IMG/VR virus record: IMGVR_UViG_3300044730_001503
Coordinates: 1-47,020 of that record
DNA from: a virus
DNA: 47,020 nt
Reading direction: 5' to 3' (one strand)
The position numbers and the translations under genes are program-made. Shown here one piece after another: positions 1 through 47,020 of the stretch; positions within the stretch are counted from its first letter, which is position 1, and each line of letters opens with the position of its first letter. A model generated the notes under the pieces. The model did no database searches. It had not been told where the DNA came from and was given only the letters and a program-made list of their open reading frames with translations.

Positions 1-167
1 TCTTCCATCTGGATAAATTGTTTTTTATTTTTTAATTCTGGTAAATTTTCATCAGTCCAAAGCATATATTCCCAATCGGAATGTTTGGATTGCCAAGTTT
101 TCATTATTTGGCTGGGTCGTTTAGATTGGTCACCCAACCAAATTTGGTGTATAATTTTTGGAATCAT
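1..167 (-). CDS. Glycosyltransferase of the sugar-binding DXD family, N-terminal fragment
   Basis: The gene starts at 167 and runs off the left edge, so only about 55 residues are visible. They begin MIPKIIHQIWLG, followed by a TW motif and 'WEYMLWTDEN'. This opening is typical of the OCH1/capsular-polysaccharide glycosyltransferases (Gly_transf_sug family), in which PKIIHQIW is the first strand of the nucleotide-sugar fold. The DXD catalytic motif lies outside the window. In phages such enzymes may glycosylate DNA, virion proteins or host surface sugars; which applies here cannot be told. It is transcribed away from uvsY. The family call rests on the N-terminal motif only. Confidence 0.7.
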   Translation of the reverse strand, partial: MIPKIIHQIWLGDQSKRPSQIMKTWQSKHSDWEYMLWTDENLPELKNKKQFIQME

Positions 168-219
168 AAGATCTCACAGTTATTATAAATCTTCAACTAC
201 TAAAGTCAAATATATTTAT

Positions 220-246
220 TTGACATTATCTAGAGTATACTATAGA
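220..246 (+). promoter_or_regulatory. Probable sigma70-type early promoter for uvsY
   Basis: TTGACA (220-225) is followed after 15 nt by TATAGA (241-246). The start codon of uvsY is 14 nt further on. The spacing is shorter than the usual 17 nt, so this is tentative. Recombination genes in T4-like phages are normally transcribed early or middle, which fits. Confidence 0.4.
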
Positions 247-260
247 GTAATCTATAAAAG

Positions 261-698
261 ATGAATCTAGAGAACCTTAAAGAACTTATTACTAAAGACT
301 CTCAAATAGACTCTACAGAGTTAGGAATAGAGTCTCTTAAGATACCTCAAATACACTCAAAGTATCTTACGATCCTATCAGATGTCAAATTACTTTTGAC
401 CAAACAACAGCACGACTTGGCAATTTTAAAGTTGCGCAAGTGGAAAATCTACACAGGCAAAGCTTCCCAAGAGGAGTTGAAATCCTGGGGCGAAGATCCA
501 TCCGATCTAACTTTGCTAAAAAGTGATGTTGAGCAGTTTGTAGAGGCTGATTCAAAAGTTATTGAATTAAAATCCAAGATAGCCGTCAGCGAAGTAAAAC
601 TAAAAATGGTTGAGGAATTTTTGCGTTCACTCAACAACAGAAACTTTGCCATCAAGTCGGCCATAGAGTGGCACAAAATGATGAACGGCGTGGTCTAA
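261..698 (+). CDS. uvsY: UvsY-like recombination mediator
   Basis: 145 residues; T4 UvsY is 137. In T4 it helps load UvsX recombinase onto gp32-coated single-stranded DNA. The sequence is a charged helical protein with the family pattern at both ends: an N-terminal LENLKELITKDSQIDSTEL, matching the T4 'LQEELKKDVFIDSTKL' opening, and a C-terminal 'NRNFAIKSAIEWHKM', matching 'SRGFAIKHIQDMR'. It is followed after 7 nt by uvsW, the same pair order as in T4. UvsX is not in this window. The assignment is from recalled family sequence, not a search. Confidence 0.9.
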   Translation: MNLENLKELITKDSQIDSTELGIESLKIPQIHSKYLTILSDVKLLLTKQQHDLAILKLRKWKIYTGKASQEELKSWGEDPSDLTLLKSDVEQFVEADSKVIELKSKIAVSEVKLKMVEEFLRSLNNRNFAIKSAIEWHKMMNGVV

Positions 699-705
699 AT
701 ATTAT

Positions 706-2205
706 GTGGATATTGAAGTTGAATCTAATGATGAAGTTCGTTACTACATCAAAACAGACAACGCGATAAAGAAGGAACTGAGGGATTATTTTTCCTTCAT
801 GGTTCCCGGTGCCCAATACATGCCCATGTTCAAACGCAGAATATGGGACGGCAAAATTCGTCTGTATGATATCCTTACATCTACTCTTCCCCGGGGTTTG
901 AAGACTTATTTAAAAAAGTTTGCCGACGAGCGCAAGTATTCAATTTCTTTCAAAGAAAGCAAAAAAAACCTATGCATAACACCGGAGGAACTTGCTACGC
1001 TCTATACTGGACTAAATGTGACGGTGAAAAAGTCTTCTATACAAATGCACCCACATCAGTCACAAGCGATCATCCACGCTATAAACAATCACCGGTGCGT
1101 GATTATATCACCGACAGGCTCTGGAAAAAGTTTAATAATATACGTCTTGCTCCGTTGGCTACTATCCGTGATAAAGTCAGACAGAAAAATATTGATTCTT
1201 GTGCCCACGGTTGGACTTGTGAACCAGATGGAGTCTGACTTCTTTGACTATTCAAAGAACGATCCCAAGTGGAATTGCAGAAAGTCGGTACACAAGATCA
1301 GTGCCGGGGCAGAGAAAGAAACAAACAAGTCAATCATTGTCTCCACTTGGCAATCTGTCTACAAACTTCCAAGAGAGTGGTTTGACCAATTTGATGCAGT
1401 GATCTTCGATGAATGTCATCAAGCCAAGGCCGAGTCGATAAACATGATTGGCCAAAAGATGTCTAAGGCTTGGTTTCGAATCGGAACAACTGGAACCCTA
1501 GATCAGGCACAGGCACACCGTCTCAGCATTGAAGGCATCTTGGGGCCTGCCATACAGTTCATTCAGACCAAGAACCTGATGACCAAGGGATTGCTTGCCA
1601 CCCTTGGAATCGACGCCATACTGTTGAAGTACACCGAAGCCGAAAAAGAGTTGCTTAAAAAGCAAAGATACCCAGACGAAATCAAGTGGCTTATAAGTAA
1701 TGATAGGCGCAATGAGTTCATCCGAGACCTCGCACTCAGCACCAAAGGAAACACCCTCGTCCTCTTCAACTACGTCGAAGGACAAGGGAAGCCCCTGCAC
1801 GCTCTCCTTAAGGCAGCGGCTGGCAATAGAAAAGTATATCTTATCTACGGAAAAACGGATGCAGACGCAAGAGAATACATCCGCCGCGTCATCGACACGG
1901 AAAAAAACGCGATCCTTGTGGCCAGCTATGGCACTACTAGTGCTGGCATCAACATTGTTAATCTTGACAATATCATTTTTGCGTCACCTACTAAATCAGT
2001 AATTCGATTGCTGCAAAGCATCGGTAGAGGCTTGCGTGTCTCTGCCCGCAAGAAAACACTCAAGGTTTTTGATATCGTTGATGATCTTTGCACCAAGTCT
2101 TACAAGAATCACGTATTCAAACATTTTGAAGAACGCATAAAGATATACAAGAAAGAAAAGTTTGATTACAAGATAGTGTCGATGGAACTACCAAAAGATA
2201 AATAA
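706..2205 (+). CDS. uvsW: UvsW-like superfamily 2 DNA helicase
   Basis: 499 residues; T4 UvsW is 503. In T4 it unwinds branched DNA and R-loops and shifts replication from origin- to recombination-dependent mode. Visible motifs: the N-terminal domain with 'WDGKIRLYD' (about 48-56), Walker A PTGSGKS (136-142), DECH box (235-238), a motif III-like TTGTL (261-265) and motif VI QSIGRGLR (437-444). The start is GTG at 706; an overlapping ATG at 704 is in another frame, and the N-terminus MDIEVESND aligns with T4 MDIKVH. The gap after uvsY is only 7 nt, suggesting translational coupling. Confidence 0.95.
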   Translation: MDIEVESNDEVRYYIKTDNAIKKELRDYFSFMVPGAQYMPMFKRRIWDGKIRLYDILTSTLPRGLKTYLKKFADERKYSISFKESKKNLCITPEELATLYTGLNVTVKKSSIQMHPHQSQAIIHAINNHRCVIISPTGSGKSLIIYVLLRWLLSVIKSDRKILILVPTVGLVNQMESDFFDYSKNDPKWNCRKSVHKISAGAEKETNKSIIVSTWQSVYKLPREWFDQFDAVIFDECHQAKAESINMIGQKMSKAWFRIGTTGTLDQAQAHRLSIEGILGPAIQFIQTKNLMTKGLLATLGIDAILLKYTEAEKELLKKQRYPDEIKWLISNDRRNEFIRDLALSTKGNTLVLFNYVEGQGKPLHALLKAAAGNRKVYLIYGKTDADAREYIRRVIDTEKNAILVASYGTTSAGINIVNLDNIIFASPTKSVIRLLQSIGRGLRVSARKKTLKVFDIVDDLCTKSYKNHVFKHFEERIKIYKKEKFDYKIVSMELPKDK

Positions 2206-2220
2206 GTGAGGAGGGGTGTT

Positions 2221-2910
2221 ATGTCCGACCTGGTACCCACATCTCACTTCGACGGTATTGTAAGAGTTGTAAAACTTGTAAATGGCGACGAGCTAATAGG
2301 AATAGTTCAAGACGCTTCAATCGACAGAATTAAAATTATTTTACCAGCTAAACTAGAAACAGCTTTTTCCAAACAAGGAAAAGATGAAATAGTCGAGTTT
2401 GTAAAATTAACTAATTATGCAGCCAATGTATTAAATTACGAAATAACTATACAGCGCAGTTCTGTATTATATATGGCCATACCGATACCACATTTGAATA
2501 AAATGTATGATGCATTTTTCATAGCCATGAAGACTGATCCGAATTCTATCGTAACCAACGGGCATGATGAAATTTTATTGGGTCCAGAAGCTGGTTTGCA
2601 TATGCTTAATGATTTGTTTAACAATGAAGATTTTGTAAATTTTGTAAATGATCTTGTTGAAAATTTTGAAGCAGATGGAGTTATGAATGAAATATTGGAT
2701 GAAATTGAAGAAGAGGAAAATTCTTCAGAAACGGAAGAAAATGAGCCAGAAGCCCCTCTAAGCCTTCCAGAACCAAAAGAGGCCCAGAAGCCATCCCGCA
2801 AGAAGAAACGCCGCAGAATCGATCCTACAACGTCTGAGATACCTTTTAAACCAGAGGCAGATCCAAATTCTGCAGAAGGTTGGTCAGATGATCCAAAAGA
2901 TTATCTTTGA
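2221..2910 (+). CDS. Sm/Hfq-like phage protein with acidic and basic tail
   Basis: 229 residues. The N-terminal part 'VRVVKLVNGDELIGIVQDAS' reads like the first strands of a small Sm-like beta barrel found in T4-like marine phages, and it resembles the shorter protein at 35919-36227. The middle is glutamate-rich (EIEEEEN and on) and the C-terminus has a basic patch RKKKRRR. Function is unknown; RNA binding is suggested by the fold guess only. I place the start at ATG 2221 rather than the GTG at 2206, because a strong Shine-Dalgarno AGGAGGGG (2210-2217) lies just before it. It abuts uvsW and overlaps the convergent gene by 10 nt. Confidence 0.65.
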   Translation: MSDLVPTSHFDGIVRVVKLVNGDELIGIVQDASIDRIKIILPAKLETAFSKQGKDEIVEFVKLTNYAANVLNYEITIQRSSVLYMAIPIPHLNKMYDAFFIAMKTDPNSIVTNGHDEILLGPEAGLHMLNDLFNNEDFVNFVNDLVENFEADGVMNEILDEIEEEENSSETEENEPEAPLSLPEPKEAQKPSRKKKRRRIDPTTSEIPFKPEADPNSAEGWSDDPKDYL

Positions 2911-3464
2911 TTTTTAAGATTTCCTGAAGCGTCTGGATTTAGTTCATAATAGGAAAATTTAAACTGACACGATGCTTTTTGTATTATTGCGTCTGCGCTA
3001 TCCGATTGGAATACCATCCCGCTCAATCTTGTGGGAATAATATATCTAAAAGTTACCGCCAAAGATGGACATCTATTTGCTGGATCGTATATTGTTAAAG
3101 TTGCCTCGTGATGCCAATCCTGATAAGGTAAATTAATTCCTGGAGTATTATTGTCTCTGCCAGAGTTTACTGCAATATCTTGATCAGTTGCAATATTTGC
3201 CAAATTTCTCATCCAAGAATATATACTTTTCCAGTTTGTCAGCTCCGAGTCTACTATAAATTCGACATTAAGAGTCTCATAATTGAATTGCATAGTAGGA
3301 ACTGGAATTGTAGTTCCAAAAATAGTAGGCTGCGAAGTTTCTGGTATCGTGCAACCAGGCAAATTTGCCTTTTGGCAATTTAATTCAAATTGCTGTGTTC
3401 CTCTTCCGAATCTTAAAGTAAAATAACTGTTGTATAAAGGATTGATATTGGCAATACAGCTCAT
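2901..3464 (-). CDS. Tail-tube-fold virion protein (gp54/gp19-like)
   Basis: 187 residues. The motif 'LNVEFIVDSELTNWKSIYSWMRNL' (about 66-89) matches the beta-sheet/helix core seen in T4 gp54 ('LVISFRMDSEACNYRAMQDWVNSV'). The end, 'ASCQFKFSYYEL', corresponds to the final strand pair of the tube fold. It therefore probably forms a ring in the tail tube or baseplate. The gene stands alone behind its own late promoter, between the gp23 terminator and the converging uvs operon. Whether it is the gp54 tube initiator or another tube-like protein cannot be settled by eye. Confidence 0.6.
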   Translation of the reverse strand: MSCIANINPLYNSYFTLRFGRGTQQFELNCQKANLPGCTIPETSQPTIFGTTIPVPTMQFNYETLNVEFIVDSELTNWKSIYSWMRNLANIATDQDIAVNSGRDNNTPGINLPYQDWHHEATLTIYDPANRCPSLAVTFRYIIPTRLSGMVFQSDSADAIIQKASCQFKFSYYELNPDASGNLKNQR

Positions 3465-3469
3465 AAAAT

Positions 3470-3477
3470 TATTTATG
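3470..3477 (-). promoter_or_regulatory. T4-type late promoter box CATAAATA, 5 nt before start
   Basis: On the minus strand the box CATAAATA is followed by ATTTT and then the ATG at 3464. There is no Shine-Dalgarno sequence. In T4 the box lies at about -13 to -6, so transcription would begin at the start codon itself. Confidence 0.7.
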
Positions 3478-3487
3478 CAAAAGCAAA

Positions 3488-3511
3488 GACCTCCCCATTT
3501 CTGGGGAGGTC
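3488..3511 (-). terminator. Terminator after gp23
   Basis: A perfect 9-bp stem (GACCTCCCC / GGGGAGGTC) with a 6-nt loop lies 38 nt beyond the gp23 stop. In the minus direction it is followed by TTTGCTTTTGC, an imperfect T-tract. It separates the gp23 unit from the next late promoter. Confidence 0.75.
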
Positions 3512-3549
3512 TCGAAAGGACTACTTACTTTCCTTTGACCGACTACCTA

Positions 3550-4965
3550 TCAGCTGTTGCCGTGTAGGTGGAGAATGTTGGTCAAGCGGTAGTATTGGTT
3601 CAAGCCAGCGGTGAGGCTGTCACCGTCTGGAGTGTTTTGACCGTTGAGAACGAAGGGGTTCGCAACGACGCCATAACGGGTCTTGAAGGCAATACGTGGT
3701 TGGAAAGTGTTAGGATCGACTGCACGTACCATTTGTAGCGGAACGTATGGGCAGTAGAAGATACCAGCATCGTATGGCGATTCGCCCTTATAACCGGCGC
3801 AGAAGAAGTTATATCCTGCTGGGCTATATGGATCGATGTATACGCGAATCTTGCCACTGAGGATACCGGCAAAGGTGCTTTGGGTATCATCAACGTTGAG
3901 TTGTGGCATGATTGCTGGGCTGAGGCTCATGAAGCCAGACATAGCGAGGGCAGCTGCGGTATCGCTATCGCAGATGATGAAGTTGCCCTTACCACGGCGG
4001 GTTTCCTTGGCGATTTGGTTGCACTCACGCTCGATTTGGAAGCTGAGGCCACGGAAGCGTTCAGCCGACCAACGACCGTCAGAGTCAATCTCAAGATCGT
4101 ATGTGCCTGGGGTTGCGATATCTGGTTGTACTGAACCAGCTTTTGCGACGAAGTAGATGGTCTTGACGATTTCGCGGTTGATTTCAGCAAGAATTTCTGT
4201 GCTGAGAAGATTTGCGAGTTCGGCTTCGGCATCCAATCCGTGAACAGCCTTAAGATCTTGTGCCAATTCGACTGTGTAGTTGCTGGACAGAGCGCGAGTA
4301 CGAGCTTGTACGGCAACGCGGTCGATTGAGAAGGCCATTTGGTTCCAGTTTTGGTAAGCACCTGTGCTTCTGTTACCGATTCCTTCGCCGTTTGCAGTCA
4401 AGATACCACGTAGATTGGCAAGTTGAGCTCCGGTTGGCTTGATGGAGGCGGATGAACCATAGATTGCACCGAAACCAGCACACAAACCATTATAACCGGT
4501 TGGCAAGGTCCATCCAGAACCACCGTAAGATGGTTGTGGCTCTTGGAACATAGCTTCGGCATAGTTGGCATTGCCATAGGTGTAACCACCAGTACCGTAG
4601 TATTGGTAATTGGCGCGCATAGCAAAGATGAGGCCGGTTGGGGCAGTCATTGGCTGAACGCCGCAGATGTCATAGGCCATCAAGTTTGGCATGGAACGAC
4701 GGAGCAACGAAATAAGTACTGGATCGTAACCAGAAACTTGGCCGTTGTTGTAAAGAGTGGACGAAGATGGACCACCGAGGTTGGAGTTGCCACCCATGTC
4801 TTCGATCAAGTGTTGTTGACGAAGAGCTTGCTCTTGGTTTTCGAGTAGGACGGCAGTGACCTTCTTACGGTAATCGTCTTGGATTTTTGGAAGGGCTTCG
4901 TGATTTAAGACAGGGTCCCACTTTTCTGTGAGAATGTCATATGGTGTATTGTCTTGAAAATTCAT
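3550..4965 (-). CDS. gp23: Major capsid protein gp23
   Basis: 471 residues, shorter than T4 gp23 (521). It forms the hexamers of the prohead shell. Recognisable family segments are 'DPVLISLLRRSMPNLMAYDICGVQPMTAPTGLIFAMRA' near 80-120 and the C-terminal 'RYGVVANPFVL'. An N-terminal propeptide is expected: L53-I54-E55 followed by D56 fits the (L/I)-x-E cleavage rule of the T4 prohead protease. The Shine-Dalgarno AGGAGA lies just upstream of the ATG, behind an ACTAAATA late box. The gene is richer in GC than most neighbours, as expected for a very highly expressed gene. Confidence 0.97.
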   Translation of the reverse strand: MNFQDNTPYDILTEKWDPVLNHEALPKIQDDYRKKVTAVLLENQEQALRQQHLIEDMGGNSNLGGPSSSTLYNNGQVSGYDPVLISLLRRSMPNLMAYDICGVQPMTAPTGLIFAMRANYQYYGTGGYTYGNANYAEAMFQEPQPSYGGSGWTLPTGYNGLCAGFGAIYGSSASIKPTGAQLANLRGILTANGEGIGNRSTGAYQNWNQMAFSIDRVAVQARTRALSSNYTVELAQDLKAVHGLDAEAELANLLSTEILAEINREIVKTIYFVAKAGSVQPDIATPGTYDLEIDSDGRWSAERFRGLSFQIERECNQIAKETRRGKGNFIICDSDTAAALAMSGFMSLSPAIMPQLNVDDTQSTFAGILSGKIRVYIDPYSPAGYNFFCAGYKGESPYDAGIFYCPYVPLQMVRAVDPNTFQPRIAFKTRYGVVANPFVLNGQNTPDGDSLTAGLNQYYRLTNILHLHGNS

Positions 4966-4995
4966 TGTAGTAGTTATCTCCTAGTGAGTTAAAAT

Positions 4996-5003
4996 TATTT
5001 AGT
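4996..5003 (-). promoter_or_regulatory. Late promoter for gp23 (ACTAAATA)
   Basis: The ACTAAATA box lies 30 nt upstream of the gp23 start, leaving room for a leader that carries AGGAGA. Unlike the accessory genes, gp23 therefore has a conventional ribosome binding site. The identical box precedes gp22. Confidence 0.7.
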
Positions 5004-5014
5004 AAAAGTAAAAA

Positions 5015-6040
5015 TTACAATTTCTTGTGAATACGACCTAGTGCACCAACATAGCTCTCAACCAAAGTTGAGGGGGTTTGCTTTACCGGGGCAAAGGTTT
5101 GTTCGGGTTCAGTTACACGGGCCGGAACTTTATTGTATAGATAATTTTCGCGGATTGCAACTAGTTTTTGTCTATACTCGTCTGGGCTACCGAAATTGAC
5201 GTTTTCCATCAAGTTTTGTAGCTTGGCGACTTGGGTATCTGCAAGATCTCTTGTTTCTGCAACAAAGATGCCAGCACACTCGGTGAGTGAAACTTCTTTC
5301 TTGAGGTCCATGTTGTGCTTGACGGCTTCATTGAGCTTGGCTTCAAGTTCACGGTTAGAAGCATATAGTTCGTCAAGAACATTGTACTTCTCTGCAGGAA
5401 CATCGATGTAGTGGTTCTCGAAGAGGTTCTTGAGGCCGCTGATGAAGTTTTCGGCAATTTGGGTCTTGACGCCCTGTTCGACAGCAACAGCGTTCTCGGT
5501 CATCCACTCTTCAACGACATAATCCAGATAATCATCAACCTTCTCGACTAATGATTCGGTTACGTCATTGAGATAGGTTTTGACATTGCTGTCCATGTTT
5601 TCTGCAATGATGGAAACTGACTTCTCTACGCGGTCGGTGACTGCAGCTTCAAAGATTGCTTCAAGTTGAGAAATCAAGGAAGCATCGACATCTTCTCCCA
5701 AGAGAGATACCAATGCGCCTCTGAATTCGCGCTTAACTTCTTCAGTGGTTTCATATGGCATAGAAGTTGGAGTTGCCTCAACTTCTTCTTCGCCTTCTTC
5801 CATTTCTTCGGTTTCTTCCATCTCTTCACCCTCATCCTCAGATGCCATGGGTTGCATTGGGGCTTGCATACCACCAATTGGGGTTCTGGCTTGTGCCATT
5901 GCAGCTCCACCAAAATCAATTGGAGGAGAGATCATAGATCCCCTGCCGGTAGCATCCATATCGCCCGCATTGTTTGAGATGGCATAGCTTGCCATTGGGG
6001 CGTTTTGTTCTGAAATATTCTTCTTTCTTGTGTTTTTCAT
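5015..6040 (-). CDS. gp22: Prohead scaffold/core protein gp22
   Basis: 341 residues; T4 gp22 is 269. It is the main internal scaffold around which the gp23 shell assembles and is later degraded by gp21. Evidence is position (between gp21 and gp23), strong acidity (an E/M/T-rich stretch around residues 68-95), and a long helical, coiled-coil-like body with many (L/I)-x-E sites. The N-terminal 60 residues, rich in Gly, Pro and Met, are longer than in T4. The family is poorly conserved, so synteny carries most of the weight. A Shine-Dalgarno AAGGA precedes the ATG. Confidence 0.88.
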   Translation of the reverse strand: MKNTRKKNISEQNAPMASYAISNNAGDMDATGRGSMISPPIDFGGAAMAQARTPIGGMQAPMQPMASEDEGEEMEETEEMEEGEEEVEATPTSMPYETTEEVKREFRGALVSLLGEDVDASLISQLEAIFEAAVTDRVEKSVSIIAENMDSNVKTYLNDVTESLVEKVDDYLDYVVEEWMTENAVAVEQGVKTQIAENFISGLKNLFENHYIDVPAEKYNVLDELYASNRELEAKLNEAVKHNMDLKKEVSLTECAGIFVAETRDLADTQVAKLQNLMENVNFGSPDEYRQKLVAIRENYLYNKVPARVTEPEQTFAPVKQTPSTLVESYVGALGRIHKKL

Positions 6041-6061
6041 ATTAAAGGAATCCTTGTTAAT

Positions 6062-6069
6062 TATTTAGT
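6062..6069 (-). promoter_or_regulatory. Late promoter for gp22 (ACTAAATA)
   Basis: The ACTAAATA box on the minus strand lies between the end of the preceding gene and gp22, 21 nt before the gp22 start codon. It is identical to the gp23 box. AAGGATTCC follows it in the leader. Confidence 0.7.
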
Positions 6070-6079
6070 AAATTTAAAA

Positions 6080-6814
6080 TTATGGAATAACGTGGCCAAG
6101 ACCACGATACTTTACGATTTCTTCTTTTCTTTTGGCTGCTTGCAATGCTTCATCGGTTTCGCGGTTTGGATCATACCCATAACGCTTGGTTTTTTCATCT
6201 CCAGAAAGCACAGGCTTGACCCAAGGAGATCCAGCACCCTGGAAAGCCAGTTTTTCTGCATTTGTTCCTATCTCAGATACGTTTGCATCAAAAACCTCAG
6301 AACCAGAAATTTTTGCAATATTTCTTAAAAGTGTTGAAGTTAGCCCGGGGACAGCCATGAAAGCCTTACTTGTTGCTGCTCTTGCTATCTGACCCAAAAA
6401 ATTATTAGGAAGCTTTGAAAGCATGCCGCTCGCACCAATGTAATTCCCCAATGCCTGAGCACCATACTTGTCGAGAGTATCGGCAACAGTTTTTGCAGTC
6501 TTACCTATTGCATACGCGCCAGCAGCGGTAGCCAATCCCAGATCATCATCCTCGTAATCACCGAACAAAACTCTTGAATCTCTTCCGGTATCTTTCTTCT
6601 TTCCTACAGGACCGCCGACACCATAGTTGCCACCCTCTGGCGTTTGCGAACGTAACATTTTTTGTTCTTTTGGAGCGGTTCCCGTAAATCCAGATCGAAT
6701 ACTTGAAAAGTCTTGATCAAAATTTTCAAATATTTCAGCACCAAGTGGATAATCAATATTTTCTGAAACAATCTTCAGAAGTAGATCTTGGGTGGATGGA
6801 TCAAAAGAATTCAT
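6080..6814 (-). CDS. Unknown protein inside the capsid gene block
   Basis: 244 residues, between gp21 and gp22, where T4 has no gene. The start codon overlaps the stop of gp21 (shared base 6814), so it belongs to the same transcript. The N-terminal third is acidic. The middle (about 95-170) is rich in Ala and Gly with mild hydrophobic helices ('LGLATAAGAYAIGKTAKTVADTL'), and the C-terminus is basic and charged. No catalytic motif is visible. Its position suggests a prohead or core component, and it has several (L/I)-x-E-like sites, but I do not recognise it. Confidence 0.75.
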   Translation of the reverse strand: MNSFDPSTQDLLLKIVSENIDYPLGAEIFENFDQDFSSIRSGFTGTAPKEQKMLRSQTPEGGNYGVGGPVGKKKDTGRDSRVLFGDYEDDDLGLATAAGAYAIGKTAKTVADTLDKYGAQALGNYIGASGMLSKLPNNFLGQIARAATSKAFMAVPGLTSTLLRNIAKISGSEVFDANVSEIGTNAEKLAFQGAGSPWVKPVLSGDEKTKRYGYDPNRETDEALQAAKRKEEIVKYRGLGHVIP

Positions 6815-7458
6815 TAAAGTTTACGGAAATAATCGTTAAAGACTTTTACTATATTCTTATTCAAATCAGTCTTGGAGGATTCTCTAATAAGTTTCTTGGC
6901 CGCAGCTGCTTCTCTTTCTTGCCAGATTCCATCAATAAACATCCATTCGCGGCCTTCCATAATTCCATTGACGAAAGCATTTGGAGCAGAAGGATCGGCA
7001 ACGATATCGATTGCGGCCAACATAAAGTCTTCTTGAACTTCTTGATAGCCGTTCTTGGACTTTAAAGAACCCATTCCACGGCTGGATACTCCGAGTTGAG
7101 CGCCCTCTTCAATTAGATTTTTTACGATACGACCCATTGGGGTATCTAAAACTTTGGCCTTCCCATATACGGTATTGCCATCTTCGTTCAATTCCTTGAC
7201 GATGTGCGATACTCTATCCAAGTTTACGGTTGGCCCTGATGGGTGGTTTAGCTCACCTAAAGCACGACCTTTGTTCACATACTCAGTGATATAGCGCTTG
7301 CATTCCTTGAGTAAGGTTCCCTGTGGATAAATGCGGCCATTGCGATTCTTTACACCAGATTGCATGAAAACGCCTTCGATGAAATATGCTTTTTCACCGT
7401 TTCCGACGTTTTCCTTGATGTATTTTATGTCTTCATTGAGTTCTGTGATTAGTTTCAT
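6814..7458 (-). CDS. gp21: Prohead maturation protease gp21
   Basis: 214 residues; T4 gp21 is 212. This serine protease, with a herpesvirus-assemblin-like fold, cleaves head proteins after (L/I)-x-E during maturation. The expected catalytic elements are present: His72 in 'ELNHPSGP', Ser125/126 in 'LGVSSRGMG', and the conserved 'AAIDIVADPSAPNAF' (149-163). 'NRNGRIYP' near 38-45 is also a family signature. The start overlaps the stop of the preceding small gene (TAATG). Its cleavage rule matters for the leader peptides described at 36-46 kb. Confidence 0.96.
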   Translation of the reverse strand: MKLITELNEDIKYIKENVGNGEKAYFIEGVFMQSGVKNRNGRIYPQGTLLKECKRYITEYVNKGRALGELNHPSGPTVNLDRVSHIVKELNEDGNTVYGKAKVLDTPMGRIVKNLIEEGAQLGVSSRGMGSLKSKNGYQEVQEDFMLAAIDIVADPSAPNAFVNGIMEGREWMFIDGIWQEREAAAAKKLIRESSKTDLNKNIVKVFNDYFRKL

Positions 7459-7619
7459 TATTCTGCCTTTTTGCCCATGATTGTTTTTGCAACAGTCTTG
7501 TATTGTTCTTGAAGTCTTTTGCCGACCTTCGTGTAAAGAACCTTAGATGTATGAGATTTAAAATTTACGGCATTTTCCTCTATAACGTTCTTTAACATTT
7601 CTCTGATATTGTTTTTCAT
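7458..7619 (-). CDS. Small basic protein in the gp67 position
   Basis: A 53-residue ORF, MKNNIREMLKNV to TIMGKKAE. It is linked on both sides by overlaps: ATGA with the upstream gene (7616-7619) and TAATG with gp21. This tight coupling supports it as real despite its size. It is lysine-rich and helical, without a catalytic motif. T4 has the prohead core gene 67 in this slot, but T4 gp67 is acidic, so I do not claim homology. Confidence 0.7.
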   Translation of the reverse strand: MKNNIREMLKNVIEENAVNFKSHTSKVLYTKVGKRLQEQYKTVAKTIMGKKAE

Positions 7620-8026
7620 AATAGTTTTTTGGCTTTCTTAGAGAATTCGATGTGTTGCTTGAATATAATTCCGCTATTAAAAATTTCTGACACCATTTTT
7701 TGTCTATTTTTTGGGCTCAGGGATTCAAACAATCCTTTTAATTCTTCTACCTCTGATTCTGAAATATTTATAATAGAACCATTTTTAAATGTATAATTTC
7801 CTGATTTAAAATTTTGAATAAAATCAACAAACTCATTTAATTCCGGCGTAGTATCGGTCGCAAGAGTTTGAAATAGCAATTTTTGCGAAACATTTTCTTT
7901 TATTTCTTTAAAAGAATTGTTAAGCTTCAGTGCTAGAGCCTGACTAATTTTTTGCTTGAAAGCACTGTCATTTTCTGCAATAAGACTTTCTAGACCATGT
8001 TTTAAAAGCAAAGCATTCGTATCCAT
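7616..8026 (-). CDS. Probable prohead core protein (gp68 position)
   Basis: 136 residues, close to the 141 of T4 gp68, and in the same place between gp20 and gp21. It is a helical protein with N-terminal 'SAFKQKISQALALKLNNSFKEIKENV', where phage prohead-core proteins of this class show a similar amphipathic opening. It ends in a basic 'FSKKAKKLL'. The start codon directly follows the gp20 stop. The function, shaping the scaffold core, is inferred from synteny and size only. Confidence 0.65.
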   Translation of the reverse strand: MDTNALLLKHGLESLIAENDSAFKQKISQALALKLNNSFKEIKENVSQKLLFQTLATDTTPELNEFVDFIQNFKSGNYTFKNGSIINISESEVEELKGLFESLSPKNRQKMVSEIFNSGIIFKQHIEFSKKAKKLL

Positions 8027-9595
8027 TTACTGTCCTTCTGGTGGTATTCCTGCGGCTTGTTGTTGTGCAAGAAGTGCGGCTTGCTCTTGTTGCAACCTCG
8101 CACGATCTTCTGCCATTTCTTGTTCTAGTTCTTTCAATTCTTCTGGCAAATAACGCAAAATCTGTGTTTTGACGTATTTTGTTGAGAAATACTTTCCGAT
8201 GTAAGGTTCAACAAAAGAAAGCATCTTAATGCGCTCAGACAAAATTTCTGCTTCTTTGAGATCCCAGAAATAATTATCGGTATTGAATACAATCTTTATG
8301 TCACTCTTTAGCTCTTTCCAGTCGTCTTCTGTCATGACGCCCTTCAGAAGCAATTGAACTCGAAGTGTATCCATGAATAATTTTGAAAACTGGAAACGGA
8401 GTCTGTCAACAAATTTATAGAACTTTATTTCTTCTCTTGTAATTTCCGTTGAACGACCCATGTTAAAACCATTGGTTTCGGGTTGTAGACGGCTTAAAGG
8501 AACGTTTAAAGAACCGTATAATTTCTTTTTAAAATACTCTGCGTCTTCAATTTGTGAAAGTGATTGAGCACCCGGTAGTGTACTAATTTCTGTTCCACGA
8601 GAACCTTCTCTTCTTGGAAGCCAGTAATCTTCCAATACAGACATGAACTTTCTTTCGTCCCGAACTTCTCCGGTATCTTGGTTATAGATAAGTCGAGTGC
8701 GGAAACGGCTCATCATGTCTCGCATATATTGCTCGGCCTTTTGCTTTGGCAGCTGGCCAACGTCTACGTAGAATACTCTGCGCTCTGGCGCTCTTGCAAT
8801 ACGATAAACCAACAAAGCGTCTTCCATCTGACGCAACATGTTAAGTGGTCTAATTGCCTTATGCAGATATCCCAATACTCTCTTTGAGTTTAGATCAACG
8901 AGGCCAGATGGGACATATACAATGCTATCTAACGACAGATTTAAGCCCTGTGGGCCTGTCATTATATAACTGTCTTTATCCGTATTCGTATAAACGTAAA
9001 ATTCTTCGATTTCTTTGATCAATTGAACTGGGGGAGCATCACCGGGACCTTTCCCCATTTCTTTTTTAAGTTTTCTTACTTTCTTGATCTTAAGAGGGTC
9101 GATAGGAATCATTTCCTTTATTCCATCGGTTGGTAGATCTTTATCTATTACGATATTGTAATAAATTTTTGAATCAATATACCAGCGTCTAAATGTCTCG
9201 TAAGATCTATGATTAAAATCCAAAAGATGCAAGACTCTATCAAATTCTTTATAAATTTTTGTCTTAATATTTTCTGATATAGGACAATCATCTAGATTTA
9301 ATTTTACTGGTTTGTGGTCGCTGCCCGGAACAATTGCAGCATTGACAATTTCATCAATAGCATTGTCCAGCTCTGGGTATACAGACATATTTCTGTATTG
9401 AATTACGGATTGCTGCTCATCCCGCATGGTTGTGGCATAATCCAGAACCGTGCCAAAGAATCCACCTGCCTCAACCGTTACTGTGCCATCATATACTTCT
9501 GGAGCAGCAAAAGACTGCATGGCATTTTCATACTTGCCTTCTTTTGTATCTTTCTTCTTATTTCCAAATTCAAATCCAAATAATTCGATTTCCAT
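8027..9595 (-). CDS. gp20: Portal vertex protein gp20
   Basis: 522 residues; T4 gp20 is 524. Twelve copies form the portal ring through which DNA enters and leaves the head and on which the prohead starts. Family landmarks: 'YPELDNAIDEIVNAAIV' (about 75-91), 'PERRVFYVDVGQLPKQKAEQYM' (about 269-290), 'DYWLPRREGSRGTEISTLPG' (about 326-345) and 'LRFQFSKLFMDTLRVQLLLKG'. The C-terminus ends in a Gln/Glu/Ala-rich tail. It lies 3 nt downstream of the second tail-tube gene in the gp18-to-gp21 transcript. Confidence 0.97.
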   Translation of the reverse strand: MEIELFGFEFGNKKKDTKEGKYENAMQSFAAPEVYDGTVTVEAGGFFGTVLDYATTMRDEQQSVIQYRNMSVYPELDNAIDEIVNAAIVPGSDHKPVKLNLDDCPISENIKTKIYKEFDRVLHLLDFNHRSYETFRRWYIDSKIYYNIVIDKDLPTDGIKEMIPIDPLKIKKVRKLKKEMGKGPGDAPPVQLIKEIEEFYVYTNTDKDSYIMTGPQGLNLSLDSIVYVPSGLVDLNSKRVLGYLHKAIRPLNMLRQMEDALLVYRIARAPERRVFYVDVGQLPKQKAEQYMRDMMSRFRTRLIYNQDTGEVRDERKFMSVLEDYWLPRREGSRGTEISTLPGAQSLSQIEDAEYFKKKLYGSLNVPLSRLQPETNGFNMGRSTEITREEIKFYKFVDRLRFQFSKLFMDTLRVQLLLKGVMTEDDWKELKSDIKIVFNTDNYFWDLKEAEILSERIKMLSFVEPYIGKYFSTKYVKTQILRYLPEELKELEQEMAEDRARLQQEQAALLAQQQAAGIPPEGQ

Positions 9596-9598
9596 ATA

Positions 9599-10129
9599 TT
9601 AATTCCTTTGTGTCACATTTCTAATTTCAATGTAATCAAACACTATGATGACGTTAAAACTATTTAACTGGTTTGGATTACTCATGTTTAGACTTACTTG
9701 TTGGATACCGGCAGGCCAACATCCATGCAAAATAAATTCTTTTAGAATTGGATTTTCACCATCTTCACCATTTAAATTTAAATGCTGAATCGACCAGTTA
9801 TAAGCCTTATATGCATCTGCATTTATTGCAGAAACATTCGTATCGTGGTTATTGATAAGATCTTGCCACCTTTGAATCTGTCCCCAAATATTATTATTAC
9901 CGGTGTCATCCCATGCTTGGAACGACCATGTTCCGTAATCCTTTTCTCCGGGATAGTGGTATTTTCTTCCAAAATAGTCATAACTTATTGTTTTACTGGA
10001 AACACTGGGAACCTGTGTGGCTCTTACGTGAAAATCAGTAAAACCACCACCAGTAGGAAATGATCCATTTATCCTAAATCTGTTTGCTCTGGTTCCACCA
10101 AAGAAGTTTTCTTTAAAGTTGTTGAGCAT
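9599..10129 (-). CDS. gp19: Tail tube protein, second gp19 paralogue
   Basis: 176 residues; T4 gp19 is 163. Features of the tube family: N-terminal 'FFGGTRANRFRINGSF', 'HYPGEKDYGTWSFQAWDD' (the central strands), and the closing 'LHGCWPAGIQQVSLNMSN...FNVIIVFDYIEI', matching T4 'GLWPTNVGELQLDW...FEVTLALDYWE'. It lies 1 nt downstream of a sister gene of the same family. The two share the 'GGTRxNRF' opening and overall plan but are clearly diverged. One may build the tube shaft and the other a baseplate or terminal ring. Confidence 0.88.
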   Translation of the reverse strand: MLNNFKENFFGGTRANRFRINGSFPTGGGFTDFHVRATQVPSVSSKTISYDYFGRKYHYPGEKDYGTWSFQAWDDTGNNNIWGQIQRWQDLINNHDTNVSAINADAYKAYNWSIQHLNLNGEDGENPILKEFILHGCWPAGIQQVSLNMSNPNQLNSFNVIIVFDYIEIRNVTQRN

Positions 10130-10130
10130 A

Positions 10131-10685
10131 TCAGCTATTATAGTTATCCTGAATTTTTAGGTAATCGAAAGTAAGTGTAACGCTAAACCCAACAAAGTTT
10201 ACTTCACCCATGTTTAAATTGATTTCACCTACAACTGATGGCCAACATTTATAAAGATAAATCGTTTTGATTGGACTGTCCATGTCACCGTTTGGGCCAA
10301 GTTGTTTGATGTTCCATGTGGTTTGAAAACCTTGATACGAATAATCGTTATTTTTCACTAAGTGTGTGTAGTGGCCATCCATGTATTCCGACCATTTGTG
10401 CATGGCCTTCCACAGATTTTCTGTATTGTTATCATCATAAATTCCAACAGACCATGTACTGTATTGACGATCCCCTGCAAATGTGATATTTCTTCCACGA
10501 TATGGAACAGTTATCGTATTGACCTGAACTGCCGGTAAAGATGCGGAAACAATTTTAAACTGAGAATCAGCAGAAGTCACATTTATAGTAGAAGGCCATG
10601 TTGGAGTAACGACGAATCTATTAGACCTCGTTCCACCATTGAATCCATCCTTAAATGAAATTATGCTATTATTGTTTGCTGGCAT
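10131..10685 (-). CDS. gp19: Tail tube protein, first gp19 paralogue
   Basis: 184 residues. It shares the layout of its neighbour: 'GFNGGTRSNRFVVTP', 'TFAGDRQYSTWSVGIYDDN' (T4 'NVAGDRTFDDWTVTVMND') and 'YKCWPSVVGEINLNMGEVNFVGFSVTLTFDYLKI'. It directly follows gp18 with an overlap of one base, the T4 order for gp18-gp19, so this copy is the better candidate for the main tube. The tube lies inside the sheath and carries the tape measure before DNA passes. Confidence 0.9.
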   Translation of the reverse strand: MPANNNSIISFKDGFNGGTRSNRFVVTPTWPSTINVTSADSQFKIVSASLPAVQVNTITVPYRGRNITFAGDRQYSTWSVGIYDDNNTENLWKAMHKWSEYMDGHYTHLVKNNDYSYQGFQTTWNIKQLGPNGDMDSPIKTIYLYKCWPSVVGEINLNMGEVNFVGFSVTLTFDYLKIQDNYNS

Positions 10686-12001
10686 TATTGTGTTAGAGTA
10701 ATATTGATTGCAAAACTGTCAATACTGTAAATCGGCTTGATTACGACTTCAATTGTTAAGGAAGAACTATTATCTTGATTGTTGGTAGCATCGCACAAAA
10801 TTTGAGTTTGTGTGGTATCAATATACGGAGCAAATGGATCTAGTCCGGTCTCCACTTCTGCTGTTACTTGGGCTCGCGTAGAGGCGTTATTGATATCAAA
10901 GAGGTATTTCAACGCAATCTGCGTAATCATTTCTTGTAAAGCTGACTTTAATCTTGACGGTCCTATACGATCATCTGAACTAAAAGTAGCGCTTGCAGTA
11001 GCTCCTGTTAAATCACTTCCTAAAAATTTGGGATTGTAATTTACAAAGAAATTTACTCTATTTGTTCTAAATGTATTCTTTAGAGAATCAGTCCAATTAA
11101 TAGGATTTACAACATTACCGTTAAGAACCGTTGCACGATCAACACCGGCAACTGTTAGATATTGTTCTTTTCTATTTTTAGATCTTGTAAAAAATCCACC
11201 CACGTCCCCGACTGCAGGAATGGTGTAAGTAAGTTTGCTATTGCTTAATAGAGTGGTTGTATCCAAATCAGTAACGGTTTTTACACCATAAACATTAAAG
11301 ATTCTATTTGCAACGGTTGTTCCTGTTACAAGAGTAGCATCATTAAAAAGTGTAGCATAATCCGCCATCGTATATCCAGCTCCAGTATAACCGGAAAGTG
11401 AGCCACTATTTGCAGGAATCGTTGGGAATACGCCTGCAGTGTATGGCTGGTCAATCAACCACTGACATGCTGAAGTGTTACCTTCTTTTCCGATAACAAG
11501 ATCCAAATAAATTTCACTATCAGTAATATAGGAATCAAAACCAGAAGGTTCACCAACAAGAACAAGATTGCCACCATATGCCAGATATGATAGAGCGTGC
11601 AGCAAATCGGTTCCTGGTGTTTGTGGTACGACTCTTACGACATTATCCACAGTTCCATTAGTAACAAAAAATCCATAAGTTCCACCGTCTGTTGGATTTG
11701 AAATTAAACAAGATGTAATTCCAGATAGTTTATTCAAATCTCCAATTAAATCTTGGGGAGTAGTATAAAGAATATATTGGGACGTAGTGGATCCCTTTGG
11801 GGTTGCTCCGTAAAGATATGCTCTGGAATATGTTAACCAGCCAAATAAACCACCCGGATCAGATCCAGCTGCACCAGAAGTACCATCGAATGTAAAGCCG
11901 GAATTATATGGGCTACCGAGAATCATACCGGCGTATAGCGGTAAGGTGGTACTTTCGGTAAAATATTGGTTTGAACTGACAAAAGAGCTGAGTGATGGCA
12001 T
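10685..12001 (-). CDS. gp18: Contractile tail sheath protein gp18, compact form
   Basis: 438 residues, much shorter than T4 gp18 (659). The core at both ends is recognisable: an N-terminal 'PLYAGMILGSPYNSG' and, in the C-terminal third, 'GDVGGFFTRSKNRKEQYLTVAGVDRATVLNG', 'NPINWTDSLKNTFRTNRVNFFVNYNPKFLG' and 'RIGPSRLKSALQEMITQIALKYLFDINN', typical of the sheath subunit interlocking domain. The shortfall probably reflects absence of the protruding surface domains of T4. It opens a late transcript behind GCTAAATA, with an AAAGGG ribosome binding site. Confidence 0.92.
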   Translation of the reverse strand: MPSLSSFVSSNQYFTESTTLPLYAGMILGSPYNSGFTFDGTSGAAGSDPGGLFGWLTYSRAYLYGATPKGSTTSQYILYTTPQDLIGDLNKLSGITSCLISNPTDGGTYGFFVTNGTVDNVVRVVPQTPGTDLLHALSYLAYGGNLVLVGEPSGFDSYITDSEIYLDLVIGKEGNTSACQWLIDQPYTAGVFPTIPANSGSLSGYTGAGYTMADYATLFNDATLVTGTTVANRIFNVYGVKTVTDLDTTTLLSNSKLTYTIPAVGDVGGFFTRSKNRKEQYLTVAGVDRATVLNGNVVNPINWTDSLKNTFRTNRVNFFVNYNPKFLGSDLTGATASATFSSDDRIGPSRLKSALQEMITQIALKYLFDINNASTRAQVTAEVETGLDPFAPYIDTTQTQILCDATNNQDNSSSLTIEVVIKPIYSIDSFAINITLTQ

Positions 12002-12023
12002 TTAGGATCCCTTTTCTAAAAAA

Positions 12024-12031
12024 TATTTAGC
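12024..12031 (-). promoter_or_regulatory. Late promoter for the gp18 to gp21 unit (GCTAAATA)
   Basis: The GCTAAATA box on the minus strand is followed by TTTTTTAG and AAAAGGGATCC before the gp18 start at 12001. The 22-nt leader carries a ribosome binding site. The box sits 5 nt beyond the gp17 stop. Confidence 0.65.
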
Positions 12032-12035
12032 ATTA

Positions 12036-13691
12036 TTATGTAGGGTACCACACAGCTCCTCCTGAAACAAATTCTTCTCCATCCTCGTCATTTCTTTGGT
12101 CTGGTATGAATAAAATGTTATCATCTTCTGGCTTGGATGCTTCTTCGTAGTTAAATTTTGCCTGTTCTACCAGATCAGCAAAATATTCTTGTCGAGTTAG
12201 CCAAGCAAAGAACACCAAACTCATTACCAAATCGTCATGCTGGCCGTCATCAGCCTTGTAGGTGTTTGATTTAGATACGAAAGACATCAATTCGGATATG
12301 ATTCTTTCATCATTTAATAAAATTTTATCTTCTTCAATCAATCTTTTTAAGATGGCGCAACCTATTTTTTTAGTTTGGGCAGTAGTACGAATACCCATTT
12401 CATTTTTACCAACACCACCAAAGCCTTGTGATAGGATTTGGCCCTTTCTTCCAAGAACCTTTGTCATCAACACATTTTCATATTCTAGATCAGTATGCAG
12501 AATATTTGAAACCTGGCCACCAAGATCATTGGTTTCGATCAACACATAAGCATTATTATATGCTTTTGCAGCGTTTAATATTACTGTAGGAAAATTGAAT
12601 GGGCTTATTGTATTATTTCTATACGATGCAACAACTTTATATGGAGCTTGTGATCCTTCAATTACGGTAAATGCCGAATAGTCTACTCCTTGGCCTCTGG
12701 AAACATCGGCCTGCAAAAAATAGGTTTTGTCTTTCTGTGGTGTTTCATAAACCCTATAACCCTCTGCATTTTCGCTTATTGGTTCTTCGGGAGCTAGTAA
12801 ATTTAATTTACTGGAAGAAATTAGGGTGTTGGAAGATCCCAAAAAGCTGCAGCCATATTCTTGTTCAAATTGATCTGCACTTGTATTGGCTATCTGCTCC
12901 GCTGCCCAGTTGTCATCACGTAGTTTAGGACTGCCGGGACTAATTGGGGTATCTCTCCAAGTTACTTCGACTGGAACGAATTTATTTTTTAACTTATGAC
13001 CTTCTGGTCTTTTGGCATCTACCCAAAGTTTATGAAAATGATTCATACCGTTTGGCGTAGAAACAATGATAAGCTTTGTGGTGGTACCTGCGGAAATGGT
13101 TGGATAGGTAGATGTATAGAATTCTTCTGCTACGTGACTCGGCAAGAAGGCGTATTCGTCCAACAGAAGTAGGTTATAAGAACCACCACGGATAGCCGAT
13201 GAGCTTGTTGCATCGCACATCACTCTAGAGCCGTTTTCTAATTTAAAACTGGTTTTATTCCATTCTACCACGCCCTGCTGGAGGAAGTGCGGCAAGTTTT
13301 CATATGCCAGTTGCAATTTGGAAAAAAGTTCTTCTTTAGCTGTTTTTAAACGGTTAGCGAGAATTGCTACGTTAACGCTTTGATTGAATGTTATGTAATG
13401 GCAAATATAGCTAGTAACACACGTTGATTTACCACACTGGCGGGGCCACTTGGAAATGGTAAAGCGACTGTCATGAATTGCATTAACAAAGTTTTTTTGA
13501 TATTGATATAGATTAAAGGGGACAATTCCTTTGTCCAGAGTCTTTACTTTGATGTATTTTTCACAAAAGTATACTGGATCTTTTGCACATTTAACATATT
13601 CTTTTAGTTGTTCTTCTGTATATTGAAGCTCAACACCGGGCAGTTTTAGCTTTGGATTATTTCTATAACCCTCTTTATGTATTTGAGCCAT
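12036..13691 (-). CDS. gp17: Terminase large subunit gp17
   Basis: 551 residues; T4 gp17 is 610. It is the ATP-driven packaging motor and headful nuclease. ATPase domain: Walker A PRQCGKST (83-90) and Walker B LLLLDEYAF (D178, E179). Nuclease domain (RNase H fold): an acidic residue in 'QADVSRGQGVDYSAF' (D329), E385 in 'IETNDLGG', and the pair D485-D486 in 'QHDDLVMSL'. All expected catalytic acids are present. It overlaps the end of gp16 by 17 nt, as often seen for this pair. Confidence 0.97.
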   Translation of the reverse strand: MAQIHKEGYRNNPKLKLPGVELQYTEEQLKEYVKCAKDPVYFCEKYIKVKTLDKGIVPFNLYQYQKNFVNAIHDSRFTISKWPRQCGKSTCVTSYICHYITFNQSVNVAILANRLKTAKEELFSKLQLAYENLPHFLQQGVVEWNKTSFKLENGSRVMCDATSSSAIRGGSYNLLLLDEYAFLPSHVAEEFYTSTYPTISAGTTTKLIIVSTPNGMNHFHKLWVDAKRPEGHKLKNKFVPVEVTWRDTPISPGSPKLRDDNWAAEQIANTSADQFEQEYGCSFLGSSNTLISSSKLNLLAPEEPISENAEGYRVYETPQKDKTYFLQADVSRGQGVDYSAFTVIEGSQAPYKVVASYRNNTISPFNFPTVILNAAKAYNNAYVLIETNDLGGQVSNILHTDLEYENVLMTKVLGRKGQILSQGFGGVGKNEMGIRTTAQTKKIGCAILKRLIEEDKILLNDERIISELMSFVSKSNTYKADDGQHDDLVMSLVFFAWLTRQEYFADLVEQAKFNYEEASKPEDDNILFIPDQRNDEDGEEFVSGGAVWYPT

Positions 13692-14112
13692 TATCTAAAA
13701 TCTCCGCTTCCACAATATCTTTTTCTGTACTTCTATCTTTATTTAAGAGATTTTGTAAATCTTTTGTGGAACCTACAAACACAGAATTATTGGTTTGTTT
13801 TACCTCTACTTTTGTACCTGTAGTATCTTTTGCTTTTTTATGAACGTCGAGCATATTGTTATTCAGGTCTGCCATAGTTTTTAAAAGAATGGCGACAACT
13901 TCAAATGCTCTGGGGGAATCGGATTCCGTTGCAACTTTTAATGCAGCCTCCAATGCCACATTTCCATTACCAATCAAATCTTTTAGATTTGATTGTACCA
14001 TTTCATAGTCTTTTTGGAATGATGCCTGATCATACGTTCCACCAGAATTTGTTTTTGGCTGCACTGCCGGAACGTCATTTAAATTAAACAGTTTTGTTAA
14101 ATTTTTATTCAT
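13675..14112 (-). CDS. gp16: Terminase small subunit gp16
   Basis: 145 residues; T4 gp16 is 164. It recognises DNA and regulates gp17. The pattern is T4-like: an N-terminal 'LFNLNDVPAV', then a central helical hairpin ('QKDYEMVQSNLKDLIGNGNVALEAALKVATESDSPRAFEVVAILLKTMADLN', about 32-83) that builds the oligomer ring, then a polar tail. I use ATG 14112; the TTG at 14121 would overlap gp15 further. Position directly upstream of gp17 confirms the call. Confidence 0.9.
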   Translation of the reverse strand: MNKNLTKLFNLNDVPAVQPKTNSGGTYDQASFQKDYEMVQSNLKDLIGNGNVALEAALKVATESDSPRAFEVVAILLKTMADLNNNMLDVHKKAKDTTGTKVEVKQTNNSVFVGSTKDLQNLLNKDRSTEKDIVEAEILDNGSNT

Positions 14113-14113
14113 A

Positions 14114-14758
14114 TTAATCAAATATAATCAAGTTTGAAGAACTTATGCCGCTAACAGCCTTGACCTCACCGAATATCCAGGCTTTGGCAACAAATTGAAA
14201 TGAGGCTATATTAAGTCTTCTACTGGAAAGATCTCCTTCATACCGTTCACTCAAATTATTATTAACCATTATTACGGGAATCTGCACATTTGTCTGTACT
14301 TCATTCATGTCAATTGTAATTACATGATCTGGAACAAAATATGGCATTATTTGTTCAACAATCTGTAGCATATCATCGGTATGCCGTGTATAGACAAAAA
14401 GATTAAAACTTACATTTACTGGTATTTGATTGTATACACCACTACCACTTGGTCCACAATTTATCATATTATCGTTTTTTGCAAAACGATTAAATCTTCG
14501 TGATGGGTCCGGAGATATGCTATTTAAAATATAACTTATAATTGGAACCTGGACTTCAATTCTTGTTCCTGGAGTTATTGAAGAAGGTTGTAACAATCTT
14601 TGTATAAATTTTTCTTGCGGTGAATAATGCACGGGAACCCGGATGTTTGTGGTATTTCCGGTATCTGGATCCACGTGACCCACTTCAATATTGCTAAACA
14701 GAGACCCAAATGATACTATTAATTTTCTTAAATTTTGATTATAAAAATATCCGAACAT
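14114..14758 (-). CDS. gp15: Tail terminator/sheath stabiliser gp15
   Basis: 214 residues; T4 gp15 is 272. It forms the hexameric ring that ends the tail and joins it to the neck. The protein opens MFGYFYNQNLRKL, matching T4 MFGYFYNSSFRRY. It keeps 'LFSNIEVGHVD', 'RVPVHYSPQEKFIQRL', 'NLFVYTRHTDDMLQIVEQIMPYF' and 'LSSRRLNIASFQFVAKAW', each with a T4 counterpart. I moved the start from 14776 to 14758 because that is the T4-equivalent methionine; it overlaps the gp14 stop as TAATG. The long proline-rich T4 tail is missing. Confidence 0.95.
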   Translation of the reverse strand: MFGYFYNQNLRKLIVSFGSLFSNIEVGHVDPDTGNTTNIRVPVHYSPQEKFIQRLLQPSSITPGTRIEVQVPIISYILNSISPDPSRRFNRFAKNDNMINCGPSGSGVYNQIPVNVSFNLFVYTRHTDDMLQIVEQIMPYFVPDHVITIDMNEVQTNVQIPVIMVNNNLSERYEGDLSSRRLNIASFQFVAKAWIFGEVKAVSGISSSNLIIFD

Positions 14759-15435
14759 TATGGGCCTCCTGGACAATCTACTTCATCAAATGGATTGTTT
14801 GGATCAAACCCATATGAATTGCCTTCTGATTCAAGAATATCATTGATGCCGTATGTGGTTCCAAGATTATTTGCAAGAGGAATTATAACAGAACCAGACA
14901 ATCCGCTTGTTGTATTGGTATACGGAGCATTGATATTGCTGTTTGGGGTATCTATCTTTTCGTAGCTGTATGTGAATAATTCAGCAGTTATTTGATATGA
15001 ATATAATTTACCGAGCGGATAAAAAGGATTTTCATGCTCTACAAAATTAATTTCAAACAAAGACTTTGAGAGCGGAAAATAAATCAAATCGCCTTCTCGG
15101 GGGCGTGTTATCGCTGAATCACTATCTGTTACTTGTTCTCTAAAACGTCGTCTTGCAGTTATTAGAGTAATTTTGTCTTTAATCTCCAACCCAAATTGCG
15201 TAATTACATCGGTTCCATCAAACCCTTTATAGGATTGAATGTACATTTCAAGAACATAAGCCTTTTCAAACGAAGATCCGGGATCTTCACCGAAGACTTT
15301 ATCGATGTTAAAATACTTTCGAGGTACGTAATAACAATCCTGTCCAATTCCCTGTATCAATTCTACAGTAATATCTTCAACAAGATTTTGCTCTGGTTGG
15401 TATGATGTTAGATTGATGTATGGATTTGTTGCCAT
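14758..15435 (-). CDS. gp14: Neck protein gp14
   Basis: 225 residues; T4 gp14 is 256. With gp13 it closes the filled head and provides the tail attachment site. Shared segments with T4 include 'NPYINLTSYQPEQNLVEDI', 'GQDCYYVPRKY' (T4 'GVECYYVPREY'), 'VFGEDPGSSFEKAYVLEMYIQSYKGFDG' and 'PREGDLIYFPLSKSLFEINFVEHENPFYPLGK'. It starts 1 nt after the gp13 stop and overlaps gp15. Confidence 0.96.
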   Translation of the reverse strand: MATNPYINLTSYQPEQNLVEDITVELIQGIGQDCYYVPRKYFNIDKVFGEDPGSSFEKAYVLEMYIQSYKGFDGTDVITQFGLEIKDKITLITARRRFREQVTDSDSAITRPREGDLIYFPLSKSLFEINFVEHENPFYPLGKLYSYQITAELFTYSYEKIDTPNSNINAPYTNTTSGLSGSVIIPLANNLGTTYGINDILESEGNSYGFDPNNPFDEVDCPGGP

Positions 15436-15436
15436 A

Positions 15437-16267
15437 TTATCCGATCATTGGGTCTATCGGAGATTCGTAGACCTTAGTTAGCATTTGTTCTATTTCTTGC
15501 AATTCCCTGACAGCCTCCTGCATCATTGCAGGGGCATTCAATTGTGCTCCACCAGGAAGAGGCATGCCAGCAAACTTTAACAAATTTTGCGCCCACTGTT
15601 TTTTAAGTAAAGCTGCATAATGACGTTTAAAAATTCTGTCATCCCATACTTTTGGATAATAGTCTGGATTTATTTTGACATATGCCTCTACCATTAGGTA
15701 ATTGCTATCTTCCATATCGGACGGCTGCGTTTCAAGATAAAGCCTGTTTGTTGTTTTGGTGTATGTATAAGAGACAGGGTAATTGAATACATCATTGATT
15801 AGCGAGATGTATTGCATGCTTTCCATATATGTTGCCATAGGTCCTTGTGAAAGACCACCCTGGTTAAAATAAAGACCGAAGAAATCAAATAGCGTCATTT
15901 GATATCTTAAGTCAAACATGTAATCACCGGCCTGATCGCTTGGGCTATAAACTTTTGTAATAGACACGATGTCATCTGCTGCTGGCCAGAAAGCCGTGGC
16001 ACCGCTGGATGCCGATGTCACGCCTTGTGCGCCTACGGCATAGCCAAAAGTACTGACATCAAAATATTGGTTTGTTACATAAGTCGAAGAAATTGGAACT
16101 ACGAACTGAGCTCTCTGATTGAAATCAAAATGCCTTTCCTGCATATATTCTAAAGATTCGTCTAAGCGATCTTCAGCCTGCTCCGGATCAACGTTTATCT
16201 GGATTACTGGGGCTCCAAGTTTTCTAAACGTGTAATTTATAAAGTCTTCTCTGGTGGTGATGGCCAT
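15437..16267 (-). CDS. gp13: Neck protein gp13
   Basis: 276 residues; T4 gp13 is 309. It forms the dodecameric head-completion ring under the portal. The N-terminal 'FRKLGAPVIQINVDPEQAEDRLDESLEYMQERHFD' matches T4 '[35 protein letters not shown]', and 'KRHYAALLKKQWAQNLLKFAGMPLPGGAQLN' is the family C-terminal signature. It opens the unit gp13-gp14-gp15-gp16-gp17. Its late box ends only 5 nt before the ATG and no ribosome binding site is present. Confidence 0.96.
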   Translation of the reverse strand: MAITTREDFINYTFRKLGAPVIQINVDPEQAEDRLDESLEYMQERHFDFNQRAQFVVPISSTYVTNQYFDVSTFGYAVGAQGVTSASSGATAFWPAADDIVSITKVYSPSDQAGDYMFDLRYQMTLFDFFGLYFNQGGLSQGPMATYMESMQYISLINDVFNYPVSYTYTKTTNRLYLETQPSDMEDSNYLMVEAYVKINPDYYPKVWDDRIFKRHYAALLKKQWAQNLLKFAGMPLPGGAQLNAPAMMQEAVRELQEIEQMLTKVYESPIDPMIG

Positions 16268-16272
16268 AAAAA

Positions 16273-16280
16273 TATTTATG
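16273..16280 (-). promoter_or_regulatory. Late promoter for the neck and terminase unit (CATAAATA), 5 nt before start
   Basis: CATAAATA is followed by TTTTT and the gp13 ATG. The start of gp13 is fixed by family alignment, so the short distance is not a start-calling artefact. Five genes appear to depend on it. Confidence 0.75.
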
Positions 16281-16298
16281 TATTTTCAATGATTTTGT

Positions 16299-16697
16299 TT
16301 ATTTACCACCAATTGTGACCGAGACAAATTTAATGGATTCCGGATCTAAAGATTCAATTTGTTCTTTTCTTTCTTTTATATCTGGATTAAAAAAATTGGG
16401 ATCATAGTTTGAAAACCCCGGCATATGAACCGGACAATTCAGAACAGGGTAATCCAACTTTGCATATTCATCACCATCTTTTAAGAGAACTGTATGTGGT
16501 TTGTCACCACATCCACATCTACCGCATACGTGTTTTCCTTTATCAGAACTTTCCTTCAAGTAAGGGCAGGGACTCGCAATAACACCACCACCGAAGCAAG
16601 ATACTACCCGGAGCTGTTTTGTTTCCAGATCTGCCTTTTTGTTGCCGATTCCTCTAGATGCTAGAGAAGCAGCAAACATCATCATTTTTTTTATCAT
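16299..16697 (-). CDS. Cysteine-rich protein with CxxCGC zinc-ribbon-like motif
   Basis: 132 residues from ATG 16697 (MIKKMMMF). An earlier start at 16742 would overlap the preceding gene by 44 nt and is less likely. The N-terminus has a short hydrophobic patch. The core carries cysteines in 'VSCFGGGVIASPCPYL', then 'CGRCGCGDKPHTVLL', ending with 'PVLNCPVHMPGF'. The pattern CxxCGCxxK...CP resembles a small metal-binding unit, also seen at 31258-31932. It is the last gene of the gp25-gp6-gp7 baseplate transcript. Function unknown; metal binding is inferred. Confidence 0.7.
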   Translation of the reverse strand: MIKKMMMFAASLASRGIGNKKADLETKQLRVVSCFGGGVIASPCPYLKESSDKGKHVCGRCGCGDKPHTVLLKDGDEYAKLDYPVLNCPVHMPGFSNYDPNFFNPDIKERKEQIESLDPESIKFVSVTIGGK

Positions 16698-16698
16698 C

Positions 16699-17334
16699 TT
16701 AAATAGCCTTATATTGTAAAACCATTCCCGCAGGAATAACATATTCTTTTAAGAAGGTATCATATTGTTGTAAATTAGAAAGCTGTGCTGAAGTTATTTG
16801 AATTTCAAATGAAGCATAACCAGCAGTTACAACATAAACATCGGACCAATTAAATCCTAAAAAACCACAGATTAAATATTTAATAGCTGCCGGTGTTCCC
16901 TTTAGATTAAAATAGTTTGCATCAATTTTTGTTGCAAATTTTCTAATGTTTGGTAATATATCTGAATATGGTGTCGCACTGAAATCCATACCCGGAAAAT
17001 AAAATTCCGCCAGAGCCTCTAAAAAAATATTATTCATATATGCGGGAACTCTTATATTTTCCCAATCTAGTTGAGCCCCATATCCATAATCTTGACTAAA
17101 AAGCCATCTAAAATAATATTTTATAAATGGTACTATTGTTACATTTTCTGGATTTTGTTTGTATTCTTTTAAAATCCACTGTGGAAATAATGATTCTGTA
17201 GTTAAAAGATCACCAACCCACGGCGTGGAAGCCGTAGAATTAAATTCACTTCCAAGCTCAGAACTTATATTCTGAGCAGTAAAAGCAACTTTACCATTTA
17301 AATTTAAAATTTGGTTATCTAACAGTAAAATCAT
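16699..17334 (-). CDS. Baseplate wedge protein, gp7-core/P2 gpI-like
   Basis: 211 residues from ATG 17334, which overlaps the gp6 stop as ATGA; the longer reading from 17454 has no support. The order gp25, gp6, this gene mirrors the P2 order of W, J and I, and in T4 the gp7 core is the counterpart of gpI. The segment 'LKGTPAAIKYLICGFLGFNWSDVYV' (about 150-174) is the usual gpI-type element where a helix packs after 'GT(P/K)xAI'. T4 gp7 itself is 1032 residues, so this would be a minimal wedge. The identification is from synteny and one motif. Confidence 0.6.
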   Translation of the reverse strand: MILLLDNQILNLNGKVAFTAQNISSELGSEFNSTASTPWVGDLLTTESLFPQWILKEYKQNPENVTIVPFIKYYFRWLFSQDYGYGAQLDWENIRVPAYMNNIFLEALAEFYFPGMDFSATPYSDILPNIRKFATKIDANYFNLKGTPAAIKYLICGFLGFNWSDVYVVTAGYASFEIQITSAQLSNLQQYDTFLKEYVIPAGMVLQYKAI

Positions 17335-18410
17335 TGTTCGTACACCAAAGTTATTCCGGCAGCAATTTTTGGACTCAAATACGCCATCAAGTAGGTCTGG
17401 TTTGCCGAAGACAATCCTTGTACATATACTTTGACACGACCAGGAATACAGCAATCATTTTGAACCGTAATCAAACTTTCATTTGCAGTTCCCGAAATCC
17501 CAGAGCTCAGTATGGCATTTACATAATCATTAATGGTGACACATCGATCCTGGCCAGTTGCATTAAATAAAAGTTTATAACGAGCTTGTTCTACTGTAAT
17601 TAGATCATAACCGCCAAATGGCTGTGCAAATGTAGCAAATGCCATATTGCTCCTAGCATTTATGGTAGCATTGTTGCCCTCGTCTCCATTTGAAATTACT
17701 GCTTTTACTAAAACGGTGCTATTGGTGCTGATTGTTTGTGAAGTAACAAAATTATTAGTAACGATGTATCCCTTGGGGCCATTTATCACAGTAAATGTTT
17801 TATTATTATCTGTCGTTGAGGTTGTTCCCTTGTCTACACGCGTCCATTTTGTTACAACTCCACTACCGGTTGCAGTTTCATAAAAATTAATAGTTCTGGG
17901 ATCTACTGTATAAGGTAGTTCACACGATTGGGTTTCATAATCATAGTTTGTAAAGCTTGAAACCTGCGACCCAGAATATAATGTTATTGATTTACTTGTA
18001 CTGATTGGAACGCTATTAATATTGAAAAAATATGTATCGGCACCATTTGTACTGGTTGCCAAGAAAGTAGCATAGTCTTCAAGCGTAGCACCACTGGCGT
18101 TTACAGTCCTCGTCGTACTCGCCCCCTGTATTGGTGAGACTAAAACCGAGGTATTTGCAGCTATTCCAAGAATACTCTGTAAAAGAGTGGTGGTAGTTGC
18201 AAAAGAATTTACATATCCAAATTGTGCATAAACACCGTTATAAGCGGTTGCCGTTGCTAAAATATTTACCAGCATGTTTGCCGTGCTGGCAGTATTATCA
18301 AAATCAATGTCTGCTAAATCCGGCTGTTGTTTAAAAAATTCAATAAGAGATGCTTTGATATCATCGAAGTCTAAAGAGGCGACGTCTAAATTTTGTATTT
18401 GGTATGTCAT
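17331..18410 (-). CDS. gp6: Baseplate wedge protein gp6 (gpJ-like), compact
   Basis: 359 residues; T4 gp6 is 660. It dimerises around gp7 to make the ring of the baseplate that triggers contraction. Visible landmarks: 'FDDIKASLIEFFKQQPDLADIDFDNTASTANMLVNILATATAYNGVY' (about 16-62), typical of gp6, and the C-terminal 'LITVEQARYKLLFNATGQDRCVTINDYVNAIL' (about 266-297), the helical gpJ-like domain. The size is near that of P2 gpJ (about 300). The start overlaps the gp25 stop. Confidence 0.9.
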   Translation of the reverse strand: MTYQIQNLDVASLDFDDIKASLIEFFKQQPDLADIDFDNTASTANMLVNILATATAYNGVYAQFGYVNSFATTTTLLQSILGIAANTSVLVSPIQGASTTRTVNASGATLEDYATFLATSTNGADTYFFNINSVPISTSKSITLYSGSQVSSFTNYDYETQSCELPYTVDPRTINFYETATGSGVVTKWTRVDKGTTSTTDNNKTFTVINGPKGYIVTNNFVTSQTISTNSTVLVKAVISNGDEGNNATINARSNMAFATFAQPFGGYDLITVEQARYKLLFNATGQDRCVTINDYVNAILSSGISGTANESLITVQNDCCIPGRVKVYVQGLSSANQTYLMAYLSPKIAAGITLVYEQ

Positions 18411-18787
18411 TAGAGTTCTACCTCTATAAAGGTACTTGCGTTGTTTTGACTATTTATTCCGTTATTAAGAGAATATACAATAAAAAATTGATATACTGTT
18501 TCGGATGCATACTGAAGAGTAACTTTTACATCATAAATCTGAGGAATGGATGCTTGAATGTAAGATGCCAGCGCAGCCTCCAGCCCACCCACATCATTTT
18601 GTCCAGAAAAAATATAAGAAAAGTAATCGGATCCAAAATTTAAATCCGCAACCAATTCACCTTTTTGAGTTTTGCAGACATTTTCAATATACTGAGAATA
18701 TGCATTAAATCCACTTACCAAAGAAATATCTTTTTTTACCGCTTTGGTATTAATTTTTTCTAATAAAATGGAAAAATCTTTAAGCAT
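18410..18787 (-). CDS. gp25: Baseplate wedge protein gp25
   Basis: 125 residues; T4 gp25 is 132. This lysozyme-like-fold protein links the baseplate wedge to the first sheath ring. 'GELVADLNFGSDYFSYIFS' (about 43-61) fits the conserved 'pGeR..pdFG.gl...lF' sequence of the gp25/W family, and 'YIQASIPQIYDVKVTLQYASETVYQFFIVYSLN' gives the final helix and strands. The late box TATAAATA ends 7 nt before the ATG. Confidence 0.93.
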   Translation of the reverse strand: MLKDFSILLEKINTKAVKKDISLVSGFNAYSQYIENVCKTQKGELVADLNFGSDYFSYIFSGQNDVGGLEAALASYIQASIPQIYDVKVTLQYASETVYQFFIVYSLNNGINSQNNASTFIEVEL

Positions 18788-18794
18788 TTATCAA

Positions 18795-18802
18795 TATTTA
18801 TA
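18795..18802 (-). promoter_or_regulatory. Late promoter for the gp25 wedge unit (TATAAATA)
   Basis: A perfect consensus TATAAATA on the minus strand, separated by 7 nt (TTGATAA) from the gp25 ATG. No Shine-Dalgarno sequence fits in between. It should serve gp25, gp6, the gp7-like gene and the cysteine-rich gene. Confidence 0.75.
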
Positions 18803-18811
18803 AGAAATTTA

Positions 18812-19663
18812 TTAGGTAGATCCCCCCGAACTACCTGATGCTGAAGGGCTGCTTCCCAGGGGTAAAACTTGAGAAAGAGATAGAGCACTCTCATGTGTTC
18901 CGGAATTGTTGATAACATGCTTAATGCCTACAATGTAGTAGGCACCATTTAAATATGATCCAGCTTTTGGATAAAGGCTCGTGCCTGCAACGGAAACATT
19001 AACTACCTGGCCTACCTTTAATTTAAAATCACCGGCAACGGTAATATCTATTTTATTTGCATATTGCAATGAATCAACAAATTCTGTTCTTTTTACTGGT
19101 GTTTCGACAGGGGTATCCCAGAAAGATGCATCATTCAAACGCAATCGAATATAAGCATGATATAGAGCACCAACCTGGGGGCATACGCAACTATAAGATG
19201 CAGAAGGTGTACCCCATAAACAACCTAAAAATGATTTACCCAGAAATGGATCATTTTCAACCTTTATACATTCCTGTGAAGCATCATCAAAATAAAGACT
19301 TATAGGTTTAAAATTTAAAATTTCTTCAAATGAAGGTGGGTTGCCTTGTGGACCTTCCCATAAAGTATATCCCGAAGATCCTTCAGATCCACCACTTGCA
19401 CCAGAACCACCGGAACCACCGGAACTACCAGAACTACCAGAGCTTCCGGAACTACCAGAAGATATAAACCCTATGGCGCTTGCTATCGTCCTAATATATG
19501 GAAATCTGGAAAAACAGTCATCAAGAGATCCTGGTATTGAGGTTACACCGCGTGTAATTGCTGCGTTTGCACATTCGTATGAACCTTTAGATGTTACTGG
19601 ATAAAAGGCTTCCTGCCCTTCATTCGTACCGTAAGTTACAATTTGTTTTCCACTCGGTGCCAT
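18812..19663 (-). CDS. Probable baseplate hub component with a GSS-repeat insert
   Basis: 283 residues from ATG 19663; GGAG lies about 10 nt upstream, so this start is preferred over the ATG at 19678. Residues about 68-98 are nearly only Gly and Ser (GSSGSSG-type). The C-terminal part 'LKVGQVVNVSVAG...YLNGAYYIVGIKHVINNSGTHESALSLSQV' (about 215-265) looks like the beta-domain of phage hub/late-control proteins (gp27/gpD type), where 'G.Y.V..V.H' recurs. It follows the larger hub candidate with no gap. The hub may thus be split over two genes. The assignment is tentative. Confidence 0.5.
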   Translation of the reverse strand: MAPSGKQIVTYGTNEGQEAFYPVTSKGSYECANAAITRGVTSIPGSLDDCFSRFPYIRTIASAIGFISSGSSGSSGSSGSSGGSGGSGASGGSEGSSGYTLWEGPQGNPPSFEEILNFKPISLYFDDASQECIKVENDPFLGKSFLGCLWGTPSASYSCVCPQVGALYHAYIRLRLNDASFWDTPVETPVKRTEFVDSLQYANKIDITVAGDFKLKVGQVVNVSVAGTSLYPKAGSYLNGAYYIVGIKHVINNSGTHESALSLSQVLPLGSSPSASGSSGGST

Positions 19664-19664
19664 T

Positions 19665-21875
19665 TTAGCATTCTCCATCCAAAACGTTTTCTGCCCAGAA
19701 ATAAACTACTTTATTATTACCATCTATTTGCTCTATACAGACTCTAGCAATATGATTTATATCAGCCGAAGAAGTAATATTACTAGACGCACTGGCCCCA
19801 ATTGGCCTGTATTTAAAATTACCGGTGCTTGTTTTAACCCATCCAGGTGGTAGATAACCAGCAGAAAGTCCACGCTCATTTAAATTAATTGCCCAAGTTG
19901 CATCTTGTGTTTCACTAGATTTAATAGTAGGATCCAATTCCCAGAGTTCCAGCTGATGTACTTGATATGTATTACCTCCACTGGATCCGCTTGAACCACT
20001 AGATCCGCTAGATCCGCTAGATCCAACTAAAAATGAAGCACCACCAGAACCTACTGGTGTTATACCACCAGAAGATCCCGAACTTCCCGATGCACCGGAC
20101 GATCCTGAAGAACCACAGTTACCGTTAAAATTAATTTTATTCCATTTATACCTATAAAATTTTGCCCCATTTGGTAAATAAGGCCCACTGGAACCACTCG
20201 TTCCACTTGATCCGCTGGTCCCGCTCGATCCACCTGTAGCACCGGTACTTCCGGTACTTCCTGTTGTTCCCGTGGTGTAGTATGCAGTATCTGGTTCATA
20301 CCGCTGCAAAACTGCAAAGAAACAATCTTCTCTTTTTCCCATACAACATAAAGAATACATTATAAAATTTTGAGCTTCTATATTTCTTAATTGAGTCAAC
20401 ATATCTGTTGACCCAACAGAACCAGAAGCACCAGACTCACCATTTGACCCCCCACTTGATCCTCCACTTGATCCAGATGACCCAGATGAACCAGATCCCC
20501 CAGCATTTCCTTTGAAGACATCATATCTAATATCAATAATTTTTTGAAGTATTGTATCACTACCAGAAATTCCAGTTTCCGGATTTATAGTTCTTTCAAA
20601 TGGATGATGTGGATGCACAGGAGTAAGATTAAACATATTTTTCCACATATCCGGACTATCAAGATATGGCATAAATCCATTTAATCCCATCAAATTCATA
20701 CTTTTATACGCATTTGATGTTCCAAATTCATTACCAAGAAGACTGTTTATAGATATATCATTTGTAGGGGACGACAATTCATAATATCCCCAATTATTTT
20801 CTGGATATATGTAATTTCCTCCCGGTGGAGCTTGAGTTCCTCGGCCGGTTGTGGTAACCACATCAATATTATATTTTTGTCCATCATCTTGAAATTGAAA
20901 TGATAGATCTTTTAAAGCTTGTTTGGCCTCAGCTGCGTCCGCTTCATTTATTGCATTGATCAATGCTTCGCCAGTTAAACCATCTGGAACGCTTTGGCGG
21001 TTTAATTTATCAACATATTTTGGTGTTTTTCTAATATAATAATAATTTTTAGAAACCCATTGAAATCCTGGATTGGTGGTCATCCAATAGATTTTACGAT
21101 ATTTTTTACTATCTGATGAAGATATTTTTTGTAATACATTGTCTCCATCATATATTGCAAAATTTCTATAATCAGCATTTATTGATGCAAAACTGGGATC
21201 CATTGCAGGATCAGATCTAAATGCTTTAAAGTTTACACCACCCCCAAATGATGTCCAAAACAAAAAGTTTGGCACATTTGTTTTTGGATCAATTGCACAT
21301 GTTGTCAAGTAATTCATCAATTCGATAGCATTGTCGGATGGCATTTCATCGCCAAGATCAAATGGGTTTAGCGGTTTGTATAAAAAATAATTTTTAGCTG
21401 GATCAATATATCCTTGATTTGAACCACTGGCACCAAAAACCCAATTTTTCATCATACCTACAAAATCTGTAATTTGATAAACATTTGGTTTTTTGAATCC
21501 AAGCAATTCATTTAATGAATGACTAGAAAAATATTTGTAATAAGAATTTGTAAAGTGTACAGTTACCATTGTCTCTTCTGTATCAGAAGCAGCATTATTT
21601 TCGTAACTTACGCTAGTTATGTCTCCAAACCAAGTACTCCCATCAAAAAATTCTATAGTAATAGATGAAGACCCAGAACCACCAATATAAGTGACAACAT
21701 CGTTTAGATCTACAAGAAGCAAAACACCTCTTGGAAATACTTCATTTACATTCTCTACAGTTTCTAAACGTTCAAATCTACAAATATTATTTTGTTTTAA
21801 AACGTCTATTCCACCTAAAAAAATAGATTTAATGGTTGAATATGCTGGATTAAAACGTGATTCTGTGTTGGCCAT
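19665..21875 (-). CDS. Probable baseplate hub protein (gp27-like N-terminus) with four Gly-Ser tracts
   Basis: 736 residues. The N-terminal 180 residues ('LKQNNICRFERLETVENVNEVFPRGVLLLVDLNDVVTYIGG' and 'YKYFSSHSLNELLGFKKPNVYQITDFVGMMKNWVFG') look like a gp27-type hub barrel in this slot beside gp53 and gp48. Beyond about residue 455 the protein has four Gly/Ser/Thr tracts (GSSGSSG, TTGSTGSTGATGG and similar), separated by compact stretches such as 'FIMYSLCCMGKREDCFFAVLQRYEP'. Such tracts would act as flexible or polyglycine-like linkers. The hub call is from location and weak similarity; the repeats are directly visible. Confidence 0.55.
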   Translation of the reverse strand: MANTESRFNPAYSTIKSIFLGGIDVLKQNNICRFERLETVENVNEVFPRGVLLLVDLNDVVTYIGGSGSSSITIEFFDGSTWFGDITSVSYENNAASDTEETMVTVHFTNSYYKYFSSHSLNELLGFKKPNVYQITDFVGMMKNWVFGASGSNQGYIDPAKNYFLYKPLNPFDLGDEMPSDNAIELMNYLTTCAIDPKTNVPNFLFWTSFGGGVNFKAFRSDPAMDPSFASINADYRNFAIYDGDNVLQKISSSDSKKYRKIYWMTTNPGFQWVSKNYYYIRKTPKYVDKLNRQSVPDGLTGEALINAINEADAAEAKQALKDLSFQFQDDGQKYNIDVVTTTGRGTQAPPGGNYIYPENNWGYYELSSPTNDISINSLLGNEFGTSNAYKSMNLMGLNGFMPYLDSPDMWKNMFNLTPVHPHHPFERTINPETGISGSDTILQKIIDIRYDVFKGNAGGSGSSGSSGSSGGSSGGSNGESGASGSVGSTDMLTQLRNIEAQNFIMYSLCCMGKREDCFFAVLQRYEPDTAYYTTGTTGSTGSTGATGGSSGTSGSSGTSGSSGPYLPNGAKFYRYKWNKINFNGNCGSSGSSGASGSSGSSGGITPVGSGGASFLVGSSGSSGSSGSSGSSGGNTYQVHQLELWELDPTIKSSETQDATWAINLNERGLSAGYLPPGWVKTSTGNFKYRPIGASASSNITSSADINHIARVCIEQIDGNNKVVYFWAENVLDGEC
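19978..20505 (-). repeat. Four degenerate Gly-Ser-Ser coding tracts
   Basis: Tracts lie at about 19978-20028, 20065-20120, 20188-20275 and 20421-20503. Each is built of 9-nt units coding Gly-Ser-Ser or Gly-Thr-Ser with varied third bases. A fifth tract is in the next gene at about 19380-19462. The varied codons mean the peptide repeat, not the DNA repeat, is being kept. Confidence 0.85.
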
Positions 21876-21877
21876 GA

Positions 21878-22717
21878 TTAATTATATTTTGTAGTCACAA
21901 ATGAAGATTGTATAAACCCAAGTTTACTTGGAACATATGCTTGAATTGTTTTGGAAATCGTATCAATATTTTGTTGTGCTGTTGTTGCTACTGTAGCTCC
22001 TGCTATTGGAGTAGATTCTGCCAACAGTTCATCTATAGTTATGTTGGATGATACGGCTTCCTTATAGATAACTTTAGCATCTTCAGGGTTTGTTATAAAC
22101 TCAATTTTATTTCCCGCTTGCTTTTTGTTCTTGGCGTAAAACACTCCCTGCCAAGTATATGTTCCATCAGAATTTTTTTGTACAACAACTAACTGTTCCG
22201 GGCCAGTTGCAACTGATATAAATGGTGTAGCTGTGTTGTATTGTGTACCTATTGTCATATACCCATCGTAATATGATGAATTTTCAATTATGGCATATGC
22301 CCCACTTATATCATAATTTCCCGTATATCCGTAAAGATAGCATGCACCAGTATTCGAAGCATAAGGAAAAATTAAACTACCCTCGGTAAAGGCTGACCCG
22401 CCAGTAACATCTGTTGCGTTAGGAAATAGCAAAAAACTTATTTTATTCTGTTCTATTTCAGCAAAATCCGTAGCATTGTCGGCAAGTAAGTCAAAAGGAT
22501 TAACAGTATTGTTGGCAGCTACAAATGCCCAAAAACTATTTGGGTCCTGATATACAGTTGCTGCGGCTTCTACCAGAGTTGTTTTGTTATCAATAGTTAC
22601 AGTACCTTCTTCTATAAAAGCAGATTCTATATCCAAATAAGTAAAAAAATCTGATATAGTAAAAGAACCTATGGTAGAAGAAAAAGTTGTTTTAGGTAAA
22701 TTAGTAAAAAATTTCAT
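21878..22717 (-). CDS. gp53: Baseplate wedge protein gp53-like (LysM-like fold)
   Basis: 279 residues; T4 gp53 is 196. In T4 it clamps neighbouring wedges together. 'TLVEAAATVYQDPNSFWAFVAANNTVNPFDLL' (about 47-78) matches the T4 core 'ELANAIYGNPQLYWVLLMCNDNYDPYYGW', the LysM-like module of the family. The rest is beta-rich. It overlaps the gp48 stop (ATGA) and precedes the hub gene by 2 nt. Confidence 0.82.
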   Translation of the reverse strand: MKFFTNLPKTTFSSTIGSFTISDFFTYLDIESAFIEEGTVTIDNKTTLVEAAATVYQDPNSFWAFVAANNTVNPFDLLADNATDFAEIEQNKISFLLFPNATDVTGGSAFTEGSLIFPYASNTGACYLYGYTGNYDISGAYAIIENSSYYDGYMTIGTQYNTATPFISVATGPEQLVVVQKNSDGTYTWQGVFYAKNKKQAGNKIEFITNPEDAKVIYKEAVSSNITIDELLAESTPIAGATVATTAQQNIDTISKTIQAYVPSKLGFIQSSFVTTKYN

Positions 22718-23535
22718 GATGATGGACCAAAATAGCGAGTAGATATTTCTGATTTAGAGATAATTGAATTAGATCTCGGATCATACGTTCCCGTTTCAAA
22801 CTCTGTAAAAACTAAACCAAGCAAAGTTATAGAAGAAGCACCATTGGGTAAAAATCTTATTATAGGATCGGATTCATCATTCTTCTGAACCTTTACAGTT
22901 TCCAAAACACACACTAAAGGCTCACCAAGCCAGTTGGCTGTTAAATTGGATTCTCCACCGAAAGCCCTCGCATTTCCTTGAGTAACTTTTATTGCCCATA
23001 AATTTTGTGGATAACTTCTTTCTGGTAAACCAGAAGCTACTGTAGGATATGAGCTTTTTCTAAAAGTACCAACAATATTTTCTATTTGAATCGTTTCGGC
23101 TTCGTTTTTTGGTGTAAATGCATATTGGAAGAAATATTTTTTTCTTCCTTCTGATACCATTGTATATTCAGCAATGTTGCTGAATCTTCTATAAGTACTG
23201 GTTGCAAATGCGCGTTCCCAGTAAAATGTTGCTGGCTGCAATGATCTTTTTAATACATTTAAAGCGCCACCAAGTCCACCGCCTGCATTTGCAACACCAG
23301 CCCTACTCAATATTGGGCCTACGGGATTATTGTTGCTTTCGCCGTATTCATGTCCGATCAAATATCCGGGTTCCCTGGGCATTGGTAACGAAAGACGAGC
23401 AAATGCTCTATTTATTACACCCTCCCGGGTCCGTTCGTAGTTTCTCAAAGAATATTCGGCAGACCAAAAATTTAGCCACAATGGTTGTTCTGCGGCTGCT
23501 AGTCCATAAGGATATTGAAAGTTATACTTGGCCAT
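22714..23535 (-). CDS. gp48: Baseplate tube cap protein gp48-like
   Basis: 273 residues; T4 gp48 is 364. It caps the hub and starts tube polymerisation. 'RKKYFFQYAFTPKNEAETIQIENIVGTFRKSSYP' (about 131-164) corresponds to T4 'VFTWDLTPRSTEDLMAIINIYQYF'. 'PQNLWAIKVTQ', 'PLVCVLETVKVQKN' and 'ASSITLLGLVFTEFETGTYD' reproduce the last strands of the gp48/gp54 fold. It heads the unit gp48-gp53-hub. gp54 could be confused with it, but the short N-terminus and position favour gp48. Confidence 0.78.
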   Translation of the reverse strand: MAKYNFQYPYGLAAAEQPLWLNFWSAEYSLRNYERTREGVINRAFARLSLPMPREPGYLIGHEYGESNNNPVGPILSRAGVANAGGGLGGALNVLKRSLQPATFYWERAFATSTYRRFSNIAEYTMVSEGRKKYFFQYAFTPKNEAETIQIENIVGTFRKSSYPTVASGLPERSYPQNLWAIKVTQGNARAFGGESNLTANWLGEPLVCVLETVKVQKNDESDPIIRFLPNGASSITLLGLVFTEFETGTYDPRSNSIISKSEISTRYFGPSS

Positions 23536-23541
23536 TACTAT

Positions 23542-23549
23542 TATTTAGA
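23542..23549 (-). promoter_or_regulatory. Late promoter for the gp48 unit (TCTAAATA)
   Basis: TCTAAATA on the minus strand lies 6 nt before the gp48 ATG. It is back to back with an equivalent plus-strand box at 23557-23564; the whole 34-nt gap between the two genes is taken up by two promoters. Confidence 0.7.
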
Positions 23550-23556
23550 TAAATTT

Positions 23557-23564
23557 TCTAAATA
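23557..23564 (+). promoter_or_regulatory. Late promoter for the gp4 unit (TCTAAATA), 5 nt before start
   Basis: TCTAAATA is followed by TTCTT and the gp4 ATG at 23570. No ribosome binding site is present. It should drive gp4, the tube-like gene, the gp26-like gene and the 139-residue gene up to the terminator at 25831. Confidence 0.72.
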
Positions 23565-23569
23565 TTCTT

Positions 23570-23995
23570 ATGGCATACAAAACCGTTTTTAATCCAAAAA
23601 ATCCTAAAAAGTATGCCGGGGATGTTTCAAAGATTGTATGTAGATCATTATGGGAACGAAATGTATGTACGTTTTGCGATGAACACCCAGAAGTAATAAA
23701 ATGGTCTTCAGAAGAAATTGCCATCCCCTATATGAGTCCTATAGATCAAAAAGTTCATAACTATTTTCCAGATTTTTTAATACAGTTTAACGGAAAAGAT
23801 GGTATCAAAACCTGGATGGTGGAAGTAAAGCCAAAGAAACAAACTTTTTTAAAGGAAAATGCATCTAAAAAAGAAAAATATACTTGGGTGATCAATAATG
23901 CTAAATGGCAAGCAGCCCAAGCATATTGCGAAAAAAACAAAATGGTTTTTAAAATCATAACAGAAAAAGATCTATTCAGCAATGCCAAACAATAA
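23570..23995 (+). CDS. gp4: Head completion protein gp4
   Basis: 141 residues; T4 gp4 is 150. It completes filled heads and has a nuclease-like fold. 'CRSLWERNVCTFCDEHPEVIKWSSEEIAIPYMSPIDQKVHNYFPDF' (about 24-69) is the family signature, followed by 'MVEVKPKKQT' (about 83-92) and 'NNAKWQAAQAYCEKNKMVFKIITEKDL' near the end. The arrangement E...D...ExK is that of a PD-(D/E)XK-type active site. It overlaps the next gene by 14 nt. Confidence 0.93.
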   Translation: MAYKTVFNPKNPKKYAGDVSKIVCRSLWERNVCTFCDEHPEVIKWSSEEIAIPYMSPIDQKVHNYFPDFLIQFNGKDGIKTWMVEVKPKKQTFLKENASKKEKYTWVINNAKWQAAQAYCEKNKMVFKIITEKDLFSNAKQ

Positions 23996-24554
23996 TTCGA
24001 TAATAGGAATCAAGGATTTTTTCAATAGACATAAAGGGTTACAGAGAACCAACAGATTTTCTTTATCTTTTATCAATTTGCCATCCGGTTTATTGCCGCT
24101 GTCCAACCAAGATGTAAATCCACTTTCAGTGACTATCGGAGCAAGAGCCATTGATACGGTTGCTGATGGTCTTGCTGGTTATGGAATCGGAAGAGTTATT
24201 CCAAGAAGCCAAAAATTTCCCCAGGGAGTTCTGTTGACATTTGCCGTAACAAATGACAACTTTATTCCACTATTCTTTGATTCCTGGTTTAATAAAATTT
24301 ATTCTGGTGGAAGACAACGCGGAAACTTAAGTAGTGCGTTTGAACTTGGATATTATGATACTTTAGTAGCAAATACATCGATGAAAATTAGTTTATTGGA
24401 TCCAAATGGAAATCCAAATACTACATATACCTTTTTTGAAATATTTCCACTCGAATGTTTGCCATTGGAACTAAGCATGTTTAAAGCAAACGAATATCTA
24501 ACATATACAGTTTTGATGAATTTCAGAGATTTTACATATAAGCAGGGAGTTTGA
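23982..24554 (+). CDS. Third tail-tube-like protein
   Basis: 190 residues. 'GIKDFFNRHKGLQRTNRFSLSF' near the N-terminus mirrors the 'FKDGFNGGTRSNRF' opening of the two gp19-like proteins. The end 'FEIFPLECLPLELSMFKANEYLTYTVLMNFRDFTY' corresponds to the closing strands of the tube fold. It is encoded apart from gp19, in the gp4 transcript. It could be the gp54-type tube initiator or a terminal ring; the sequence does not decide. Confidence 0.65.
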   Translation: MPNNNSIIGIKDFFNRHKGLQRTNRFSLSFINLPSGLLPLSNQDVNPLSVTIGARAIDTVADGLAGYGIGRVIPRSQKFPQGVLLTFAVTNDNFIPLFFDSWFNKIYSGGRQRGNLSSAFELGYYDTLVANTSMKISLLDPNGNPNTTYTFFEIFPLECLPLELSMFKANEYLTYTVLMNFRDFTYKQGV

Positions 24555-24556
24555 TT

Positions 24557-25219
24557 ATGGATTTGTTGAATTCTTTAAAAGATTTGTTACCGACTTACGA
24601 GACTGTTTTACCTTTTTCAAAACAAAAAGTTACATTTACTCCATTTAAAGTAAAAGATGCAAAAAACATTTCCATACTTTTGCAGGAAAATAATAAAAAA
24701 CTCGCATTAAATGCAATGGTGGAATTGATATCTTCAAATACAAAAGGAACAAATGTCTTAGATCTTTGTCTAGCAGATGCCGAGTTTTTATTTTTGCAAA
24801 TAAGATCAAAAAGTGTTGACGAGCAATTAAATCTAATTGTGAATAAAGAAAGGGTGCAGGTATATATTCCCGATATAGCACACAGAAATAATGTATTTAA
24901 TGAATCTATTCAAATCGGAAAAGATCTGCATATCCATATTGAGACCCCCACAATAAAAACTCTTTTAAAATTAAATTCTTTGGATAAAGAAGATGTACTT
25001 AAATCTTTGATAACCAAGGTAATAATAAAGGGAGAAATTTTTTATGTTAACAAATTTATCTCAGATGAAATAAAAACTTTGCTGGATAACCTTCCGCTGT
25101 CCATTATACCAAAACTAGAAGAAGCTTTAAAAAATCAGCCAGAACTTTATGTAAAATTGCAGACACAAGAAGGTGAAAGAGAGGTCTCTGGTTTATTGAG
25201 TTTTTTTACTTATCGGTAA
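24557..25219 (+). CDS. gp26: gp26-like baseplate hub/tail assembly chaperone, zero-frame product
   Basis: 220 residues from ATG 24557. AGGGAG at 24544-24549 gives ideal 7-nt spacing, so the upstream TTG (24551) is not needed. 'YETVLPFSKQKVTFTPFKVKDAKNISILLQENNKKLALNAMVELIS' and 'DLCLADAEFLFLQIRSKSVDEQLNLIV' fit the T4 baseplate family of gp26/gp51 (T4_baseplate): a shared beta-strand opening and a 'D.E.LFL..R.KSVGE' helix. T4 gp26 is 208 residues. Its last codons contain TTTTTTT at 25201-25207, where a -1 frameshift would extend it. Confidence 0.75.
   Translation: MDLLNSLKDLLPTYETVLPFSKQKVTFTPFKVKDAKNISILLQENNKKLALNAMVELISSNTKGTNVLDLCLADAEFLFLQIRSKSVDEQLNLIVNKERVQVYIPDIAHRNNVFNESIQIGKDLHIHIETPTIKTLLKLNSLDKEDVLKSLITKVIIKGEIFYVNKFISDEIKTLLDNLPLSIIPKLEEALKNQPELYVKLQTQEGEREVSGLLSFFTYR
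25201..25207 (+). other. Predicted -1 ribosomal frameshift heptamer T TTT TTT
   Basis: In the zero frame the ribosome reads AGT TTT TTT ACT TAT CGG TAA. Slipping back one base on the seven Ts gives TTT TTT TAC TTA and an open frame of 68 further codons. The heptamer meets the X XXY YYZ rule. The zero-frame stop is only 12 nt later. Confidence 0.65.
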
Positions 25220-25413
25220 AGTTTTTTGACTTAAAAGATTACTTTACCACAAACTTTACTTTAATAAATAATTTTAATTGGAATCTTTTTGATTTGGACA
25301 ACATGATATGGTGGGAAAGAGAAATTTACGTAAAAATTTTAATTGAATACCAAGAAGAAAAGAAACAAAAAGAAATGTCACAAAATTCTGCTTTTACTGG
25401 ACTTAATCTATGA
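25201..25413 (+). CDS. -1 frame extension of the gp26-like protein
   Basis: This frame is open from 25177 to the TGA at 25411-25413. It has no ATG, GTG or TTG start before its middle, so it is not an independent gene of normal form. It reads '...KFFDLKDYFTTNF...FDLDNMIWWEREIYVKILIEYQEEKKQKEM...GLNL'. 'WWEREIYVKILIEYQEE' is the kind of helix found in the C-terminal extension of frameshifted tail assembly chaperones (lambda G/GT type). The next gene starts inside its stop (ATGA at 25410-25413), so its end is tied to translation. The fusion would be about 285 residues. Confidence 0.7.
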   Translation, partial: FFYLSVKFFDLKDYFTTNFTLINNFNWNLFDLDNMIWWEREIYVKILIEYQEEKKQKEMSQNSAFTGLNL

Positions 25414-25829
25414 ACGACGACATATCAGTTGATGTATCTGCAGAGCAGCAATCGTTTTCTGCGGCGATAACCCCCTCGGGACTGGATATGTCTACTATTA
25501 CTGCAGCACAGCAAACTGTTCAGCTTCCTCCAAGCATTTTAATAACACCAACAAACATTCAGGTAGATGCAGATACCGTTGCTGATATTTCAAAAGTTGC
25601 AGTTGATCTTGATGTAAAATTTGACGCAGAAGCAGCAATAAAAAGTTTAAATAGCCGTGTTCAAGATCTCTCGGATAACATGGAAAATACCGTAAATAGC
25701 ATGCAAACAAAATGGATCCCAGATCCAAAAGCAGCACAAAGATTTGATGAAAGACCTACAACACAAACATCAAATTTGGTGTTTGATGCTAGATCAAATG
25801 AATTTACAAATTATCCAAGATGGGGATAA
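25410..25829 (+). CDS. Unknown small acidic protein after the frameshifted chaperone
   Basis: 139 residues, rich in Asp, Ala, Ser, Thr and Val. It has a central helical segment 'DAEAAIKSLNSRVQDLSDNMENTVNSMQTKW' (about 72-102) that could form a coiled coil, and a C-terminus of Asn, Arg and Phe residues. The start overlaps the -1 frame stop by ATGA, so it is translationally coupled. In other tailed phages the gene after a frameshifted chaperone is the tape measure; this protein is far too short for that. Function unknown. Confidence 0.7.
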   Translation: MNDDISVDVSAEQQSFSAAITPSGLDMSTITAAQQTVQLPPSILITPTNIQVDADTVADISKVAVDLDVKFDAEAAIKSLNSRVQDLSDNMENTVNSMQTKWIPDPKAAQRFDERPTTQTSNLVFDARSNEFTNYPRWG

Positions 25830-25830
25830 A

Positions 25831-25854
25831 AAAAGCCCCCTTGCGGGGGCTTTT
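25831..25854. terminator. Bidirectional terminator between the gp4 unit and gp32
   Basis: AAAAGCCCCC, loop TTGC, then GGGGGCTTTT: a symmetric GC stem flanked by A and T runs, placed 1-2 nt from the stop codons of two convergent genes. It should end transcription both ways. Confidence 0.92.
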
Positions 25855-25855
25855 C

Positions 25856-26713
25856 TCAATCATTCTCCATTTCGGAGAAGTACTTTAGAGGATCCTTTTC
25901 CTCTACGTCTTCCGACACCAGCGTCTCACTCACGTCGTCCTCAATGCTCTTGGACTCGTTGAACTGCGCACGGATATCGTCGCCAGTTGCCTTCTTAAGG
26001 CGCTCCTGAAGCTCCTGGTAGCTCTTGAACTGGCTCTTGTCAGTGAACTCCTTGAGGGAGTACTGCTTCTTCCAGAGCTCCTCTAGCTTCTTATCGTCCC
26101 CTCCGAACAGCGGGGCAGGAGATGCAAATTCGCTACGATCATAATTTACATAACCACCAACGTTGCGAATCTTGATCTTAAAATCAGCACCGGTCCAGAA
26201 GTTGAACGGATCAACCGCAACCTCATCCTGATACTCGGGGTGAGCGAGGCTCTGGATCTTCTGAAAGATCTTGGTGCCATACTGATAAAGGAAATTCTTA
26301 CCCTTGTTTTCCGGATTAGCAGGGTCTTCAACAACCAAAATATTAGAGATGTAAGTCAACTTACGCTTACGATTGCGCGCAATGTTTTTATCATCCTCAA
26401 TACCACTATTCCAAAGTTCTGTATTTGCCGCACACACCGGACACTTTTCACCGATGGTCGTGGGGCAGTTCTCGTAGAACCAACCACCCTTGCCCTTAAA
26501 GGTGTGGCTGTAGACTGCCACAAACGGGCTATCCTCGCCATCGATCTCCGGAAGGAACCGGATTACTGCATAGCCGTTACCGGCCTTGTCAATACCGGGC
26601 TTCCACATGCGCTCGTCCTTGTAGCTCTCTTTTGAGGTGAGCTTGTCAAGGCGCTCGGTGAGGGATGCGACTGAGTTTTTACTCTTCTTCTTAAAGTCTG
26701 AAAAATTTGCCAT
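25856..26713 (-). CDS. gp32: Single-stranded DNA-binding protein gp32
   Basis: 285 residues; T4 gp32 is 301. It coats ssDNA in replication, recombination and repair. An N-terminal basic cooperativity arm ('FKKKSKNSVASL') is followed by the OB core. Zinc ligands are His70, Cys83, Cys91 and Cys94, giving the spacing H-x12-C-x7-C-x2-C, close to T4 (H-x12-C-x9-C-x2-C). 'FNFWTGADFKIKIRNVGGYVNYDRSEF' is a strong family match. The C-terminus is acidic, as needed for partner binding. The gene is GC-rich against its neighbours. The Shine-Dalgarno GGGGAAAG is next to a hairpin. Confidence 0.96.
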   Translation of the reverse strand: MANFSDFKKKSKNSVASLTERLDKLTSKESYKDERMWKPGIDKAGNGYAVIRFLPEIDGEDSPFVAVYSHTFKGKGGWFYENCPTTIGEKCPVCAANTELWNSGIEDDKNIARNRKRKLTYISNILVVEDPANPENKGKNFLYQYGTKIFQKIQSLAHPEYQDEVAVDPFNFWTGADFKIKIRNVGGYVNYDRSEFASPAPLFGGDDKKLEELWKKQYSLKEFTDKSQFKSYQELQERLKKATGDDIRAQFNESKSIEDDVSETLVSEDVEEKDPLKYFSEMEND

Positions 26714-26725
26714 ATGTTTCTTTCC

Positions 26726-26742
26726 CCGAGGAACTACCTCGG
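26726..26742 (-). promoter_or_regulatory. Hairpin in the gp32 leader
   Basis: CCGAGG, a 5-nt loop and CCTCGG form a 6-bp GC-rich stem directly next to the GGGGAAAG ribosome binding site of gp32. T4 gp32 represses its own translation through a structured leader. This hairpin is in the right place to play that part, but it is not the T4 sequence. Confidence 0.5.
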
Positions 26743-26777
26743 CCTATAAGTTACACTAATATATATCCGGGTTTTCA

Positions 26778-27008
26778 TCAGTCAAGCGGAAGCTTCTTGA
26801 TTTTGCCCTTTAGTAAATGCAATTCTTTGGCTTCCTGCTGAATTTTTTCAATTATAGGTTTGGTCAGAAGTTTACCGGATGCGGTAGGATCCAAACCCAT
26901 TTCTTCGGTAAGTTCTAGTACAGAGTCCATAAAAGACATTTGCGTTTTTTTAACTCTTTCAATTACTTTATTTGAAAATTGTTCTTTGGCTTTATCATCG
27001 ATATACAT
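26778..27008 (-). CDS. gp33: Probable late transcription co-activator gp33
   Basis: 76 residues; T4 gp33 is 112, and marine relatives are shorter. In T4 it bridges host RNA polymerase and the sliding clamp for late transcription. 'MDSVLELTEEMGLDPTASGKLLTKPIIEKIQQEAKELHLLKGK' (about 27-69) fits the short helical proteins annotated as late-transcription accessory factors in T4-like marine phages, which usually lie beside gp32, as here. The many TAAATA-type boxes in this window require such a factor with gp55. gp55 itself is not in the window. Confidence 0.65.
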   Translation of the reverse strand: MYIDDKAKEQFSNKVIERVKKTQMSFMDSVLELTEEMGLDPTASGKLLTKPIIEKIQQEAKELHLLKGKIKKLPLD

Positions 27009-27053
27009 ACTCTAGTTTACATCATAGATTGTCAAATTCAATAAATAAAAGAG

Positions 27054-27061
27054 TCTAAATA
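27054..27061 (+). promoter_or_regulatory. Late promoter for the 27091-29372 unit (TCTAAATA)
   Basis: TCTAAATA is followed by a 29-nt leader that contains AAAGGA before the ATG at 27091. This is one of the late genes with a normal ribosome binding site. Confidence 0.68.
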
Positions 27062-27090
27062 TTCTTGAAGAAACTTTTAAAGGATAAACA

Positions 27091-28083
27091 ATGCCAGGAC
27101 CTCCCAGCCCACTTTATGGAGATGATTACGTAGTAATAAACAGCGGTGCAACATTTGCTGTTGGTGCAGACCCAGTTTTGGTAGGCGGTGGTTACACAAC
27201 CTACATCCAATATTACAAACTGGGTTACGGTCCAACTGGCGCGTTTACCGCAGTCAGTGCTTCAAATCCATTCCCCGTTACTGTGGCAACCGGATTGACT
27301 GCCATCATTTCTGGTTTTACTGGCCCAATTCAAGTCCAAGGAGTTGTAGGTGGTCAGGCAGTAACTGTATCGGGAACAGTAACCGTACAAGGCGTTAGCT
27401 CTGCACCTGTATTTGTTCAAACTTCTCCCAACTGCTACGTTGAAGTAACTGGGGGAAGATACCTAAACAAACTTAATGATAATGTTTCTGTGTTTGGTCC
27501 AAACGGCTCAACTTGGATTTTTTCAAGCTTAGTTAATAGTTCTGGAACGGAAATCGGAAATTCTGCCAATCCGGTATTTGTTCAAATATCCGGTGCTACT
27601 ATCAATGCCACCATCAATCCTACAGTTGGCGTAACTAACAGTTCTTCGACTCCACTGTTTATCTGCGGAACATCTGGTGCAACTGCAGTAAATGTTACTG
27701 TAGGAAATACTGTCGGTATCAACGATACCGCAATACTTGCATCGATGGCAGGAATCAGCAATCAACTAGGAACTTTAAACTCACAAATCCTAAGCATTGC
27801 TGGATCTGTACCGAGTACATTCACTACCAATAGAGTATCTGTTACCACAAGTGCTGCATTGATGGATTCTGGAACAGGTTTTACTTGCACCAATGGAATA
27901 AATCTCAAGGCAGCTGCCACAAATACAAACCTAATTTTCTTCGGAAATACAAGCGCAATTTCTTCTACAAATGCTTATGGCTTGGATCCCGGAGAAGAGA
28001 TTTTCTTGAAACTAAACAACACCAAGTTAATTTATCTAATCGCCGGTAGCGGAACTCAATCTCTGTTCTACTCTGCATCATAA
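27091..28083 (+). CDS. Probable virion decoration or fibre protein, beta-repeat type
   Basis: 330 residues, low in charged residues and rich in Gly, Thr, Val, Ser and Asn. It has loose repeats of an 'NPFPVTV / VTVSGTVTVQG / NPVFVQISG / ATINATI' type over about residues 60-210, as in beta-helical or beta-prism phage surface proteins. A short helix ('SQILSIAGS') and a compact C-terminal domain follow (last 80 residues, 'LDPGEEIFLKLNNTKLIYLIAGSGTQSLFY'). No enzyme motif is seen. A late promoter and the neighbouring structural-looking gene support a virion role. Not recognised further. Confidence 0.65.
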   Translation: MPGPPSPLYGDDYVVINSGATFAVGADPVLVGGGYTTYIQYYKLGYGPTGAFTAVSASNPFPVTVATGLTAIISGFTGPIQVQGVVGGQAVTVSGTVTVQGVSSAPVFVQTSPNCYVEVTGGRYLNKLNDNVSVFGPNGSTWIFSSLVNSSGTEIGNSANPVFVQISGATINATINPTVGVTNSSSTPLFICGTSGATAVNVTVGNTVGINDTAILASMAGISNQLGTLNSQILSIAGSVPSTFTTNRVSVTTSAALMDSGTGFTCTNGINLKAAATNTNLIFFGNTSAISSTNAYGLDPGEEIFLKLNNTKLIYLIAGSGTQSLFYSAS

Positions 28084-28091
28084 GTTAAAGT

Positions 28092-29372
28092 ATGGCTTTA
28101 GACTCCCAATATACATTAAACAATGTTGCGTCCATGAGCAATTATGGACTCTATGTTACGGGAAATACTACTGATCCGGTTTTTTCCAAGGGTATAATAA
28201 ATTCAAAACCAAATTTATTAATATCTGGATCGACTTTAACGATTGATTATTCACACGTGTATGATACATCTGATTCGCTTTTTTTAAAGAGAACCTTTGG
28301 TTCTCTTACTGCGGGCAATACATTTAATTTTGCCCTCAGCGAATACTATGATGAATTGAACAACCTAAACATTGATATAGGTGGAGGTTGTACGTTTTCA
28401 TATACATTGAATGATTCAAAAATAATAGTAGCTACTAAAATCAGTGGGTTCACTGCGCAAAGCAATTACGATTATTATAGTAAAGATAATTTTATCGACA
28501 CCCCATCATATACTTTCTATCCAGCAGGAAGTACAATAGGATATTATCTTGTAAACTCTCTTCCCAATTTATCTACTACTACGTTTAAAGAAATGGGTTT
28601 TTTAGGATCAGGATTTGCATTTGAAGATTATGTTGAAATTATTGGTGGGACAGCTGAAAACTATGGACGCATTCCCGTTTACGGAACACTTACATTAAAA
28701 GATAATCAAGAAATTTTATATTTTGAATCTGGTGGCACAGCTCAAAGCTTAATAGATTCGTTCACTCAAGTAAATCTATATCTAAGAGGTTATCCATCTC
28801 TTTTAATTGCTCCCGTAACAACAATTGTTCCCGGCATTTTGACTGTCACCGACGTAGCTACAAATAAACTTGTAAATTGCTTCGAAAATCAATCTCTCAA
28901 TGAATACAATCTAAGAAAATACAGAATGCCAACTACACAGTTTGCAAGTTTTGTAAACTGTGAATCTTGTTTTGATTTAATTTATGGTGAGTCGGTTGGA
29001 ACTGCTTTTTCTACAGTACTTACACCATTCAACAATCTAATATTCCTTCAAGTTTATTCGAATACTTATGTTATTACTACAACTGCAATAAATACAACTT
29101 TTAGTTATACAACTACACCCAACCCTGTTGTAATTCCAGATTCAATTACAACAGTTTTAAAAGTTGATTTAAGTCATCCAACTTTAGCAGGATATGATTT
29201 ATTTGTTTACGGCGATCCAAGCCGTTTGGTAAGTGTGGGAACTAAGTATGCCCAGTTTGGAAAACCCGGATATAATGGTGCATATGCCATGTTGACTAAT
29301 TACACTGTAAATTCTACTTTATATTGTACTTTAGTCGGACCAACTACGATATATTTTCAAATCAATACATAA
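28092..29372 (+). CDS. Probable virion surface protein
   Basis: 426 residues, almost entirely predicted beta strand, rich in Tyr, Thr, Asn and Phe, with few lysines. Cysteines are scarce apart from 'FVNCESCFDLIYGES' (about 296-310). The gene follows the previous one after 8 nt and ends at a strong terminator, so the pair is one late operon. The composition suggests a fibre or decoration protein that may bind the host or form part of the head or tail surface. I do not recognise a family. Confidence 0.6.
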   Translation: MALDSQYTLNNVASMSNYGLYVTGNTTDPVFSKGIINSKPNLLISGSTLTIDYSHVYDTSDSLFLKRTFGSLTAGNTFNFALSEYYDELNNLNIDIGGGCTFSYTLNDSKIIVATKISGFTAQSNYDYYSKDNFIDTPSYTFYPAGSTIGYYLVNSLPNLSTTTFKEMGFLGSGFAFEDYVEIIGGTAENYGRIPVYGTLTLKDNQEILYFESGGTAQSLIDSFTQVNLYLRGYPSLLIAPVTTIVPGILTVTDVATNKLVNCFENQSLNEYNLRKYRMPTTQFASFVNCESCFDLIYGESVGTAFSTVLTPFNNLIFLQVYSNTYVITTTAINTTFSYTTTPNPVVIPDSITTVLKVDLSHPTLAGYDLFVYGDPSRLVSVGTKYAQFGKPGYNGAYAMLTNYTVNSTLYCTLVGPTTIYFQINT

Positions 29373-29402
29373 AAAAACCCCCGCAACTTTGCGGGGGTTT
29401 TT
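29371..29402. terminator. Bidirectional terminator
   Basis: An 8-bp stem CCCCCGCA / TGCGGGGG with a 4-nt loop, flanked by A7 and T5. It overlaps the stop codon of the plus-strand gene and lies 9 nt from the end of the converging minus-strand gene. Confidence 0.92.
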
Positions 29403-29411
29403 GCAGAGTTC

Positions 29412-29648
29412 TTAGCGAACTCTGTTTCGCTGCACACGGTAGTATGAGCGACCGTTTCGGACAGTACGAACTACGGTGTAGTTCATGTTAAGACGACCAA
29501 ATGCCTCACGAAGATCATGCATGGTAGCGCGCATATTGCTCACTTGAAAGCGCTTGCGAGCCTCACCAGCGGTGAGAGTGCTGCCAGAACGCATATAATC
29601 AAACACACGCTGAATCTTAGTCGGACGGTCAACAGTAGTAATTTCCAT
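29412..29648 (-). CDS. Small basic protein with helix-turn-helix look
   Basis: 78 residues, strongly basic. 'KIQRVFDYMRSGSTLTAGEARKRFQVSNMRATMHDLRE' (about 11-48) reads as a winged-helix DNA-binding unit: helix, turn 'LTAGEARKRF', recognition helix 'NMRATMHDLREAF', then a beta wing ending 'RNGRSYYRVQRN'. It may be a small transcription regulator. It has a sigma70-type promoter and a good AAGGAAA ribosome binding site, so it is probably expressed early, unlike its late neighbours. Confidence 0.65.
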   Translation of the reverse strand: MEITTVDRPTKIQRVFDYMRSGSTLTAGEARKRFQVSNMRATMHDLREAFGRLNMNYTVVRTVRNGRSYYRVQRNRVR

Positions 29649-29676
29649 AAAATTTCCTTTCTTATAAGAAGTTGCT

Positions 29677-29706
29677 ATAATATACTCAATAAATATTGCT
29701 TGTCAA
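29677..29706 (-). promoter_or_regulatory. Early sigma70-type promoter for the HTH gene
   Basis: TTGACA (complement of 29701-29706) is followed by TATATT at 16 nt or TATTAT at 18 nt. The leader then contains AAAGGAAA before the ATG at 29648. Confidence 0.62.
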
Positions 29707-29713
29707 GCAATTC

Positions 29714-29721
29714 GCTAAATA
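29714..29721 (+). promoter_or_regulatory. Late promoter for the HEXXH gene (GCTAAATA)
   Basis: GCTAAATA is followed by a leader with a strong GAGGAGG (29731-29737) five nt before the ATG at 29743. An early promoter for the opposite strand lies 8 nt away. Confidence 0.65.
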
Positions 29722-29742
29722 ATACTGACTGAGGAGGTTCCT

Positions 29743-30342
29743 ATGGCGAAGACCCACCATCAGTTTGTAAGATTTGTGAAACAACATCTTGCAGAATACG
29801 GAATGCGTCTGATTATTGGGCGCGGAAAGTATGTAAATACCGGGCATGGTAGATGTGAAGGTTATTTCAACGAAATTGAAAAGGTAATCCGCGTTGCCGG
29901 AGACAATCAATATTTTTTGCAAACTTTGGTGCATGAGTATGCCCACTTTTTGCAATATATAAACCAAGTTCAGGTCTATACAAAGTCCGATAAAGCCGGA
30001 TTGATTGTAGAAAATTGGTTTAATGGAAGAGAATATGACAAAAAGACTCTTAAAAGAGCCTTTTTGCTTGTTAGAGCGATGGAAAGAGACTGTGAAAAAC
30101 GCGCTTTAAAGTTAATTGACCAATTTAATCTTAAAATTGATAAAAAACTTTACGCAAAACGCGCAAATTGCTACATTTACACGCATTTTTTGATGGAAAA
30201 AACTAGAAAATACGGAACTTATAGAAAAAGTCCATATTTTAGCAAATATGTTCTCAAAATTATGCCATCCAATATGGCAGTTTTGAGTCACAGATCTATT
30301 CCACCAAAAATTTACTCAATGCTTGAGTCGTTTACTCTTTGA
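29743..30342 (+). CDS. Putative zinc metallopeptidase with HEYAH motif
   Basis: 199 residues. 'FLQTLVHEYAHFLQY' has the HEXXH zinc motif (His64, Glu65, His68) in a helix flanked by hydrophobic residues. A third ligand is not obvious; candidates are glutamates in 'LVRAMERDCEKRAL' (about 108-121). Related single-domain HEXXH proteins (SprT- or ImmA-like) are common in large phages, but the substrate is unknown. The C-terminal part is basic with many Tyr residues. It overlaps the converging gene by 31 nt. The metalloprotease call rests on the motif. Confidence 0.65.
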   Translation: MAKTHHQFVRFVKQHLAEYGMRLIIGRGKYVNTGHGRCEGYFNEIEKVIRVAGDNQYFLQTLVHEYAHFLQYINQVQVYTKSDKAGLIVENWFNGREYDKKTLKRAFLLVRAMERDCEKRALKLIDQFNLKIDKKLYAKRANCYIYTHFLMEKTRKYGTYRKSPYFSKYVLKIMPSNMAVLSHRSIPPKIYSMLESFTL

Positions 30343-30677
30343 GATTTTAGGTATTGTGATATAAATTTGGTAAAATCTTCGTTTCCATAAGGCCAACGGT
30401 CGTCTTTTTCCATAAATTCATAATGAACTAACGCATCAATATACTCTTCTAGCATTTTTAGAGTTACATCATCAACATTCCATTTTATTTCAGTATCTGT
30501 TTCTATGGAAGGTTTTTCCGCTGCCTTGTGTTCAGCAACTGCAAGATCAGCAATCTTTGCAATGTTTCCAAGAATTTCCATAGACTTGGCGCATTGATAA
30601 AAAAGATCCTTTTTGACAGGATCTTCTTCTTTGCGAGCCAAGTTCCGAATTTCGTAAACTAGCTCCGGGATTTTCAT
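30312..30677 (-). CDS. Unknown helical phage protein
   Basis: 121 residues, helical and acidic, opening 'MKIPELVYEIRNLARKEEDPVKKDLFYQCAKSMEILGNIAKIADL'. Its 3' end overlaps the HEXXH gene. AAGGAG sits 8 nt before the ATG. No motif recognised. It probably shares the transcript from the late box at 31060. Confidence 0.65.
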   Translation of the reverse strand: MKIPELVYEIRNLARKEEDPVKKDLFYQCAKSMEILGNIAKIADLAVAEHKAAEKPSIETDTEIKWNVDDVTLKMLEEYIDALVHYEFMEKDDRWPYGNEDFTKFISQYLKSQRVNDSSIE

Positions 30678-30689
30678 TTTAGTAACTCC

Positions 30690-31052
30690 TTAACTTAGTG
30701 TTAGGAGATACTTGGTTTGTTGAATCAGACCAAGCATCTCATCACGTATATTTAACAGTGCTGTTTGATCTGGTTTGATTTCTTTTGGCAATTCATTTTT
30801 TAAATAATCCTCAAATGAATCCAATACTGAATTGATTCCAATTTTAAAAGGACCATTTAATTTAAGTTCAGGAAAATCTTTAAGTTCTTGTTTTCCCTTT
30901 ATACCCATATAAGTTTCTGCAAATGTATCAAGCAAAACATCTATGCCTTCATATGCTTTACCTAAAGCCACATGTGCAGAGTATGATTGGGTACCCCAGT
31001 GATGGAGGCGAATTTCATTATTAAAATTTAATATTTTTTGAATGCAGGTCAT
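30690..31052 (-). CDS. Ferritin-like helical protein (Dps-like, tentative)
   Basis: 120 residues, all helical. 'RLHHWGTQSYSAHVALGKAYEGIDVLLDTFAETYMG' (about 15-50) resembles the first ferritin-like helix pair of Dps-type proteins, where His, Asp and Glu bind metal or form the ferroxidase site (H17/H18, H27, D42, E46). Similar short phage proteins are known, but their role is not settled; it need not oxidise iron. The start is behind the late box GATAAATA with 7 nt spacing. Confidence 0.55.
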   Translation of the reverse strand: MTCIQKILNFNNEIRLHHWGTQSYSAHVALGKAYEGIDVLLDTFAETYMGIKGKQELKDFPELKLNGPFKIGINSVLDSFEDYLKNELPKEIKPDQTALLNIRDEMLGLIQQTKYLLTLS

Positions 31053-31058
31053 GGTAAA

Positions 31059-31277
31059 TTATTTATCTTTATGGGCTTGTGAAAATATTATAAAGTCGGT
31101 GGGGGTGTCTTCTGGATTTTTTAAGGCTCTTGCTTTTGCTTTTTTATATTCCACATCAGTCAATAAAAGAGGAGTGACTTCTCCGGAGGAATCTACATGT
31201 GCCACAAAATAATAACTAAAATCTTCATTTGGTTTTCTATTCTTATTTTTAATGCGTTTAGTTACTTTTTTCTTCAT
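31059..31277 (-). CDS. Small basic protein
   Basis: 72 residues, opening with a lysine/arginine-rich run (KKKVTKRIKNKNRK) and then 'FSYYFVAHVDSSGEVTPLLLTDVEYKKAKARALKNPED', which could be a small beta-hairpin plus helix. The start overlaps the end of the cysteine-rich gene by about 20 nt, so it is in that operon. Not recognised. Confidence 0.6.
   Translation of the reverse strand: MKKKVTKRIKNKNRKPNEDFSYYFVAHVDSSGEVTPLLLTDVEYKKAKARALKNPEDTPTDFIIFSQAHKDK
31060..31067 (-). promoter_or_regulatory. Late promoter for the ferritin-like gene (GATAAATA)
   Basis: GATAAATA ends 7 nt before the ATG at 31052. The box is embedded in the last codons of the upstream gene. No Shine-Dalgarno sequence. Confidence 0.6.
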
Positions 31278-31932
31278 TTGTTTCTTCTTTCTTAAACAAG
31301 TTTCCTATGGAAGTAACTGCGCCCTTTACCGAATCTATAGCATCGGAAGTATTAAAACCCGTTCCCTGCTCTTTTCCAAATTTTTTGAGTGGGCATTCTA
31401 AATTGGGCATCCACAATTTAGCCGATAGGGCTGCTCTAGAGTTTTTGGCACTGCAACCACAGCTTCTACACCAACCAATTTCTTCTTTATCTGGACTGGG
31501 GTTATGTCTGCGATCACACCCCATACATTCCGCTTTTCTTTTATTATATACTTCTTGAGATACCTTCCCGCCAACCATTTGAGACAATTCTGCATTAGAA
31601 TAAGATACTGCTTTATCTGCAAAAGATTGTTTTTTAAGACGTTCTGCCTGAAGTTGGTCAAACTTTTCTTTATTAAAATAATTTAATTGAGGTAATGATT
31701 CTTTCAATTCCTCGATTGGATTACTAAAAGTTTTTTTACTTACTGAAGTAAAAATTGCTTTTCTCTGCTGGCAGTTACTACAGTCTCTTATAGATACTTT
31801 TGTATTTTTTAATTTACAAAATGCTTTGCAGTCTTCTCTATCTTTAAAAGTCCAATATTCACAGTTTAATTGCTGCGTTACCTGAGATTTGTCTTTGTCA
31901 CACTGAACAAATTGTTGTAGAGATAAATTCAT
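31258..31932 (-). CDS. Cysteine-rich protein with CxxCGC motif
   Basis: 224 residues with about 15 cysteines in two groups. The N-terminal group is 'LNCEYWTFKDREDCKAFC...CSNCQQRK' (about 23-58). The central group is 'CMGCDRRHNPSPDKEEIGWCRSCGCSAKNS...NLECPLKKFG' (about 135-185). The second group shares its CxxCGCxxK...CP pattern with 16299-16697 and looks like a small zinc ribbon. It directly follows the giant cysteine-rich gene (3-nt gap), so the two may work together. Function unknown. Confidence 0.65.
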   Translation of the reverse strand: MNLSLQQFVQCDKDKSQVTQQLNCEYWTFKDREDCKAFCKLKNTKVSIRDCSNCQQRKAIFTSVSKKTFSNPIEELKESLPQLNYFNKEKFDQLQAERLKKQSFADKAVSYSNAELSQMVGGKVSQEVYNKRKAECMGCDRRHNPSPDKEEIGWCRSCGCSAKNSRAALSAKLWMPNLECPLKKFGKEQGTGFNTSDAIDSVKGAVTSIGNLFKKEETNEEKSN

Positions 31933-31935
31933 AAA

Positions 31936-34900
31936 TTAATACAATCCCTTTGGTGTTATAATAACATGTGATCTGTTTGCTGGCAAAGAACCTCTTAGAG
32001 GATTTGGTTCATAGGTTGTATTCCAATCAGCCATATCTTGTGTAGGTTCAAATTTTTGAAAATTAATTCTATATTTTGAATTTAAGTTTGAATATATCTT
32101 ATTCAGTCCACATTTCATTTGAGCATAATTTAATATATTTCCATAACCGGCAGCTTGAATATCACAGTTTGGTCTAGTCCAAGCATAATCGCAATCACAA
32201 CCACAGCTAAATCCAGCTAAATTTTCCGGACAAGAGACAGAGTCTGTACAACTCCAACTCAATGTCGCCATGAAATTTGGATCTATTGGTTTTCCTTGAG
32301 TTCTTTCTCTGCAAAGATATTTTCTCCAAGAAAAATATGAATTTCTTGGGAACCCTATACTGAACGAACTTGCTACTCCTTCACAGTAATCACATTTTTC
32401 TACTGGAAGCCCATTTTCGTCTATGGTGGTATATCTACATCCACCGGATTGTGTTTGTGATGTTGGGCATTCGCATGTTGCTGCACATTCTTTTCTTCCA
32501 ATGAAAGATCTCGTACTAACTTGACCATCATTGCTAAAGTAGAATCTATCAGAATCAATTCCAAAATAACCCGGATTAAAGAAGGGATCTCTATCCAAGT
32601 CATAACAATATTGATAAAAATTACCATTCCATACATATGGGTCACATTCATAATGATAATCAGCATCACTCAATCCATTTTGCCTATTAACATTTTCACC
32701 ACATCTATAATATGGGAAAAGATATGGGCCAATTGTTTCTGGATTTGCATCATTGCCCTCTGGGGGATTTGGATTTTGTTCACATGGACAGCGATCAATA
32801 TCAACGAATCCAGTAAAGTTTCCAGGTGTATATCCTGATATACCTGGTGGTCCCGATCCTCCGTCCCAAGTTATACCAGGAACAAACACTTCTCTTGCTC
32901 CGCATGTATCGCATGCAATTTTACAGTTTCCTATGGGTGCCAATGATGGCCACTGATCAATATACATATATCCAAATTTATCAACACCTCTAACTGGATC
33001 TTGAACACTTTGTGAGCCAGATGCATCTTGTTTTGGACAGTTTCCTGCACCAGACCATCTACAAGTCCAACTTCCGTATAAGAAACTATAATATCCCCAA
33101 ATTTCTTCCAACAATTCATTTGTTAACGGATCAACCCAATTTTGATAAGAAAGTTGAATTGCGCTAGGGCTTACTTCCACTGAATTATAAACATTTCGGT
33201 ACCGCATAGAACCAACTGACCCAAGAGCTCCTGCGGCCCATGGTAAATCGGCAACGGCTCCATTATATCGAAGCCCGTGTTTTGCTAAAATTACTGCAGC
33301 ATTTGCTGCAGCTGGATAATCTGGTTTTATAATACCATATGGCTGTGGTATTGTACCATCAGCACCAAAAAAACAAGCATTCAAACATGCTGGAAGATTT
33401 GGACATGCACTCGGCCATGCTCCAAATTGAGGGGTGTAAATTGAATTTGATCTGGATACAGAAGGTCCATTTATAACATAAACCTGACCTCCAGCCAAAG
33501 AATTTGTATTAGATGTATTGGATGATCGGCTTCCATGCTTTGAACTACAAAAAATTGGAGTAGTTGCTGGATTTTGCAGACAAAGTAAACAACCGGTCTC
33601 ATCTGTTTCTAAAATACTTTGCAGATATATTGGACCACGCTCAGAAAAAGAAATTCTTGCTCCAGTATTTGTGCTTGGTGAAAAACTTCCGGGCGAAAAT
33701 GGACCATCGATAAATGACTGCCAACAAGTTAATTCCGGTCTTTCATCTGTGACTAAACCAAAATCATCAGTAAATAAGTGTGGATCGCAAGCTTCTTCTC
33801 TTGGAATTAAATTTCCATCTTCATCTAAAGTATATCCAGACGGGCAATCACATCCCATGCTAACAAATTGAACTTCTTCTACTTTTTGTTCAACTGTAAC
33901 TCTAAAATTTGTTTTATTTGGTTTTGTAAAATTAAAAGTTTTTACTAAATTTTCTACTTTTACATTCCAGTCTCTAAAAACTCTCCAAACCTTACCTTGA
34001 TTTATGTCACTGTGATCTAAAGTAAATAAAACTCTGAGAGCTCCTGTGGGAGTTTTGTTAATCCAAACACCATCATCTTCGACTCCATTGGACCAAATAT
34101 AACCCGCATCTTCTAATGCAAATATTTCATCTGGTGCTTCTAAGTCCATCCCAAAAGACCATTCACCAAAACTATAATTTTGTGTTCCAGGAGTTCTAGG
34201 TTCACAAAAATCATCAAACCTATTTGGAACTATTACATGCAAACTAATTCTTTTTGATTGTTCGGATACCTCAACTGCATCTCCACCTGTTACTCCAGGA
34301 TTATATCCAGTCCATCCAGCCGGATAAGAATACAAATCCCATTCTGGTGTGGTATATCTGTTGAGGGGGGATATCCATCCAAAAAATTTAGAATTTTCTG
34401 CATCACTTCCGTAATTTGACATCTTTGGACAAACCGCTGGGCAATCTTCCCATCCGTATGGAGTACCTTCTGTAATATCTAATTGATTGCATAACTGATC
34501 GCGGTTATGATATGGTATCGATGAACAGCAATTTGGATCATCAAAAGCATTACAAGAACCGTTCTGATAAGTGCAATCAAGTATATAATCTTCAATCACT
34601 CCACCATTTTGACTCACGGAACCAACAAAATCATTAAAAGCAGCAGTGCCTCCGGTATCATATGCTTTTTGTGCTTTCAATACATCTGCCGCAGTATATT
34701 GAATACCATTTGAATCATAGCAAAATTCTGATAACTCATCTACATCAAGTTTTCTTTGAAATCTATAAGGCCACGGACCACGTGGCATTTTTGCAAAATC
34801 CCTAAAACATGGTAGGGGGTTTCCATCATCATCGTATGCAGTAAAAAAAGAATTGCAACTGGAGCGGAGTGCCCATTCTGCTGAATCATTTACATTATAT

Positions 34901-35523
34901 GATTTGCAGGCGTCTGGATGCGGTCTTAAATTTAACCCAGGGCCGTATTCTGATATATTAACAATAGTTTGATATGATCCGTTTACTTCTTTTTCAATTT
35001 TTAATTTAAACGTAAATCGTAAAAATTCTTCATTGCTTGAAATAGATATATTTCCAACTTGTGGTTGATCTCCACTTGTAGATCCACTGGATCCAAAGTT
35101 CATATTTACCATATTTATTCCATTAAACCAACATGGTTGTATGTCTCCGTATACAAATGCATTTCCCCAAAATCTTGAAGTAGTGGAAAGATCATATGGG
35201 TTACTTCGGAATGTTGGAAACCGTAATAATGGATTATCTGGTGAGTTTACCAAACCACCTTCTCTGACTTCTCCACCATCATCACAGCACCCTGCACCAC
35301 AGCTATCGTCACCGGGACATGGATCGCATCCAATGAATGTAGGAACACTCATTGGGTGCCCTACACTTGGCAGTTCTGTAGTAAGAGTACCAAAAGAATT
35401 CCAATTTGGTTGTGCATCTTGTTGCACAAACGGATTTAATGGATCAAAACTAAAACGATCTATTCTGTAGTGGTCGTGATCACACCATTGACACGGTTCG
35501 CAGCAACAAGTACGTTTTGGCAT
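31936..35523 (-). CDS. Giant cysteine-rich protein, possible tail fibre or adhesin
   Basis: 1195 residues with about 58 cysteines (near 5%), unusual for an intracellularly assembled phage protein. It starts MPKRTCCCEPCQWCDHDH and is rich in Tyr, Trp, Pro, Gly and Asn throughout. Cysteine clusters recur, e.g. 'GCDPCPGDDSCGAGCCDDGG' (about 64-83), 'CDCPSGYTLDEDGNLI' (about 566-581) and, near the end, 'CPENLAGFSCGCDCDYAW', which is EGF-like in look. No signal peptide. Length and late promoter fit a tail or surface fibre; the cysteines could bind metal or form disulphides. It is not a family I recognise. Confidence 0.6.
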   Translation of the reverse strand: MPKRTCCCEPCQWCDHDHYRIDRFSFDPLNPFVQQDAQPNWNSFGTLTTELPSVGHPMSVPTFIGCDPCPGDDSCGAGCCDDGGEVREGGLVNSPDNPLLRFPTFRSNPYDLSTTSRFWGNAFVYGDIQPCWFNGINMVNMNFGSSGSTSGDQPQVGNISISSNEEFLRFTFKLKIEKEVNGSYQTIVNISEYGPGLNLRPHPDACKSYNVNDSAEWALRSSCNSFFTAYDDDGNPLPCFRDFAKMPRGPWPYRFQRKLDVDELSEFCYDSNGIQYTAADVLKAQKAYDTGGTAAFNDFVGSVSQNGGVIEDYILDCTYQNGSCNAFDDPNCCSSIPYHNRDQLCNQLDITEGTPYGWEDCPAVCPKMSNYGSDAENSKFFGWISPLNRYTTPEWDLYSYPAGWTGYNPGVTGGDAVEVSEQSKRISLHVIVPNRFDDFCEPRTPGTQNYSFGEWSFGMDLEAPDEIFALEDAGYIWSNGVEDDGVWINKTPTGALRVLFTLDHSDINQGKVWRVFRDWNVKVENLVKTFNFTKPNKTNFRVTVEQKVEEVQFVSMGCDCPSGYTLDEDGNLIPREEACDPHLFTDDFGLVTDERPELTCWQSFIDGPFSPGSFSPSTNTGARISFSERGPIYLQSILETDETGCLLCLQNPATTPIFCSSKHGSRSSNTSNTNSLAGGQVYVINGPSVSRSNSIYTPQFGAWPSACPNLPACLNACFFGADGTIPQPYGIIKPDYPAAANAAVILAKHGLRYNGAVADLPWAAGALGSVGSMRYRNVYNSVEVSPSAIQLSYQNWVDPLTNELLEEIWGYYSFLYGSWTCRWSGAGNCPKQDASGSQSVQDPVRGVDKFGYMYIDQWPSLAPIGNCKIACDTCGAREVFVPGITWDGGSGPPGISGYTPGNFTGFVDIDRCPCEQNPNPPEGNDANPETIGPYLFPYYRCGENVNRQNGLSDADYHYECDPYVWNGNFYQYCYDLDRDPFFNPGYFGIDSDRFYFSNDGQVSTRSFIGRKECAATCECPTSQTQSGGCRYTTIDENGLPVEKCDYCEGVASSFSIGFPRNSYFSWRKYLCRERTQGKPIDPNFMATLSWSCTDSVSCPENLAGFSCGCDCDYAWTRPNCDIQAAGYGNILNYAQMKCGLNKIYSNLNSKYRINFQKFEPTQDMADWNTTYEPNPLRGSLPANRSHVIITPKGLY

Positions 35524-35539
35524 ATAATACCCTACGGTA

Positions 35540-35547
35540 TATTTATA
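35540..35547 (-). promoter_or_regulatory. Late promoter for the cysteine-rich unit (TATAAATA)
   Basis: The perfect consensus TATAAATA lies 16 nt before the ATG at 35523, with TAGGG in the leader. Confidence 0.7.
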
Positions 35548-35917
35548 GCAAATTTATGCCACTATCGTTTGTATAATAAATTTTATGAAATGCTTCTTCA
35601 CACCACTTGGCACAAACTGGACATGGCTTTGAGTTTCTAAACTCACCAAATCGATTGAACCTAAAGTTCAAAAGAATCAATTTTTCACCGCGCATGTTCT
35701 TGGGCACTTTTCTCCAAGCATCCAACTCAGAATGCATTTCGGCACATCGGTATCCCAAACGAAAAGAATCGGGGTGGGTCTTAAAAATATTTTGACCCAC
35801 CGCGATTATCTTTCGTTTATGGATGACCAGCGATATGTGCTTCTTCTGCCTTTCCATTGCCATCGACAGAGGCTTGGCAATGGGAACAAAATTTTTAATC
35901 ACATGCTGGATATTCAT
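35543..35917 (-). CDS. Zinc deaminase-fold protein
   Basis: 124 residues. 'RCAEMHSELDAW' (His62, Glu64) and 'SKPCPVCAKWC' (Cys99, Cys102) reproduce the HxE...PCxxC zinc site of cytidine/deoxycytidylate deaminases. 'SLVIHKRKIIAVGQN' (about 29-43) matches the first strands of that fold, and the size is typical. The residue between His and Glu is Ser instead of Ala. The substrate (nucleotide, or base in nucleic acid) is unknown. It starts 1 nt downstream of the Sm-like gene stop. Confidence 0.75.
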   Translation of the reverse strand: MNIQHVIKNFVPIAKPLSMAMERQKKHISLVIHKRKIIAVGQNIFKTHPDSFRLGYRCAEMHSELDAWRKVPKNMRGEKLILLNFRFNRFGEFRNSKPCPVCAKWCEEAFHKIYYTNDSGINLL

Positions 35918-35918
35918 A

Positions 35919-36227
35919 TTACGTCGTCAGCTTCAGCCTGCTCAGGGGATCAACGCCCTGAGAGGGGGCCACAATGCCCTTGTTAAGGCTAGCATCATAC
36001 TGACTCTTGAGCTCTTCAAGAGGCTCAACAGTAAATGCAACAAATGACTTAGCAACTTCAACGCCCTTTGACGCCTTTGTGTACATCATCCAAGGCATCA
36101 AACCAATCTGGCCCTGACCGACTGGAACAAGAATTGCAGCGTCCTTGAGGATATAAGATGTGTCCTTTTCCTCAAAGCGTGCGAGAATTTCTTCACCGGA
36201 GTTTAGTCTAAATACTTTTACGTTCAT
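35919..36227 (-). CDS. Sm/Hfq-like phage protein
   Basis: 102 residues. 'VKVFRLNSGEEILARFEEKDTSYILKDAAILVPV' (about 3-36) is a small beta-barrel opening like that of the N-terminal domain at 2221-2910. Both continue with a 'FV' strand and a final Pro-Leu-x-x-Leu-x-x-x-Tyr helix. The gene has an AAGGA ribosome binding site. An RNA-binding role is only a guess from the fold. Confidence 0.65.
   Translation of the reverse strand: MNVKVFRLNSGEEILARFEEKDTSYILKDAAILVPVGQGQIGLMPWMMYTKASKGVEVAKSFVAFTVEPLEELKSQYDASLNKGIVAPSQGVDPLSRLKLTT
36207..36214 (+). promoter_or_regulatory. Possible late promoter for the LysM gene (TCTAAATA)
   Basis: TCTAAATA on the plus strand lies inside the start of the opposite gene, 80 nt before the preferred ATG at 36295. 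Weak: there is no Shine-Dalgarno sequence downstream either. Confidence 0.35.
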
Positions 36228-36294
36228 TGTGAATCCTTTTTAAATGGTAAGAGCAAGTATAATCTCAATTTTTCTAATAGCAAGCATCATTTCC

Positions 36295-37113
36295 ATGAAA
36301 TCATTCAAAACATTTTTACTAGAGCAAAATACTAATGATTATACTACTGCCCTATATAGGGCTCTTATCAGCGCCGAACATCGAGGTGTTGTTAAAGATC
36401 CTACAAAATTTGATAAAAAACTTTATATAAGAACAAAATCCAAACCAAAGGATGATGTATCTACTGCATATGGTCCTGGCCAAATCACGGGGACCACGAT
36501 AGAAGATGCACGCAAACGGCGTCCTGAAAATTTTTCTAAAGACGATACTGAATTTTTAAATGCCTTTGTTGAACAGGGCAAAAAAATGAAAGCTGCCAAG
36601 CCCGATGATAAAATCTATGGTTATGGGTGTGAAGGTGATTTGTGTGATGAAAAATATCATCAACCATATGAGCGCGCTGCAATAGGAGTTTTGAAAACAA
36701 AAATGCAAGACGCTAAAATTGACCCAACGCAAGAATTGACCCCCGACAATTTAACTAAAACAATACGTAGATGGCGTGGAGCTCCAGAAAATGATGAGAC
36801 AACAAAATCTGGTAAAGTAATAAAAGGTGATCCCGAATATTATAAAATTGTTAGAGACAAATATGAAAAATATCTTGCTTCAAATAATTCACCAAAAACT
36901 CCAACACCGGAACCGGTAACACCAGAACCAAAACAGCAGCCAAATACAAATACGGAAACTGCACCTCCAAGCAATGAATATACAATTGCGCCCGGAGATA
37001 CATTCTGGGAACTTGGTGGTGGTACACCAGCGGGTGTAAAAAAACTCCAAGACTTAAATCCTGGAGTTAACCCGAATAAAATTAAACCGGGCCAAAAAAT
37101 TAAAAGAGGTTAA
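36295..37113 (+). CDS. LysM-tailed muramidase/transglycosylase-like protein with capsid-targeting-like leader
   Basis: 272 residues from ATG 36295 (MKSFKTFLLEQ). A start at 36244 would add a hydrophobic 17 residues and is the main alternative. Glu28 in 'LISAEHRG' and 'STAYGPGQITGTTI' (57-69) resemble the catalytic glutamate and 'AxGxxQI' motif of lysozyme-like transglycosylases. Residues about 200-227 are a Pro/Thr/Gln linker and 228-271 form a LysM ('YTIAPGDTFWEL...LNPG...IKPGQKI'). It could degrade the cell wall at lysis or at infection. The leader ends L-L-E, a gp21-type cleavage site, which points to head packaging. Confidence 0.7.
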   Translation: MKSFKTFLLEQNTNDYTTALYRALISAEHRGVVKDPTKFDKKLYIRTKSKPKDDVSTAYGPGQITGTTIEDARKRRPENFSKDDTEFLNAFVEQGKKMKAAKPDDKIYGYGCEGDLCDEKYHQPYERAAIGVLKTKMQDAKIDPTQELTPDNLTKTIRRWRGAPENDETTKSGKVIKGDPEYYKIVRDKYEKYLASNNSPKTPTPEPVTPEPKQQPNTNTETAPPSNEYTIAPGDTFWELGGGTPAGVKKLQDLNPGVNPNKIKPGQKIKRG

Positions 37114-37670
37114 AAAGGTAGAGACTCCTCAACAATCTCAGCAGTCTTCGAAACCCACCACTCCGGTTCCTCCGAGTAATTCCAAGCAGCAAACCTGGAC
37201 TTCTCGTTAAGATAATAACTGCGATAAGCAACAATGGCATTCTCATGCTGGTACTGCTCGGGCATAGCCTGTGCAAACTTAGTAAGTTTTGCCTTAGTAA
37301 TGTTGACCGGAGGATCATATAGTTCATCAAGAAGCATGGACTCCATTTTATGCACCTTGCCATAACGGCGAGTGTACTCCTTGCAAAGAGCATAAGCATG
37401 CCGCCACAGCCACAAGTAATTTGCACGGGTCTCACGTGCCCAGACGGTGCAGGGATGATTGATCATCGTAGCCTTGCAGATGTTCTTCTTGGTGCAGATA
37501 TATGACTTAAACTTGCGCTTGCCGGTATTGACAACAAGTTCGTCACCGTCAAGAACATGGTGAGCAGTTGAAAGCAACTGGCAAGATTCAACAATCATCT
37601 TGACAACATGCTTGTCGCACATCATACGGGCGGAAGTAGCAGCGTCATTGTCGAGGACAAAGATGTTCAT
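37110..37670 (-). CDS. Conserved phage protein, MNIFxLDxD...CDKHVVKM family
   Basis: 186 residues from ATG 37670 (MNIFVLDNDAATSARMMCDKHVVKMIVESCQLLSTAHHVL). The ATG at 37694 would lie inside the -10/-35 region. The family, frequent in cyanophages and other marine phages, keeps 'CDKHVVKM', 'NHPCTVWARETRANYLWLW' (about 89-107), 'EYTRRYGKVHK' and 'YRSYYLNEKSRFAAW'. I have no reliable function for it. It is transcribed from a strong sigma70-type promoter whose -10 box ends 9 nt before the ATG. Confidence 0.75.
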   Translation of the reverse strand: MNIFVLDNDAATSARMMCDKHVVKMIVESCQLLSTAHHVLDGDELVVNTGKRKFKSYICTKKNICKATMINHPCTVWARETRANYLWLWRHAYALCKEYTRRYGKVHKMESMLLDELYDPPVNITKAKLTKFAQAMPEQYQHENAIVAYRSYYLNEKSRFAAWNYSEEPEWWVSKTAEIVEESLPF

Positions 37671-37679
37671 AGGGTGGTT

Positions 37680-37707
37680 ATTATAGTACATCATGCTCCG
37701 GTGTCAA
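37680..37707 (-). promoter_or_regulatory. Strong sigma70-type early promoter, near-leaderless
   Basis: TTGACA, 16 nt, TATAAT, then 9 nt to the ATG at 37670. No Shine-Dalgarno sequence fits. The transcript would begin within about 3 nt of the start codon. Confidence 0.82.
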
Positions 37708-37718
37708 GATAAAAAGAA

Positions 37719-37745
37719 ACAACTCCCAAACAATCTGGGAGTTGT
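37719..37745 (-). terminator. Terminator after the GMP reductase gene
   Basis: A perfect 10-bp stem (ACAACTCCCA / TGGGAGTTGT) with 7-nt loop, followed on the minus strand by TTCTTTTTATC. A second small hairpin (37750-37768) precedes it. Confidence 0.85.
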
Positions 37746-37783
37746 CGGACCAAAGATACGATCTTTGGTGGGGTTAAAGTTAT

Positions 37784-38818
37784 TTATATTTCGTGATTTT
37801 CAAATACGTTGTTTATGGTTCGGTTTACCTTGATCAGCGAACCGCGCTCATATAGTTGAGGCAAATTAAAAGCCCCGACATAAGAGCAAGCCGAGCGCAA
37901 ACCACCAAGAATTTCCTGTATCGTGTGTTGTACGGGTCCACGGTATGGTACTTCAACTGTTCTTCCTTCCGATGCTCTGTAATCGGAAAGTCCGCCATTG
38001 TACTTTTCATTTGCAGTTTTGCTGCTCATTCCGTAGTGCAACATTCGGAGCTCTCCATGCTCACCATGTCTAATTTCACCACCGCACTCATCATGACCGG
38101 CAAATACACCACCTGCCATAACAAAGGCAGCACCAGCCACGAATGCTTTTGCAAAATCTCCAGGATGTACTATTCCGCCGTCAGCAACGATCCCAATACC
38201 TAACGCTTCGGCTGTTTCCACACACTCTAGCACCGCTGAGAGCTGGGGATACCCGACTCCCGCCACTCGCCGGGTCAGACACATCGACCCCGATCCGATT
38301 CCCACCTTTACCATATCGGCGCCAGCCTCCGACAACGCCACGACCCCCTCGTGGGTTACGACATTCCCTGCAATCAAAATTGACTTCGGCCATTTTTCTC
38401 TCACTTTCTTTGTAAATTTATGAAACTCGGTCATGTAGCCATTAGCCACATCTACACAAACAAACGTTGGATCTTTTATTTCTGAACTGTCAACAAACAA
38501 CTTGCTATCGGCATCCAGACCAAGAGTCAAAGAAACATATTTTTCTTTCTCTGGGTGTGCGCTGACAAAATTGGAATAGTAATCCCCGCCTTTCTTTAGG
38601 CAGGTTATGATCTTGAATTCAGATAGAGCGAGTGCCATCTTGTGGGTTCCGACCGTTGACATGTTTGCTGCCATTACGGGAACGCCGCTCCAATACGAAC
38701 CACAATTAAATGTGGTACCAACCTCAAGGTTTACGTCTTTGCGTGATTTTACATCACTGAGGTTTGGCTTAATAAGAACGTCGGAGTAATCGAACTTTGG
38801 CTCGTAGTTTTCAATCAT
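37784..38818 (-). CDS. guaC: GMP reductase
   Basis: 344 residues from ATG 38818 (MIENYEPKFDYSDVLIKP); E. coli GuaC is 347. It converts GMP to IMP with NADPH. Signatures: 'FDYSDVLIKPNLS' opening, 'VCVDVANGY' (about 120-128), the catalytic cysteine loop 'GIGSGSMCLTRRVAGVGYPQLSAV' (Cys180, Thr182), 'VADGGIVHPGDFAKAFVAGAAFVMAGG' (211-237) and 'YYGMSS'-like 'HYGMSSK'. There is no CBS domain, which separates it from most IMP dehydrogenases. 'GVGYPQLSAV' after the cysteine also fits GMP reductase. Phages are not usual carriers, so this is probably a host-derived metabolic gene that shifts purine pools. Confidence 0.9.
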   Translation of the reverse strand: MIENYEPKFDYSDVLIKPNLSDVKSRKDVNLEVGTTFNCGSYWSGVPVMAANMSTVGTHKMALALSEFKIITCLKKGGDYYSNFVSAHPEKEKYVSLTLGLDADSKLFVDSSEIKDPTFVCVDVANGYMTEFHKFTKKVREKWPKSILIAGNVVTHEGVVALSEAGADMVKVGIGSGSMCLTRRVAGVGYPQLSAVLECVETAEALGIGIVADGGIVHPGDFAKAFVAGAAFVMAGGVFAGHDECGGEIRHGEHGELRMLHYGMSSKTANEKYNGGLSDYRASEGRTVEVPYRGPVQHTIQEILGGLRSACSYVGAFNLPQLYERGSLIKVNRTINNVFENHEI

Positions 38819-38826
38819 GGCCAAAT

Positions 38827-38854
38827 ATAATAACACACCACCAAAGTCCGTCAA
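38827..38854 (-). promoter_or_regulatory. Early sigma70-type promoter for guaC
   Basis: TTGACG, 16 nt, TATTAT, then 8 nt to the ATG at 38818. Again there is no ribosome binding site between promoter and start codon. Confidence 0.68.
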
Positions 38855-38857
38855 GAT

Positions 38858-39034
38858 TTATTTTGATTCTTCTATTCGCTTTATGGCATCTCTGAGGGCA
38901 AGCATTTTTTGAGCTAGTTCTTTAGACGTAATCTTGTCCCGAAGATAGTCTTCATATTTTGAAAGTATAATTTTCGCTTCTCTGAAGAGTAACGCATGAA
39001 GATGATCAAGGCGTTTGGGATCATTTTCTGCCAT
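38858..39034 (-). CDS. Small helical protein
   Basis: 58 residues: MAENDPKRLDHLHALLFREAKIILSKYEDYLRDKIT and on to RIEESK, strongly helical and charged. The ORF is complete and has the late box AATAAATA 6 nt before its ATG. The next gene, guaC, starts 39 nt beyond its stop. Unknown function. Confidence 0.6.
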   Translation of the reverse strand: MAENDPKRLDHLHALLFREAKIILSKYEDYLRDKITSKELAQKMLALRDAIKRIEESK

Positions 39035-39040
39035 CAGATA

Positions 39041-39048
39041 TATTTATT
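39041..39048 (-). promoter_or_regulatory. Late promoter AATAAATA, 6 nt before start
   Basis: The box overlaps the stop codon of the upstream gene (39044) and is followed by TATCTG and the ATG at 39034. No ribosome binding site. Confidence 0.6.
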
Positions 39049-39619
39049 CTACGCCAGTGGTATCGTCTCTAACGAAACGAAATACCTTACTCATATAGAA
39101 GGATTTCCAACCACCTTCTATTATATCCCAAGCACCGATTCTATCTCCTCGCATTGGACTGAAAAATCCCAATCGGTTATTTGTTTGAGTTGATGGCATA
39201 AATCCAGCTTGAAGAGTACAAGTCAATTTTCTTGTTGAGCCATCCATTTTTGTGAACCATACGCTACAAACACCGGAAAGATTTTCCAAAATTACCTCTT
39301 GTGCCGACAAATGGTCTGTTTTATATGCAGCATCTTTTTTGATTATAGTTGCATCCATGATGTAATGTATACCGGGGTCAAAAACTTCAATCGCCTGATT
39401 TAATTTGTTTTGTGTCAAAAAATTTTGATAAGAACCATATGTTTTAGCAATAAATGCCTGATACATACGATCTTCCTGTTCAAGCGTATCATAAGTTTCT
39501 TGTTGTATTTTTGAACCTCTGTATTGGCTTATGCTTTTTGCTACAGAGATACCACCATAAGGATTATTCAATTCCTGAGTAATTTGTTCCGAAAATTTTT
39601 GTTCGTCTTTTTTACTCAT
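39044..39619 (-). CDS. Unknown phage protein with SH3-like C-terminus
   Basis: 191 residues. The N-terminal half is helical and polar. The C-terminal half, 'LSGVCSVWFTKMDGSTRKLTCTLQAGFMPSTQTNNRLGFFSPMRGDRIGAWDIIEGGWKSF', looks like a small beta barrel of the kind found in several T4-like marine phage proteins ('V.FTK.DGS.R...CTL'). It overlaps the upstream small gene by ATGA. Function not known. Confidence 0.65.
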   Translation of the reverse strand: MSKKDEQKFSEQITQELNNPYGGISVAKSISQYRGSKIQQETYDTLEQEDRMYQAFIAKTYGSYQNFLTQNKLNQAIEVFDPGIHYIMDATIIKKDAAYKTDHLSAQEVILENLSGVCSVWFTKMDGSTRKLTCTLQAGFMPSTQTNNRLGFFSPMRGDRIGAWDIIEGGWKSFYMSKVFRFVRDDTTGVE

Positions 39620-39861
39620 ACTTGAAATATTGCTACGTTTTTGTCGATGTGTAGATTTTTAATCCTAAAGTCTTTTTTATTCAGACCCATTAATATTGTT
39701 TTAAATAATTCGAGTGGAACCGTAATATAAATTTTTGCAAAAGGTTCTCTTTGTTTTTTGCTAATCTTATCGAATAAATCTATCAATATATTTTTTTCTA
39801 ACTTTTTTTCCATTGATACTACAAAATTTGTAGTCGATAAATTAGATTTTTCAATAATCAT
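39616..39861 (-). CDS. Small basic unknown protein
   Basis: 81 residues from ATG 39861 (MIIEKSNLSTTNFVVS); the frame is open to 39900, but the late box sits between, so the shorter form is taken. Lys- and Ile-rich with pattern 'EPFAKIYITVPLELFKTILMGLNKKDFRIKNLHIDKNVAIFQV', possibly a small alpha/beta fold. It is translationally coupled to the next gene (ATGA). Confidence 0.6.
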   Translation of the reverse strand: MIIEKSNLSTTNFVVSMEKKLEKNILIDLFDKISKKQREPFAKIYITVPLELFKTILMGLNKKDFRIKNLHIDKNVAIFQV

Positions 39862-39866
39862 AAAAT

Positions 39867-39874
39867 TATTTATT
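39867..39874 (-). promoter_or_regulatory. Late promoter AATAAATA, 5 nt before start
   Basis: AATAAATA, ATTTT, ATG: the same spacing and spacer as the promoters at 3470, 40213 and 42953. No ribosome binding site. Confidence 0.7.
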
Positions 39875-39996
39875 TGCCTATCAAAAGTACTGAGATACAC
39901 TCACAGAAATTTTAATTCTATTAGGTAACTAAAGTTTATCTAAAGTAAACTTAAAACAAACCACAAAAGAGTATCTATAGTACCTTTAAGAACCAA

Positions 39997-40203
39997 TTAT
40001 CTAAAGGTATCTTTATGTGGCTTAAAGCCACTTAAAAGATTATCTCTAAGTCCTTTTGCCGGAGCCATGTGCTGTGGAACGTGGCTCGGAATGTAATGAG
40101 AATTTTCTTGCAAATTTGCCAAAGGACTTGGTCTATTCTTATATTTTTGGTGAACCTGACGAATTGCATCTTCCAAGGACAATTTTGATTTTCTATTATG
40201 CAT
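39997..40203 (-). CDS. Small basic protein
   Basis: 68 residues, rich in Lys, His, Asn and Pro (MHNRKSKLSLEDAIRQVHQKYKNRPSPLANLQENSHYIP). No fold recognised. Its ATG is 5 nt from a TATAAATA box. Between its stop and the gene at 39861 lies an AT-rich 95-nt stretch with no feature I can name. Confidence 0.6.
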   Translation of the reverse strand: MHNRKSKLSLEDAIRQVHQKYKNRPSPLANLQENSHYIPSHVPQHMAPAKGLRDNLLSGFKPHKDTFR

Positions 40204-40208
40204 AAAAA

Positions 40209-40220
40209 TATTTATAAATA
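40209..40220. promoter_or_regulatory. Divergent overlapping late promoters
   Basis: The palindromic core TATTTATAAATA holds TATAAATA on both strands: minus box 40209-40216, plus box 40213-40220, sharing the four bases TATA. Each is exactly 5 nt from its ATG (40203 minus, 40226 plus). The whole 22-nt intergenic gap is thus two promoters. Confidence 0.8.
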
Positions 40221-40225
40221 ATTTT

Positions 40226-41650
40226 ATGAATTATATTGCCTCGTTATACAAAACACGTTGCCAAAAACTGGCCGAAGAAATTGAGATTATTAAAAACAAA
40301 ATTAATATTCTTGAAGCAGAAAAAAGGGAATACGACGCTGCTGGATCTCCCCTTCTAGTTTCTACCAGAGTTCCTACAAGTAAAAAGTTGACATATGATC
40401 CGCACAATCTCATCGGTTCGGATAGGCTTGTGGTTGGTATGGATGCTATGGAACCAGAGCATGTTGAAAGACTCGCAACAACCCTGAGGCAGTATCCCAT
40501 TTCGGGACCGAATCCGTCTTCAGATCCATTTAAACTAATTGCAGATGTCAAGGGCAGAGTACAAAGAAATATCGAATATGGATTGGATAGAGCAGAGTCT
40601 TTACCAGAGCTTGCTGCAAGAAGTGCACAATGGTATGTCGGTGCCAACAAAATTTCTAATCGTTTTGGTAAAAGATTTGGTCACCCTGAACATGTGGCTG
40701 CAGGTGTTCTAGCTGCACTCTCACCACAAAAAGATTGGTATCAAAACACATCTTTGGGTGAACGTGTAATGAAAATTCACAAAGAACATTCTAATGCTGG
40801 ATGGTCACCTGAAATGGATGCTGCCGCAAAAAGATTCTTTGATGAGACAAATCCAAAACATGCTGCTGGTTATGCAGCAATCAAAGGAAAAACACTTTCA
40901 CAAATACAAGATCCAATACACGCAGCAATGTGGATCCGTGCTTATGATGAAGGCCATCATCCAAGACATTTTAGAACTGTTACACCAGAAGGTGATTTTG
41001 GCGAACATATGTTAACTGCAAAAAATGAAAGAGCAACAGCTGCATGGGGTTCTTTCAATGAAATTGGAAATGCTGTAAAAATTATTCGTTCTCAAGGAAA
41101 CATGAACGTAATAAGCAGAGCTCTCGGCAACCAACACAAAGTAAGAAGTTTTTATAATAACATCCTTCAACCAAACAATCCAGATAGACCAGACGTTACC
41201 ATCGACACTCATGCAATCGGTTCTGGATTAGCCAATCCCGCATTGGCAGGTTCGAGTGAAGAGGTATCACTTGGACTTGGAGGATCACCGAGATCTGCAA
41301 TGACAGGAATAGGTGGTTCATATCCTCTATTAAAGGATGTAGTTACTAAAGTTGGTCAAGAAAGAAATATAATTCCAAGCGCAGTACAGAGTATCATATG
41401 GGACGAAAAGAGAGCTGCCGTACCACCAAAAGGAAAAGGTGTAAAAGATCGAAAGCAAGCCGTTGCCAAAGCTTGGGACGCATTTAAAGCCGGTGCTTTG
41501 TCAGATAAAGATGTTTTAGACATTTACGGATCAACATTCCCAGAAGGCCAACTCCCAACTTGGGCAAATACAAAAACACAAGGTGCAGTAAGCACTTTCG
41601 AATCAGTATCTCACAAAATAAAGAAATTAGTTAAATACCTAAAAGGATAA
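40226..41650 (+). CDS. HhH-glycosylase-like protein with shared N-terminal leader
   Basis: 474 residues. The leader MNYIASLYKTRCQKLAEE is the divergent member of a four-protein set (see findings) and holds L15-A16-E17. A coiled-coil stretch follows to about residue 37. The body has 'HVAAGVLAALSPQKDWYQN' (about 154-172), 'GNQHKVRSFYNNILQP' and 'PDVTIDTHAIGSGL' (about 324-337). The 'ALSPQ..W..N', 'KV.SFY.NI' and 'VTIDTHA' elements occur in a phage family whose layout recalls helix-hairpin-helix DNA glycosylases. DNA cleavage or base removal is inferred, not shown. Confidence 0.65.
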   Translation: MNYIASLYKTRCQKLAEEIEIIKNKINILEAEKREYDAAGSPLLVSTRVPTSKKLTYDPHNLIGSDRLVVGMDAMEPEHVERLATTLRQYPISGPNPSSDPFKLIADVKGRVQRNIEYGLDRAESLPELAARSAQWYVGANKISNRFGKRFGHPEHVAAGVLAALSPQKDWYQNTSLGERVMKIHKEHSNAGWSPEMDAAAKRFFDETNPKHAAGYAAIKGKTLSQIQDPIHAAMWIRAYDEGHHPRHFRTVTPEGDFGEHMLTAKNERATAAWGSFNEIGNAVKIIRSQGNMNVISRALGNQHKVRSFYNNILQPNNPDRPDVTIDTHAIGSGLANPALAGSSEEVSLGLGGSPRSAMTGIGGSYPLLKDVVTKVGQERNIIPSAVQSIIWDEKRAAVPPKGKGVKDRKQAVAKAWDAFKAGALSDKDVLDIYGSTFPEGQLPTWANTKTQGAVSTFESVSHKIKKLVKYLKG

Positions 41651-41652
41651 TC

Positions 41653-42522
41653 ATGGACTACCTAACAAACTATTACAAAAATCAAGCAGAACAGTTACAA
41701 GAACAATTAAATCTTTTGCAAAGCAAATTGAAGTCTTTGCAAGAAGATGTTTTCAATCCTTCGTGGGGCGGTCCTGGTATTCCTGATACCGAAGCAGGTA
41801 CAATTGAACTAGAAAATATGGCCAGACAAAAGAAAAGAACATCTTTGTTTGGTCCAGTAAAGCAATCCAAGGAATGGGAAGAATTAAACGCCGAGATCGA
41901 AAGACGACGCGGTAGAGGTAGATCTAAACCGGCTCCAGAACCAGCCCCCGCACCAGAACCAGAAGCAGTTCTGGCCAGATGGCCAGAACCGGCTTATGAA
42001 CCGGAAACAAGAAAACCTTCTCCAGAAGAATTCAATGCTGAAGCTCCTGGACACCAGGAAGCAGGAGAAGCAGATTTTGATGAAGGTGGTGACTATACTT
42101 CTTCCGGCGGTTACGCTCAGAGCCCAACTTCATGGGCAAATCGGTATCCCGGTAAGTATCCAGCACCACAAAAACCCAAATCAAACAAACCTTCTCGTCC
42201 AGAATTTAATTATGAAGTTCTTGGACACCAGGAAGCAGGAGAAGTAGATTATGACGAGGGTGGTGACTATACTTCTTCCGGTGGTTATGTTCAAAGCCCA
42301 ACTTTCTGGGCAAATCGGTATCCCGGTAAGTATACTACACCACAGCAACCAAAAGCAGTAGCACCCGCTGCTGTTCGAGGCGAATCTGAAATGCCAGAAC
42401 AAACGGGTGGTGCCGACCAACCAGACTGGGTTCTTCGTTGGGCCAAAAAGCTAGGCGATACCCCCGAAAAGATCGAGGGTATGCGTCAACAGGCAGTGAG
42501 ACAGATAAGATCAGAAAAATAA
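41653..42522 (+). CDS. Leader-bearing protein with two 58-residue repeats
   Basis: 289 residues. Leader MDYLTNYYKNQAEQLQEQ is followed by a coiled coil to about residue 33. Residues 90-110 are a Pro/Ala/Glu-rich stretch. Two 58-residue repeats then contain 'GHQEAGE(A/V)D(F/Y)DEGGDYTSSGGY' and 'WANRYPGKY'. The C-terminus ends 'DWVLRWAKKLGDTPEKIEGMRQQAVRQI'. AAGGATAATC before the ATG gives it a ribosome binding site, and it follows the previous gene after 2 nt. It looks like an extended, acidic, structural or DNA-binding cargo protein. Not recognised. Confidence 0.65.
   Translation: MDYLTNYYKNQAEQLQEQLNLLQSKLKSLQEDVFNPSWGGPGIPDTEAGTIELENMARQKKRTSLFGPVKQSKEWEELNAEIERRRGRGRSKPAPEPAPAPEPEAVLARWPEPAYEPETRKPSPEEFNAEAPGHQEAGEADFDEGGDYTSSGGYAQSPTSWANRYPGKYPAPQKPKSNKPSRPEFNYEVLGHQEAGEVDYDEGGDYTSSGGYVQSPTFWANRYPGKYTTPQQPKAVAPAAVRGESEMPEQTGGADQPDWVLRWAKKLGDTPEKIEGMRQQAVRQIRSEK
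42015..42362 (+). repeat. Two tandem 174-nt coding repeats
   Basis: The units repeat with a period of 174 nt. The parts from about 42048 and 42222 are nearly identical, notably 'ggtggtgactatacttcttc' in both. Several differences are silent third-position changes, so selection on the protein has kept them alike. Confidence 0.85.
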
Positions 42523-42531
42523 AAATATTAT

Positions 42532-42560
42532 TTGATTTATTGGTTGTTACAAGTTATAAT
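42532..42560 (+). promoter_or_regulatory. Sigma70-type promoter for the HNH gene
   Basis: TTGATT, 17 nt, TATAAT, then TATTTGA and the ATG at 42568. A start of transcription 7 nt after the -10 box would fall on the A of ATG. Confidence 0.68.
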
Positions 42561-42567
42561 TATTTGA

Positions 42568-42957
42568 ATGAATTTGTTTGAAGTACTAATTCAAGAAACC
42601 AAAAAAGACAATCGCCGCCCCTATATTCTGGGAAGCGGCGATTGTCGCAATTATAAAGAGATTATAAGAAAAAGAATACAGAATCAAAGATCTAATGTAG
42701 AAGCACAAAATTTAGTAAATGAATTAAAATGCACAATAGGATGCGAAGACTGTGGATGGAACGAAATACCTTCAATACTGGACTTCCACCATATAAAAAA
42801 AGATCCTAAAAACAGAAAATTATCTAAATGCAACAGTCTGAGACAAGTGGTAAGAGAACTGCCCAAAGGGGTGTTTTTATGCAGAAACTGCCACGCAAAA
42901 AGACACTATGACCCAAATTCCAAAAGGGTTCGTTATAATAAAGATGAATTTAGATAA
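42568..42957 (+). CDS. HNH homing-type endonuclease
   Basis: 129 residues. The zinc-HNH core is complete: Cys59-x2-Cys62 ('CEDCGW'), 'LDFHHIKKDP' (His74, His75), and 'CRNCHAKRH' (Cys105, Cys108, His109). This is a free-standing HNH nuclease of the kind that spreads in phage genomes. The opening MNLFEVLIQET is also compatible with a capsid-targeting leader ending I-Q-E. A 12-bp inverted repeat lies in codons 14-27 (42607-42646). Its promoter is sigma70-type, unlike the late boxes of its neighbours. Confidence 0.85.
   Translation: MNLFEVLIQETKKDNRRPYILGSGDCRNYKEIIRKRIQNQRSNVEAQNLVNELKCTIGCEDCGWNEIPSILDFHHIKKDPKNRKLSKCNSLRQVVRELPKGVFLCRNCHAKRHYDPNSKRVRYNKDEFR
42607..42646 (+). repeat. 12-bp perfect inverted repeat within the HNH gene
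   Basis: GACAATCGCCGC (42607-42618) and its exact complement GCGGCGATTGTC (42635-42646) flank a 16-nt loop that can add a CCC/GGG pair. A hairpin this stable (12 bp, 8 GC) just inside a coding region is rare by chance. Confidence 0.88.
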
Positions 42958-42960
42958 ATA
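42953..42960 (+). promoter_or_regulatory. Late promoter GATAAATA, 5 nt before start
   Basis: GATAAATA overlaps the HNH stop codon and is followed by ATTTT and the ATG at 42966. Confidence 0.7.
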
Positions 42961-42965
42961 ATTTT

Positions 42966-43940
42966 ATGCAATCATTTAAACAATTTTTATTGAACGAGGC
43001 ACCACTCTCTCCAGCCACTCAAAATGAAACAAAGGCTCTTCTTGCGCAAATGGCTAAAATGGATGCCGACAAGGCTGCTAGACAAAATAAAGTCAATCCA
43101 TCAACTGGACGCAGTTACATGGATACTGCGAACCAGGCAACCCAGGCAAGCCTAGACAGAGAGCGTTCAAGAGAAAATTTTGATGAATTGGCAAAGACAA
43201 TGCCAAATCAAGCAGCTCGCGCAAGATTCAACACGCAATCCGCCGCAAGAAGCGCCGCACCCGGTGGAATGAATGCTAATAGCGATATGGCATCCTTCGG
43301 TGCTCTTTCGCAAGAAGATCAAAACAGAGTCGCATCAACACAGAGCACCGCAAGATTGCAATCAATGCGCCAAGCCCAGTACAGCACGTCTTCGCAAAAT
43401 GTTGCTCAAGGTCGTGCTGGTCAGGCAATGGGTGGAAACAGAGCCTCCGGAATAAATGCGATCAACGCAGAATTAGAAGACAGAAGAACCAATGCAATGG
43501 GCGGAAAAGATGCTGCCGCAAGTTATGCAAGAACATGGCAAGAAGATCCAACCAGCCTGAGAACTCAGCAAAGCATGGCAGTCAGAACTCCAAGAGAAAG
43601 ACTCGCCATGATGGATGCCATGAAAGAAGAAGGCTTGAGACAAATCCGTGAAAAGGGCAAACTGGATCCAAAGCACGTAGAAATGGTAAATCAATTCGGT
43701 AAGTCTGCACCAAAGGAAACTGAAACTTCAGCTGCATTTGGAAGAGCCTCAAGAGAACCTATTGGAGGTTCTAAACCAGCACCCACAACCACTACGGCTT
43801 CTCAAAGTTCTTCGACTGCTCCAGCACCTCAAAGTTCCTCAACCACTCCAGCACCAAAGAAAACCTATGCGGAGATCAAGAGAGAGCAACAGGCAAGAAT
43901 GACTCAGTCTGCATTACGTGGCGGAAGCAGATTCGCCTGA
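42966..43940 (+). CDS. Probable internal head protein, Ala/Gln/Ser-rich, with capsid-targeting-like leader
   Basis: 324 residues. The leader MQSFKQFLLNEAP is close to the T4 internal-protein leader MKTYQEFIAEA, with L9-N10-E11 as candidate gp21 cut site. The mature part is rich in Ala, Gln, Arg, Ser and Met ('ARFNTQSAARSAAPGGMNANSDM'), with no predicted globular core. It ends in a Ser/Thr/Pro/Ala linker ('TTTTASQSSSTAPAPQSSSTTPAPKK') and a basic tail. Such basic, disordered proteins suit packing with DNA inside the head. The function is unknown; location in the virion is inferred. Confidence 0.65.
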   Translation: MQSFKQFLLNEAPLSPATQNETKALLAQMAKMDADKAARQNKVNPSTGRSYMDTANQATQASLDRERSRENFDELAKTMPNQAARARFNTQSAARSAAPGGMNANSDMASFGALSQEDQNRVASTQSTARLQSMRQAQYSTSSQNVAQGRAGQAMGGNRASGINAINAELEDRRTNAMGGKDAAASYARTWQEDPTSLRTQQSMAVRTPRERLAMMDAMKEEGLRQIREKGKLDPKHVEMVNQFGKSAPKETETSAAFGRASREPIGGSKPAPTTTTASQSSSTAPAPQSSSTTPAPKKTYAEIKREQQARMTQSALRGGSRFA

Positions 43941-43967
43941 TTTCATTCAGTAATTTGAATAAATTTT

Positions 43968-43994
43968 TCGGGCCTCGCAAAGGCCCGATTTTTT
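43968..43994. terminator. Bidirectional terminator
   Basis: 8-bp stem TCGGGCCT / AGGCCCGA with loop CGCAA, preceded by AAATTTT and followed by T6. It lies between two convergent genes. Confidence 0.9.
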
Positions 43995-44685
43995 ATTTTT
44001 CGGGTTTGTGAATCAAAACCCACGAATCCTTGTCCCGAGTCTCCCCGTAGACATGCTTTTCGTGCTCCGGATCATCTGGATTGTAATCCGGAATATTCGT
44101 CACCACCCCGGGAATGTCCCAGCCACTCGCATGCCTGTTGACCGCACTAACCGTCCCCTGTCTTGCAATATTCCTCCAGATATTCCGACCTCCCGGAGAC
44201 TGAGTCTTGTCGCTCACAATCGGAAGATCCAGATGCCGTGCTGCCAGCTCATACACCCTGCTCGGAAGGTTATCAACGAAAGAAATGTCACCCCTGTGCT
44301 CGAATCTGGGAGCTGCGCCGGTTGTCAAGTACTTCCCTACGAATTTCTTTCCGATGTGTCGGAAGTCTCCGGGCTCAAGTTCCTTGAATGGCACAAATCC
44401 GACAGGCTTTCCTTCATGGTGAACAACGAACGCATGGTGGACCGTGGTATTTTCTTTTCTGCCCTTTCCGTACCCTACACCCGGCAGAACTTCCGTTCTC
44501 TTACTATGGAAGACCTCATAAGGACCGATTTCCCCGGCCTTCGAGAACTCGGTAGCAGTCTTCGGGTCCGAGTGCAGCTGACTCAATTTTTCTAAATTTT
44601 GTCTGAAGTCCCAATCCGAGTTTGCTATCAGCAAAGGTTCGAGCATTGGAAAGTCTTCCGAGATATACTGAATGAATCTTTTCAC
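43993..44685 (-). CDS. Unknown protein with capsid-targeting-like leader
   Basis: 230 residues from GTG 44685 (MKRFIQYISEDFP); this start puts a late box at the standard 5 nt. The ATG at 44712 lies inside the promoter. The leader ends I-S-E, a gp21-type site. The body has 'HHAFVVHHEGKPVGFVPFKELEPGDF' and 'LDLPIVSDKTQSPGGRNIWRNIARQ' (near 165-190), recalling unnamed GNAT-like phage proteins with 'SDxxQSPGxxxxW'. Acyl transfer is a guess. The gene is clearly richer in GC than those around it, which suggests recent acquisition. Confidence 0.6.
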   Translation of the reverse strand: MKRFIQYISEDFPMLEPLLIANSDWDFRQNLEKLSQLHSDPKTATEFSKAGEIGPYEVFHSKRTEVLPGVGYGKGRKENTTVHHAFVVHHEGKPVGFVPFKELEPGDFRHIGKKFVGKYLTTGAAPRFEHRGDISFVDNLPSRVYELAARHLDLPIVSDKTQSPGGRNIWRNIARQGTVSAVNRHASGWDIPGVVTNIPDYNPDDPEHEKHVYGETRDKDSWVLIHKPEK

Positions 44686-44690
44686 AAAGA

Positions 44691-44705
44691 TATTTATTAT
44701 AAATA
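44691..44705. promoter_or_regulatory. Divergent late promoters
   Basis: Minus box AATAAATA (44691-44698) serves GTG 44685 and plus box TATAAATA (44698-44705) serves ATG 44711. They share one base. Each is exactly 5 nt from its start codon. Confidence 0.75.
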
Positions 44706-44710
44706 TTTTC

Positions 44711-44986
44711 ATGAATTACTTAACAAATTATTACAAAAATTTATGTGAACAACTTCAAGAGAGATTGAATATTCTTGAAAATAAATTCGACAGAAAAGCA
44801 GAGATGGCAGCCGACCGGGTGTGGAACAGCAGAAAGCCTTTGTCACAAATGACCGCAGAAGAGGCGTACCAGCACGGTCAAGATCACGCCCTTACTCCGG
44901 GTGTGACTCCTCATCCGGATATGTTTAAGAATCCTTATTTTTATGCGGGATTCCACGATACGCTACATCCAAAGATGGAAGAGTAA
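44711..44986 (+). CDS. Small leader-bearing protein
   Basis: 91 residues from ATG 44711 (MNYLTNYYKNLCEQLQER). The leader and coiled coil (to about residue 25) are shared with three other proteins and hold L15-Q16-E17. The rest, 'MAADRVWNSRKPLSQMTAEEAYQHGQDHALTPGVTPHPDMFKNPYFYAGFHDTLHP', is a short unknown domain rich in aromatic and His residues. It has its own late promoter and terminator, forming a single-gene unit. Confidence 0.7.
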   Translation: MNYLTNYYKNLCEQLQERLNILENKFDRKAEMAADRVWNSRKPLSQMTAEEAYQHGQDHALTPGVTPHPDMFKNPYFYAGFHDTLHPKMEE

Positions 44987-45019
44987 CCATAAAATAACGT
45001 AAAAATTTTACAGTAAACT

Positions 45020-45052
45020 TTCTGGGCTCCAAACGGGCCCAGAATTTTTTTT
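45020..45052 (+). terminator. Terminator after the 91-residue gene
   Basis: 8-bp stem TTCTGGGC / GCCCAGAA followed by T8. The run of Ts continues into the first copy of the GGCATATG repeat. Confidence 0.85.
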
Positions 45053-45069
45053 GGCATATGGCGTGTTTT
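45035..45069 (+). repeat. GGCATATG intergenic repeat, copy 1
   Basis: GGGCCCAGAA, a T run, then GGCATATGGCGTGTTTT. It begins inside the terminator stem. Part of a four-copy family in non-coding DNA at 45.0-46.1 kb. Confidence 0.75.
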
Positions 45070-45170
45070 GCCTTCAAGGGGCTCCAGACCTAAAGGAGGC
45101 TCTGGGACCCTAAACCAACCAAAGAATCGCTCTCCGTCAATCGTAGGGCTCTACAGAAGGGTTTTGGAGG

Positions 45171-45210
45171 GCTCCGGGTCCCGAAAATTTTTAAGGGCAT
45201 ATGGTGTTTT
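45171..45210 (+). repeat. GGCATATG intergenic repeat, copy 2
   Basis: GCTCCGGGTCCCG, AAAATTTTTAA, then GGGCATATGGTGTTTT, ending 10 nt before the late box at 45221. The 118-nt stretch before it (45053-45170) has no gene I can support; it repeats 'gggctc' elements. Confidence 0.75.
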
Positions 45211-45220
45211 TAAAAAATTT

Positions 45221-45228
45221 TATAAATA
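45221..45228 (+). promoter_or_regulatory. Late promoter TATAAATA, 5 nt before start
   Basis: Perfect box, then TTCTC and the ATG at 45234. No Shine-Dalgarno sequence. Confidence 0.78.
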
Positions 45229-45233
45229 TTCTC

Positions 45234-45713
45234 ATGCACTACCTGACAAATTATTATAAAAATCTATCTGAACAACTTCAAGAGAAAGTAAATTATCTTG
45301 AAAAATTATTAAATGAAAGTGAACCCAATCCACGCGAAAAATCCTGGTATAGACACTATGATATTGTAGACTCAATTATTAGACATCATGTTTTTGGGTC
45401 CAAATACAAACCAGTCACAAAGGATATAACTGCAGTACAAGATGTAACTGCAAAAACTATAAAAAATATTCTGGACAAACATCCAGAGGCTCCATTCAGA
45501 AATCCGGGCCCAGCAATCCAAGCGATTCGCCAACATGTAATTGATGGAAGCGATGAGGTTTCAGATAGAGTGATGAACAGAGAAGGAAAAAATATCCGAA
45601 ACATTGTGGATAGGGGAGAGTATAAAGATGTACTCCAAAAAACTGCAGAAGATTACTCAGCAGAGCTTGAAGATAAAGTTAACAACCACATAGGCGTAAT
45701 GAAAGACGAATAA
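45234..45713 (+). CDS. Leader-bearing helical protein
   Basis: 159 residues from ATG 45234 (MHYLTNYYKNLSEQLQEK). The leader and coiled coil (to about residue 28) are shared with the set; L15-Q16-E17 and L26-N27-E28 are candidate cleavage sites. The remainder is helical and charged ('IRHHVFGSKYKPVTKDITAVQDVTAKTIKNILDKHPEAPF', 'EDYSAELEDKVNNHIG'). No domain recognised. As a single-gene unit it matches the layout of the 91-residue gene. Confidence 0.7.
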   Translation: MHYLTNYYKNLSEQLQEKVNYLEKLLNESEPNPREKSWYRHYDIVDSIIRHHVFGSKYKPVTKDITAVQDVTAKTIKNILDKHPEAPFRNPGPAIQAIRQHVIDGSDEVSDRVMNREGKNIRNIVDRGEYKDVLQKTAEDYSAELEDKVNNHIGVMKDE

Positions 45714-45728
45714 AAATTTAAATAAACT

Positions 45729-45762
45729 TTCTGGGCCTATCAGGGGCCCAGAATTTTTTTTT
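45729..45762 (+). terminator. Terminator after the 159-residue gene
   Basis: 9-bp stem TTCTGGGCC / GGCCCAGAA followed by T9; nearly the same sequence as the terminator at 45020-45052. Confidence 0.88.
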
Positions 45763-45776
45763 GGCATATAGTGTTT
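45744..45776 (+). repeat. GGCATATG intergenic repeat, copy 3
   Basis: GGGCCCAGAA, T9, then GGCATATAGTGTTTT. As in copy 1 it begins inside the terminator stem. Confidence 0.75.
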
Positions 45777-45787
45777 TCAAAAAATAA

Positions 45788-45814
45788 GGGTCCCAAAAGG
45801 GACCCAAATTTTTT
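45788..45814. terminator. Terminator of the small membrane protein gene
   Basis: GGGTCCC, AAAA, GGGACCC, with a T run on both strands (AAATTTTTT to the right, TTATTTTTT on the minus strand). It closes the minus-strand gene 45832-46014 and backs up the plus-strand terminator. Confidence 0.85.
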
Positions 45815-45831
45815 AGTTAAATTTTAAAATC

Positions 45832-46014
45832 TTACTTAACTGCAGGAGCTTCTACAGAAGCCTTCTCTGCGTGTTTAACGCCACCGTGTGGGCCTTTGTG
45901 GGCTGGACCGTGCTTGTGGGTCAAACCAACGACCAGAGCCAATACAGCGATTCCAAAAACGATCCATTCAAACTTAGTGAGCTTACTCAAAGCATTTTTA
46001 ATTTTTGTAATCAT
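45832..46014 (-). CDS. Small single-pass membrane protein
   Basis: 60 residues. Residues 15-31 ('FEWIVFGIAVLALVVGL') form one transmembrane helix after a basic start (MITKIKNALSKLTK), so the N-terminus is likely inside the cell. The C-terminal part is rich in His, Lys, Gly, Pro and Ala ('THKHGPAHKGPHGG'). It could be a lysis-related, superinfection-blocking or membrane-tether protein; nothing decides. AAAGGAAAC lies before the ATG, behind a CCTAAATA late box. Confidence 0.72.
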   Translation of the reverse strand: MITKIKNALSKLTKFEWIVFGIAVLALVVGLTHKHGPAHKGPHGGVKHAEKASVEAPAVK

Positions 46015-46031
46015 ATAAGTTTCCTTTGAGG

Positions 46032-46039
46032 TATTTAGG
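46032..46039 (-). promoter_or_regulatory. Late promoter for the membrane protein (CCTAAATA)
   Basis: CCTAAATA on the minus strand, 17 nt before the ATG, with AAAGGAAA in the leader. Confidence 0.6.
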
Positions 46040-46040
46040 A

Positions 46041-46080
46041 CTCCGGGGGCCCAAAAAATTTTTAAGGCATATGAGGTATT
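46041..46080 (+). repeat. GGCATATG intergenic repeat, copy 4
   Basis: CTCCGGGGGCCC, AAAAAATTTTTAA, then GGCATATGAGGTATT. Most like copy 2 in the left half. Confidence 0.72.
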
Positions 46081-46178
46081 TGAAAAAATTTGAGAATTTT
46101 TGAGAGAATTGAGGGGGTGGGGAGCTAGCCGTCAAGGGACCCGCATAAAAATATGGGACCCAAATTACTGTTTGGACA

Positions 46179-46206
46179 TTGACAAAGGGGGTACCAAGAA
46201 TATTTT
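46179..46206 (+). promoter_or_regulatory. Sigma70-type promoter, rightward
   Basis: TTGACA, 16 nt, TATTTT. Its -10 box is on top of the -10 box of the leftward promoter at 46202-46229. Nothing is coded immediately downstream. Confidence 0.45.
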
Positions 46207-46229
46207 ACCACACCCCCTCCCTATGTCAA
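46202..46229 (-). promoter_or_regulatory. Sigma70-type promoter, leftward
   Basis: TTGACA, 16 nt, TAAAAT on the minus strand. It points toward the small membrane protein gene about 190 nt away. Confidence 0.5.
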
Positions 46230-46254
46230 GCCCACCTACCCAGCCAGCCCCCGC

Positions 46255-46283
46255 TTGACAACCCAGCCCAGCCATGGTACAAT
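46255..46283 (+). promoter_or_regulatory. Strong sigma70-type promoter, rightward
   Basis: TTGACA, exactly 17 nt, TACAAT. It is followed by the AT-rich inverted repeat at 46315-46341 and by no gene on its strand within the window, so it may make a short non-coding RNA. Confidence 0.72.
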
Positions 46284-46314
46284 ACACTTGGTGCACTCAG
46301 TTCTGCGTGCTAAA

Positions 46315-46341
46315 ATTAATAATAAAAAAATTATTATTAAT
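46315..46341. repeat. AT-only inverted repeat
   Basis: ATTAATAATAA, A5 loop, TTATTATTAAT: perfect 11-bp arms. It sits in a GC-rich surround, about 30 nt downstream of the strong rightward promoter. From 46081 to 46451 there is no supported gene; the stretch holds promoters and this repeat only. Confidence 0.8.
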
Positions 46342-46426
46342 AATAACACAGCAGCCCCTCTCCCGCCCCATCATTCGACCCGTAAAATGGGTAGGGGGCA
46401 TTGGGTTCGGGGGCTGCTGCGCCCTT

Positions 46427-46455
46427 ATTGTACTGCGCGACCCGCGCTCTGTCAA
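46427..46455 (-). promoter_or_regulatory. Strong sigma70-type promoter, leftward
   Basis: TTGACA, 17 nt, TACAAT on the minus strand, the -35 box touching the stop codon of the 117-residue gene. It transcribes into the gene-free stretch and the opposing strong promoter at 46255. Confidence 0.72.
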
Positions 46456-46805
46456 GAGGCGGGAGTCTCCTCCTTCATGATCCGCACGAGTTGCGCCGCG
46501 TACTTTTTCATCATCTTCCGGGCGTAGAACATCTGCTTCTCCGAGAGCGTTCCGCGCTTGATGGCCTGCGTGGCGAGGCTGCTTCCGAACTGGGCATCGA
46601 TGCCCGTGAAGCCGACCCCGTTGTGGTGGGTCGTTGCAGCGCTCTGCTGCTCGTCAGCCGTCTGACGCTTGTAGATCGTGATGAGCCCTTCGATGACGAG
46701 GTTATCGTCAGCGAGGAGGAGTTCGCGCATCAGGTCAGTTGCCTGCTTCGCGGGGGCGGTGATGATCATCTGAAAGGCGGCGGTGTTGTTGGTGGGCTGT
46801 GCCAT
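46452..46805 (-). CDS. Small GC-rich protein of unknown function
   Basis: 117 residues from ATG 46805 (MAQPTNNTAAFQMIITAPAKQATDLMRELLLADDN). A TTG start at 46868 would add 21 residues covering a promoter. The body is helical with 'VEGLITIYKRQTADEQQSAATTHHNGVGFTGIDAQFGSSLATQAIKRGTLSEKQMFYARKMMKKYAAQLVRIMKEE'; the 'RGTLSEKQMFYARKMMKKYAAQL' stretch looks like a small helical binding motif. GC content is well above that of the rest of the window. Two early-type promoters precede it. Not recognised. Confidence 0.65.
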   Translation of the reverse strand: MAQPTNNTAAFQMIITAPAKQATDLMRELLLADDNLVIEGLITIYKRQTADEQQSAATTHHNGVGFTGIDAQFGSSLATQAIKRGTLSEKQMFYARKMMKKYAAQLVRIMKEETPAS

Positions 46806-46811
46806 GCGCGT

Positions 46812-46840
46812 ATAGTACCAACGCGTGCCGTCTATGTCAA
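46812..46840 (-). promoter_or_regulatory. Sigma70-type promoter 6 nt before ATG 46805
   Basis: TTGACA, 17 nt, TACTAT, then ACGCGC and the ATG. A transcript from here would be leaderless. Confidence 0.65.
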
Positions 46841-46893
46841 CTACCCCGGCGATAAGCCCACCGAACAAATGAATAATTTATTCCACCGAGACT

Positions 46894-46922
46894 ATTGTAC
46901 CACACGGCCCGCAGGTTGTCAA
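46894..46922 (-). promoter_or_regulatory. Strong upstream sigma70-type promoter
   Basis: TTGACA, 17 nt, TACAAT on the minus strand. With the promoter at 46812-46840 it forms a tandem pair ahead of the same gene. Confidence 0.75.
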
Positions 46923-46950
46923 CGGGGCTTGATTTCAAATAAATTTGAAA

Positions 46951-46977
46951 ATAAAACAACCGCCCTTTCGGGCGGTT
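46951..46977 (-). terminator. Terminator for a gene to the right of the window
   Basis: 8-bp stem AACCGCCC / GGGCGGTT with a 4-nt loop, followed on the minus strand by GTTTTATTTTC. It lies just upstream of the tandem promoters and closes the leftward gene entering from the right edge. Confidence 0.82.
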
Positions 46978-46999
46978 GCTCCCTCCTCCCTGAACCCCC

Positions 47000-47020
47000 T
47001 TACAGGGGCTTCAGTTCGAT
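47000..47020 (-). CDS. Possible 3' end of a gene off the right edge
   Basis: On the minus strand the last bases read ...IELKPL and a TAA stop, followed at a normal distance by the terminator at 46951-46977. Only six codons are visible, so this rests mainly on the terminator. Confidence 0.35.
   Translation of the reverse strand: MELKPL

Follow-up and report, generated by a model that had tools for sequence, protein, structure and literature searches.

The window, which is the whole 47,020-base stretch of DNA analyzed here and a virus record that is itself a fragment, carries a gene whose sequence most probably encodes a G/GT-type chaperone of a T4-like myovirus, made as a 220-aa short form and a -1-frameshifted 285-aa long form. 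We place the probability of this reading at about 93%. A programmed -1 frameshift following G/GT logic had been claimed in the original prediction for this DNA, and that claim is supported by a slippery heptamer, a domain encoded in the -1 frame, codon signatures at the slip site, flanking Shine-Dalgarno-like (SD-like) and stem-loop elements, and collinearity with the protein gp51. The features of the locus are as follows.

23982..24554, plus strand: tail-tube-like gene directly upstream of the gp26-like gene (phrog_45)
24557..25219, plus strand: gp26-like gene, candidate short form of the tail assembly chaperone (TAC-N, G-like; PF12322, phrog_150)
25178..25184, plus strand: Shine-Dalgarno-like AGAGAGG, a putative 5' stimulator 16 nt upstream of the heptamer
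25201..25207, plus strand: slippery heptamer T TTT TTT, in phase with gp26
25207..25413, plus strand: -1 frame extension, gp51 domain (TAC-C, T-like), 68 codons and stop TGA (from phrog_634, relatives, and profile match)
25215..25248, plus strand: predicted 3' stem-loop with arms 25215-25222 and 25241-25248 and an alternative 3' arm at 25252-25260 (from fold z)
25217..25219, plus strand: 0-frame stop TAA of the short form (from the sequence)
25410..25829, plus strand: next gene, 139 aa, its ATG overlapping the -1 stop

The gp26-like open reading frame begins with ATG at 24557 and encodes 220 residues before its TAA stop. Its product matches Pfam family PF12322 (T4_baseplate) at E 2.8e-22, with 79.9 bits against a curated cut-off of 24.5 and coverage of profile positions 2-218 of 219, and also matches phrog_150, baseplate hub (E 5.6e-22). 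The final codons of the gene read AGT TTT TTT ACT TAT CGG TAA. As originally predicted, T TTT TTT lies within them, in the phase X XXY YYZ, and the stop follows 9 nt further on. The -1 frame opens at 25177 and runs to 25413, and the part beyond the slip, which would bring the fused product to 285 residues, matches phrog_634, baseplate hub assembly catalyst (gp51), at E 2.6e-16. The prediction was also accurate in describing 68 further open codons that end as ATGA with the next gene: the TGA at 25411-25413 overlaps the ATG at 25410, and a similar overlap is found in several relatives.

Directly upstream, the tail-tube-like gene matches phrog_45, tail tube, at E 1.4e-11, with the Pfam gp19 match falling under its cut-off; such a neighbor is expected beside a tail assembly chaperone. 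Within the fragment, there is no tape measure gene directly 3' of the chaperone gene, and the gene at 25410..25829 is not one. In phage Cr30, the tape measure gene comes one small gene after the chaperone gene. We also note, as separate observations on the window, that a head-closure protein (phrog_218) encoded at 23570-23995 has a second match, to PF08722 (TnsA endonuclease N-terminal family; E 6e-23), and that 25829-25856, between convergent genes downstream of the chaperone operon, holds a strong hairpin resembling an intrinsic terminator (GCCCCCTTGCGGGGGC, then TTTT). The minus strand encodes two adjoining proteins of 288 and 736 aa with long GSSGSSG-type low-complexity runs (18812-21875) and a cysteine-rich protein of 1195 aa (31936-35523).

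We infer the following course of translation. Most ribosomes would stop at 25217-25219 and release the 220-aa short form (gp26, G-like), while some would shift back by one base at T TTT TTT as they decode Phe-Phe, with an efficiency probably raised by the SD-like sequence 16 nt upstream and the stem-loop from 7 nt downstream. Slipped ribosomes would continue to 25413 and yield the 285-aa long form ending in the gp51 tail. On the lambda G/GT model, the tape measure protein would be coated by the short form, tail-tube subunits would be recruited through the tail of the long form, and the two forms would be present in a fixed ratio.

Heptamers of this kind are not confined to the chaperone gene, as 27 window genes hold 16 in-phase T TTT TTN sites among their 9146 codon positions. 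Of these sites, only 25201-25207 lies within 100 nt of the end of its own gene. A lone heptamer is weak evidence, and this one becomes strong evidence because it is conserved in relatives. All 65 members of the close group (the window and L001-L064, a few of which end at a contig edge) have T TTT TTT and an open -1 frame at this spot. A broader census of relatives, found with gp26 queries, held 268 sequences, of which four ended before the 0-frame stop and were dropped. Among the 264 readable sequences, 237 had T TTT TTN in phase and no more than 40 nt from the stop, as TTTTTTC in 154 and TTTTTTT in 83; the census is redundant, and identity cut-offs of 80% and 50% leave 108 and 33 representatives of these 237, respectively. 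Named frameshift-type candidates were also checked singly, and the heptamer was present in 17 of 20: P-TIM68, P-SSM4, Melnitz-3, Cr30, S-SSM7, DSL-LC03, Syn19, C48C1, S-B68, KVP40, phiM7, BUCT608, avDM12, Mosig, S-CAM1, ACG-2014f, and ORM_20. The three named candidates with no heptamer were K476, Det7, and 0507-KN2-1.

Of the 27 census sequences without a heptamer, 18 (including Vibrio K476) had Det7, from the Ackermannviridae, as their best-matching query, eight were T4-type, and one was L140. Ackermannviridae gp26 genes (L078, L086, and L175-L189) lack a canonical heptamer yet retain a -1 frame resembling the tail, and all carry an identical ATTTTCATTTAATTTTTGAAATTGATTTA around the gp26 stop. 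At L140:1495-2394, gp26 and the gp51 tail lie in a single frame, again without a heptamer and with TCT TTT TGG at the junction; this joined frame is either a real fusion or an assembly error.

We then considered codon usage at the slip site across the 108 representatives. The first Phe codon was TTT in every case, and the second was TTT in 40 and TTC in 68. For Phe elsewhere in the gene in the same representatives, TTT was used 749 times and TTC 263 times; Fisher tests on these counts ignore relatedness. The codon preceding the heptamer ended in T in 108/108 representatives, a regularity that holds among the 237 heptamer positives, themselves defined by the heptamer. On a tree of the upstream protein, this codon had undergone at least 45 changes and its residue at least 37, and the second Phe codon at least seven. 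The codon pattern rules out the heptamer as a by-product of a conserved Phe-Phe pair.

The -1 frame, by its pattern of substitutions and stops, evolves as coding sequence. Among 46 unique cores from the close group, differences in this frame numbered 5511, 3980, and 10415 at codon positions 1, 2, and 3, respectively, and stops were found in none of the 46 cores, as against 46 and 45 in the other two frames. Complete extensions (n = 233) span 56-73 aa with a median of 64. A profile of the close group's extensions recovered the -1 domain (E < 1e-3) from 233 of the 237 heptamer-bearing sequences, matches within the close group being by construction. Alignment of relatives, one of the checks proposed with the original prediction, found both heptamer and domain to be kept. 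That prediction also held that the -1 frame has no proper start of its own. Taken literally, this is incorrect, as the frame in the window contains TTG at 25294 and ATG at 25303 and 25375. In substance it stands: the earliest of these is 29 codons past the slip, and starting at 25294 would remove the conserved first half of the extension, leaving the window with no domain-preserving start.

The T4_baseplate family had been regarded as an odd home for a frameshift. That family is, however, the one to which the tail assembly chaperones of T4-like phages belong, with the gp51 domain supplied by the -1 part. T4 gp51 (249 aa) matches PF12322 across residues 1-201 (E 3.9e-52), T4 gp26 likewise belongs to PF12322, and the two T4 proteins match one another (E 2e-6). 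In hhalign profile comparisons, the gp26 family of the window aligned to residues 6-201 of T4-type gp51 (E 8.4e-14) and the -1 extensions aligned to residues 200-246 (E 3.6e-9), with the two alignments meeting at the Phe of the slip site. As the gp26 part and the extension are collinear with T4-type gp51, the frameshift product would be a gp51-like protein. BLASTP of the extension directly against T4 gp51 gave no match, whereas the profile comparison did. The record for Konradin names gp26 and gp51 as tape measure protein assembly chaperones, and gp51 is annotated as its own gene in the records of many relatives.

Structure comparison gave modest matches. For the model of the short form (pLDDT 88.2), the best of 994 aligned PDB chains was 3fgx (Z 6.3, rmsd 4.9, 88 aligned), followed by the HK97 tail assembly chaperone 2ob9 (gp13; Z 5.8, rmsd 4.4, 86 aligned); both Z scores are modest, and the next chain reached Z 3.0. 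A Foldseek search of the same model against the PDB returned nothing at E ≤ 0.001, with E about 1, and a sequence-profile search of the PDB gave no credible match.

The gp26 and gp51 genes are separate and divergent in T4 and tandem in KP15. Because the census saw mostly gp51 ends for T4-type loci, gp26 ends were checked apart in six named phages and four contigs. The heptamer was found in none (0/6) of the gp26 genes examined from T4-type phages with a separate full gp51. T4 gp26 retains the Phe-Phe pair, encoded TTC TTT, and the gp26 end of L173 reads GAG TTT TTT, with no heptamer. Relatives carrying the two parts as separate genes with starts, which the original prediction had set against a frameshift, do exist: T4-type phages, through a duplicated gene, and probably K476. 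The separate-gene relatives examined have a gp26 without the heptamer, and the frameshift reading is favored by all tests.

Two further elements flank the heptamer. For the SD-like element, we took the 8-mer spanning positions -23 to -16 in 33 window-group representatives; its mean anti-SD energy was -10.2 kcal/mol, whereas synonymous shuffles averaged -2.9 kcal/mol. Glu at this site was encoded by GAG in 32 of these 33, compared with a background of 482 GAA and 96 GAG. In 67 representatives of the P-SSM4 type, the best 8-mer lay at -15 to -8 (-7.2 versus -5.3 in synonymous shuffles), and the remaining eight representatives showed a weaker anti-SD excess. On the 3' side, the downstream 60 nt folded more stably than synonymous shuffles, with a mean z of -1.96 (32 representatives), -1.67 (67), and -1.89 (8). 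The stem-loop predicted in the window begins 7 nt past the heptamer, at -11.5 kcal/mol and z -3.66. The alternative pairing, of columns 15-23 with 52-60 in alignment A1 (which excludes L031, shortened by a contig end, and L033 and L034, which have a longer spacer), was formed in 90.4% of cells, showed two-sided changes at four pairs, and scored above every one of 500 shuffles in three of the five measures. RNAalifold favors a third, weak helix over both pairings, and one subclade is able to form a local 10-bp hairpin instead. Given the competing pairings, the RNAalifold choice, and the subclade difference, a 3' stem-loop after the heptamer is likely, though not settled.

Together with the heptamer, the two elements may also form a full three-part cassette that has been rearranged by lineage, a proposal to which we give even odds. 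The SD-like element sits ~16 nt upstream of the heptamer in this uncultured lineage and ~9 nt upstream in the P-SSM4 type, and the 3' stem would swap its partner strand between subclades while keeping the same distance from the heptamer. If this is true, spacing and stem strength would tune the ratio of short to long form. The SD-like element and stem may be a new detail for T4-like chaperones.

A fused protein made by ribosomal slippage has to be weighed against other routes to the same sequence pattern. It is very unlikely that the tail domain is translated alone by termination-reinitiation, from a start near the gp26 stop, and is never fused to gp26. Many records do list gp51 as a separate gene, and an ATG falls within 10 codons after the heptamer in 89 of the 237 relatives, but 107 of the 237 offer no ATG, GTG, or TTG within reach, and the window has GTA in the -1 frame at the gp26 stop. 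Separate translation would give the codon pattern of the heptamer no role, and T4-type gp51 is a single fused polypeptide collinear with both parts. In P-TIM68, the SD-like element lies 24 nt from the ATG, beyond the usual initiation distance. Four phages have TGATG or TAATG at the gp26 stop, with the ATG in the -1 frame: KVP40 (L076), Cr30 (L069), phiM7 (L079), and BUCT608 (L080). These also have the heptamer, and a free tail might therefore be made in them besides the fused one. An internal start upstream of the heptamer is excluded as a general route, since in 23/237 sequences the -1 frame opens exactly at the heptamer, with a stop directly before it.

The frame could also change during transcription, if slippage on the T run gave mRNAs one base longer or shorter. 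Such slippage is known on A or T runs of nine, as a review describes, and runs of seven T or more are present in the window and in 83/237 sequences. We consider this a remote prospect, as 154/237 have just six T followed by C, and slippage by the ribosome agrees with both the heptamer's phase and the presence of an SD-like element. A third rival is a sequencing error, raised alongside the original prediction, or a broken gene, with one true frame and a T run of the wrong length. Homopolymer runs are error-prone, and L140 has both parts in one frame, but the out-of-frame layout recurs in 237 sequences drawn from numerous contigs and isolate genomes, which rules out this explanation and leaves it a negligible probability. 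Ribosomal -1 frameshifting is our preferred reading of the locus.

This reading has a bearing on annotation, which would be corrected accordingly: many cyanophage records list gp26 and gp51 as two genes, and others leave the tail unannotated, where a single frameshifted chaperone gene is what the sequences indicate. A natural experiment is offered as well, in which the same two proteins are apparently obtained via frameshifting in most groups examined and via gene duplication in T4-type phages. The slip signal is missing where duplication has replaced frameshifting.

According to the abstract of a study by Vladimirov and colleagues, frameshifting is reportedly kept in several T4-like groups, and T4 uses genes 26 and 51. 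The PRFect paper cites that study (Vladimirov, Gautam & Davidson 2022, Virology 566:9-15) for T4-like phages in which a short gene is accompanied by a long fused one; in the Adele phage paper (PMC12846349), it is the reference for polyT -1 signals in the TAC-N genes of T4-like phages. On the credit given by these citing papers, the chaperone gene described here is a further example of a known frameshift type, and we rejected the view that it is new in kind. Sullivan et al. 2010 described cyanophage gp51 as being without the first ~200 residues of T4 gp51, and searching its main text turned up no reference to frameshifting. In a literature search for frameshift and chaperone, a gp26/gp51 frameshift in cyanophages was not named in the titles or abstract openings returned. 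The G-T frameshift is described as widely conserved in long-tailed phages except T4 in the Atkins 2016 review (PMC5009743), which also reports that, in lambda, the tape measure protein is the partner of gpG and of the G portion of gpGT, and the tail-tube subunit that of the T portion.

Compared with known systems, the gene shares its protein family and a polyT -1 signal in the short gene with the T4-like gp26/gp51 chaperones credited to Vladimirov et al. 2022. T4 itself has the same two proteins, its gp51 being a gp26-like domain plus tail collinear with the predicted frameshift product of the window; in contrast, T4-type phages use two genes, with a gp26 lacking the heptamer (6/6). The likeness to lambda G/GT lies in a short protein and a -1-extended protein whose frames part near the end of the gene, with a tail-tube-like gene upstream. 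Unlike lambda, the window has a gene of family PF12322 and no tape measure gene as its immediate 3' neighbor within the fragment; its heptamer is also different, that of lambda being GGGAAAG. Finally, the Escherichia coli dnaX cassette places a 5' SD stimulator and a 3' stem-loop around a slippery heptamer, an arrangement resembled by the putative SD-like stimulator and predicted stem-loop of the window. The window heptamer differs in being U-rich, and the SD spacing, 10 nt in dnaX, is 16 nt here and about 9 nt in the P-SSM4 type.

Follow-up and report, generated by a model that had tools for sequence, protein, structure and literature searches.

The window analyzed here is a 47,020-nt stretch of DNA from a T4-like virus that encodes gp23, gp22, gp21, a portal protein, and a terminase. 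Four of its proteins, encoded between positions 40226 and 45713, open with one N-terminal leader and continue as different domains. What does this leader do, and where does it end? Very probably, it is a capsid-targeting propeptide that is removed by gp21 and leaves its cargo in the head.

Leader-bearing genes of the window

Feature coordinates are reported in Table 1. The major head protein is about 52% identical to the gp23s of cultured Kyanoviridae, and the gp21 gene named in a preliminary description of this DNA (6814–7458) was borne out by its domain match. That description had also reported one leader common to four proteins with differing cargoes, and both observations held. The ORFs (40226–41650, 41653–42522, 44711–44986, and 45234–45713) are all on the (+) strand. 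They encode a DUF7178/HhH-glycosylase-like domain, a protein of 289 aa that contains a 58-residue repeat twice, and two domains without assignment. Searched against the whole 47-kb record, the 44711 leader matched the other three leaders (E 1.4e-9, 3.4e-9, and 8.3e-5) and no further site. Between pairs of leaders, synonymous codon differences are found at 2–8 shared residues, so the protein sequence is conserved and the leader is not a fresh DNA repeat. This leader is termed class B. Two neighboring genes (42966 and 43993–44685), missed earlier, carry a classical T4-type leader, termed class A.

Table 1. Features of the window; a slash marks a predicted or candidate cut
Feature	Coordinates	Strand	Remarks
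gp23-like major head protein	3550..4965	(-)	candidate propeptide site LIE55/DMG
gp22-like head scaffold	5015..6040	(-)	13 [LI]xE sites
gp21-like prohead protease	6814..7458	(-)	Peptidase_S77, PF03420, E 1.3e-38
Portal	8027–9595		
Terminase	12036–13691		
ATAAATA	40214..40220	(+)	5 nt upstream of 40226 start codon
Class-B leader, residues 1–30	40226..40315	(+)	predicted cut ILE30/AEK
Cargo: DUF7178 domain, HhH-GPD DNA-glycosylase-like fold	40316..41650	(+)	
Class-B leader, residues 1–31	41653..41745	(+)	predicted cut LQE31/DVF
Cargo: remainder of 289-aa protein, two 58-residue repeats	41746..42522	(+)	further [LI]xE absent
ATAAATA	42954..42960	(+)	5 nt upstream of 42966 start codon
T4-type (class-A) leader	42966..42998	(+)	MQSFKQFLLNE/APLSP
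Cargo	42999..43940	(+)	homologs behind class-B leader (L005) and third-class leader (L038)
Protein with T4-type leader	43993..44685	(-)	KRFIQYISE/DFP, GTG start, single [LI]xE
ATAAATA	44699..44705	(+)	5 nt upstream of 44711 start codon
Class-B leader, residues 1–23	44711..44779	(+)	predicted cut ILE23/NKF
Short cargo	44780..44986	(+)	no family assigned
ATAAATA	45222..45228	(+)	5 nt upstream of 45234 start codon
Class-B leader, residues 1–28	45234..45317	(+)	predicted cut LNE28/SEP
Cargo	45318..45713	(+)	no family assigned; relatives in L012, L024, and L030 likewise with class-B leaders

The fold of the 40226 cargo was compared using VIA-align. The best match was 3knt (Z 9.2, rmsd 4.0 over 187 residues), which is below the certainty level for helical folds, followed by AGOG, EndoIII-3, and OGG1 at Z 5–7; Foldseek matches were not significant. 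The earlier label "HhH-glycosylase-like" therefore stands as a resemblance. K305 and D327-T328-H329 are invariant in 33 sequences, and we take them to resemble, as a likeness of motif only, the catalytic Lys and the VDTH motif seen in endonuclease III. Relatives of the domain occur in many phages within proteins of ~420–2700 aa (median open frame 791), and their homology begins right behind the leader. In Roseobacter phage CRP-738, the 40226-type protein sits between the portal and coat genes. Portal-adjacent multidomain phage proteins, such as those of the polyvalent and MuF types, are thought to be injected (PMC5512222). The recurrence of the 40226 domain in long proteins of other phages, once portal-adjacent, is counted in favor of capsid targeting; the window differs in having the domain as a single cargo behind the leader.

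Spread of the leader and position of its end

A four-row alignment of the window leaders retrieved 76 loci in IMG/VR. An iterated profile gave 186 matches in these loci and the window, representing 153 distinct proteins, and the matches were almost always N-terminal. Single linkage sorts the cargoes behind the leader into 57 families, and a stricter rule into 76; confinement of the leader to one orthologous family, which would have counted against the earlier proposal, was therefore not seen. Twenty leader-bearing contigs are at least 50 kb long; gp23 is encoded by 14 of them and gp21 by exactly those 14, and the remaining six, which have neither, are presumably fragments missing the head region. 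The suggestion that the leader would precede many different domains in genomes encoding gp21 was thus confirmed.

No credible match was found when cultured phage records were queried with this leader and with the third-class leader described below (low-complexity filter on), nor were the 42966 protein and the cargo beginning GLKKAL found in cultured phages. The profile had no match in T4 and three cyanophages, and the leader was absent from the bacterial genome contigs searched. A phrog_1027 match to one leader (E 0.012) was dropped, as it was absent when 73 proteins were searched. In five whole cultured records, the profile gave a single weak, chance-like match (E 0.035) directly before gp23 of Phage C48C1. 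This match prompted the idea that the leader mimics the scaffold. Searches of the gp21 and gp22 regions in the window and in 14 relatives found no leader-like segment, and the idea was rejected.

The class-B consensus is MNYLTNYYKNLxEQLQEKVNxLExLLNE, an amphipathic helix of 23–31 residues. Conservation is high up to residues 22–28, and M1, Y3, Y8, L15, and L22 are near invariant. An [LI]xE with P1 at residues 20–36 is present in 140 of 143 unique leaders, compared to 53 after shuffling, and is lacking in three. The last such sites group at residues 23, 27–28, and 31 and often read LLE/A or LNE/A. In the window leaders, the second [LI]-x-E supplies the predicted cuts listed in Table 1. Cleavage by T4 gp21 occurs after L/I-X-E and was first observed at a Glu-Ala bond (PMC9026906). 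In an AlphaFold model of the 40226 protein, a helix spans residues 2–34, a break with the lowest confidence lies at 32–38, and a well-folded domain follows. The model predicted for the 45234 protein had a pLDDT of 43 and was left unused.

The preliminary description had ended the shared part near residue 17 and placed the cut after L15-x-E17. Capsid targeting with a cut at E17 would agree with the presence of L15-x-E17 in all four window proteins and of E17 in 86 of 145 family members. L22, however, is kept in 139 of 145, and conservation runs past E17. E17 is followed by K, Q, R, E, or H and, in 82 cases, never by A, G, or S, the residues found after E23 in 71%. No exchange junction between leader classes falls at E17. 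From these patterns, L15-x-E17 is probably wrong as the cleavage site, a cut there is very unlikely, and the predicted cut is placed at residues 23–31.

Leader exchange and avoidance of [LI]-x-E in cargo

Using the cargoes as queries against every other ORF in the loci yielded homologs with different N-termini. Three leader classes take part in these exchanges: class B, class A (MKSFKQFLxE/), and a loosely defined third class. The third class has two forms, MSYSFFPNDF..PNLQDQAFLMKQKQ.NE/ and MFKD..FSNNLQDAA..E/, which can also be written MSYSFFPNDF..NLQDQ and MFKD..FSNNLQDA; further candidate classes exist. The T4-type pattern and the class-B profile select different proteins. In 26 of 36 cross-class homologous pairs (E ≤1e-5), the cleavage glutamates share an alignment column, the pairs being partly non-independent because the GLKKAL cargo contributes many.

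Exchange at the junction was seen for six different cargoes. Examples are MKSFIQYLQE/SGLKKALDTGD (L018) versus MDYQAQYYKNLCEQLQGRINLLE/AGLKKALSTGN (L061; ..NLLE before the cut) and MKKFKEFLRE/AVENWDEQLAQ (L025) versus ..EKQYLTE/VENWDEQIAV (L041). The window 42966 protein, MQSFKQFLLNE/APLSPATQNETKALL, has counterparts in MDYLSNYYKNLCEELQEKINLIE/AELSKKTKDDSKALL (L005) and MFKDHLIFSNNLQDAANQLRLHE/ALSQKTKDDSKALL (L038). T4-type and class-B leaders are therefore naturally interchangeable on the same cargo. Among class-B proteins, the GLKKAL cargo starts after E23 in some and after E28 in others, so the border is set by the glutamate and not by a fixed length. At the sequence level, leader and cargo are distinct modules in evolution. 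The occurrence of the same cargo behind a class-B, T4-type, or third-type leader argues for capsid targeting. The proposal of a second leader class with varied cargo in gp21-encoding genomes stands, although "second" is too few, as at least one further class swaps too.

Leader genes lie in tandem, with 2–9 copies per contig of 70–137 kb. This arrangement would suit paralogs that kept an old common N-terminus and diverged past recognition behind it, the leader being no functional tag. Such an origin is extremely improbable: cargo homologs occur without the class-B leader (with T4-type or third-type leaders, and inside long phage proteins), their homology starts just past the leader, and the leader exchanges already contradict it.

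Past the leader, class-B cargo has fewer [LI]xE sites than shuffled sequences would, at 0.43 of expectation (95% 0.32–0.52), a scarcity that also favors capsid targeting. The ratio is 0.50 for class-A cargo and 1.00 for 146 further long ORFs in these loci. In class-B cargo, [LI]xD, [LI]xK, [LI]xxE, and Ex[LI] are undepleted, and [VMF]xE is mildly depleted (0.74). After a split by hydrophobicity, proteins of the middle and upper strata kept the class-B contrast, whereas the lowest stratum shows [LI]xE depletion among the other ORFs too, a set rich in further leader-like N-termini. Window proteins 41653, 43993, 44711, 45234, and 36295 have no [LI]xE past the leader, compared to 13 in gp22. Folded head proteins of T4, used as a positive control, showed no [LI]xE avoidance (Alt, 7 versus 7.3 expected; gp23, gp24, and IPI likewise); head proteins in general are thus not marked by avoidance. 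T4 gp22 is enriched in [LI]xE (14 versus 5.4). The avoidance may protect loosely folded cargo beside active gp21, which is supportive and not proof.

The same helix could instead remain uncleaved as a coiled-coil docking or oligomerization element for the neck, tail, or baseplate, with the terminal [LI]xE as a by-product of heptads. The leucines of the leader are regularly spaced, the helix in the 40226 model is single and continuous, and E17 too falls in an L-x-E from the helix pattern alone. A docking helix would leave three observations aside and is unlikely: T4-type leaders front the same cargoes with the junction at the glutamate, alanine is favored behind the second site, and [LI]xE is depleted in cargo.

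Proposed route into the head and known systems

Beyond the modules, exchanges, site position, avoidance in cargo, and gp21 co-occurrence read from the sequences, we infer core binding, cleavage, virion presence, and ejection by analogy with T4. Late in infection, leader-cargo precursors would join the prohead core via the leader helix. gp21 would cut behind [LI]-x-E at the leader end, with A, S, D, or N as the usual next residue, and the cut leader would depart along with other core fragments. Mature cargo would remain in the head beside the DNA and later be ejected into the host. A wider scheme is possible, if rather doubtful: an open system for loading the head, in which three or more unrelated leader codes (perhaps six) each have their own docking site on the prohead core. 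Cargo would move between codes and be loaded at its own copy number, and exposed cargo would evolve free of [LI]-x-E because it lies beside active gp21.

T4 capsid-targeting sequences (CTSs) are propeptides that direct the IPs and Alt to the capsid; gp21 cleaves them after L/I-X-E, and they are able to carry foreign cargo (PMC9026906, PMC7411985). They have already been suggested as a means for T4-like phages to load various proteins (PMC9026906). Like the class-B leader, the CTSs of IPI, IPII, IPIII, and Alt are short N-terminal propeptides on unrelated cargo, end in [LI]-x-E, and belong to a genome encoding gp21. The T4 CTS is a movable tag (PMC9026906), and T4-type leaders share genomes with the class-B leader and swap with it. 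The two differ in length, with 10–19 residues in T4 leaders (PMC9026906) versus 23–31 in class B. The conserved class-B core, YLTNYYKNLxEQLQE, is unlike the T4 MKxFxxFLxE, and the class-B profile finds nothing in T4. Phage SPN3US is similar in that a prohead protease matures head and ejection proteins at a three-residue motif (AXE; PMC7411985). Its protease group and motif are different from those of the class-B system. We know of no leader sequence in common between SPN3US propeptides and the class-B leader.

The class-B leader of these uncultivated T4-like viruses is most likely a new class that works like the T4 capsid-targeting propeptide with another sequence. No description of it was found in full-text searches, whose coverage includes only a minority of subscription journals. 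The logic is that of the T4 CTS system. As far as sequences can tell, the new elements are a second leader that differs in sequence, evidence that a third exists, swaps in nature at the predicted cleavage site, and a cargo catalog.

Proteins carried in the phage head act first in a new host. Beyond T4 and a few others, such proteins are, to our knowledge, almost unknown. With a readable leader and the terminal [LI]-x-E rule, candidate ejected proteins can be listed straight from sequence. The list here holds >150 proteins from mostly unassigned families, including one that is DNA-glycosylase-like. Natural leader swaps on the same cargo provide evolutionary evidence for modular capsid targeting in T4-like viruses, and the leaders offer new tags to load proteins into phage particles.

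ATAAATA is found exactly 5 nt ahead of the start codon in 68 of 149 class-B genes and resembles the T4 late promoter, which agrees with the capsid-targeting account. With this spacing, transcripts would begin at or beside the ATG.

Leader-cargo units

The double-leader protein encoded at L033 (L numbers denote IMG/VR loci found with the leader alignment) carries a class-B leader at its N-terminus and a second, class-B-like leader near residue 144 (approximately). The segment after this second leader is a separate protein at L048, where it has a third-class leader. The L033 protein is a fusion of two leader-cargo units. The recurrent N-termini MDNKxxRxFYWEVKDFM and KIxxYSWIHELNxAAMKAKLLxE (the latter with a predicted cut after its final residue) head cargo-like proteins that are poor in [LI]xE, the gp21 prohead protease cleavage motif, and may represent more leader classes.

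Translation of the endolysin-like protein apparently begins at an internal Met, giving the T4-type leader MKSFKTFLLE with a predicted cut before QNT, and the protein contains no [LI]xE besides the leader site. The same N-terminus is found at L012. The product is possibly a virion-borne lysozyme.

Coordinates, loci and database matches of the features
Feature	Location	Strand	Match or position
Endolysin-like protein	Window 36295-37113	+	phrog_380, E 5e-8
Dehydrogenase	Window 37784-38854	-	phrog_9582, E 4e-102
Back-to-back ATAAATA-like late promoters	Window 40204-40225		Between divergent genes
HNH endonuclease-like gene	Window 42568-42957	+	phrog_2255, E 8e-17
Back-to-back ATAAATA-like late promoters	Window 44686-44710		Between divergent genes
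GC-rich stretch	Window 46401-46801		
GC-rich stretch	L011, L012, L015, L018, L034, L055, L057, L066 and others		Downstream of leader genes
Protein with two leaders	L033 6447-7748	+	
Cargo family with dockerin/EF-hand-like GDYNGDGxVDGADL motifs	L013, L031, L046, L062, L072		PF00404, best E 3e-8
Proteins with the additional recurrent N-termini	L045, L071, L075, L077; L013, L021, L023, L040, L046, L062		

Genomic surroundings

Downstream of the leader/cargo cluster, 35 of the 76 loci (mean GC about 40%) have up to about 4 kb with GC >58%. The ORFs in these stretches are short and are accompanied by sigma70-like promoters and by upstream units that are repeated; stretches from different contigs are mutually homologous. 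The arrangement looks like one virus with a GC-rich early region adjoining an AT-rich late region.

In the window, the late promoters of divergent gene pairs lie only a few nt from either start codon, which suggests that late mRNAs are nearly leaderless. The HNH endonuclease-like gene is flanked by cargo genes. The dehydrogenase, by its look related to IMP dehydrogenase/GMP reductase, is likely a metabolic gene within a late region.
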